DNA from: Deltaproteobacteria bacterium
GTDB lineage: Bacteria > Desulfobacterota > Binatia > UBA9968
Length of the DNA: 35,115 nt
Assembly: GCA_016180805.1 (NCBI GenBank)
Contig: JACPAM010000119.1
Location: forward strand, 1-35,115
Reading direction: 5' to 3'
Every line of letters begins with the position of its first letter. Position 1 is the stretch's first letter. The notes under the pieces were generated by a model. That model had not been told where the DNA came from and did no database searches. It was given only the letters and a program-made list of their open reading frames with translations. The translations under genes were made by a program, and so were the position numbers. Positions 1 to 35,115 of this stretch are shown here, in pieces.

Positions 1-1
1 G

Positions 2-463
2 GAGATCACACGGGCGGTCGTTTTGGCCCTGTTTGTTCCGCTGATCATCAGCAGCGGGGGCAACTCCGGCTCGCAGGCCTCTACCCTGGTGATCCGCGCC
101 ATGGCCCTCGGGCAAGTCAGACTGAGGGACTGGTGGAGAGTCATTCGGCGCGAGCTGGCGTCGGGCCTTGCCCTGGGCTCGATCCTGGCTCTCATTGGCC
201 TGATCCGAATTCTAACCTGGCAGGCCTTGTTCCAGGTTTATGGAGAGCATTACCTTCTGGTCGGGTTCACGGTGGCCTTCAGCCTCGTCGGGGTTGTCCT
301 GTGGGGGACCCTCGCCGGTTCCTCTCTTCCTTTATTCCTGCGCGTACTCGGCTTCGATCCGGCGAGCGCCTCCGCTCCTTTCGTGGCGACCCTGGTGGAT
401 GTCACAGGGCTGGTTATCTACTTCACCGTCGCTGAGCTGCTGCTTCGGGGAACCCTACTGTGA
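2..463 (+). CDS. mgtE: MgtE-type magnesium transporter, C-terminal part (gene runs off the left edge)
   Basis: The reading frame is open to the left edge, so this is the C-terminal ~154 residues of a longer protein; the TTG at 23 is an internal codon, not a start. The segment [20 protein letters not shown] is the conserved membrane motif of the MgtE Mg2+ channel family. It is followed by about four hydrophobic segments ([47 protein letters not shown] and neighbours). The final stretch, with [15 protein letters not shown], holds the family's pore-helix region, where a conserved Asp (here the D of LVDVTG) helps bind Mg2+. MgtE proteins import Mg2+ across the inner membrane and are gated by cytoplasmic N and CBS domains, which would lie outside the window. 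The next gene starts 88 bp downstream. Confidence 0.88.
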
Positions 464-551
464 CCATGTTTATCTAAAGTTAAAGAGGCAAGATCACCAA
501 GCAACTTGACTCCTAATTGACACTACCCCATCATAGAAAAACTAGCCCCCC

Positions 552-2390
552 ATGAGACCGACACGCGACACGAGGCAGCTAAACTGGATTCTCGCCTGGG
601 CGGTCGTCTTCTGTGACATCGGCACCTCGGTCTACTACGTCCCCGGCATCCTTTACGGCCATGTCAAGGACACCACTCCGTTCTTCGTCCTGCTCACCAC
701 GGGCGGCTTCATCCTACTTGCCCTGAAATACATCGAGATCTCCTGGCGGAATCCCGAAGGGGGCGGGGTCGTTACGATTACGACCAAGGCCTTCGGTCCC
801 ATGTGGGGTTGCCTGGGCGGCATGCTGATCACCGTCGACTATTTTCTGACGACAGCCATCTCGGCAGTCTCAGGGTTTCAATATATCGGAAGCGTATTCC
901 CCACCGTGGACCACTATGTGGTCCTTCTGGCTTGTGGCGGTGTGATCATGCTTGCCATGTTGAACATCATCGGCATCCGCGAAAGCGCCACCGTCGCTTT
1001 GGCTATGGCGGGCAGTGCCTTCATCGTGGACCTCCTAGTCATCGGATCGAGCCTTTATTCCATGGACGCCGCTCAATGGCAGGCAACATTTCAGCACCTC
1101 GGAACTGGCAGGAATCTTTCGGCATACGATTTAGTGGTAGGATTCGGCGCCGCGTGGCTGGCTTTCTCGGGATTGGAAAGTATCAGCCAAATTAGCCCGG
1201 CGATTCGTTTTCCGCTCCGGCGAACGATCCGCATCGCGATGGCCGCGGTAATCGTCTCCATCGTCTTGACCTCTCCGATCCTGTCCGCCCTGTCGATCTC
1301 CCTCCTGCCGCCCGAGGTCAAGGCAACACAGAGTGAGCGCTTCATCTCCGAGTTGGGACTACAAATGGGAGGCTTCGGCACCAAGCTCGCGGTCGTCCTG
1401 ACCGCGTCGACTTTGCTTCTGTTCGCTTCCAACACGGCCATCATCGGGGCCTACCATGTCTTTCTGGCACTAACAAACCAAGGATTTCTTCCCAAGATTC
1501 TGTCGCTTCGCAACGCTGCTTTTAATACGCCCCACATCGCGATCTTGATCGCCACTTCGGTCCCGATCCTCGTGATCGTGATGACCCAGGGGAAAATGGC
1601 CTTGCTTGGGGACATGTACGCGTTCGGATTACTCGGCGCCTTCGTCTTTTCCTCGCTCAGCCTCGACGTGATCCGCTGGAGACTCGGGCGGCGGGACGCG
1701 GGCTTCTTCATCGGAACTCTGACCACGGGGATCGTGATCGTTGCATGGGGCGTGAATCTCATTGAGAAGGAGCTGGCAACCCTTTTCGGCGGAACCATCA
1801 CAGCCATCGGCCTGCTGACTGCGGTGGGAGTGCGGCGCGGATGGTTCATCGAGGCCCTGCACCAAATCCCGGCCGTCCAGCGCCTCCAGGCGCGCGCCTA
1901 CCGGGCCTCCGAACACCTGGTCGAAGAGGAGCTCAAAGGGCTCGTCACGCTCGCAGAGGCAGTGGACCTCAAAGCCCTGTATCCCTCCTCCACGCTCCTC
2001 GCGCTCCGCGGTGAAAGCCCGCGCCTCATTCAAGAGGGTATTGCCCGAGCCAAAGGCAAGGGGGAATCCGCCCTTTACTGTATGTACGTCGAAGAGTGGC
2101 CGGGTCTATTCAATGGGGAGACACCGCACGTGCCAAACGAAGAGGGGGTCAGAACCTTGAGGCACGCGCTTCAAGAAGTGCGGGAAAAAGAGATTCAGAT
2201 CATTCCCATCTGGACCATCTCGCACAACGCCGCCGAGGCGATCGCGAAAGCTGCGAAGGAGTTGGAAGTGGATGCGGTCTTCGTCGGGGTGACGCGCCGC
2301 TCGGCTTTTTACCACATGCTCCGCGGCCACGTCGTCAAAGGCTTGATGCATCGTCTGCCGCATAACTGCCATCTGATGATCTGCAACTGA
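552..2390 (+). CDS. APC-superfamily permease with C-terminal universal-stress-like domain
   Basis: 612 residues. Residues ~10-440 carry about twelve hydrophobic segments. The N-terminal helix contains FCDIGTSVYYVPGIL and the second PEGGGVVTITTKAFG, matching the glycine-rich first helices of amino-acid/polyamine/cation (APC) permeases. Residues ~465-612 are soluble and resemble a UspA fold: a short strand (LLALRGESPRLIQEGIARAK), an ALYCMYVEEW segment, and a closing VDAVFVGVTRRSAFYHMLRG...LPHNCHLMICN segment, as in Usp domains that end in a nucleotide-binding G-X-S-type loop. The substrate cannot be read from sequence; amino acid or cation are both possible. No clear Shine-Dalgarno precedes the ATG at 552. 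TTGACT/TTGACA hexamers at 506-522 could be part of a promoter, but no good -10 box follows. It ends 12 bp from the convergent solute-binding gene, with no visible terminator between them. Confidence 0.82.
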   Translation: MRPTRDTRQLNWILAWAVVFCDIGTSVYYVPGILYGHVKDTTPFFVLLTTGGFILLALKYIEISWRNPEGGGVVTITTKAFGPMWGCLGGMLITVDYFLTTAISAVSGFQYIGSVFPTVDHYVVLLACGGVIMLAMLNIIGIRESATVALAMAGSAFIVDLLVIGSSLYSMDAAQWQATFQHLGTGRNLSAYDLVVGFGAAWLAFSGLESISQISPAIRFPLRRTIRIAMAAVIVSIVLTSPILSALSISLLPPEVKATQSERFISELGLQMGGFGTKLAVVLTASTLLLFASNTAIIGAYHVFLALTNQGFLPKILSLRNAAFNTPHIAILIATSVPILVIVMTQGKMALLGDMYAFGLLGAFVFSSLSLDVIRWRLGRRDAGFFIGTLTTGIVIVAWGVNLIEKELATLFGGTITAIGLLTAVGVRRGWFIEALHQIPAVQRLQARAYRASEHLVEEELKGLVTLAEAVDLKALYPSSTLLALRGESPRLIQEGIARAKGKGESALYCMYVEEWPGLFNGETPHVPNEEGVRTLRHALQEVREKEIQIIPIWTISHNAAEAIAKAAKELEVDAVFVGVTRRSAFYHMLRGHVVKGLMHRLPHNCHLMICN

Positions 2391-2402
2391 TGCTCCAATC
2401 TC

Positions 2403-3416
2403 CTAGCGCTTGGCTGACCAGAGCTGGTTGAAAAAACCGCTTTTCTCCATCTCGTCGAGAAAACGGGTATCAACGAGATCCTGCGGCTTTATTTTCTTGG
2501 CACGCGAGTCTATCTCCCCGACCTCGTCAAGAATCGCCTGAAGCGCTTCGGGCTTGATTACCAGTCTGGGCTCGAGAGCTTTGATCTCCGCATTGTAGGC
2601 GGCGTCCAGGATCTTCCTGTCGGTCAGGCGTAACTGCTTACCTAAAACCTTATAAGTGAACTCCCTATCGGTATGCAGAATCATCCCTGCTTCCGCCATT
2701 ACGCGCATGAACCGGCTTACAACTTGTTGACGCTTGGCGATTATGGCCCGGCGTGTGACAAGGGTTGTGGCCGCATAGGGGATACGGAGTTCAGGACCAT
2801 TGATAACGTAGTGATAGCCTAAATCAATCGCTTGGGCATCTATCGGCGGGAGCAATACAGCGGCGTCGATACCTCCGGCAATCAGCGCGGCGAGCGTCTC
2901 AGCCGTGCCTCCGGTCTGGATGAAGGCAACCTCTCTCGCTTCGACCCCAAAATGACGCAGCGCTTGAACCGCAAAGTAATGCGGGTTGCTGCCGATTCGT
3001 GTGACGCCGATCCTTTTCCCCCTCAGGTTCTCAGGTTTCTTGATATCCGGCTTGGCAAAAATGCTATGCGTCAGGATGTTTTTTACAGAGCCTATGAATG
3101 CCAGATCTTTGCTTCCCTGAACAAAGGGTCGGACGATCGACACCCCTCCCACCATCGTGACATCAGTATCGCCGGCGATTGCCGCTGCAGCCGCCGGCGG
3201 GCCGCCCGCTACGTAAACGAGCTGAAGATCCAGGTCGTACTTCTTAAAGAGACCGGCCTCTTGCGCGATCCAGGGCATGGCCTGCGACATTGAGCGGGCC
3301 GAATAGAGAACAACCAACTTGTCAGCAGCCGCGGCATCGCCGTGAGCAAATAGAGTTCCGCAAAGCACGGATACGGCCATCATGCAGACAGGACTCTTCG
3401 CCCATCGTATCTTCAT
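2403..3416 (-). CDS. ABC transporter solute-binding protein, NMT1/SsuA-like family
   Basis: 337 residues from the ATG at 3416, chosen because an AGGAGG-type ribosome site lies at 3423-3429 on this strand; the longer open frame up to 3569 has no such site. The start opens a clean signal peptide (MKIRWAKSP, then a hydrophobic core MMAVSVLCGTLFA, cleavage near DAAAAD), so the protein should be periplasmic. The mature part, KLVVLYSARSMSQAMPWIAQ and AGLFKKYDLDLQLVYVAGGP, is the standard opening of NMT1/THI5-like and SsuA-like binding proteins. It is followed by GKRIGVTRIGSNPHYFA, the usual ligand-cleft region. Such proteins feed NitT/TauT-type importers of sulfonates, nitrate, pyrimidine precursors or aromatic acids; the ligand here is unknown. 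No ATPase or permease adjoins it, so it is an orphan receptor. Confidence 0.85.
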   Translation of the reverse strand: MKIRWAKSPVCMMAVSVLCGTLFAHGDAAAADKLVVLYSARSMSQAMPWIAQEAGLFKKYDLDLQLVYVAGGPPAAAAAIAGDTDVTMVGGVSIVRPFVQGSKDLAFIGSVKNILTHSIFAKPDIKKPENLRGKRIGVTRIGSNPHYFAVQALRHFGVEAREVAFIQTGGTAETLAALIAGGIDAAVLLPPIDAQAIDLGYHYVINGPELRIPYAATTLVTRRAIIAKRQQVVSRFMRVMAEAGMILHTDREFTYKVLGKQLRLTDRKILDAAYNAEIKALEPRLVIKPEALQAILDEVGEIDSRAKKIKPQDLVDTRFLDEMEKSGFFNQLWSAKR

Positions 3417-3580
3417 GACTTTCCTCCTCGAACGTGGAGCTATGCTTACCTGTTCATTGTCTTGGGTTCCATCTCCTTCTCGACCTGTCGAAGGCAAAAA
3501 TGACGTGACGGCAATCGGCCTAAAATAGGGCAAATCCGCAACGGGCGTCAAGGGGAGTGGGAAAGTCAATCAAGTTATAT

Positions 3581-3609
3581 CGAACACGGGGTTTGAATCC
3601 CCGTGTTCG
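3581..3609. repeat. Perfect 11-bp hairpin, first of three in a row
   Basis: CGAACACGGGG (3581-3591) and CCCCGTGTTCG (3599-3609) pair perfectly around a 7-nt loop. It lies downstream of recJ and upstream of the solute-binding gene, both on the minus strand. No T-run follows on either strand, so a standard intrinsic terminator is not supported. Confidence 0.75.
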
Positions 3610-3610
3610 A

Positions 3611-3643
3611 CCAAAGGGGAGAGCTGCCGCTTCTCCCCTTTGG
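3611..3643. repeat. Perfect 12-bp hairpin, second of three in a row
   Basis: CCAAAGGGGAGA (3611-3622) and TCTCCCCTTTGG (3632-3643) pair perfectly around a 9-nt loop. It starts 2 bp after the previous hairpin ends. Its function may be transcript 3'-end formation or RNA stabilisation after recJ; this is inference. Confidence 0.75.
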
Positions 3644-3662
3644 AAACCCCATCGGCTTTGTG

Positions 3663-3680
3663 CCCGCCTCAAGAGGCGGG
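3663..3680 (-). terminator. Hairpin overlapping the recJ stop codon, possible terminator
   Basis: CCCGCCTC and GAGGCGGG are exact reverse complements separated by AA, and the recJ stop codon (3669-3671) lies inside the palindrome. No T-run follows on the minus strand, so a rho-independent role is uncertain. It could instead protect the transcript end. Confidence 0.4.
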
Positions 3681-5384
3681 GTTTATATTGAATACCAGAC
3701 GGAGCTCTACGGTAGAGGTGCCGTTCCACTGATTCTCGGATAACCGATAGACGACGTCGATCTTATCGCCGGGCCGGGCAGCGAGAGGTTCTCGTCCGAA
3801 GGCGACCGCGCCCAAGGAGCATGAGCCCTGCCGGAGCCTTAGACGGAACCCGCCGTTAAAATCTCTCCGTTCCGAGACCTCCGCATCCCGGGTCATCAAA
3901 AGGGGCTCCGGATTGCCCACCCCGAACGGCTTGAGGGCTTCAAGCTGGCGCACCAGTGCCAAGGCGATTGTGGAAAAGGCAATCTCTGCATCGATCTCGA
4001 GGAGCGGAACGAGATGGTCGGGAGTCAAACAATCCCGGGCGATCTCTTCAAAGCGGGCGGAAAAAAGCGGAAACTTGGCCCATTGAACGCTCAGCCCCCC
4101 GGCAGATTCGTGTCCACCGAATTTCTCCAGCACCGAAGCGCAGCGGCGCAATCCCTCCACCATATGAAAGCCGCGAATGCTCCGCGCCGAGCCTTTCCCC
4201 TCCCCGCTGTGGAAGCCGACCACGACGGCGGGGCGATGATAGCGCTCGACCAACCGAGAAGCCACGATCCCCAAAACCCCGGGATGCCAACCTTCCTGTC
4301 CCACGACGATGGTGTAGCGCTCCTTTGGAGCCCCGCTTTCCTCCGCCTTCGACAGGGCTTCCTCTAGGACCCGCCTCTCCATCCCCTGACGCTCACGGTT
4401 GTGCTCATCCAGTTCCTGCGCGATGCGGGCGGCGACTTCCTCCGAGTGGGTCGTCAGCATTTCTATCACCTTGAGCCCGGCGTCCATCCTGCCCGCGGCG
4501 TTGATCCGGGGCCCAAGCTGAAAGGCAACCTGGCCGGCGCCCACGGCGCCTGAAGAAATTCCCGCTACCGCTTTCAGGGCAAGAATCCCAGGGCGGGTTG
4601 AGCTCCCCAACTCCTCCAGTCCGCGTCGGACCAAAATTCGGTTTGCCCCCTTCAATGGCACCATATCCGCAATCGTACCGAGGGTGACCAAATCGAGGTA
4701 GCGACGAACATCGGGAGGCTCGGAAGATTTAAACCACCCGATCTGCCTGAGCTTCGCCCGAAGTCCGATCACCAAATAGAAAGCCAAGCCCGCCGCAGAA
4801 AGCCCCTTGTCGGGAAAAGGGCAATCCAGACGGTGGGGATTCAGGATCGCAATGGCCGGGGGGAGACGCTCCGGCAACTCGTGGTGGTCCACAATCAAAA
4901 CATCAACCCCGCGGTTCTGGGCAAACTCCACCTCATCGCGGTTGGAAACCCCGCAGTCCACGGTGACGATCAATCGGACTCCCCGGGAGATCAATTCCCC
5001 GATGGCTTCGGAGTTCAGTCCGTACCCTTCCTCGATCCTATGGGGAACGTAGTAGAAGGGTTCGGCCCCGATCTGTCTCAGAAAAGAGACAAGGGTGGCG
5101 GCGCCGGTCGTGCCGTCCACATCGTAGTCCCCCCACACGCAGATGCGCTCTTTTCCCTCGAGGGCGTGGGCGAGCCGATCCACGGCCGCCTCCATGCCCG
5201 CCATCAAAAACGGGGATGGCAGATCGTTGCGCAGGCTCGGCGCGAGAAAACGTTGCGCCTCATCGGCCTCCGCAAGGCCGCGATGGCATAGAATTCGGGC
5301 AAGCAAAAGCGGAACGCTTAGCTTCTCGGAGAGAGCTGTTACCAGCCCTTCGTCAGCCTCTCTCAGCACCCAACGCTTTTCCAT
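3669..5384 (-). CDS. recJ: Single-stranded-DNA-specific exonuclease RecJ
   Basis: 571 residues, close to the usual ~570 of bacterial RecJ. The DHH-family phosphoesterase motifs are intact: DYDVDG at 86-91, VDCG at 142-145, and DHH at 166-168, whose Asp and His residues bind two catalytic Mn2+/Mg2+ ions. GLSAAGLAFYLVIG and LGPRINAAGRMD (the DHHA1-side arginine/serine motif region) follow, and the C-terminal part (GSARSIRGFHMVEGLRRCASVLEKFGGHESAGG) is the DHHA1 domain, with an OB-like tail. RecJ degrades single-stranded DNA 5' to 3' in recombinational repair and mismatch repair. The ATG at 5384 is preceded by GAAAGG. It is separated from secF by repeat copy A and followed by three hairpins, so it is probably transcribed as its own unit. 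Confidence 0.96.
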   Translation of the reverse strand: MEKRWVLREADEGLVTALSEKLSVPLLLARILCHRGLAEADEAQRFLAPSLRNDLPSPFLMAGMEAAVDRLAHALEGKERICVWGDYDVDGTTGAATLVSFLRQIGAEPFYYVPHRIEEGYGLNSEAIGELISRGVRLIVTVDCGVSNRDEVEFAQNRGVDVLIVDHHELPERLPPAIAILNPHRLDCPFPDKGLSAAGLAFYLVIGLRAKLRQIGWFKSSEPPDVRRYLDLVTLGTIADMVPLKGANRILVRRGLEELGSSTRPGILALKAVAGISSGAVGAGQVAFQLGPRINAAGRMDAGLKVIEMLTTHSEEVAARIAQELDEHNRERQGMERRVLEEALSKAEESGAPKERYTIVVGQEGWHPGVLGIVASRLVERYHRPAVVVGFHSGEGKGSARSIRGFHMVEGLRRCASVLEKFGGHESAGGLSVQWAKFPLFSARFEEIARDCLTPDHLVPLLEIDAEIAFSTIALALVRQLEALKPFGVGNPEPLLMTRDAEVSERRDFNGGFRLRLRQGSCSLGAVAFGREPLAARPGDKIDVVYRLSENQWNGTSTVELRLVFNINPAS

Positions 5385-5464
5385 CTCGACCTTTCACGCC
5401 CTCCACCTGAACAGGCCAAGGAAATCTCCGAGCGGAACATGGACGGAGCACCTGAGTAATATAA

Positions 5465-5564
5465 GGGGAGCGCGAGCGAGGCTGCGGACGTCCGATTACA
5501 AACAGTGCGACTCATGCCACGAACCTATCGGCCGCAGCCGAAAGCGCGGTCCCCGAGGGAGCTT
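5465..5564 (+). repeat. Nested-palindrome repeat, copy A (100-nt core)
   Basis: The core starts GGGGAGCGCGAGCGAGGC and ends CCCCGAGGGAGCTT. The stem arms GGCTGCGG and CCGCAGCC, extended by GGGGAGCGCG against CGCGGTCCCC, enclose a loop containing CCGATTACAAAC, CGACTCATG and CACGAACC. It lies between secF and recJ, both transcribed leftwards. To its right (5601-5627) is a module, GTGGAGCGAGG followed by CCCGAGGCC, that recurs beside copy D. No gene is seen elsewhere in the 246-bp gap. Confidence 0.85.
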
Positions 5565-5630
5565 GCCAAGCAAGTCCCCGAAGAGTCGATGCGAGAGGCT
5601 GTGGAGCGAGGAGAGTCCCGAGGCCTGTAA

Positions 5631-6548
5631 TCATTTCCCCTTCTCCCACATGAGGATCACCGGGGCGGCGATAAAGATCGTGGAGTAGACGCCGGAGAAA
5701 AAGCCCACGAGCAGCGCAAAGGCAAACGGCCGGATGACGCCCCCGCCGAGGAAAAACAGGGCAAAGAGAACCATTACGGCCGTGCCCGTGGTAAGGATCG
5801 TCCGGCTTAAGGTCTCGTTGATGCTCGTGTTAACGATGGTCTCCAGGCTCGCGCGCCGAATCTTTCGCATGTTCTCGCGGATTCGATCACAGACCACCAC
5901 CGTATCGTTGACGGAAAATCCGACAATGGTGAGCAGGGCCGCCACGATCGTGAGGTCGAACTCGTAATTGGCGAGCATAAGGGCTCCCACGGTGATCAAG
6001 ACATCGTGGATCAGGGCGATCACGGCGCCCAGCCCCAGGTGCAGTCCAAAGCGGGGACCGAAGCTGTAGCCAAAGCGAACCCAAAGGTAGACCCCCATCA
6101 CGATCGTGGCAAAAATCACCGAGAGGGTGCCGCGCTGGCGCAGATCCTTCCCGACCTTGGGACCGACCGATTCGACCCTTCGAACCTCAAACCGGTCTGC
6201 GCCAAACTTCTCGGACAGGCTCTTGCGGACCTGTTCCCCGAGAACCCCGAGCTCGGCTGAAGTCTTTTCCAGACGGATGAGGAACTCGCGGGTGGCGTCC
6301 TGACCAAAGTCCTGGATCACGCTGTCGGCCAGGCCTGAGCGGGCCAATGCCTGACGGATCTCAGGAATCGTCACACGGTCCTGAAACCTGAGATGGACCA
6401 TGCTCCCTCCGGCGAAATCCACGCCCAAATTCGGACCCCAGGTGAAAAGCAAAATCAGGACCGCAAGATTGACGGCGGTCGAGATGACAATGGCGATACG
6501 GCGATAACGAGTAAAAGGGATCTGTGTTCCCGGTTTGATGATTTCCAT
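5631..6548 (-). CDS. secF: Protein translocase subunit SecF
   Basis: 305 residues, normal for SecF. An N-terminal membrane segment (AIVISTAVNLAVLILLFTWG) is followed by the family motif VDFAGGSMVHLRFQD, a short periplasmic domain (~60-130), and five further membrane helices. These include the RND-type motifs GYSFGPRFGLHLGLGAVIALIHD and GFSVNDTVVVCDRIREN, in which conserved Asp residues serve proton coupling. SecF acts with SecD and YajC at SecYEG, using the proton motive force to pull exported proteins into the periplasm. The gene starts 9 bp after secD ends and has GAAGG upstream, so the two are co-transcribed. Its stop codon abuts the right module of repeat copy A. Confidence 0.97.
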   Translation of the reverse strand: MEIIKPGTQIPFTRYRRIAIVISTAVNLAVLILLFTWGPNLGVDFAGGSMVHLRFQDRVTIPEIRQALARSGLADSVIQDFGQDATREFLIRLEKTSAELGVLGEQVRKSLSEKFGADRFEVRRVESVGPKVGKDLRQRGTLSVIFATIVMGVYLWVRFGYSFGPRFGLHLGLGAVIALIHDVLITVGALMLANYEFDLTIVAALLTIVGFSVNDTVVVCDRIRENMRKIRRASLETIVNTSINETLSRTILTTGTAVMVLFALFFLGGGVIRPFAFALLVGFFSGVYSTIFIAAPVILMWEKGK

Positions 6549-6557
6549 CTTTAGCCT

Positions 6558-8153
6558 TCAAACGCTGATGCGGGTGAGTTTTCTCGTTACGATCCGGTAA
6601 TCATAATAGGTTCGGGTGAGATAGACCGCAGTCAAGACCGTCGTGACAATGCCGACGCACAGGGTCACAGCGAAGCCTTTGACGGGCCCGGTTCCGAACT
6701 GAAAGAGGATCAGACCGGAAAGAAACGTCGTAATGTTCGAATCCAAAATGGCCGGAAGCGCCCGCTCATAGCCGGCCTCGACGGCGGCCCGCGGCGATCT
6801 GCCGGCCCGTAGCTCTTCGCGGATCCTTTCGTTGACGAGCACGTTGGCATCGACCGCCATGCCCATGGTCAGCACGATCCCGGCAATGCCCGGCAGGGTC
6901 AATACGGCCTTGAAGCCGGCCAACACCGCGAGCAGGAAAAGAATGTTAAAGACCAGCGCGATATTGGCGACCAAACCGGCTCCTCGGTAATAGGCGATCA
7001 TGAAGACCACGACCAGCGAGCCCCCCACGATGAAGGAGATGACCCCCTGCCGGATCGAATCGCGGCCCAGTGAAGGCCCGACCGTGCGTTCCTCGATGAT
7101 CTCCACAGGGGCAGGGAGCGCTCCGGCCCTGAGCACGATGGCGAGATCACGCGCCTCCTTCATGTCGAAACTTCCCGTGATCGAAGCCCTGCCTCCCCCG
7201 ATCCGTTCCTGAATGACGGGAGCCGAGTAGACACGGTTGTCGAGGATAATGGCGAGGCGTCGCTTGACGTTCTCGCCGGTAATCCTCTCGAAGAGCCTCG
7301 CGCCGCTGGAGTTCAAAATCAGCTCGACGTACGGCCCCTCCAGCCCGGAACCGGGGCGCACCCGAGCATCGGTGATGTACTCGCCGGTCATGAGGGTTCG
7401 GGCTTCCAGAAGATAAGGCGCCCGTTCCGTACCCGCCCCGTCTCCACGTGGCGCGTAGCCATAAAGTATCTCCGTCCCCGGCGGTGGGCCGTTGCGCACG
7501 GCCTCCTCGACGCTGCGGACCTCATCCAGTAACTTGAACTCGAGCAAGGCGGTCTTGCCGATGATCTCCTTGGCGCGCTCAGGATCCTGTATCCCCGGCA
7601 ACTGCACTAAGATGTCCTGCTGGCCGCGACGCTGAATGATCGGCTCGCTGACGCCGAACTGGTCGATCCGGTTGCGGATCGTCTCAAGCGATTGATCCAC
7701 CGCATATTCCCGGATGGAGCGCAGCTCTCGCTGCTCCAGCGAAAGAACAAACTCCTCACCTTCCCCTCCCGCGCGCGAGCTGGCGATAGCCAGACTGGGG
7801 AACTCACTCTTGATCAGGCCCCGCGCCTTGTCCCCGGCTGCGGGCGGCACCTTGAGTCGAATCTCCACACCGTTGCGGGCCAACTCGCTATAGAAAATAC
7901 CTTTCTCCTTGAGCAGATTGCCGAGGTCGGCTTTGACGCGCTCCACCGTGTTTTCCACCGCCTTTTCCGCTCTGACCTCGAGGATCAGGTGGCTTCCTCC
8001 CTGAAGATCCAACCCCAGATGGATGCGCTCCGAGGGCAGGAAACTGCTCCACCACGGCGGTATCTCCCCGACAAAAGTCGGGGCGAGATAGATCAGGGCG
8101 GCCAGGAGCGAACCCATCACGATAACGATACGGACGACGTTTCCACGTTGCAT
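6558..8153 (-). CDS. secD: Protein translocase subunit SecD
   Basis: 531 residues. An N-terminal transmembrane segment (VRIVIVMGSLLAALIYLAP) is followed by HLGLDLQGGSHLILEV, the SecD signature, then the large periplasmic P1 region (~50-340) and a C-terminal six-helix RND membrane domain. The latter contains GIAGIVLTMGMAVDANVLVNERIREEL, with the conserved Asp of helix 4. The pair SecD-SecF drives a late step of Sec-dependent export. AGGAG lies 7 nt before the ATG. It follows yajC by 20 bp and precedes secF by 9 bp, the standard order. Confidence 0.97.
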   Translation of the reverse strand: MQRGNVVRIVIVMGSLLAALIYLAPTFVGEIPPWWSSFLPSERIHLGLDLQGGSHLILEVRAEKAVENTVERVKADLGNLLKEKGIFYSELARNGVEIRLKVPPAAGDKARGLIKSEFPSLAIASSRAGGEGEEFVLSLEQRELRSIREYAVDQSLETIRNRIDQFGVSEPIIQRRGQQDILVQLPGIQDPERAKEIIGKTALLEFKLLDEVRSVEEAVRNGPPPGTEILYGYAPRGDGAGTERAPYLLEARTLMTGEYITDARVRPGSGLEGPYVELILNSSGARLFERITGENVKRRLAIILDNRVYSAPVIQERIGGGRASITGSFDMKEARDLAIVLRAGALPAPVEIIEERTVGPSLGRDSIRQGVISFIVGGSLVVVFMIAYYRGAGLVANIALVFNILFLLAVLAGFKAVLTLPGIAGIVLTMGMAVDANVLVNERIREELRAGRSPRAAVEAGYERALPAILDSNITTFLSGLILFQFGTGPVKGFAVTLCVGIVTTVLTAVYLTRTYYDYRIVTRKLTRISV

Positions 8154-8173
8154 ATCCTGACTCCTAAGCTGGC

Positions 8174-8500
8174 TTACTCCTTAGCCAAAGCCTTTTCTCC
8201 TTTGACCAGAGCGGCGATCTGCGGCCGGCTGACGCGGATCCGGACGTTGGGGGCCACCTCCAAAGTGACCACCGTGTCGCTCAGGGCCACCACCTTACCG
8301 TAAATCCCGCCCGAGGTCATCACCTCATCGTTCTTTTTAAGCTTCCCCAGCATCTCACGCTGCTCCTTGACCTTTTTCTGCTGGGGCCGGATCAGAAGCA
8401 GATAAAAGATCACAAAGACCAGGATGAGGGGGATAAAGCTCACCAGCGTGCTCGGCCCCGAAGGCGCCTGGCCGGTTTGAGCGAACGCAACATCCCACAT
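8174..8500 (-). CDS. yajC: Preprotein translocase accessory subunit YajC
   Basis: 108 residues, typical length. One transmembrane helix (FIPLILVFVIFYLLLI) is followed by the family motif RPQQKKVKEQREMLGKLKK and a small cytoplasmic domain containing DEVMTSGGIYGKVVALSDTV. YajC associates with SecD and SecF in the inner membrane. A strong site (TAGGAGG) lies 6 nt before the ATG. The position between tgt and secD is the conserved bacterial order. Confidence 0.96.
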   Translation of the reverse strand: MWDVAFAQTGQAPSGPSTLVSFIPLILVFVIFYLLLIRPQQKKVKEQREMLGKLKKNDEVMTSGGIYGKVVALSDTVVTLEVAPNVRIRVSRPQIAALVKGEKALAKE

Positions 8501-8530
8501 GATTTCCTCCTAAACCTAATGAGTGTGCAT

Positions 8531-8568
8531 TGCAAAATGAAAATTGCAAATTGTAAAAGTCAAAATAT
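8531..8568. repeat. AT-rich palindromic repeat, copy 1 (partial)
   Basis: TGCAAAATGAAAATTGCAAA continuing into TTGTAAAAGTCAAAATATGG is made of the same ATGCAAA/ATTGCAAA units found at 22705-22765 and 27110-27200. The tgt stop codon (8560-8562) lies inside it. Confidence 0.65.
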
Positions 8569-9678
8569 GGCTTGCGAATTCTGCCGTTTAAACTCCGCCG
8601 CCCAATCCCGAAAGTTGCCCTCCCGGATCGCCAGCCGGCAGTCGTCCATGAGGCGATGATAATAATAGAGGTTGTGAACGGTGTGAAGATGGGCGGCGAG
8701 AATCTCCCCGGCATGATAGAGGTGGCGCAAATAGGCGCGAGAAAAATGACGGCAGCAGTAACAAGCACAGGCTTCGTCCACGGGCCGCGGGTCTCTGACG
8801 AATTCCGCGCGCTTGATATTGACCTTTCCTTTGGAAGTGAAGAGCGTCCCGTTCCGGGCATTTCGGGTGGGCAGGACACAATCAAACAGGTCATAGCCAT
8901 AGCCGGCCGCGGAAATCAAATCCTGCGGCCGGCCCACGCCCATCAGATAGCGCGGGCGTTTCTCGGGCAAAAGTTGGGCCGTGAACTCCCCGATCCCATG
9001 CAAGGTTGCCTCTCCTTCCCCCACGCCCAGGCCACCGACAGCAAAACCATCGAAGGGTAAGGACGCCAGCCGCCGTGCGCACGCCTCGCGCAGCTCTCGA
9101 TGCATCCCACCCTGAACGATCGCGAAAAGCGCCTGATCGTCCCGCCGGCCGGCCGTGAGAGAGCGCTCGGCCCATCGCGCCGTCCGTTCGGTGGACGCCA
9201 TGGCATATTCCTTGGTCGCAGGATAAGGAATACACTCGTCCAAAACCATGGCGACGTCGCTGCCAAGATCGTGCTGAATCTGGACCACCCGCTCCGGCGT
9301 CAGCAGATGGCTCGAGCCGTCCAGATGGGACTGAAAGTGAACGCCCTCCTCGGTGATCTTTCTTAGCGCTCCCAAGCTGAACACCTGAAACCCGCCGCTA
9401 TCGGTCAGAATGGTCCGGTTCCAACCGATAAAGCGATGCAGGCCCCCCAGCTCTCGAACCACCTCTGCCCCCGGACGAAGATAGAGATGGTACGTATTGG
9501 CCAAGAGGATCTGGCACTCCATCTCCTCGAGATCGCGCGGCGATAAAGCCTTCACACCGCCCTGTGTCCCGACGGGCATGAAGGCCGGCGTCTCCACCAC
9601 GCCGTGGCCCGACTCCAGTCGACCCAAACGCGCGCCGCTGCTCGCGTCTTTCTTGATGACCGTGAAATTGAAAGCCAT
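8560..9678 (-). CDS. tgt: tRNA-guanine transglycosylase
   Basis: 372 residues from the ATG at 9678 (E. coli Tgt has 375); the frame continues ten codons to a TTG at 9708, which would be less typical. TIM-barrel landmarks are present: TPAFMPVGTQGGVKALSP, the substrate-binding Asp in ILTDSGGFQVFSL (D93), GGMHRELR, and GFAVGGLGVGE. Near the C-terminus, CACYCC...YLRHL with a later HNLYYY segment supplies the zinc ligands. The enzyme exchanges guanine-34 for preQ1 in tRNAs with GUN anticodons; QueA, encoded just upstream, performs the next step. The last codons and stop run into the AT-rich repeat, so the C-terminal tail (RQNSQAIF) is partly repeat-derived. Confidence 0.97.
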   Translation of the reverse strand: MAFNFTVIKKDASSGARLGRLESGHGVVETPAFMPVGTQGGVKALSPRDLEEMECQILLANTYHLYLRPGAEVVRELGGLHRFIGWNRTILTDSGGFQVFSLGALRKITEEGVHFQSHLDGSSHLLTPERVVQIQHDLGSDVAMVLDECIPYPATKEYAMASTERTARWAERSLTAGRRDDQALFAIVQGGMHRELREACARRLASLPFDGFAVGGLGVGEGEATLHGIGEFTAQLLPEKRPRYLMGVGRPQDLISAAGYGYDLFDCVLPTRNARNGTLFTSKGKVNIKRAEFVRDPRPVDEACACYCCRHFSRAYLRHLYHAGEILAAHLHTVHNLYYYHRLMDDCRLAIREGNFRDWAAEFKRQNSQAIF

Positions 9679-9712
9679 ATTGAGATTGACTGCCGTTGGC
9701 CTCTTCAATCCG

Positions 9713-9762
9713 ACCCTCTCCCCTACCCTCTCCCTGTCAGGGAGAGGGAGAAGGGTGAGGGT
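9713..9762. repeat. Long imperfect palindrome between queA and tgt
   Basis: ACCCTCTCCCCTACCCTCTC on the left pairs with a GGGAGAGGGAGAAGGGTGAG-type right arm around the centre CTGTCAG, giving an imperfect stem of about 23 bp. The right end reaches the queA stop codon (9762-9764). Pyrimidine-rich palindromes of this form are common intergenic repeats in many bacteria. It may also attenuate read-through into tgt. Confidence 0.75.
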
Positions 9763-10799
9763 TAAAGAATGAGCATCGCATCGCCGTAGCTGTAGAACCG
9801 GTAACGTCTCTGGACCGCCTCCCGATAGGCCCGCCGAACCAGCTCCAATCCGGCGAACGCGGCCACAAGAATCAGAGGAGTGGAGCCGGGCAGATGAAAG
9901 TTCGTGATGAGCCCATCAAGAACACGGAAGGCGAAACCGGGGTGGATAAAGAGGCGCGCAATCCCCTCGTCTGCGGTGATCTTCCCCGTACGCAGGGCAA
10001 TCCACTCCAGCGCTCGCGTGGTTGTTGAGCCCACCGCGATGACCCTCTTGCCGGCCTCCCTCGCCCGTTGGATCTTCTCGGCCGCATCGGCGCCGAGCGC
10101 GTAGCGCTCCCCCGCCATGCGATGGCGCTCCACGATCTCTTCCCGCACCGGCCGAAAGGTTCCTGGGCCTACGTGGAGAGTCAACAAAGTCCGCTCCACG
10201 CCTTTGGACGCTAACTCAGCCAACAGATCCCAGGTGAAATGAAAGCCGGCGGTGGGAGCCGCTACGGCCCCCACACTGGATGCGTAAATCGTCTGGTAGC
10301 GCTCCCAGTCCATGGATACGACCTGGCGGTTTCGCTGGATGTAAGGCGGCAAAGGGGGCTCACCGTGCGCCGCGAGCCGATCCATAAACTCGCCCCGGTG
10401 GTGAAACTTCAGCCCGTAACGCCCTTCGCCCACATCGCCGACAACCTCGGCGAAAAAATCGTCGGCGAAATAAATCCGGCTACCTACCCGCGGGCTCTTC
10501 GCCGCGTCCACGAGCGCGATCCACAGGCTGCGCTGTTCATCGAAGGGCTCGACGAGCAGAACCTCGACCTTGCCGCCGCTTTCCTTCTTTCCCCGCAGCC
10601 GGGCGGGAAAGACTTTCGTACCGTTCAGGACCAAAAGGTCGCCGGGCTTAAGGAAATCTCCCAGATCTGAGAACCTGCGGTGGTGGATCTCTCCCCTGTG
10701 GCGCTCAATGACCAGAAGCCGCGCTCCTGCCCGATCACCGCTGGGATAGGCAGCGATCAGAGATCGGGGGAGTTCGTAGGTGAACTCTTTCAGCTCCAT
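9762..10799 (-). CDS. queA: S-adenosylmethionine:tRNA ribosyltransferase-isomerase
   Basis: 345 residues, the normal length. Family motifs are seen in order: FTYELPRSLIAAYPSGDRAGARLLV at the N-terminus, FLKPGDLLVLNGTKVFPARLRGKK, PPLPPYIQRN, RYQTIYASSVGAVAAPTAGFHFT, LHVGPGTFRPV, and at the end TNFHLPGSTPLILVAAFAG. QueA transfers and isomerises the ribosyl part of SAM onto preQ1-34 in tRNA, giving epoxyqueuosine. It heads the queA-tgt-yajC-secD-secF cluster. No clear ribosome site precedes the ATG; the sequence just upstream is a GAGACA-type simple repeat, so the promoter is not obvious. Confidence 0.97.
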   Translation of the reverse strand: MELKEFTYELPRSLIAAYPSGDRAGARLLVIERHRGEIHHRRFSDLGDFLKPGDLLVLNGTKVFPARLRGKKESGGKVEVLLVEPFDEQRSLWIALVDAAKSPRVGSRIYFADDFFAEVVGDVGEGRYGLKFHHRGEFMDRLAAHGEPPLPPYIQRNRQVVSMDWERYQTIYASSVGAVAAPTAGFHFTWDLLAELASKGVERTLLTLHVGPGTFRPVREEIVERHRMAGERYALGADAAEKIQRAREAGKRVIAVGSTTTRALEWIALRTGKITADEGIARLFIHPGFAFRVLDGLITNFHLPGSTPLILVAAFAGLELVRRAYREAVQRRYRFYSYGDAMLIL

Positions 10800-10805
10800 A
10801 CGAAT

Positions 10806-10871
10806 AGACAGAGACAGAGATAGACATAGAGACCACCCGGGTCCCTCGTTCTCTGTCTCTATCTCTATCTG
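10806..10871. repeat. Simple-sequence inverted repeat (GAGACA/GATAGA units)
   Basis: AGACAGAGACAGAGATAGAC from 10806 and CTCTGTCTCTATCTCTATCT at 10851-10870 are built from the same six-base units in opposite orientation around CCACCCGGGTCCC. It fills the whole gap between queA and the slipin gene, so it sits at the likely promoter position of the queA operon. Confidence 0.7.
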
Positions 10872-10873
10872 CT

Positions 10874-11629
10874 TTAGGTCTCGCTCTTCTTGAGAAACGG
10901 CGTCAACAGGTCAATGGGCACCGGAAAGATTGTGGTCGAGTTTTTCTCCGAGGCCACCTCGACGAGACTCTGAAGGAAGCGCAGTTGCAGGGCCATCGGG
11001 TGCTTGCTGATGACTTCCGCCGCGTCCGCGAGCTTCTGGGAAGCCTGAAATTCTCCGTCGGCGTGGATGACCTTCGCGCGCCGCTCCCGCTCCGCCTCCG
11101 CCTGTTTGGCCATCGCCCGCTGCATCTCCTGAGGCAGATCGATATGCTTGAGCTCCACCAGGACCACCTTGATCCCCCAAGGGTCGGTCTGGGCGTCGAG
11201 GATCTCTTGAATGCGGCTGTTGATTTTCTCCCTCTCAGCCAGAAGCTCGTCTAGCTCGCCCTGCCCACAGACACTCCGTAGCGTCACCTGGGCAAGCTGA
11301 GAAGTGGCGTAGAGGTAGTTCTCCACCTCCCTTATTGCCCGATTGGGATCCAAAACCCTGAAGTAAAGAACCGCATTGACCTTAACAGAAACGTTGTCTC
11401 TTGTGATAACGTCCTGGGGCGGGATATCCATAGTGACCGTGCGGAGGTCGATGCGCACCATTTTTTCGATCAGCGGGATGACATAGATGATGCCGGGGCC
11501 CCGGGCCTCCACCATGCGTCCAAGCCTGAAGATGACCCCACGCTCGTACTCCTTGAGGATTTTGATCCCGCTGATCAACAAGATCACCACGATGACTAGC
11601 AACGTATAAAAAGGCCCGAACCCGAACAT
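10874..11629 (-). CDS. Slipin (SPFH/stomatin-like membrane protein)
   Basis: 251 residues from the ATG at 11629, which has AGGAGGGAGC just upstream; the open frame extends further but overlaps nfeD. One N-terminal membrane segment ([19 protein letters not shown]) is followed by the SPFH/Band 7 domain: [39 protein letters not shown], and [16 protein letters not shown] charged, likely coiled-coil stretch ([20 protein letters not shown]) comes next. Bacterial slipins form oligomeric membrane microdomain scaffolds. They are typically encoded with an NfeD-type protease that cleaves or controls them; here nfeD is immediately upstream with a 14-bp gap, supporting a functional pair. Confidence 0.93.
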
Positions 11630-11643
11630 AGCTCCCTCCTCTC

Positions 11644-12999
11644 TCAACTCCTGGACTGCCCCTCTGACAGCCGCGTAACCTTGAGGCACATGCCATCGAA
11701 GCCGACCACACGCACTTTCTCGCCCGCCGCAATCTCCCCGTCCCCCTCCGCATTCCAATACTCCCCATGCACGAAAATCTTACCCGTAGGATTCAACGTC
11801 ACGCGAACATCGCCGATCTCGCCGATGAGCCCCTCCAGGCCAAGCGTGGGTTTTCTCCGTTGCGATTTGAAGACGAGATAGCCCAGCACGAGCATCAAGG
11901 CGCTCACCGTCGCCACTGCGGTAAAAACAATCGAACGGTCCACGACGAGGTCCGAGCTTTCCGTGTCGAAGAGAAGCAGCGAGCCGAGCGCGAGCGAAAT
12001 CGCGCCGCCGATCCCCAGGACCCCGAAGCTCGGCACGAAAGCCTCGCCCGTAAGCAGCGCGACCCCAAGCAGGATGAGGATAAGACCTGCATAATTGATG
12101 GGGATAATTTGAAACGAGGCCAAGGCCAGGAGCAGGGCGATCGCGCCGGCGACTCCGGGAAAAACCACGCCCGGATTGGAGAACTCCATGTAGAGCCCCA
12201 GGATCCCCGCCATCAAGAGCAGATAGGCGATGTTGGGATCCGAAAGGGTGTTGATGATTTTTTGCCTGAGCCCCATCTCGAACCGCTCTACCCGCGCATC
12301 CTTCAGCGCCAGGGTTATATAACGGTCCCCCACCTCGACCTTTCTGCCGTCCGCCTGCCGCAAGAGATCGTCGATGTCTTTCGCGACCACATCGATAACG
12401 TTCTTGGCCAAGGCTTCCTTTTCGGTAATCGAGACGCTGCGGCGCACGGCCTGAATGGCCCATTCGGTGTTGCGGCCGCGCTTTTGGGCGATGGCCTCGC
12501 TGAATGACGCGGTGAAATTTTCGATCTTCTCGCCCATCACCCCTTTGACCTCTTGCCCGCCGCCGGCCACGGGGTGAGCGGCGCCGATATTGGTGCCCGG
12601 GGCCATGGCCGCGACGTGGGCCGCCAGCGTGATGAAGACCCCGGCGGAGCCCGCCCCCGCCCCGCTTGGCGCCACGTAGACGATGACCGGGACCGGAGCC
12701 CCCAGGATCTCTTTGACGATGGACCGCGTCGAGGTGAGGAGCCCGCCCGGTGTATCCATCTGGACGATCAAAGCCTTCGACCCTCTGGCGCGCGCGCGCT
12801 CGATGCTCTCCCGGATGAAGTCATCCACCGCCGGATTGATCCCGCCGTCGATGGCGATAAGATCGACAACGGGGCCGGGGGCAGGCTTCGGCTGCGCGAG
12901 CACCGAAAAACCTGCCCAGAAGAGGAGTAAGAACACCCCTGCCTTACATAACAGGGGGCTGAAACTCTTTAATAACCTTTTTGATGTCCTGCCAAACAA
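11644..12999 (-). CDS. NfeD-type membrane-bound ClpP-class serine protease
   Basis: I place the start at the TTG at 12999: AGGAGA lies 8 nt before it, and it opens a signal peptide ending SVLAQPKP. The result is 451 residues. The N-terminal half is a ClpP/SppA-like protease related to archaeal 1510-[13 protein letters not shown], then [14 protein letters not shown] with the nucleophilic Ser, [12 protein letters not shown], and GEKIENF with the expected catalytic Lys. Four to five membrane helices follow ([17 protein letters not shown] to [10 protein letters not shown]). The C-terminal part is the NfeD OB-fold ([22 protein letters not shown] to [11 protein letters not shown]). The gene overlaps the end of the upstream glycosylase gene by 56 bp and precedes slipin by 14 bp. 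The longer frame to 13134 would overlap the glycosylase much further and is unlikely. Confidence 0.9.
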
Positions 13000-13705
13000 G
13001 TTTCTTGTCTCCTGGATTGCGCAGTAAATAGGCGGGGTGAAGCGTCGGCATGATCTTGATCCCGTTAAACTCGTGCCACACACCCCGCAACCGCATGATC
13101 GGGACCTTGGTCTTGAGCAGCGTCTGGACCGCAAACTTTCCCAAGGCCACGATGACCCGGGGCTTTATAAGCTCGATCTGCTTGAGCAGAAACGGCTCGC
13201 AGGCCTCCACCTCGTCCGGCTCCGGATTGCGGTTTTCAGGCGGACGGCACTTGATGACATTGGCGATGTACACGTCTTCCCTTCTCAGGCCCATTCCCTT
13301 GACGATGATATCGGTGAGGAGCTGCCCGGCGCGCCCGACGAACGGTTCCCCTTGGAGGTCTTCGTCGCGACCAGGCCCCTCGCCGATGAACATGACACGT
13401 GCCCGAGGGTTGCCCACGCCAAACACCAGGTGGGTGCGCCCCGGCCAGAGCTTACATCGGCGACAGTCACCGATAGCGGCGCGAAGCTCTTCGAGACTCG
13501 TGGCCCGATAGGCCTCCCGATCGTCCGAAAACAATCCCCCCTCCAGCCCGCGCAACCAACTGGCTTGAGATGCCTCGGGCGCCTTTCCATCAGCGCCGCG
13601 ATCGATCGGCAGGTTGCGAATGCGAGCCCGTTCCCTGCGTTGCAGGTGGCGCCTGAGCGAGGCGACCATCGTGGCCAGCTCTTCCAGATCATGTTCTGCG
13701 TCCAT
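12944..13705 (-). CDS. Uracil-DNA glycosylase, family 4 (iron-sulfur)
   Basis: 253 residues from the ATG at 13705, preceded by a weak AAGAGA; a TTG seven codons upstream is the alternative start. The C-terminal ~180 residues match family 4 UDGs. Cys81 and Cys84 (CRRC) with Cys153 and Cys169 are the four expected 4Fe-4S ligands. GEGPGRDEDLQGEPFVGRAG (109-128) is motif A, which holds the uracil-binding pocket, and HPAYLLRNP (223-231) is the second conserved motif. The enzyme removes uracil from DNA at the start of base excision repair. The first ~70 residues are charged and poorly conserved, as in many members with N-terminal extensions. It is followed by nfeD with overlapping ends. Confidence 0.95.
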   Translation of the reverse strand: MDAEHDLEELATMVASLRRHLQRRERARIRNLPIDRGADGKAPEASQASWLRGLEGGLFSDDREAYRATSLEELRAAIGDCRRCKLWPGRTHLVFGVGNPRARVMFIGEGPGRDEDLQGEPFVGRAGQLLTDIIVKGMGLRREDVYIANVIKCRPPENRNPEPDEVEACEPFLLKQIELIKPRVIVALGKFAVQTLLKTKVPIMRLRGVWHEFNGIKIMPTLHPAYLLRNPGDKKLVWQDIKKVIKEFQPPVM

Positions 13706-13808
13706 GAACGTTCTCTTCGCGGACAACGCATCTTAGCATCATCGAAGCCTCCGTAGCAATAACTGTGACGCAGCTATAATCCTTAAGATTCACCGTCAAA
13801 CCCTCGAA

Positions 13809-14009
13809 GGCGGGCTCCTCGGGAAACGAGCCCTCCGGCCGCAGACGTCCCTTCCGCGACTGAGGGGAGCACGAGCGAGGCTGCGGACGTCCGATTACAG
13901 ACGGCACGACTCATGGCACGAACCCATCGGCCGCAGCCGAGAGCGCGCTCCGCGAGGGAGCTTTGTCCGTCGGCAGCGGCCAGACGTGTCGTTTCCCGAG
14001 GAGCCTGCC
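13809..14009 (+). repeat. Nested-palindrome repeat, copy B, with 17-bp perfect terminal inverted repeats
   Basis: The ~200-bp element fills most of the 332-bp gap between the glycosylase and the DUF4416 gene. GGCTCCTCGGGAAACGA (13813-13829) is the exact reverse complement of 13989-14005, and a further GGC/GCC pairs outside it. Inside are a CCGGCCGCAGACGTCCC segment and the 100-nt core (13864-13963), with stems GGCTGCGG/CCGCAGCC and the conserved loop CGATTACAGAC, CGACTCATGG. No coding gene is supported in this gap. Confidence 0.85.
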
Positions 14010-14037
14010 GTAAGGTCATCATGCTGAATAAAGCGGC

Positions 14038-14580
14038 CTATAACCCCCGTTTGAGCTGCTTTAGATAGAGCGCGCGAAGCTCGGCAAAAAAGGCGAGCGT
14101 GTGCGGCCAGCGGTAGTCCGCGTAGGTATAGTCAAGCGGATGGAAGCCGCCGTTGTGGTAAAGCAAAGTTATCTCACCGTAGATGCCGTCGCGCAGATAG
14201 AGGCGGTGGGGAGCGTTCTTGGTCGAGGCGAGGACCACCTTTCCGATGTCCAGGTATCCTGGATCGGCGTTGACCCTGCGCCCTCGCCGCTCGCCGCTGG
14301 CGGAGCGATATTCCGCTTCGATGCTCTGAGCCGCAAGCTTGATCTCCGGTAATTTTTCCGCAGAGGCCAAAGGCGCAAAGGAGACGAACTTGCGCCTGAG
14401 CCCCGTTCCCATCTCCCTGGCGTAATAATCGGTGATCTCCCAGGCTGAGACCACGCTGGCGGTCTCGAGGGCGCCCAAAAGATCAACCAGGCGCGCCTCC
14501 ACGGGGGCGAAGAGATCCTCTGAGGCAGCGAGCAGGGCGACGAAAAGCTTAACCGGCTTCGGCTCTGTCGGGATGCCCAT
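14038..14580 (-). CDS. DUF4416 family protein
   Basis: 180 residues, the usual size of DUF4416 proteins, which are common in deltaproteobacteria and related phyla and have no established biochemical function. Recognisable family features are VKLFVALLAAS near the start, WEITDYYAREMGTGLRRKFVSF, ADPGYLDIGKVVLASTKNAPHR and YLRDGIYGEITLLYHNGGF, ending with LDYTYADYRW. No signal peptide or membrane segment is present, so it should be cytoplasmic. No Shine-Dalgarno is visible before the ATG. It lies between the glycosylase and coaBC on the same strand but is separated from each by repeat-filled gaps. Confidence 0.88.
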   Translation of the reverse strand: MGIPTEPKPVKLFVALLAASEDLFAPVEARLVDLLGALETASVVSAWEITDYYAREMGTGLRRKFVSFAPLASAEKLPEIKLAAQSIEAEYRSASGERRGRRVNADPGYLDIGKVVLASTKNAPHRLYLRDGIYGEITLLYHNGGFHPLDYTYADYRWPHTLAFFAELRALYLKQLKRGL

Positions 14581-14589
14581 TTTTGGTTA

Positions 14590-14712
14590 ATAGTAAATAG
14601 TCTCCGCCAGAGGCGGATCAGCCTCAGGCTGAAATGGTCAATAGTTATTCGTTATTCGTCAAAGGTCAATGGTCAACGGGTCGGGAGTGGGGACGATTGA
14701 CCGTGTACTGTT
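14590..14712. repeat. Intergenic repeat cluster with two small palindromes
   Basis: CCGCC-AGA-GGCGG (14604-14616) is followed by TCAGCCT-C-AGGCTGA (14618-14632). Then come GTTATTCGTTATTCG (tandem 7-mers) and GGTCAATGGTCAACGG, which is partly mirrored by CCGTGTACTGTTGACTATTG at 14701-14720. The TATTCG and AATAGTAAATAG words recur at 21433-21487. The cluster fills the gap between coaBC and the DUF4416 gene; no gene is seen. Confidence 0.6.
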
Positions 14713-14714
14713 GA

Positions 14715-15923
14715 CTATTGACTGCTTTCTGCCCGCAGCATCAGAAGGTAATCGAAGATTCGCTCCGCCAGATCCTCTTTGCTCATGAGCGGAAGAGACC
14801 GCACGGTGCCTCTTCGGTCCAGCAGGGTGGCGACGTTGGTGTCGCTCTCGAAGCCGCTCCCCTCCTGGGTCACATCATTGGCCACGATCAAGTCGAGGTT
14901 CTTCTCGCGCAGCTTTTTCCGCGCGTTCGCGACCAGTTCCTCGGTCTCGGCGGCAAAACCGATAAGGATCCGGCCGTTCTTTCTCGCCCCGAGTTCGCGC
15001 AAGATATCCGGGTTGGGCTTCAATTTGAGGACGATCGGGCCCGCGGCCCGCTTGAGCTTTCTGCCGATCGGCTGCTCGGGATGGTAATCAGCCACGGCGG
15101 CCGCCATCAACACCGCTGTCGCCTGCGGAAACTCCTGCAGCACCGCCTCACGCATCTCGGCGGCGGTGGTGGCACGGACCAGACACACGCCTGGGGGCGG
15201 CGGCAAAGCGGTCGGCCCGCTGATCAGCGTCACCTGGGCTCCCCTTCGAAGGCCGATGCGCGCCAGCGCGTAGCCCATCTTTCCCGAGGAACGGTTGGAG
15301 ATGAAACGGACCGGGTCCAGCGGCTCCTGGTTCGGACCGGCGGTAATCAGGAGTTTTTCATCGATGAGGTCCTTTTTTTTTAACCGCCGCCGAATCTCCT
15401 CCACGATATCCTCCGGCTCGGGCAATCGTCCTTTGCCCTCATAACCGCATGCCAGGTAACCCTCCGCCGGCTCCATAAAATGATAACCGAGGCCTTTGAG
15501 CTTGCGGATATTGTCCTGAAGGATCGGATGTTCATACATGTGAACGTTCATAGACGGCGCGATCAGCACAGGCGCGCGGGTAGCCATGAGGACAGTGGTC
15601 AACAAGTCGTCGGCGATCCCGGCGGCGATTTTGCCGATGATGTTCGCTGTCGCCGGGGCGATGACAAAGAGCTTGGCTTCATCGGCGACACGGATATGGC
15701 CGATCTCGGACTCCTGGGTGAGGCTGAAGGTCTCGGTCGCAACCGGCCGGCCAGAGAGCGTCTGAAAGGTCAGTGGCGTGACGAACTCCATGGCCTCTCG
15801 GGTCATCACCACCTGGACGGCGAACCCTTCCTTGACCAGTAAGCGAACGAGCTCCACCGCCTTGTAGCAGGCGATGCCGCCGGTAACGCCGAGGGCAATG
15901 GTAGGCCTTTCCTCCGGTTCCAC
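14715..15923 (-). CDS. coaBC: Bifunctional phosphopantothenoylcysteine decarboxylase / phosphopantothenate-cysteine ligase
   Basis: 402 residues, typical. CoaC part (1-~185): [13 protein letters not shown], the active-site His region [29 protein letters not shown], the PSMN motif in [12 protein letters not shown], and the lid Cys in [13 protein letters not shown]. CoaB part: [52 protein letters not shown] and [15 protein letters not shown]. The enzyme performs two successive steps of coenzyme A synthesis, CTP-dependent ligation of cysteine and FMN-dependent decarboxylation. The reading starts at GTG 15923 with no ribosome site. GGAGGAAAGG occurs just inside the frame, so the real start could be slightly downstream at an unusual codon. 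Confidence 0.96.
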
Positions 15924-15986
15924 ATCTAAAAAATAGCCAATTCACGGGGGCTTTGCAAATCAGGCTGTCGTCCTGTGGCTTTTGGC

Positions 15987-16217
15987 ATGATGGGCGATTT
16001 TTTCGCGCTTTATCTTCCACTTTTTGTCATCTGTGCGACCACCCTATACCTAAGCCCGCCGTTCCCTGTTCAGAAAGCGCTTGATTCTGAAGGAAAAACT
16101 ATTGCCGCGCTGAAGTGGATCGAGTTTGGCATGTTTTTAGCTTGGTTTTTTTCCTTTGGCTGTTTTTTATTCTTGAAGTCCCGGAAAAACCTTGACCTCT
16201 CCGGAGACTTCGTGTAA
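15987..16217 (+). CDS. Possible small membrane protein (doubtful gene)
   Basis: 76 residues from the ATG at 15987 (GTG 15975 and ATG 15990 are alternatives). Two hydrophobic stretches, FALYLPLFVICATTLYL and FGMFLAWFFSFGCFLFL, flank a short charged loop, and the tail KSRKNLDLSGDF is polar, giving a two-helix hairpin topology. It lies between the divergently transcribed coaBC and mlaA, ending 19 bp before mlaA. I do not recognise a family, and no ribosome site is seen. The composition is more T-rich than in neighbouring genes. It may be real or a chance frame. Confidence 0.35.
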   Translation: MMGDFFALYLPLFVICATTLYLSPPFPVQKALDSEGKTIAALKWIEFGMFLAWFFSFGCFLFLKSRKNLDLSGDFV

Positions 16218-16236
16218 TTGACAACGGAGGTTTGAA

Positions 16237-17001
16237 GTGAAACGCGTAACCAAGAAGCGTCGGCAGTGGGTCGTCGTGTTTATTGGGCTAGCTGTTCTCG
16301 TCGGCCTGAGCGTCGCGAACTCGCTTACGGTGGCACCGGTCAGCGCTGCCGAAGAGAGCCTGGCGAGCCAGCCCGAAGGCTCCGTGCCAGGCCAGGACTT
16401 CGATCAGGACCCGTGGGAGCCGTTCAACGAAGCGACGTTCACCTTCAACCGCCAGGTCGACCGCTTTCTCATCAAGCCGGTGGCGACGATTTGGGACGCG
16501 CTGCTTCCTCATCCCGTGCGCAAGAGTCTCGGCAACGCGTTCGACAACCTGCTGGTGGTGCGGCGGGTGGTCAACAACCTGCTCCAACTCAAACTGGACG
16601 GCGTGGGTCGGGAACTCATGCGCTTCACGGTTAACAGCACGTTCGGCATCGGCGGACTATTCGATGTCGCGAAGGACGGTGTGGGCATCGCCCCAAGCGA
16701 CGAGGACATGGGCCAGACGTTCGGCGTCTACGGCGCTGGCTCCGGGCCGTATTTGATCCTGCCATTGCTGCCGCCGATGACGGTTCGAGACGGGATTGGC
16801 ATGGCGTTGGACGGGGCCATGAACCCGCTCAACTACTTCGCACCGGTCGGCGCCACCTTCGGGATTTACGGCACCAACCTGGTCAACGAGCGGTCGCTCA
16901 ATCTCGACCGGTTCGAGCGCGTCGAAGAGACCACCATCGACCTTTACGGCGCGGTGCGTAACGCTTACTTCCAAAGAAGAGCAGCCGCCATCAGGGAATG
17001 A
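16237..17001 (+). CDS. mlaA: MlaA/VacJ family outer-membrane lipid asymmetry protein
   Basis: 254 residues from a GTG with ACGGAGG 7 nt upstream. A signal peptide (KKRRQWVVVFIGLAVLVGLSVA, cleavage near VSAAEE) is followed by the MlaA domain: DPWEPFNEATFTFNRQVDRFLIKPVA, VRKSLGNAFDNLL, RFTVNSTFGIGGLFDVA, DEDMGQTFGVYGAGSGPYLILPLLPP and VRDGIGMALDG. MlaA is a doughnut-shaped outer-membrane protein that removes misplaced phospholipids from the outer leaflet. Many family members are lipoproteins, but no Cys lipobox is visible here, so this one would be cleaved by ordinary signal peptidase. No other mla gene is in the window. A 106-bp palindromic element follows. Confidence 0.93.
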   Translation: MKRVTKKRRQWVVVFIGLAVLVGLSVANSLTVAPVSAAEESLASQPEGSVPGQDFDQDPWEPFNEATFTFNRQVDRFLIKPVATIWDALLPHPVRKSLGNAFDNLLVVRRVVNNLLQLKLDGVGRELMRFTVNSTFGIGGLFDVAKDGVGIAPSDEDMGQTFGVYGAGSGPYLILPLLPPMTVRDGIGMALDGAMNPLNYFAPVGATFGIYGTNLVNERSLNLDRFERVEETTIDLYGAVRNAYFQRRAAAIRE

Positions 17002-17009
17002 CGGCATTA

Positions 17010-17115
17010 ACCCCGTACCACGGACTTACGTCCGTGGGTTTGGGGCACCGCCCTTCGGGGAAGTCCAGAACATTTATCCCCGCACTCACGTCCGGGGCGT
17101 TCTGTGGTACGGGGT
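17010..17115. repeat. 106-bp palindromic element with 12-bp terminal inverted repeats
   Basis: ACCCCGTACCAC (17010-17021) is the exact reverse complement of GTGGTACGGGGT (17104-17115). Inside are CCACGGAC-TTAC-GTCCGTGG (17018-17037), CAGAAC/GTTCTG (17066-17071 with 17099-17104) and CCCCG/CGGGG (17078-17082 with 17093-17097). The two halves share an ACTYACGTCCG word. It ends 9 bp before the next gene's ATG. No transposase gene is in the window. Confidence 0.8.
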
Positions 17116-17124
17116 AAACCGGTG

Positions 17125-18234
17125 ATGGCAAAGAAAGAGAAGCTTCTCAAGGGAAAAAAAATCGACCCTAGACCCATCTCCTCTTCGCTTTCCCTCATCG
17201 ACCTCGTAGATAACAACTTCGTCTCCTACAATGCGGGGCGGCTGCGCGAAGCCTGCCAGCTGTTCACGGACAAGATCCTCCACGATAACGTTACCGTCGG
17301 CCTGAGCCTGAGCGGCGCTTTGACCCCGGCCGGGCTCGGCGCCTCCGCGCTGATCCCTCTGATCGAAAACGGTTTCGTCGACTGGATCATCAGCACCGGC
17401 GCCAACCTCTATCACGACACCCACTTTGCCATGGGTCTACCGATGCACCGCGGCAGGCCGGACGCGGATGACGTGATGCTGCGGGAAGAAGGCATCGTGC
17501 GGATCTACGATATTTTTTTCGACTACGACATCCTGATTTCCACCGACGAATTCTTTCGCGAGATCCTTAAGCTACCCGAGTTCCAAAAGGAGATGGCGAG
17601 CTCCGAGCTCCACTACCGCGTCGGCAAGTATCTCGCCGAGCGGGAAAAAATATTGGGAATGCAAAAAAAGTCTCTGCTCGCGGCCGCCTACCAGTACGGC
17701 GTCCCGATTTACACCTCTTCCCCCGGCGACAGCTCGATCGGGATGAATGTCGCGGCTTTGGCGCTGAAAGGGAACCAACTCAAGTTTGATGTCTCTCTGG
17801 ATGTCAACGAGTCGGCGTCCATCGTTCTGGAGGCCAAGCGCAGCGGCGGAAAGAGCGCGGCGATTATCTTGGGGGGCGGGTCGCCGAAAAATTTCCTGCT
17901 TCAGACCGAGCCCCACATCCAGGAGGTGTTGAGCCTCAAGGAGAAAGGACACGACTATTTCATTCAGTTTACCGACGCCCGGGTGGATACCGGCGGCCTG
18001 TCAGGGGCCACCCCCGGCGAGGCGGTGAGCTGGGGAAAAATCGACCCCGATCAACTTCCCGATTCGGTCGTCTGTTACGTCGACGCCACGATCGCCTTGC
18101 CGATCTTCGCCGCCTACGCGTTGGCGAAGCATCCCCCTAGAGCACCGAAGCGGCTCTACGACCAAAGAGAGGACCTGCTGAAAAATATCGAGAAGGAGTT
18201 CAAGGAAAAATTCGGCAAGATCAAGCTCAGATAA
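17125..18234 (+). CDS. Deoxyhypusine synthase-like protein
   Basis: 369 residues from ATG 17125; a GTG at 17104 lies in the palindromic element and is less likely. The protein matches the DHS family over its length: [42 protein letters not shown] is the NAD-binding core, and [41 protein letters not shown] and [19 protein letters not shown] follow. The catalytic lysine motif SWGKI is intact (Lys305), corresponding to the enzyme-imine lysine of eukaryotic DHS. Bacteria have no eIF5A, so the natural reaction is probably another NAD-dependent aminobutyl transfer from spermidine or putrescine, such as homospermidine formation. That is inference. It ends 50 bp from the convergent RND pump gene with no clear terminator. 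Confidence 0.92.
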
Positions 18235-18284
18235 GCAGACGCGCAAAAAGCCGTCCGACCCCTTCAGCCACAACACTCCTTCAT

Positions 18285-21200
18285 TTATGAGAAGAAGTAG
18301 CCTCGCAGGTGGGCCAGGCGGGCCCTGATCCCGCTGCGCAGGGGCTTAAGTCCCAACCGGTTCCAAACTTTCACCTGTGCCAGATCGTCGAGCAACGAGT
18401 AGGATACTGGAGTGATCAAGAGCGTGATGAGCAGAGAGAGGGCCTGGCCTCCGACGATGACCTTGGCCATCGAGGCGCGCGAGGCTGCCCCGGGTCCCTC
18501 GCCCAGGGCGATCGGGATCATAGCGAAAATCAGCATGAGCGTGGTCATGAGGATCGGCCTGAGCCGCGCATGATTGGCCTCGCGGATCGCCTGGTCTCGC
18601 TCCACCCCCCGGGCGCGCAATGTGTTGGTGTAGTCGATCTGCAAGATGCCGTTCTTTTTCACGATGCCGAACAACATGAACAGGCCGAACATCGCGTAGA
18701 TGTCCAGAGGCTGCCCGAGCATCAGCAGGGAAAACAGGGCGAAGGGCAAAGTCAATGGCAGGGCGAGCATGATGGTGATCGGATGGACGAAGCTTTCAAA
18801 TTGCGCGGCGAGAACCATGTACATGAAGATGAAACTCAACGCGAAGGCGATGGCGAAGTTCCGCATGGTCTCGGCCAATACTTTGGCCCGTCCGGTGAAA
18901 TCCGCGGTGTAGGTCGGTGGCAGGTTGAGCTCCGTCACCATGGCCTGAACTCGCTCCACCGCCTCTCCCAGCGGCACGGAAGGCAAAAGGTTAGCCACGA
19001 TCGTCACCTTGCGCTGGCGATTGTAGTGATCGATTTGGGATGGACCCAGCTCTTCCCGCAGCTCGACCAGATTGGCCATCCTCACCAGTTGCCCGCCTTT
19101 CGACGCGGCGGTGAGGTCCATGACCGCCTGCGGATCGTCCCTCTTGTCCTTGATGGCTCTCAGCCAGACATCGAATTGCTCGTCTTCTTCCTTGTACTTC
19201 GAAATCGGTTCCCCTCCGACGTAGGTTTGCAAGGCAGCGGCGACATCCTCGACCTGAATGCCGAACTCGGAGGCCTTTTGACGATCGATGTGGGTGCGCA
19301 GCTCGGGCGTGCGCACGGACAGCGTCGTGTCGATGTCCACAAAGCCCGGAATTTGTCGCATCCGCGCGATGAGCTGATCCGTATACTTCTGGAGCTCCGC
19401 CAAACTGGGTCCGCGCAAGTTAAACTCCAGGTCGGAAAAAAGCGAGCCGCAGCCCGACAACGACGCCACCCCTTGAACACCCGCGCGCAGATCCGGATAG
19501 TCGTCGAAGATCTTTCGCGCCTCTCCCATCACCTCAAACTGGCTGTAGTCTCTGCGGGAAAGGTCCACCAGCCGGGCATAGATCGAGCCGGTGGTGACGT
19601 CTCCCTCGCCGGGTTTTACCCTGCCCGTCGTATCCCCGATCGTCGTCAGGATGTTGGTTACCCCGCGCAGTTTTCGCACCTTCCCTTCCAATTCTCTGAA
19701 CAGCCGATCGGTCTCCTCCAGGCTATAACCTCCCGGAGTCTGCACGATAATCTCAAACTCGCTCTGGTCATCGTTGGGGATGAAGGTCTTCCCCACCCCA
19801 AAAAAGAGCGGGACGATCGAGAGGACGGTCACGATGCCGGCGAGCACCACCGCCCATCGATGGCGGAGCGACCACGCCAGTATCCAGCCATAGGATTTCT
19901 CCATCCACGAGTAAAAACGGCTCTCCTTCGAGGATTTGGCGCCGGAGCGGATCTTGAGGAAGCGTGAGCTCAGCATCGGGGTAAGGGTAAAGGAGATGAG
20001 GAGGGATACGGCCACGGCGAAGGCCACGGTGATGCCGAAGCTCTTGAAAAAGCGCCCCACCCGACCCGCCATGAAGGCGAGGGGAACGAAGATCACCAAG
20101 AGCGACAGGGTCGTCGCCATGACAGCCAGCGCAATCTCTCGGGTGGCCTTGGAGGCCGCGTCCCTGGGAGACTCGCCCTTTTCCTCGACATGGCGAAAGA
20201 TGTTCTCCAACACGACCACGGCGTCATCGATAACGATCCCCACCGCGAGAACCAGGCCCAGCATGGTGATGTTGTTCAAGGTAAAGCCCATATAGCGCAT
20301 GAGCGTAAACGTCGAGATGATGGAGGCTGGAATGGCAACGGAGGCAATCAGCGTGCTGCGCCAATTGCGCATAAACAAGAGGACTGTCAGGACGACCAGC
20401 CCGGCCCCCAGGAGAAGGTGAGATTTAACCTCTTCGATGGATCGCTTGATGAATCGTGATTGATCGACGATCACCTCGGTGCGGATATCGGCGGGAAGGA
20501 CAGCCTGGAGCTGGCCGAGCCTGCCCCTGACCCGGTCCACCACCTCCACGGTATTGGTGCCCGATTGCTTTCTCACGATGAGCTGCACCGCGTTCTCGCC
20601 ATCCAGCCGGGAGAGGCTGCGGGGTTCCACTACGCCGTTCTCCACATAGCCGATATCCCGGATCGTGATCGGACGGCCTTGGAAGTTGCCGACGATGAGC
20701 CCGCTAAAGTCCTCCACCCGCTGGATCCTGCCCATCGTTCGGAGCACCAGCTCGCGCCGATCCTCGCTCACCCGGCCCCCGGGTATCTCCACGTTTTGGG
20801 CCTGGATGGCGCGCTTGACCAGGCTTATCGGGATGCTATAGGCAGAAAGCTTGTCCGGATCGACGTAAATATTGACGGACCGCTCCCGGTGGCCCACCAT
20901 GATGACCGCTCCGACCCCGCGTAGCGTCTCGATGTCCTCCTTGATTTGCCTGCGGGCGATCTCACTGACCTCACGCAGGTTTCTGCGGCCGGAGACGGCG
21001 ATCTTCATGACCGGGAAAGCGTCGATGTCGAACTTCTGGATCACGGGGGGATCGGTGCCGACCGGAAGCCGGGATAGGATCGTGGAGACTTTATCCCGCA
21101 CGTCCTGCGCCGCCACCTCTCCGTCCTTTTCCAGGACGAACTGAATCGTGATGTTGGAAAGACCCTCTTTGGTCACGGATCTGAGCTCATCGATCCCGTC

Positions 21201-21422
21201 AATGGTGTTGATGATCTCCTCGATGGGTTTGGTGACCGAGGTTTCCATCTCCTCCACACTCGCCCCCTTGAGGGTGGTGGTAACGGTGACCGTGGGAAGG
21301 TCCACGTTAGGGAAGAGATCCACGCCCAGCCCCGCATAGGAAAACAAACCCAGCACGACCAGCGCCAGGATGAGCATGGTCGCAAAAACCGGACGCTTGA
21401 TACTAAGCTCGGCGAGGTTCAT
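18285..21422 (-). CDS. RND multidrug efflux permease, HAE1/AcrB-like
   Basis: 1045 residues, the normal size. The N-terminus LSIKRPVFATMLILALVVLG is diagnostic of hydrophobe/amphiphile RND pumps. Two repeats of six membrane helices alternate with two large periplasmic domains. Helix 4 holds GLVLAVGIVIDDAVVVLENI, with the paired Asp proton relay, and helix 10 holds GIVKKNGILQIDYTN, with the partner Lys. The inner-membrane trimer takes up drugs or lipids and drives export with protons, using the adaptor and TolC-like channel encoded upstream. The gene follows the adaptor by 72 bp containing tandem 7-mers and has no strong ribosome site. It is the last gene of the tetR-tolC-acrA-acrB type operon. 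Confidence 0.96.
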   Translation of the reverse strand: MNLAELSIKRPVFATMLILALVVLGLFSYAGLGVDLFPNVDLPTVTVTTTLKGASVEEMETSVTKPIEEIINTIDGIDELRSVTKEGLSNITIQFVLEKDGEVAAQDVRDKVSTILSRLPVGTDPPVIQKFDIDAFPVMKIAVSGRRNLREVSEIARRQIKEDIETLRGVGAVIMVGHRERSVNIYVDPDKLSAYSIPISLVKRAIQAQNVEIPGGRVSEDRRELVLRTMGRIQRVEDFSGLIVGNFQGRPITIRDIGYVENGVVEPRSLSRLDGENAVQLIVRKQSGTNTVEVVDRVRGRLGQLQAVLPADIRTEVIVDQSRFIKRSIEEVKSHLLLGAGLVVLTVLLFMRNWRSTLIASVAIPASIISTFTLMRYMGFTLNNITMLGLVLAVGIVIDDAVVVLENIFRHVEEKGESPRDAASKATREIALAVMATTLSLLVIFVPLAFMAGRVGRFFKSFGITVAFAVAVSLLISFTLTPMLSSRFLKIRSGAKSSKESRFYSWMEKSYGWILAWSLRHRWAVVLAGIVTVLSIVPLFFGVGKTFIPNDDQSEFEIIVQTPGGYSLEETDRLFRELEGKVRKLRGVTNILTTIGDTTGRVKPGEGDVTTGSIYARLVDLSRRDYSQFEVMGEARKIFDDYPDLRAGVQGVASLSGCGSLFSDLEFNLRGPSLAELQKYTDQLIARMRQIPGFVDIDTTLSVRTPELRTHIDRQKASEFGIQVEDVAAALQTYVGGEPISKYKEEDEQFDVWLRAIKDKRDDPQAVMDLTAASKGGQLVRMANLVELREELGPSQIDHYNRQRKVTIVANLLPSVPLGEAVERVQAMVTELNLPPTYTADFTGRAKVLAETMRNFAIAFALSFIFMYMVLAAQFESFVHPITIMLALPLTLPFALFSLLMLGQPLDIYAMFGLFMLFGIVKKNGILQIDYTNTLRARGVERDQAIREANHARLRPILMTTLMLIFAMIPIALGEGPGAASRASMAKVIVGGQALSLLITLLITPVSYSLLDDLAQVKVWNRLGLKPLRSGIRARLAHLRGYFFS

Positions 21423-21432
21423 AAAAGACCAG

Positions 21433-21487
21433 TCAATAGTAAATGGTTTTCACTATTCGCTATTCGCCATTCGCCATTCGCCATTCA
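21433..21487. repeat. Tandem 7-bp repeats (YYATTCG) between efflux genes
   Basis: CTATTCG, CTATTCG, CCATTCG, CCATTCG and CCATTCA run head to tail at 21453-21487, preceded by TCAATAGTAAATGG. The same words occur at 14590-14660, so this is a dispersed low-GC repeat type. It fills the gap between adaptor and pump genes. Confidence 0.7.
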
Positions 21488-21494
21488 CGATTTT

Positions 21495-22778
21495 CTATTT
21501 GCCATCTTTGAGTGGCAGCGTCGGGCCGCTCACCTGGACAGACGCGCCATCCGTGAGCCGGGTGAGCCCCGAGATCGCCACGAGGTCGCCAGGCTTGAGC
21601 CCCTTGGCAATCTCTACCTCGTTCTTCCCCACCCTGACCCCGGTTTCGACCACCCGCTCCCGTGCGACCTCATCTTGTACGACGAAGACCTTGGCGAGAC
21701 CGGCAAATTGCACCAGCGCCTGCTGCGGCACCGTGAGAGCCCCGGCATCGACGCGCGTCAAGACGGATGCCTTGGCAAAGAAGCCGGGCTTGAGCGTGCG
21801 CTCCGAGTTGTCGATCAACGCCTCAATCAGAAACGAGCGGCTGGTTAGCTCGGCTGCCGGGCTAATGCGCGTGAGCTTACCCTGAAATGCCCGGTCCGGG
21901 AAAGGATCCACCTTGACTTCGACCGGCTGACCCACGCGGATTTCCGGCGCGAACCGCTCGGGAACCAGACCCCGAAGCTTAAGCGGCTGATCCTGGACGA
22001 TGGTAAACAGAGGCGCGCCGACCTTGACGTATTCGCCCGCAGAGACGAATCGGTTGCTGATCGATCCCGAAATAGGGGCACGAATGCTCGCGTCTGCGAG
22101 TTTTTTCTTGGCAATATCCAATTGGGAATCTTTGCTGGAGGCATTGGCTACGAGGGCCTTTGCCTCCTCTACACTGTTTTTGTAGGCCGCCAGGGAGGTC
22201 TTGTAGCGCGTCTCGGCGCTGTCGTGCTCCTGCCCGGAGATAACCTTGTCGGCGTACAAGGCCTGCATCCGCTTGAGTTGAGCCTGGGCATCGTTTAACT
22301 CAGCCTGCGCTTTTAGGACGCCGGCCGTTTTCCCGACATCGAAGTTGGGTGGAGGCACCTTCTCAAGGCCCAGCTTGGCCAGGGTCTCCCCGAGGCTCCC
22401 CTCGATCTGCCCGACCCCGAAACGGAACTCGTCATCCTGGATTCTGGCAAGTATCTCTCCCGGCCTGACTCGATCGCCCAGGTCTGCCGAGACCGAGGCC
22501 AAGCGCCCCTCCACCAGGGCCGCCACGGTCACCTCCTCGTTCGCATAGAGGGTGCCGACCAACTCGACCGTGCGCTGGACTTTCTGCGTCCGGACCGGAG
22601 TCACGGTCACGGGAACCGGGCTTCCCTGGAACTGCCCCTTCTCAGGTTTGGCCGCCGATGATCCGCGCTCGCAGCCGGAGAAAACGAACACCTGTCCAAA
22701 ACTCAAAATGCAAATTGCAAAGTGCAAAATGCAAAGTCTACGTTTTACAATTTTCATTTTGCATTGAATCAGTTTCAT
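21495..22778 (-). CDS. RND efflux periplasmic adaptor (membrane-fusion) lipoprotein, AcrA-like
   Basis: 427 residues from ATG 22778. The signal peptide has basic residues (KIVKRR), a hydrophobic core (LCILHFAICILSF) and a lipobox-like FSGC with Cys36, so the protein is probably an inner-membrane-anchored lipoprotein. Codons ~5-25 lie inside the AT-rich repeat. The mature part has the adaptor architecture: beta-barrel start VTVTPVRTQKVQRTVELVG, lipoyl halves NEEVTVAALVEGRLASVSAD and ADASIRAPISGSISNRF, a helical hairpin (~125-215, KAQAELNDAQAQLKRMQALY), the barrel (LVPERFAPEIRVGQPVEV), and a membrane-proximal end (LTVPQQALVQ to GLKPGDLVAISGL). It links pump and channel. It starts 13 bp after the channel gene; the ribosome site is poor (GAGCCAAGG abutting the ATG). 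Confidence 0.94.
   Translation of the reverse strand: MKLIQCKMKIVKRRLCILHFAICILSFGQVFVFSGCERGSSAAKPEKGQFQGSPVPVTVTPVRTQKVQRTVELVGTLYANEEVTVAALVEGRLASVSADLGDRVRPGEILARIQDDEFRFGVGQIEGSLGETLAKLGLEKVPPPNFDVGKTAGVLKAQAELNDAQAQLKRMQALYADKVISGQEHDSAETRYKTSLAAYKNSVEEAKALVANASSKDSQLDIAKKKLADASIRAPISGSISNRFVSAGEYVKVGAPLFTIVQDQPLKLRGLVPERFAPEIRVGQPVEVKVDPFPDRAFQGKLTRISPAAELTSRSFLIEALIDNSERTLKPGFFAKASVLTRVDAGALTVPQQALVQFAGLAKVFVVQDEVARERVVETGVRVGKNEVEIAKGLKPGDLVAISGLTRLTDGASVQVSGPTLPLKDGK
22705..22765. repeat. AT-rich palindromic repeat, copy 2, inside the adaptor signal-peptide codons
   Basis: The plus strand reads AAAATGCAAATTGCAAAGTG, then CAAAATGCAAAG, a short centre CTACG, and TTTTACAATTTTCATTTTGC. 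The two halves are roughly inverted. The same units occur at 8531-8568 and 27110-27200, where they are non-coding or cover only gene ends. Here the element encodes residues ~5-25 of the adaptor protein. Confidence 0.75.
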
Positions 22779-22790
22779 CCTTGGCTCAAT

Positions 22791-24491
22791 CTAGAACCTC
22801 GCCCACCAGGGATCCGCTTCCTTCCTGGGGCCTTCGATGCGCACATTGTAGTAATCCAGCAAGGTCCCCTGCGCAAGCCTCAGCCGCGAGATCGAGTTAT
22901 TATAGTCCGTAACGGCCCGCACCTCCGCTCCTTGCGCCTCCAAAAACCGCGACTGGAAATCGATGACATCCTTTTGCGTGACCAATCCCACCGCGAAGCG
23001 CTTTTCCTGCCCGCGCAAGTTCTCCTCCGCAAGCTCCCGTGCTTGCCTCGTGCTTTGGATCCGCTTAAAGTTTGTCTCCACGTCGGCCAGGGCCTTTTCC
23101 ACATCCAGCGTCACCTGGGAAACCAAATCCCGAAGCCGGGCTTTGGCTTGGTCCAGCTCGATGCGAGTCCTGGCGAAGTTGCCTCTCGCCTGACCGTTAC
23201 CCAAAGGGAACTGAAGGACGATGCCGACGCTGTAATTGTAGAACTCCCCGCTTCCAAGGCGGTCGACAGCCGTGCCGTAGTTGCCGGGGAACGGATTGGT
23301 CTGGCCGGGCTTGAGGTCTCCGGCCAATCCGGTGAGACCCGCCCCGGCCTTGAGATCCAACCGCGGCAGGAGTTGGTTTTCCGCATAGCGGAGCTGAAGG
23401 GCCTGATTTTGCACGTTGAGATCGGCGGCCAACACCTCGGGGCGCCGAGTGAGAGCCGTCTCCCGGCTCCTTACCGGTTCAATGGGCACAGGAACCACGG
23501 ACGGAGCTTCGGCCGGCTCGATCTTGCGCGGCAGAAAGGTCCTTTCGGGGTTGAGGTTGAGCGTGAGTCTCAGGTCCGAGCGAGCAATCGCCAGGCCGTT
23601 TTCCGCCTCGATCACGCGCTCCTCTCGCCGCGCCTTTTCCGCCCGGGCTTCGAGAACGGCTACCGGCGGCAAAACCCCGGCACGCACCCTGGCCTCGGCT
23701 TCCCTTGACAGGGCATCGGCGAGTTCGACCCCTTTTTGCTGCACTCGCAGATTCTCTTTGGCGAACGTGACCGCCCAGTAGGCCTCGGTAATCCGCTGAA
23801 TCAACTGGGCGAGGCGTGCCTGATAGTCGAACACGCTGCTCCGCTCCCGGTTCTCCGCGATCCGAACGAAGATCGTCGTCAGTCCCAGACCGAAATCGCG
23901 CAGCAGGGGTTGGAGGAGCGTGAATCCCAGCTGAGGACGGTATTGCGGTTTTAACACCTGGTTGGGCAAGCTGCTGACGAAGCGATTGTTAAGAAATGAA
24001 ATCCCCACTTGGGCCCCGGTGCGCAGGAGTTTTTTTAACGAGAGGTTGTAATCGCGGTTTCTGGTGGCCTGAATCGGCTGGAAAAACGTGCTCGCCGTGG
24101 TGCCTTTCGGCTCGATGGTGAAGTTTTTGTCAAACTCCATATTCAAAGTCGGATCGAAAATCGACTTTTCGATCATCGTCTGCTCAGCAGCGCGAAACGG
24201 TTCCAGCCGAGCCACTTCGATTCCCGGATTGTTTTCAAGACCCACCAGCACAGCCTCCCTGAGCGTCAACGTCGCCGTCTGCTCGTCCGCCGTGCGGAGA
24301 AAGTCCAGTGTGTACTTGGTTGTCGGGGGCAATTGGGGAGTCCACTGATCGATGAAGAGCCGCAGGGAATTCGGAGTTTCCCGGTAGCTCCCCGCCAGAT
24401 CCGCGCCTTCGGCGGCAAAGCAGATCGAGGCCGGCCACCCCGGCACCAGTAACAGAGCCATTCCCAGAAACCAAAGGCATGGTCGCTTCAT
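22791..24491 (-). CDS. TolC-family outer-membrane efflux channel
   Basis: 566 residues, longer than E. coli TolC (~490) owing to an extended N-terminus. The signal peptide (KRPCLWFLGMALLLVPGWPASICFA) is cleaved near FAAEG. Two OEP repeats are visible. The first starts at LTLREAVLVGLENNPGIEVARL, runs through FTLLQPLLRDFGLGLT, and has long helices RLAQLIQRITEAYWAVTFAKENL and REAEARVRAGVLPPVAVLEARAE. The second starts around RRPEVLAADLNVQNQALQLRYAENQLLPRLDL and ends DYNNSISRLRLAQGTLLDYYNV. The trimer forms an outer-membrane barrel and a periplasmic tunnel for the RND pump. GAGAGGAGC precedes the ATG. It starts 9 bp after tetR and precedes the adaptor by 12 bp, a tight operon. Confidence 0.94.
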   Translation of the reverse strand: MKRPCLWFLGMALLLVPGWPASICFAAEGADLAGSYRETPNSLRLFIDQWTPQLPPTTKYTLDFLRTADEQTATLTLREAVLVGLENNPGIEVARLEPFRAAEQTMIEKSIFDPTLNMEFDKNFTIEPKGTTASTFFQPIQATRNRDYNLSLKKLLRTGAQVGISFLNNRFVSSLPNQVLKPQYRPQLGFTLLQPLLRDFGLGLTTIFVRIAENRERSSVFDYQARLAQLIQRITEAYWAVTFAKENLRVQQKGVELADALSREAEARVRAGVLPPVAVLEARAEKARREERVIEAENGLAIARSDLRLTLNLNPERTFLPRKIEPAEAPSVVPVPIEPVRSRETALTRRPEVLAADLNVQNQALQLRYAENQLLPRLDLKAGAGLTGLAGDLKPGQTNPFPGNYGTAVDRLGSGEFYNYSVGIVLQFPLGNGQARGNFARTRIELDQAKARLRDLVSQVTLDVEKALADVETNFKRIQSTRQARELAEENLRGQEKRFAVGLVTQKDVIDFQSRFLEAQGAEVRAVTDYNNSISRLRLAQGTLLDYYNVRIEGPRKEADPWWARF

Positions 24492-24500
24492 AAGCTCCTC

Positions 24501-25136
24501 TCAACGTTTGGGACCGGCGTTGTGCCGATCGCGCAGCAACAGGGCCAGAAAGCGAATCAGTCCCTGAGCCTCCGCCTTTTGGGAAGACGGAGCGAGGCCC
24601 AGCACTCTTCTTTGGGCCGTGCTGATCGTCATCTCATTAATATAAAAAGCGACGGGCGCCGGATCGACGGGGTGGAAGATTTTTCGCCGAATTCCCTCTT
24701 CGAGGATGTTTCGAATGTGAAGCTCGTGGCGTTCCCGATATTTCAGGAGGCGGCGCGATGGCCCTCCTCGGGCCCGGTCGAGCAGGAGGCGGCGGTCCAA
24801 CAGGAGCGTGCGCAGCAGGTCCCGGTGCTGCTCCATAACCTCTATCTGTCCGGAGACAAGCTGGCAGAGCCTTTGCCACGGAGCGGTCTTCGGGTCGACC
24901 CGGGTTTCGATCTCCCGAAGCATCTCGGAGGCGATCTCCTCGATGGCGCTTACGATGAGCTCATGCTTGTTGCGAAAATAGAGATAGATGCCGCCCTTGG
25001 CGATTCCCGCCTGTTCGGCTACCCGATCCATGGTCACGGCATCGAATCCATGCGCGGCAATGATCTTGCGGGTCGACTCCAAGAGGGAGCGGGTCCGGTA
25101 ATCCTGAAGGATCGCGCTGCGGCTAATACGGGCCAT
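24501..25136 (-). CDS. TetR-family transcriptional regulator of the efflux operon
   Basis: 211 residues. The N-terminal helix-turn-helix is typical: LESTRKIIAAHGFDAVTMDRVAEQAGIAKGGIYLYFRNKHELI at ~19-62. The C-terminal helical ligand domain (~65-211) is not assignable to a ligand. TetR proteins of this layout usually repress their own operon and release on binding a pump substrate. It is the first gene of the operon, 9 bp before the channel gene, and a 14-bp palindrome lies 13 bp upstream. No Shine-Dalgarno precedes the ATG, so the mRNA may be nearly leaderless. Confidence 0.93.
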   Translation of the reverse strand: MARISRSAILQDYRTRSLLESTRKIIAAHGFDAVTMDRVAEQAGIAKGGIYLYFRNKHELIVSAIEEIASEMLREIETRVDPKTAPWQRLCQLVSGQIEVMEQHRDLLRTLLLDRRLLLDRARGGPSRRLLKYRERHELHIRNILEEGIRRKIFHPVDPAPVAFYINEMTISTAQRRVLGLAPSSQKAEAQGLIRFLALLLRDRHNAGPKR

Positions 25137-25149
25137 GGCTGAACACTGA

Positions 25150-25174
25150 TTCAGTAAACTGAACGTCTAGTCAA
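25150..25174 (-). promoter_or_regulatory. TetR-type operator next to a -35 box
   Basis: TTCAGT-AA-ACTGAA (25150-25163) is a palindrome of two perfect 6-bp arms. TTGACT (25174-25169 on the minus strand) lies just upstream and fits a -35 element, so a repressor bound here would cover the core promoter. The -10 at 16-18 bp spacing is poor (AATCAG). Assignment to the adjacent regulator is inference from position and symmetry. Confidence 0.6.
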
Positions 25175-25248
25175 TATCTCGCCTTTCGCTCCCTGTCAAC
25201 CCCAGCTCGCGCCCGTGACGGCCCCTCCTCGGCAGGCACGTTGACTTT

Positions 25249-25493
25249 GAAGCCTGAGGGGGACGAGCAGGAAGGCCGCGGACGTCTTTGTCCACGACCG
25301 AGGGGAGCGCGAGCGAGGCTGCGGACAAGCCCTTCGGGATTTCAAATGGCAAATTTCAAATCTCAAATCTGAGATATGAGATCTGCAATCTGAGACCAGA
25401 CGAGGACAGTCCATCGGCCGCAGCCGAGAGCGCGCTTCCCGAGGGAGCTTAGTCCATCGGCCGCGGCCTGATGGCTTGGCCCCCGAAGGCTTC
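25249..25493 (+). repeat. Nested-palindrome repeat, copy C, with replaced loop
   Basis: The outer ends GAAGCCTGAGGGGG (25249-25262) and CCCCCGAAGGCTTC (25480-25493) are imperfect inverted repeats (12 of 14). Inside are the outer stem GAAGGCCGCGG/CCGCGGCC and the inner core arms GAGGGGAGCGCGAGCGAGGC and CCGCAGCCGAGAGCGCGC. The usual loop CCGATTACAAAC...CGACTCATG is absent. In its place is ~75 bp of AT-rich sequence (CAAATTTCAAATCTCAAATC, then GAGATATGAGATCTGC). It lies in the 592-bp gap between tetR and the zinc-ribbon gene, which otherwise holds only the operator and a hairpin. Confidence 0.8.
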
Positions 25494-25513
25494 ACTTCGA
25501 AGCCGCTGCGCTA

Positions 25514-25602
25514 TTGACCTCGATCCTGACCTCGTTAGCATGGGATGCTGCATCATCGAGGACGGCTGAGCGGTTCCGAATCGTGGTCAGGATCGGGGTT
25601 GA
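25514..25602. repeat. Inverted repeat carrying the AGGATCGGGGTT module
   Basis: CGATCCTGACC (25521-25531) and GGTCAGGATCG (25585-25595) are exact reverse complements. Similarity extends outwards (TTGACC...GGTTGAC) to ~22 bp per arm. The same AGGATCGGGGT word recurs at 33762-33772 (inverted), 33924-33935 and, as AGGAACGGGGTT, near 34008. No gene is seen between 25603 and 25728. Confidence 0.7.
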
Positions 25603-25728
25603 CAAGCCGAGGGCGCTTCATTATGAAAAAAACGCGAAGCCAAGCCATCCCATGTCGTGCCGGCTTCGATAACCGAGCTGGCCCTGACGGGCCTACCCGT
25701 CCAAACGCCATCGATCAAAGGGAGAACC

Positions 25729-26088
25729 ATGCCGAGAACCAAGAAGAAATCGACCGGTCGCAGCGGCAGGGAAAAGCATCGTAGGCTTTTCGACGACACC
25801 TACCATGACGAGGCCGAGGATCAGGGTCTGCCGAGCGACGAGGCCGGCAGGCTTAAGATCAAGAAGAATTATGAGGAGCTGCTCGGGATCCGGGTCGAGA
25901 AGCTCAAAGGCCGCATCCTGAATCGGGAAAAGATCAACAAGAGCATCGACGGGATCTACTTCATCTGCGCGCAGTGCAAGCGCGTCTGTCACAACCTCGA
26001 CGAGGGGCTCGTCGAAGACCCGCAAAGCCAAGTGAGCCTGTGCGGCGCCTGCGCCAAAGAGAAAGGAGTCAAAGGCACGGCAGCCTAG
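25729..26088 (+). CDS. Small zinc-ribbon protein of unknown function
   Basis: 119 residues from ATG 25729, with GGGAG 6 nt upstream; the frame continues upstream, but the earlier start at 25657 has no such site. The first ~60 residues are very basic and then acidic (MPRTKKKSTGRSGREKHRRL, DDTYHDEAED). Cys80, Cys83 and Cys87 (CAQCKRVC) with Cys105 and Cys108 (CGAC) form a likely zinc-ribbon. The segment KINKSIDGIYFICAQC resembles treble-clef/ribbon modules in nucleic-acid-associated proteins. I do not recognise a named family; a role with DNA, RNA or ribosomes is possible, but this is inference. It stands alone between the repeat-filled gap and the convergent pseudouridine synthase gene. Confidence 0.75.
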   Translation: MPRTKKKSTGRSGREKHRRLFDDTYHDEAEDQGLPSDEAGRLKIKKNYEELLGIRVEKLKGRILNREKINKSIDGIYFICAQCKRVCHNLDEGLVEDPQSQVSLCGACAKEKGVKGTAA

Positions 26089-26140
26089 CCTCTCAGGCGC
26101 CCGGGGGCGTTACGAAGCCCGCCGGTCCAGAGCGCCGCCG

Positions 26141-27106
26141 TCAGAGCTGAATCTCGAGCCGGCGAAGGATTTGCTTTAGCTCGGGGGGAAGGGGGCACGA
26201 CAGCGTCATTTCCCGATCCTCCCGGGGATGATGGAAGGTCAAAGAGCAGGCGTGAAGAAACAGCCGCTCGATGCCCGACGGCTCGCCTCTCCCTTCGCCG
26301 TACAGGGGGTCGCCCACGAGGGGATGACCGATGGACGATAAGTGAACACGGATCTGATGGGTCACACCCGTCCCGATCTCAACCCGCAGGAGGCTATAGC
26401 CGCGCGCATAGGCCACCCGCTCAAATCGCGTCCAGGCCCTCCAGGTTCGCGCCCGTCGTCCCCGCTTCCCTGCTTCGGCGAACGGTTTCATCTTTCGACG
26501 ATCCCTGGGATCGCGCATCAGCGCAGCGGCGATTGCGCGCTCGTCCTCGGTCTTTCCCCAAACTAGCGCCCAGTAATATTTGCGCACGGCTCGGCGGCGA
26601 AACTGCGCGCGAAGATAGTCGAACGCGTCCTGATCCTTCGCCGCCACGACGATACCCGACGTGTCCCGGTCGAGGCGGTGAACCAAGCCAACCTCCCACC
26701 GATTCATCCCCACCCCAATCGACGACGGACGGATCGCAGCCAAGAAATTGGCCACCGTGTGGGTTTGCCTTCCCGAAAATCCATGGGTGGCGATTCCCGC
26801 GGGCTTGTCCAAAGCCAAAAGACGCTCGTCCTCATAAAGGATGGGGACCTCAAGATCCGCGGCAGGGATCGGGCCTTCCGCAAGCAGGTGGGGAAATCCT
26901 CTCAGACTCAGGACACTGCCCGGCAATATCCGATCCCCCTTTCGTGCCGGGCGGCCATCGACCCAGATTGCCCCCTCCTCGATCGCCCGGCGCGTTTCGC
27001 GGAGCGAGAGATGAGGCAAGCATCGGCGCACGAAGGCGTCGACGCGATGTCCCTCTGCGTCGGGAGGAACTATCCAGGAGTGAGTCAGGGAAGAATACTC
27101 CTTCAT
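26141..27106 (-). CDS. RluA-family pseudouridine synthase
   Basis: 321 residues from ATG 27106; a TTG at 27118 lies in the AT-rich repeat. An S4-like RNA-binding domain (RVDAFVRRCLPHLSLRETRRAIEEGAIWVDGR, ~21-55) precedes the catalytic domain. The catalytic motif GLVHRLDRDTSGIVVAAK holds the nucleophilic Asp (D146). LYEDERLLALDKPAGIATHG, VRKYYWALVWG, TGVTHQIRVHLSSIGHPLVGDPLYG and LFLHACSLTFHHP are the other RluA-family motifs. The enzyme isomerises uridine to pseudouridine in rRNA or tRNA; RluD and RluC types share this layout and I cannot decide the target. No ribosome site is evident, because the repeat abuts the start. Confidence 0.95.
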   Translation of the reverse strand: MKEYSSLTHSWIVPPDAEGHRVDAFVRRCLPHLSLRETRRAIEEGAIWVDGRPARKGDRILPGSVLSLRGFPHLLAEGPIPAADLEVPILYEDERLLALDKPAGIATHGFSGRQTHTVANFLAAIRPSSIGVGMNRWEVGLVHRLDRDTSGIVVAAKDQDAFDYLRAQFRRRAVRKYYWALVWGKTEDERAIAAALMRDPRDRRKMKPFAEAGKRGRRARTWRAWTRFERVAYARGYSLLRVEIGTGVTHQIRVHLSSIGHPLVGDPLYGEGRGEPSGIERLFLHACSLTFHHPREDREMTLSCPLPPELKQILRRLEIQL

Positions 27107-27109
27107 TTC

Positions 27110-27200
27110 AAAATGCAAATTGCAAATTGAAAAGTGTAAAGTTTATGATCCGAGCCTTCGATTTTGCACTTTACATTTTGCCTTTTTCAATTTTCATTCG
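27110..27200. repeat. AT-rich palindromic repeat, copy 3
   Basis: AAAATGCAAATTGCAAATTG at the left and ATTTTGCACTTTACATTTTG at 27161-27180 are roughly inverted halves of the family seen at 22705-22765, with a longer centre (TTTATGATCCGAGCC). A possible TTG start of the pseudouridine synthase gene (27118) lies inside it. Confidence 0.75.
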
Positions 27201-27214
27201 AACGTCGTTGACCC

Positions 27215-27243
27215 TTGATCCGGCATGGCCTCTCCCATAATAT
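27215..27243 (+). promoter_or_regulatory. Sigma-70-type promoter of the GDP-mannose pyrophosphorylase gene
   Basis: TTGATC (27215-27220), a 17-bp spacer and TAATAT (27238-27243) match the -35 and -10 consensus well. Transcription would start near 27250, leaving a ~20-nt leader with AAGGA before the ATG at 27271. Confidence 0.55.
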
Positions 27244-27270
27244 GAAGCCTTCGCCAAAAAGGAAAACGAG

Positions 27271-28383
27271 ATGGGAGCCCATCATTACGGCGTCATTATC
27301 GCGGGCGGCAAAGGGACGCGCTTTTGGCCTTTGAGTCGACCCTCTTACCCGAAGCAGCTCCTCAGGATTCTCAGCGGAAAGAGCTTGCTTCAAGAGACCG
27401 TGGATCGGGTTTCACCGCTTTTTGACCGCAACCGCCTTTTCGTGGTGACCGTCGGCGACCACGACAAAGCCATCCGCCGGGAACTCAAGCGCTTGCCCAA
27501 AGCGAATTTTTTGATCGAGCCCCGAGGGAACAACACCGCTCCGTGCATCGGCCTTGCGGCCGTCGAGATCAGCGCTCGCGATCCCGACGGCGTGATGGTC
27601 GTCTTGCCTGCCGACCACTGGGTTTCCGATTCCAAGAAATTCTCGCGCACGCTGAAGGCCGCCATCAAGCTGGCGGAGGCGCATGACGCGCTGGTCACCT
27701 TGGGGATCAAGCCAGAATATCCCGAGACGGGCTACGGCTATATCTTGAGAGGGAAAAAAGTCCGCGGATCGCCAGGCGCCCGAGCCTTCCACGTTCGCGG
27801 ATTTAAAGAAAAACCGTCGGTGCCGAAGGCCCGGCAGTTGCTGCGCTCGGGCGCTCTGTGGAACAGCGGCATCTTCGTGTGGCGCGCGCGGACCATTTTA
27901 ACGGCGCTTGAGCGCTACTCACCGTCCCTGTTCGCCGGCCTGCGCAGGATCATGGAGGCTGCCCGCGGCCGTGGCCTGGGAGCGGCGCCGCCGCGGCTTC
28001 GCGCCGTAGTAGAGGGAGAGTATCGCAAGATGCCCAACCTATCGATCGACTACGCGGTCCTGGAAAAGGCCGGATCGGAAAATAGGGTGCTGACCGTGGA
28101 AGCGAGGTTCGGCTGGAGCGATGTGGGGAACTGGGCGGCGATCCATCGGATGCTCGCCAAAGACCGCCGGCGCAATGCCGGGGTTGGGCGCTGGCTTGGC
28201 CTCAGCTCTAGTGGTTGCCTGGCCTATTCCCCGAAACGCCTGATTGCCCTGCTGGGTATGGAGAACACGGTGGTCATCGACACGCCCGATGCGGTCTTGG
28301 TCGGCGACCTGAAGCGGGCTCAGGAGGTGAAAGATCTTGTCGAGGAGGTCGAGCGGCGAGGTTACCGGCGCTATACCCGTTAG
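27271..28383 (+). CDS. manC: Mannose-1-phosphate guanylyltransferase (GDP-mannose pyrophosphorylase)
   Basis: 370 residues with AAAAAGGA upstream of the ATG. The nucleotidyltransferase signature AGGKGTRFWPLSRPSYPKQ is at 11-29. Also present are EPRGNNTAPCIGLAAVEI, VVLPADHWV with the metal-binding Asp, ETGYGYILRG, GFKEKPSV and WNSGIFVWRA, which bind the sugar, and GWSDVGNWAAI. It makes GDP-mannose from GTP and mannose-1-phosphate for polysaccharide or lipid glycosylation. The protein lacks the C-terminal phosphomannose-isomerase cupin of bifunctional ManC enzymes, so it is the single-domain form. A dolichol-phosphate-mannose-synthase-like glycosyltransferase is encoded ~5 kb away, possibly in the same pathway. 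Confidence 0.95.
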   Translation: MGAHHYGVIIAGGKGTRFWPLSRPSYPKQLLRILSGKSLLQETVDRVSPLFDRNRLFVVTVGDHDKAIRRELKRLPKANFLIEPRGNNTAPCIGLAAVEISARDPDGVMVVLPADHWVSDSKKFSRTLKAAIKLAEAHDALVTLGIKPEYPETGYGYILRGKKVRGSPGARAFHVRGFKEKPSVPKARQLLRSGALWNSGIFVWRARTILTALERYSPSLFAGLRRIMEAARGRGLGAAPPRLRAVVEGEYRKMPNLSIDYAVLEKAGSENRVLTVEARFGWSDVGNWAAIHRMLAKDRRRNAGVGRWLGLSSSGCLAYSPKRLIALLGMENTVVIDTPDAVLVGDLKRAQEVKDLVEEVERRGYRRYTR

Positions 28384-28419
28384 CCGGAATTTAAGATCGC
28401 AGTAGCCGGATTCCACCGG

Positions 28420-28519
28420 AAGCTCCCTCGGGAAGCGCGCTCTCGGCTGCGGCCGATGGGTTCGTGCCATGAGTCGTGCTGTTTGTAATCGGACGTCCGC
28501 AGCCTCGCTCGCGCTCCCC
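28420..28519 (-). repeat. Nested-palindrome repeat, copy D (inverted, 100-nt core)
   Basis: The reverse complement matches copies A, B and F base for base at almost every position. It starts GGGGAGCGCGAGCGAGGC, has the loop CCGATTACAAAC and CGACTCATGG, and ends CTTCCCGAGGGAGCTT. It lies in the 226-bp gap between manC and trmI. To its left, TAGCCGGAAT (28381-28390, holding the manC stop) and TAGCCGGATT (28403-28412) form a short direct repeat. To its right, GTGGAGCGAGG (28540-28550) repeats a module seen beside copy A. Confidence 0.85.
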
Positions 28520-28609
28520 TCCGTCGCTGCGGGAGGCCCGTGGAGCGAGGCGACCCCGAAGCCCGAGAGGAAAGGCAGGTTTCGAAGGAATCCAGGTTAG
28601 GAGTCTAAA

Positions 28610-29413
28610 ATGACGCGCAAAGGGCCGCTTCATGAGGGCGAGGCGGTGATCTTTCTGGACCGAAAGGAGAGGGAATATCTCAGGCGCCTGACGCGCGAGC
28701 GGAAGATCTCCATCCGCGGCGGCAACTTTGCCCTCGATGAAGTCATCGGTCGAGAAGAAGGCATCATCGTCCGCTCTTCTCTGAACGAGCCCTTTATCGT
28801 CCTTCGCCCAACCCTCGCCCAGCTCATTCCCAACCTGCCGCGCCAGGCTCAGGTGATCTACCCGAAGGATCTCGGAACCATCCTTATCTGGGCCGATATT
28901 TTCTCCGGGGCAAAAGTCATCGAAGCCGGAGTCGGCGCCGGCGGCCTGACCCTTGCGCTGCTCAACGCTGTCGGCGCCGAGGGGTCCGTGATCTCCTATG
29001 AAATTCGCGACGATTTTGCCCAGTTGGCGCGAGAGAACGTCGCTCGTTACTACGGCGCGGCCCCGAACTGGCTCCTCAAGGTCGCAGATGTCGCCCGGCA
29101 ACTGACCGAAACCGATGCCGATCGCATCCTGCTTGACCTTCCCGAGCCCTGGGAGGTTACCGAGAGGGCTTGGAGCGCGCTGCGCCCAGGCGGAATCCTG
29201 CTCTCTTACCTCCCAACTGTTCCCCAAGTTAAGACCGAAGTGGAATCCTTGAGGGGCCACGGCGGGTTTGCGCGGATACAGACGATGGAAGGGCTGCTGC
29301 GTTTCTGGAACATCCGCGGGCTGAGCGTCAGGCCGGAGCACCGGATGGTAGCGCACACGGGATTCATCACGGTCGCCAGGCGCCTGGCGCAAAAGGGGCC
29401 TGAGTTATCTTAA
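28610..29413 (+). CDS. trmI: tRNA (adenine-N1)-methyltransferase, TrmI type
   Basis: 267 residues with TAGGAG 7 nt before the ATG. The N-terminal beta domain (SIRGGNFALDEVIGREEGIIV) and the signature IYPKDLGTILIWADI precede the Rossmann methyltransferase core. SAM-binding motif I is EAGVGAGGLTLAL (105-117), the motif IV loop is LDLPEPW (~175-181), and HTGFITVARR is near the end. Bacterial TrmI tetramers methylate adenine-58 in the tRNA T-loop, adding thermal stability. The transporter operon starts 58 bp downstream with its own candidate promoter, so co-transcription is unclear. Confidence 0.94.
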   Translation: MTRKGPLHEGEAVIFLDRKEREYLRRLTRERKISIRGGNFALDEVIGREEGIIVRSSLNEPFIVLRPTLAQLIPNLPRQAQVIYPKDLGTILIWADIFSGAKVIEAGVGAGGLTLALLNAVGAEGSVISYEIRDDFAQLARENVARYYGAAPNWLLKVADVARQLTETDADRILLDLPEPWEVTERAWSALRPGGILLSYLPTVPQVKTEVESLRGHGGFARIQTMEGLLRFWNIRGLSVRPEHRMVAHTGFITVARRLAQKGPELS

Positions 29414-29437
29414 AATAAAGTCGTCTAAATTAGGGAC

Positions 29438-29465
29438 TTGCAAACTTTAGGGGACCTGCTATTTA
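29438..29465 (+). promoter_or_regulatory. Possible promoter of the ABC importer genes
   Basis: TTGCAA (29438-29443), a 16-bp spacer and TATTTA (29460-29465) fit a sigma-70 promoter. Transcription would start within a few bases of the ATG at 29472, implying a leaderless message; no good ribosome site is seen there. Confidence 0.3.
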
Positions 29466-29471
29466 GCGAGC

Positions 29472-30263
29472 ATGGTGCCTTACATCCAGGCAAAAAACCT
29501 GAACCTCACTTTTCGACCCAAAAACCGCGATCCGGTTACGGCCCTGCTCGGCCTCGATCTCGAGGCTTCCCAGGGCGAGTTCTTAAGCTTGGTCGGACCC
29601 TCTGGGTGTGGTAAGAGCACGTTTCTGAATGTCCTTCTCGGCCTGTTGAAACCCGACTCGGGAGATATCCGGCTCAATGGAAATCGAATCACCGGCCCCG
29701 GGCAGGAACGGGCGATGGTATTTCAGGAGTTCGGCTTGCTGCCCTGGCGGACCGTACAGGCAAACGTTGAGCTGGGATTGGAACTTAAAGGGGTCGCCGC
29801 CGCGACCCGGCGCCAACGGTCCGCCGAGCTCATCACGCTGGTGGGCCTCAATGGCTTCGAACAACACTATCCCCACGAGCTCTCCGGCGGAATGAAGCAG
29901 AGGGTTGGGCTCGCCCGCGCGCTGGCTACGGATCCGGACGTCCTGCTCATGGATGAGCCGTTTGCGGCTCTGGATGCGCAGACCCGGGATCTCATGCAAA
30001 TGGAGTTGCTCCAGATCTGGGACCGGGCCAAGAAAACGGTCCTCTTCGTAACCCACAGCATCGAGGAGGCCGCTTATCTCTCCGACCGGGTCGTCATCAT
30101 GACGGCCAGGCCAGCGCGCACGAAGAGCACCATCAAAATCAACCTGCCAAGACCCAGGGACTATGAGATGAGGCTGTCGGCAGAATTCAATGACATCAAG
30201 GCCAGGATATGGGAGACACTCAAAGAGGAGTTGATGACGAGGAGCGCAGGCGATGGGAGCTAA
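29472..30263 (+). CDS. ABC importer ATPase, NitT/TauT (SsuB/TauB-like) family
   Basis: 263 residues. Walker A GPSGCGKST is at 42-50, the Q-loop Gln at 85, the signature LSGGMKQR at 137-144, Walker B VLLMDEP at 157-163, the D-loop ALDAQTR directly after it, and the switch His in VTHS at 195. Residues EFGLLPWRTVQANVELGLE and the C-terminal arm (RPARTKSTIKINLPRPRDYEMR) are typical of nitrate/sulfonate/taurine-type importers. It powers uptake through the two permeases encoded next and overlaps the first of these by 11 bp. Confidence 0.95.
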   Translation: MVPYIQAKNLNLTFRPKNRDPVTALLGLDLEASQGEFLSLVGPSGCGKSTFLNVLLGLLKPDSGDIRLNGNRITGPGQERAMVFQEFGLLPWRTVQANVELGLELKGVAAATRRQRSAELITLVGLNGFEQHYPHELSGGMKQRVGLARALATDPDVLLMDEPFAALDAQTRDLMQMELLQIWDRAKKTVLFVTHSIEEAAYLSDRVVIMTARPARTKSTIKINLPRPRDYEMRLSAEFNDIKARIWETLKEELMTRSAGDGS

Positions 30264-31041
30264 AAGAATTTATCAAGAATACCAGAGGCCGATTCTCGGA
30301 CTGGTCTCGGTCGCAGGCCTATTCCTAGCCTGGGAGTTGGTCCTGACCTATCTCGTCCCCTTGAATCCCTTTTTCTTTACTAAACCTTCCCTGATTGCCA
30401 CAGCCTTCCAGGAACAGGTCTTGGGAGGCAGGCTGTGGCACGATTTAATCATAAGCAGCCGGGCCTTTCTCTGGGGTTTTAGCTGCGCGATCGCGGTTGG
30501 CATCCCCGTCGGAGTTTTGATGGGGTGGAGGCGGCGGGCTGAGTATACGCTTGATCCGTTTCTCACAGCCCTCTACGCAAGCCCGCTGGTCGCCCTGGCC
30601 CCCTTAATCATCGTGGTCTTTGGCGTGGGCCTGCTCGCGAAGTCCGTCCTGGTCTTTCTCCTTGCTGTGTTCCCCTTCATATTCAACGCCTTCGCGGGGG
30701 TGAGATCGACGGATAGGCTGCTAATTAACGTCGTCAAATCTTTTGGCGGAAAGGAAAAGGACCTCTATTTCAAGGTTATATTGCCGAGCACGTTACCTTA
30801 CATCGTTGCCGGCACAAGAATCGCGATCGGTCGGGGATTGGTCGGGATCATCGTGGGAGAGTTCGTCGCTGCTTCGGAGGGAATTGGTTTTGCGATTTCG
30901 CGATTCGGCGACACCTACCAGCTCCCTGAAATGTTCGCAGCGATATTTTTCTTGATGATCACCGCGATCGTTCTCACGGAAGGCATGCGGAAATTGGAGG
31001 CCGCGCTGGCGCCGTGGAGGGTCGGACAGGAGGCGCGATGA
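30253..31041 (+). CDS. ABC importer permease 1, NitT/TauT family
   Basis: 262 residues, about six membrane helices (LVSVAGLFLAWELVLTYL, FLWGFSCAIAVGIPVGVLMG, SPLVALAPLIIVVFGVGL, SVLVFLLAVFPFIFNAFAG, GLVGIIVGEFV and FAAIFFLMITAIVLTEG). The EAA loop that docks on the ATPase is seen at FGGKEKDLYFKVILPSTLPYIVAGTRIAIGRG. GAGGAG lies 9 nt before the ATG. It overlaps the ATPase gene by 11 bp and the second permease gene by 4 bp (ATGA). Substrate unknown. Confidence 0.94.
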   Translation: MGAKRIYQEYQRPILGLVSVAGLFLAWELVLTYLVPLNPFFFTKPSLIATAFQEQVLGGRLWHDLIISSRAFLWGFSCAIAVGIPVGVLMGWRRRAEYTLDPFLTALYASPLVALAPLIIVVFGVGLLAKSVLVFLLAVFPFIFNAFAGVRSTDRLLINVVKSFGGKEKDLYFKVILPSTLPYIVAGTRIAIGRGLVGIIVGEFVAASEGIGFAISRFGDTYQLPEMFAAIFFLMITAIVLTEGMRKLEAALAPWRVGQEAR

Positions 31042-31838
31042 CTCGCCTGGTCAACTTCTACACGGAGAGAGAGCACTACATTCTAGGGGGAGGCTTCATC
31101 CTGCTCCTCATCATCGCCTGGGAGTCTGTGCCGCATTTAGTAGCGCTGCCGAGGGCGCTGTCGCTCTTTTTCACGACTCCTTCGAAGGTCTGGGAAACGT
31201 TCTACGAGCTTTTGGTCCGGAATGAGGTCCAGGCTCACTTCTACGTCAGCGCCACAGAATTTCTCCTGGGCCTGGGCTTGGCCATCCTGTTCGGCCTCCC
31301 TCTGGGTCTCATCATGGGCCGGTCCAGCGTCATGGATGCCATGTTCGATCCTTACGTAACGGCCCTCAACGCCACACCCAGGATCGTTTTCCTGCCGCTT
31401 CTTATCCTCTGGTTGGGCCTCGGGATTTGGTCGAAAGTGATGATCGTCTTTATTGGGGCCGTCTTCCCGCTCCTCATCAACACCTATGAAGGCGTGAAAA
31501 ACGTTGACCGCGTGCTGGTGAACGTAGTCCGCTCCTTTGGCGCGAACGAGTGGCAGGTGATGAAGATGGTGGTGCTCCCCAATTCACTCCTTTACATTGT
31601 GGTGGGCTTGCGGCTGGCCATCGGCAGGGCCATCCTGGGGGTGGTCGTGGGGGAGTTCTACGGGGCCACCAAAGGCCTAGGCGCAATGATGGCCAGAGCC
31701 GCCAGCGCCTATCAGGTCGACGTTGTCTTTGTCGGGGTGGCGATTTTTATGGCTGTCTCTCTGATCTTCACCCTTACGGTGAAGAAGATCGAATCGAAAC
31801 TCACCCGCTGGCGCCCCGAAGCGGTCAAGAGCTTCTAA
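31038..31838 (+). CDS. ABC importer permease 2, NitT/TauT family
   Basis: 266 residues from ATG 31038, which overlaps the stop of permease 1 as ATGA and has AGGAGG 5 nt upstream; the frame's earlier ATG at 31014 is inside permease 1. It has about six membrane helices and an EAA loop, GANEWQVMKMVVLPNSLLYIVVGLRLAIGRAILG. It is clearly homologous to permease 1 but quite diverged, so the complex is probably a heterodimer rather than the usual homodimer of this family (inference). Confidence 0.94.
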   Translation: MTRLVNFYTEREHYILGGGFILLLIIAWESVPHLVALPRALSLFFTTPSKVWETFYELLVRNEVQAHFYVSATEFLLGLGLAILFGLPLGLIMGRSSVMDAMFDPYVTALNATPRIVFLPLLILWLGLGIWSKVMIVFIGAVFPLLINTYEGVKNVDRVLVNVVRSFGANEWQVMKMVVLPNSLLYIVVGLRLAIGRAILGVVVGEFYGATKGLGAMMARAASAYQVDVVFVGVAIFMAVSLIFTLTVKKIESKLTRWRPEAVKSF

Positions 31839-31847
31839 GAATTCAGT

Positions 31848-31920
31848 AGTCAGTAGCCAGAACCCAGAAGCCTTTCCTCTCCATTCTGGATTCTGTCTCC
31901 TGGATTCTCGTTTTTTTGTG
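31848..31920. repeat. Intergenic palindromic repeat with T-run
   Basis: CAGTAGTCAGTAGCCAGAAC, CATTCTGGATTCTG and CCTGGATTCTCG give CCAGAA/TTCTGG type pairing, and TTTTTTT follows at ~31912-31918. It fills the 86-bp gap between the convergent permease 2 and solute-binding genes, where a bidirectional terminator would be expected. The pairing is imperfect, so the terminator role is tentative. Confidence 0.45.
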
Positions 31921-31924
31921 GATT

Positions 31925-32944
31925 CTACTTCGAGGGCTTCCTCCCCATCTCCTTGAGGACCTCGTTCAAGAGTTCGCGCGCGACGAATTGCTCGATATCC
32001 GGCGCAGGCTTTCCCGCTGGCCATCCCGCCTCCGGAGTCATCCTCGACTTGAATAGCAGGTCCAACAAATCATGGGGGATTTCCGGCCCGAAAGCATTCT
32101 GCACTTGCTTATAGACTGCCTCAGCAACCCTTACCTCTTTAATCGTAAACCACTTTTGGATGACGTCGATGGTGCCCTTCTTGTTCGCTTTAATATAATC
32201 TTCGGCTTTAGCTATGGCCTTGATGAACCTTTTCACTTCGTCACGCTTTTCCTTGATTCGATCTCTGTGTACGAAAAAGGTGCCCCCGAGCCTGGGAAGG
32301 TAGTCTCCCGTTTTCACGAGGATCTTCATGCCCTCGTATTCGGCCTTGGCCGCGTGCCCAAACGACAAGATGGCTCCCTGGATCGACCCTCCAATGAGAC
32401 CTGCTATTCGATCAGTCTCTCCCGCAAAGCTGATCACCTTGTAGTCCTTGCCGAGCTCCATCTTGAAAAACCGCCCCAGCGTAATCGTCGCCTCTTCGTA
32501 GTCCGCGGAGCCGGGTCTGCCCAAGCCAATGGTCTTACCCTTCAGGTCTTCCACGGTTTTGATGTCCGGGGTTGTCGTGATAGCCCATTGGGAGATCAGA
32601 GACTGACCGACGACAAAAATGAGCGGGGCGCCCCTCAGCATCGCGATGGAACCTCCCCCCGGAATCGGCACGTAGTCTATTTCCTTGGCAATTCCCGCCC
32701 TTACAAGCGGGCCTCCCTCTGCAGCTATAAACTCGGCAGTAAAGCCATGCTCTTTAAACATGCCTTTATCTTCAGCGACATAGGAGGGGAGGTGAAACCC
32801 GCTGCCTGCAATTGTTCTTCCCACTCTGATCTTGGTCTGCGCGTCGGCGGGTGCGCTACGTGAAACGAGAACGAATGCCACCATCGCGAACAGGAACCAA
32901 AGCGTGAAGCTCACCGAAAAAGTCCTACGCTCCAAATTAGCCAT
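31925..32944 (-). CDS. ABC importer solute-binding protein, NMT1/SsuA-like family
   Basis: 339 residues, AAAGGAG upstream of the ATG. A signal peptide (SVSFTLWFLFAMVAFVLVSRSAPADA) cleaved near ADAQ is followed by KIRVGRTIAGSGFHLPSYVAEDKGMFKEHGFTAEFIAAEGGP. This is the opening of the family, with LKGKTIGLGRPGSADYEEATIT at the ligand cleft. It probably supplies the importer encoded convergently, 86 bp away, but lies on the opposite strand and so is regulated separately. Ligand unknown; the family binds sulfonates, nitrate, thiamine precursors and aromatic acids. Confidence 0.9.
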   Translation of the reverse strand: MANLERRTFSVSFTLWFLFAMVAFVLVSRSAPADAQTKIRVGRTIAGSGFHLPSYVAEDKGMFKEHGFTAEFIAAEGGPLVRAGIAKEIDYVPIPGGGSIAMLRGAPLIFVVGQSLISQWAITTTPDIKTVEDLKGKTIGLGRPGSADYEEATITLGRFFKMELGKDYKVISFAGETDRIAGLIGGSIQGAILSFGHAAKAEYEGMKILVKTGDYLPRLGGTFFVHRDRIKEKRDEVKRFIKAIAKAEDYIKANKKGTIDVIQKWFTIKEVRVAEAVYKQVQNAFGPEIPHDLLDLLFKSRMTPEAGWPAGKPAPDIEQFVARELLNEVLKEMGRKPSK

Positions 32945-33051
32945 GGCTTGCTCCTTTCATTTTGTTGTGGCGGTTATTTCATTTCGCCGGACACTCTGTC
33001 ATCCAGAAACCGGCCTAGGATTACCTTCTAACCGGGGAAAAGGCAAGGGGG

Positions 33052-33762
33052 TCAATCTTTGAGCCAAAAGCGTACCAGAGAATAAAAGGCGACGATTCCG
33101 TCTTTCCAGGTGATCTTTTTACCCTCGGCGTAGGTCCGGCCGTGATAGGAGATCGGGACCTCATAGATCCGATAGCCTTTTTTCGCGACCTTGACCGTCA
33201 CTTCCGGCTCGAAGCCAAAGCGCCTGGATTCGATCTTGACGCTCCTTAAGACTTCAGCCCTGAAAACTTTGTATCCGACCTCCATGTCGGAAAGATTCAA
33301 ATTGGTGAGCATGTTGGAGAAGAAGGTGAGGATTTGATTGCCCAAGTAGTGCCAAAAAAAAAGCACTCGATGCGGCCCGCCGCCGTAGAACCGCGTCCCG
33401 TAAACCACGTCGGCGTTTCCGGCAAGGATCGGCCCGAGGAGCTTCATGTAGTCCTGCGGGTCGTACTCCAGGTCGGCGTCCTGGATGATCACGATGTCGC
33501 CCGCAGCCGCAGCGAGCGCGGCTCGAATCGCCGCTCCCTTGCCCTGATTGAACGGCTGAAAGATCACTTTTAGATCGTTTTGCGCATCCTGCTCGGTGGC
33601 GACCTGAGCTTTGAGGCGCCCTAGGAGATCGCGGCTTCCGTCAGTGGAGCCGTCGTCGACAGCGATGATTTCTTTCGGCACGCGCACCGCGCGCACCCGG
33701 CGAATGGCCTCTTCGAGTGTGCCGACCTCGTTGAAAACCGGCATCACAACGGAAAGCTTCAC
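33052..33762 (-). CDS. Family 2 glycosyltransferase, dolichol-phosphate-mannose-synthase-like
   Basis: 236 residues. The GT-A fold is intact: LSVVMPVFNEVGTLEEAIRRV, IIAVDDGSTDGSRDLL, FNQGKGAAIRAALAAAAGDI, and the metal-binding QDADLEYDPQDY. GSRFYGG-type KVVYGTRF, LTNLNLSDMEVGYKVFRAEV and RRFGFEPEVTVKVAKKG are characteristic of DPM1-like and related bacterial enzymes. These use a nucleotide sugar, often GDP-mannose, to glycosylate a polyprenyl phosphate. No C-terminal membrane helices are present, so it is the soluble single-domain form. The GTG start at 33762 and its GAGG site lie in a copy of the AGGATCGGGGT repeat word. Confidence 0.93.
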   Translation of the reverse strand: MKLSVVMPVFNEVGTLEEAIRRVRAVRVPKEIIAVDDGSTDGSRDLLGRLKAQVATEQDAQNDLKVIFQPFNQGKGAAIRAALAAAAGDIVIIQDADLEYDPQDYMKLLGPILAGNADVVYGTRFYGGGPHRVLFFWHYLGNQILTFFSNMLTNLNLSDMEVGYKVFRAEVLRSVKIESRRFGFEPEVTVKVAKKGYRIYEVPISYHGRTYAEGKKITWKDGIVAFYSLVRFWLKD

Positions 33763-33779
33763 CCCGATCCTCGAAGCCC

Positions 33780-33883
33780 GAGGGGGACGAGCAGGAAGGC
33801 TGCGGACGTCCGATTACAAACGGTGCGACTCATGGCAGAAACCCATCGGCCGCGGCCTGATGGCTCGGCCCTCGAGGAGCTTT
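33780..33883 (+). repeat. Nested-palindrome repeat, copy E (single-stem form)
   Basis: The left arm is GAGGGGGACGAGCAGGAAGG, identical in type to the outer left arm of copy C, but it runs straight into the conserved loop (CCGATTACAAAC, CGACTCATGG, AAACCCATCGG). It then passes to the outer right arm CCGCGGCCTGATGGCTCGG. The inner arms GAGCGCGAGCGAGG and GAGAGCGCGC are missing. Confidence 0.8.
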
Positions 33884-33900
33884 CGGAGGAGCTTGTTAGG

Positions 33901-34021
33901 AACCACAATTTCGAGCCGCGGTTAGGATCGGGGTTCACCCCGTTCCTGACCTCATTCGCAGGCCTACCGCGCGATCCACGATTTAACCACAGTCTCGAAG
34001 GGCGGTTAGGAACGGGGTTCA
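33901..34021 (+). repeat. Two 37-bp direct repeats with an inverted segment between
   Basis: 33901-33937 and 33985-34021 align over 37 bp with about 30 identities; both begin AACCACA and contain GCGGTTAGGA-N-CGGGGTTCA. Between them CCCCGTTCCTGACC (33938-33951 region) is the near reverse complement of the second unit's GGTTAGGAACGGGG. The second unit ends on the stop codon of the PAC2 gene (34019-34021). Confidence 0.75.
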
Positions 34022-34804
34022 CTGCTCGAACTCGCGCTTTTTGAGCTCCCGAATGAAGGCAGAAAGGTTGGGATCGTTGCTGATGGCCTCGTTGACCTTG
34101 GCTTGAAATTCGGCGGCCGCCCGCTCCAGCGGGCCGGTGTCGACCCTCAGCCCAATCCACTGGGTTAGCCGAAGCACCAGCGCGAGGGATCCCCTGGGAT
34201 TGGGCGCGGCGGATAGATAGTGAGGGAGAGCCGCCCACAGGCTCACGCTCGGGATGCCGACTTTGCGGCAGGCCTCGTTGAGCACGCCGATAATCCCCGT
34301 CGGTCCCTGGTACCTTGAAGGAAGAAGATCCATCTCGGCCATCAACTTCGGATCCGAGGCAAAGCCCGTGAGCGGAACCGGGCGGGTATAGAGGACCTCG
34401 TCGAGATAGGCCCCGAGGGTGACGATCATCCGCACGCCGCACTCGCGCACGAGCCGCATTACGGTTTCACAGAAGGTCCGCCAGCGCAGGTGCGGTTCGG
34501 CGCCGACCCCAAAAACGAAGTCGCGCTCGATTCCGATACCGGAACCGTAATAGAGGTCGTAGGATGGCCACTGGATTTGACGGTTCGTACCCTCCACCAG
34601 ACGAACGACGGGCCGCTGGACGGAAAAATCGTAGAACTCTTCAGGGTCGATGGCGGCAAATTTGGTCGCGATGAGCTGCTCGGTGAGATAACGGACCGCC
34701 GTGGTAGCCGATGCGCCGGCGTCGCTCCATCCGGAAAAGGAAAGAATCAGCACCGGCTGCTTTAGCCCGGGACGAGATTCGAACGTGATGGGATCGTGAG
34801 CCAC
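34019..34804 (-). CDS. PAC2 (proteasome assembly chaperone-like) family protein
   Basis: 261 residues from a GTG at 34804 with no clear ribosome site. The PAC2 fold features are present: LKQPVLILSFSGWSDAGASATTAVRYL, IDPEEFYDFSVQRPVV, GSGIGIERDFVFGVGAEPHLRWRTFCETVM, IVTLGAYLDEVLYTRPVPLTG, and QGPTGIIGVLNEACRKVGIPSVSLWAALPHYLS. Archaeal and eukaryotic relatives help assemble proteasomes; the role in bacteria is not settled. No proteasome subunit is in the window. Upstream and downstream of the gene are repeats, so its transcription unit is probably monocistronic. Confidence 0.9.
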   Translation of the reverse strand: MAHDPITFESRPGLKQPVLILSFSGWSDAGASATTAVRYLTEQLIATKFAAIDPEEFYDFSVQRPVVRLVEGTNRQIQWPSYDLYYGSGIGIERDFVFGVGAEPHLRWRTFCETVMRLVRECGVRMIVTLGAYLDEVLYTRPVPLTGFASDPKLMAEMDLLPSRYQGPTGIIGVLNEACRKVGIPSVSLWAALPHYLSAAPNPRGSLALVLRLTQWIGLRVDTGPLERAAAEFQAKVNEAISNDPNLSAFIRELKKREFEQ

Positions 34805-34897
34805 GAAATTACTCTAGCACAACTCGGCTATTTCCCACCAGTCCCAGCGCGGATTGTTCACGGCGGACAGGACCTTCGGGGCGAGCCCTTCAGGTCA

Positions 34898-35086
34898 GGG
34901 AGACGAGGAGGAAGGCCGCGGATGTCCTTTTCCGCGACCGAGGGGAGCGCGAGCGAGGCTGCGGACGTCCGATCACAAACAGCACGACTCATGGCGCGAA
35001 CCCATCGGGCGCAGCCGAGAGCGCGCTTCCCGAGGGAGCTTAGTCCATCGGCCGCGGCCTGATGGCTCGGCCCCCGAGGAGCTTTC
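34898..35086 (+). repeat. Nested-palindrome repeat, copy F (full two-stem form)
   Basis: The outer left arm (GACGAGGAGGAAGGCCGCGG, 34902-34921) is followed by the 100-nt core (34942-35041) with inner stems and conserved loop (GATCACAAAC, CGACTCATGG, CGAACCCATCGG). The outer right arm GGCCGCGGCCTGATGGCTCG and the end CCCCCGAGGAGCTTTC close it. It occupies most of the last 311 bp, in which no gene is supported. Confidence 0.85.
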
Positions 35087-35115
35087 TGAGGAATGCGGGC
35101 TAGGAGGCTGGCGGG

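Follow-up and report, generated by a model that had tools for sequence, protein, structure and literature searches.

How can a non-coding repeat come to serve as the signal peptide of an exported protein? This question is raised by the gene of an RND efflux periplasmic adaptor in the window (the whole stretch of 35,115 nucleotides analysed here), for which a first-pass annotation had proposed that an intergenic repeat was recruited as an export signal. New targeting signals can seldom be traced to their origin by direct observation; in this case the DNA itself reveals the source, and sister species keep unrelated signals on the same adaptor protein.

The adaptor gene and its start codon

The adaptor lies between the genes of an outer-membrane channel and a permease and scores 238.2 bits against TIGR01730, above the curated cut-off of 94.9. 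The N-terminus of its open reading frame is MKLIQCKMKIVKRRLCILHFAICILSFGQVFVFSGC. The following features are all on the minus strand.

22791..24491, minus strand: outer-membrane efflux channel, upstream gene (OEP, E=1e-46)
21495..22778, minus strand: RND efflux periplasmic adaptor, 427 aa (TIGR01730; HlyD_D23)
22776..22778, minus strand: annotated adaptor ATG; the stop of the channel gene is 12 bases before
22755..22757, minus strand: alternative in-frame ATG within the repeat, giving a 28-residue predicted signal peptide
22700..22765, minus strand: dispersed heptad palindrome copy encoding adaptor codons 5-27 (nhmmer, 41.9 bits)
22743..22766, minus strand: first-read arm, purine-rich on this strand, basic n-region QCKMKIVK (sequence and translation)
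22704..22736, minus strand: second-read arm, pyrimidine-rich heptads, h-region LCILHFAICIL (sequence)
22671..22682, minus strand: lipobox F-S-G-C, with the Cys codon at 22671-22673
18285..21422, minus strand: RND permease, downstream gene (ACR_tran, E=7e-277)

The predicted signal peptide consists of the n-region MKIVKRR, the h-region LCILHFAICIL and the lipobox FSGC, with a best 12-residue hydropathy of 2.5; the Cys and the residues after it align with those of the orthologues. In the classical lipoprotein rule the Cys falls at residue 15-35. Counted from the ATG at 22778 it is residue 36, one residue past this limit, and from the ATG at 22757 it is residue 29. Which of the two is the start is uncertain, and with either one the second arm would form the hydrophobic core. 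A well-spaced Shine-Dalgarno sequence was found before neither ATG, as might be expected if the real start lay downstream of the first arm and the in-frame repeat were mostly untranslated leader. However, the only in-frame start candidates downstream are two TTG and one GTG codons, which would leave 18, 11 and 6 residues ahead of the Cys and no basic n-region. Since every orthologue has a complete lipoprotein signal, such a start would cost the adaptor its export, and we regard it as very unlikely.

A dispersed family of heptad palindromes

The repeat belongs to a family of imperfect palindromes of about 65-150 bp, each composed of a (TGCAAAN)n array, a spacer of variable length and a (TTTGCAN)n array. 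The AT-rich repeat of the first-pass annotation is refined accordingly to a palindrome of 7-nt arrays, with the n-region coming from one arm and the core from the other. Allowing 1 mismatch at most, a search of the 4.46-Mb genome for the arm pattern TTGCANTTTGCANTTTG gives 209 matches, and the pattern read backwards as a control gives 2. With a covariance model derived from 18 other copies, 150 candidates per genome were scored, so that the counts of full elements are lower bounds: at least about 75 in the window genome (G000), at least 3 in G001 and at least a few in G002. Copies were analysed as loci with their flanks. Within the fetched own-genome loci, which were chosen for this repeat, 92 arrays had period 7, and other periods had at most 5, except for the double period 14. 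GTCAATG and GCAGTGA also appear as heptad units in these loci.

Two further copies in the window, reported before at 27110-27200 and at the end of tgt (8531-8568), are both real, and their limits are now as follows.

27104..27199, strand not assigned: full non-coding palindrome copy (covariance model, E=8.9e-10; nhmmer, 64.3 bits)
8528..8594, strand not assigned: weaker, decayed copy over the last codons of tgt, whose stop is at 8560 (nhmmer, 34.0 bits)

The exact arm pattern is patchily distributed: it is present in 11 of the 34 relatives and, in a sample of 148 genomes from the phylum, in 15. Many dispersed copies and patchy spread are traits of MITEs and small mobile palindromic sequences, and the palindrome has both. 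At the adaptor and LptM-like loci of relatives its place is taken by another heptad element or by an unrelated signal. In a class-level relative (G037) the backwards control gave 10 matches against 8 for the real pattern, and the repeats there may be of another kind.

The adaptor copy folds at -18.3 kcal/mol, a moderate gain over shuffles and no more (z of -2.6 and -1.9 by strand), the tgt-end copy folds no better than shuffles, and the consensus model retained only 6 pairs; no RNA role is therefore claimed. Rfam at its gathering threshold gave no family within the window.

Other repeats were observed along the way. The window holds four more heptad arrays of other sequence types (14621-14701, 21421-21518, 25326-25407 and 31838-31898), and one of these falls between the genes of the adaptor and the permease. 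A second dispersed repeat is GC-rich, about 100-150 bp long and up to 96% identical among its five or six copies, which occur in both orientations (5453-5605, 13852-14004, 25257-25486, 28420-28527, 33797-33882 and 34930-35082). The 3' end of a gene, with its final codons and stop, is often formed by the palindrome itself (L102, L111, L118, L143, L157 and others), giving C-terminal tails such as GKMQNAN* and KNEDCKM*; protein C-termini are altered too.

The repeat copy inside the adaptor

The covariance model, built without this copy, matches the adaptor site at 22698-22768 with 62.7 bits (E=1.5e-5 genome-wide) and spans model positions 1-99, that is, the full two-arm length. Exact arm-pattern matches fall in the second arm at 22704, 22711 and 22718. 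The repeat had been placed at codons 5-25 or so, and its extent is now codons 5-27. The basic residues followed by LCILHFAICIL stand as first read, but the core does not directly precede the lipobox: residues 28-35 ahead of the Cys, GQVFVFSG, are not repeat.

The DNA of this signal peptide has its periodicity peak at lag 7 (z=4.9 against dinucleotide shuffles). Some low complexity would be expected of any hydrophobic signal peptide, since T-rich codons specify hydrophobic residues, and an ordinary AT-rich signal might look repetitive through protein conservation or codon bias. The 7-nt periodicity, however, exceeds what synonymous recoding of that peptide yields (z=5.4, p=0.001), and the site is a full-length match to a family of at least about 75 mostly non-coding copies. 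Near orthologues have no peptide similarity in this region, and none has the same peptide with unrelated codons, the pattern that the first-pass annotation had named as contrary to its proposal. The chance that the signal is an ordinary one is practically negligible.

It is also highly improbable that the arrangement is an assembly artefact, in which two unrelated contigs were joined through the repeat, or the repeat was collapsed in a co-assembled metagenome. Repeats break assemblies, and the window genome is in 339 contigs; yet the channel-adaptor-permease order runs unbroken across the repeat site, G001, G002 and others conserve the adaptor-side end of the upstream channel gene, and palindrome copies at separate loci differ in sequence.

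Signal peptides of adaptor orthologues

The comparison covered draft assemblies, with one genome of the window's species; the congeners G001 and G002 are metagenome-assembled Deltaproteobacteria records (JACPFH01 and MGSI01). The same mature adaptor with its Cys is found in these two congeners and six further family members at 59-84% identity. Their signal peptides, for example MRAQKVFFLTCCLLVAFLYGC in G001 and MMRITKLSLPLSAFLLWIALYGC in G002, are unrelated to that of the window adaptor, and the repeat is absent from the coding region of the adaptor in close relatives. Thus the lipobox Cys and the mature protein stay the same while the signal peptides ahead of them are unrelated, as the first-pass annotation had expected of orthologues lacking the repeat. 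Nor does the signal-peptide DNA of the G001 and G002 adaptors have such an excess of 7-periodicity.

The leader before the adaptor start contains other heptad arrays, of the GTCAAT and GTAGGCA types, in G001, G007 and G022, so the gap before this gene looks like a recurrent site for such elements. In the orthologue L035 the 7-nt periodicity is confined to the leader before its ATG.

Recurrence in other exported-type proteins

A search of the genome for other lipoproteins with signals from this repeat had been suggested; proteins of exported type with repeat-derived signals were found both in this genome and in relatives. Two of the 85 copies in the window genome, besides that of the adaptor, feed a predicted export signal. 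One belongs to a lipoprotein linked to argH; its ATG and the argH stop overlap, and its sequence begins MSLAGLQKSKCKMQNSKSSLNLQFAIFILIFSLASLVGC and continues with GKKGDP. It scores 19.1 bits against LptM (NF047847), below the cut-off of 27.7, and is named LptM-like only. The other is a TctC-like binding protein (L101:771-1337, minus strand; G000:C36) with a predicted signal peptide derived from the repeat and an ATG inside the element, nine bases past a good Shine-Dalgarno sequence, AAGGAGG. Its ORF is frameshifted, the frame breaking after about 109 codons; intact copies of relatives are up to 91% identical, and the query has 62 matches in the window genome. A fourth candidate, in L112 (MQIAECKLQKSKFCIFQFALCIELAIGAAGC), was discarded in view of a much stronger ORF on the opposite strand.

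The LptM-like gene occurs in 19 genomes of the family, and in 12 of them the signal peptide is a heptad array and is long (30-41 residues). Five heptad types are represented: TGCAAAA, AAAAGGC, GTGAGGC, AATAGGC and GAGGATA. The remaining seven genes have other signals, six of which are short (15-17 residues); L173 (G009), with its peak at lag 4, was classed as a plain signal. Both periodicity tests, dinucleotide shuffle and synonymous recoding, were passed by 10 of the 12 heptad signals. The two of the GAGGATA type (G004 and G005) pass the first and fail the second (p about 0.13), and are counted as weaker. Nine changes are required to place the six signal types on the mature-protein tree, and the sister species G000 and G001 have different types on this lipoprotein. 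By pattern search the heptad types are dispersed in the genomes that have heptad signals, AGGCANN being the clearest (12/12, with a near-zero backwards control); the strict AAAGGNN pattern gave nothing in G001 beyond the lipoprotein copy itself.

The argH-lipoprotein junction (loci L168, L171 and L172) was compared between genera. Between G000 and the genomes G007 and G014 of another genus, the signal segment is 90-97% identical in 40-column blocks, with a core of 95-97%, whereas the DNA on both sides is 57-85% identical. In the congeneric pair G000 and G001, identity is 82-92% on the sides and 45-60% in the signal segment. The simplest reading is that the signal segment alone may have moved between genera; strong constraint may also explain its high identity, as may an assembly effect.

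Coding properties of heptad palindromes

As 7 is coprime to 3, the residues read from a heptad arm do not depend on the frame: they are CKMQNAK-like for the purine-rich arm and FAFCILH-like for its complement. ATG recurs in every frame of the consensus first arm. Because the arms are inverted, the order is basic and then hydrophobic in either orientation, and an idealised element has it in all six frames. A signal-like frame was required to have an ATG, a basic stretch and a hydrophobic 12-mer and to stay open as far as the element's end; 23 of 72 real copies contained at least one, against 2.9 +/- 1.6 (maximum 7) in dinucleotide shuffles and 1.1 in random genomic segments. The class would thus seem unusually prone to become Sec or lipoprotein signals.

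Alternatively, chance and tolerance might suffice: an element landed by a start codon, and almost any hydrophobic stretch exports, with no special aptitude of the repeat. Signal peptides are permissive, according to the passage of PMC4585086 that cites Kaiser et al. 1987, and the majority of the 85 copies lie between genes or at gene ends without forming a signal. Signal-like frames are nevertheless about 8 times commoner in the elements than in their own dinucleotide shuffles, and heptad signals were taken up by one gene in 12 of 19 genomes. This account is unlikely when taken alone. Tolerance likely acts as a filter after insertion, and the two views overlap.

Proposed origin and significance

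The best explanation, held with good confidence from the sequence comparisons, is that a palindrome copy was fused in frame to the lipobox and replaced the ancestral signal peptide of the adaptor. A heptad element would land or grow in the short gap before the gene and become fused in frame to the native lipobox, with the mature protein kept. The purine-rich arm, read first, would contribute the basic n-region, perhaps together with the start codon, and the pyrimidine-rich arm, read second, would contribute the hydrophobic h-region running into the lipobox or cleavage region. The old hydrophobic core would then be free to decay, and in the adaptor only GQVFVFSG is left between repeat and Cys. 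The product would probably be exported and lipidated. Where an element was fused to a cytoplasmic protein, the protein would be mistargeted and the fusion eliminated, which would leave the exported genes.

Relatives appear to have done likewise with other heptad palindromes. Somewhat better than even, in our judgement, are the prospects of a broader proposal: that heptad palindromes are a standing source of export signals in this family, usable in any frame or orientation, with at least five independent replacements on one lipoprotein and one cassette moved between genera apart from its gene. Export tags repeatedly built from heptad repeats would mean that new secretion signals can arise in genomes out of non-coding repeats. 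The cause would be a simple property of the code, in which a purine-rich arm is basic, its pyrimidine-rich complement hydrophobic and period 7 frame-independent. Signal-peptide turnover becomes countable across genomes and testable by reporters, and annotation pipelines may trim or miscall repeat-derived starts as repeat.

Comparison with known systems

A search of the open-access literature found no paper that describes heptad palindromes acting as signal peptides, and none on their frame independence or repeated uptake by one gene. The nearest case is RU-2 (Yersinia palindromic sequence), a small mobile sequence of enterobacteria found in YPO1552; the signal sequences of homologues from other genera bear no relation to this repeat (Delihas 2007, PMC2759123; review PMC2229807). 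RU-2 is a single repeat of 168 bp with, in essence, one main case, and unlike the heptad palindromes it has no 7-nt tandem arms, frame-independent coding, uptake of several families by one gene, or lipoprotein.

Heptanucleotide repeats of cyanobacteria, Xanthomonas and Beggiatoaceae (Calothrix repeats; GGGAATC, PMC4692102; TAACTGA, PMC4679880) resemble the palindrome, in the excerpted accounts, in having 7-nt tandem units that are mostly intergenic and often just 5' of start codons. They differ in being mostly direct arrays and not inverted array pairs, and those excerpts do not describe them as export signals. The palindromic elements of Rickettsia and Wolbachia and PARCEL (PMC2996958) share in-frame insertion in protein-coding genes; in that account, however, these elements lie at varied positions, usually within unstructured stretches of globular proteins, and not as N-terminal signals. 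With the Sec/SPII lipoprotein signals of RND adaptors, the window adaptor shares the n-region, h-region, lipobox and Cys, but its signal is long (28 or 35 residues before the Cys), and its n- and h-regions are derived from the repeat.
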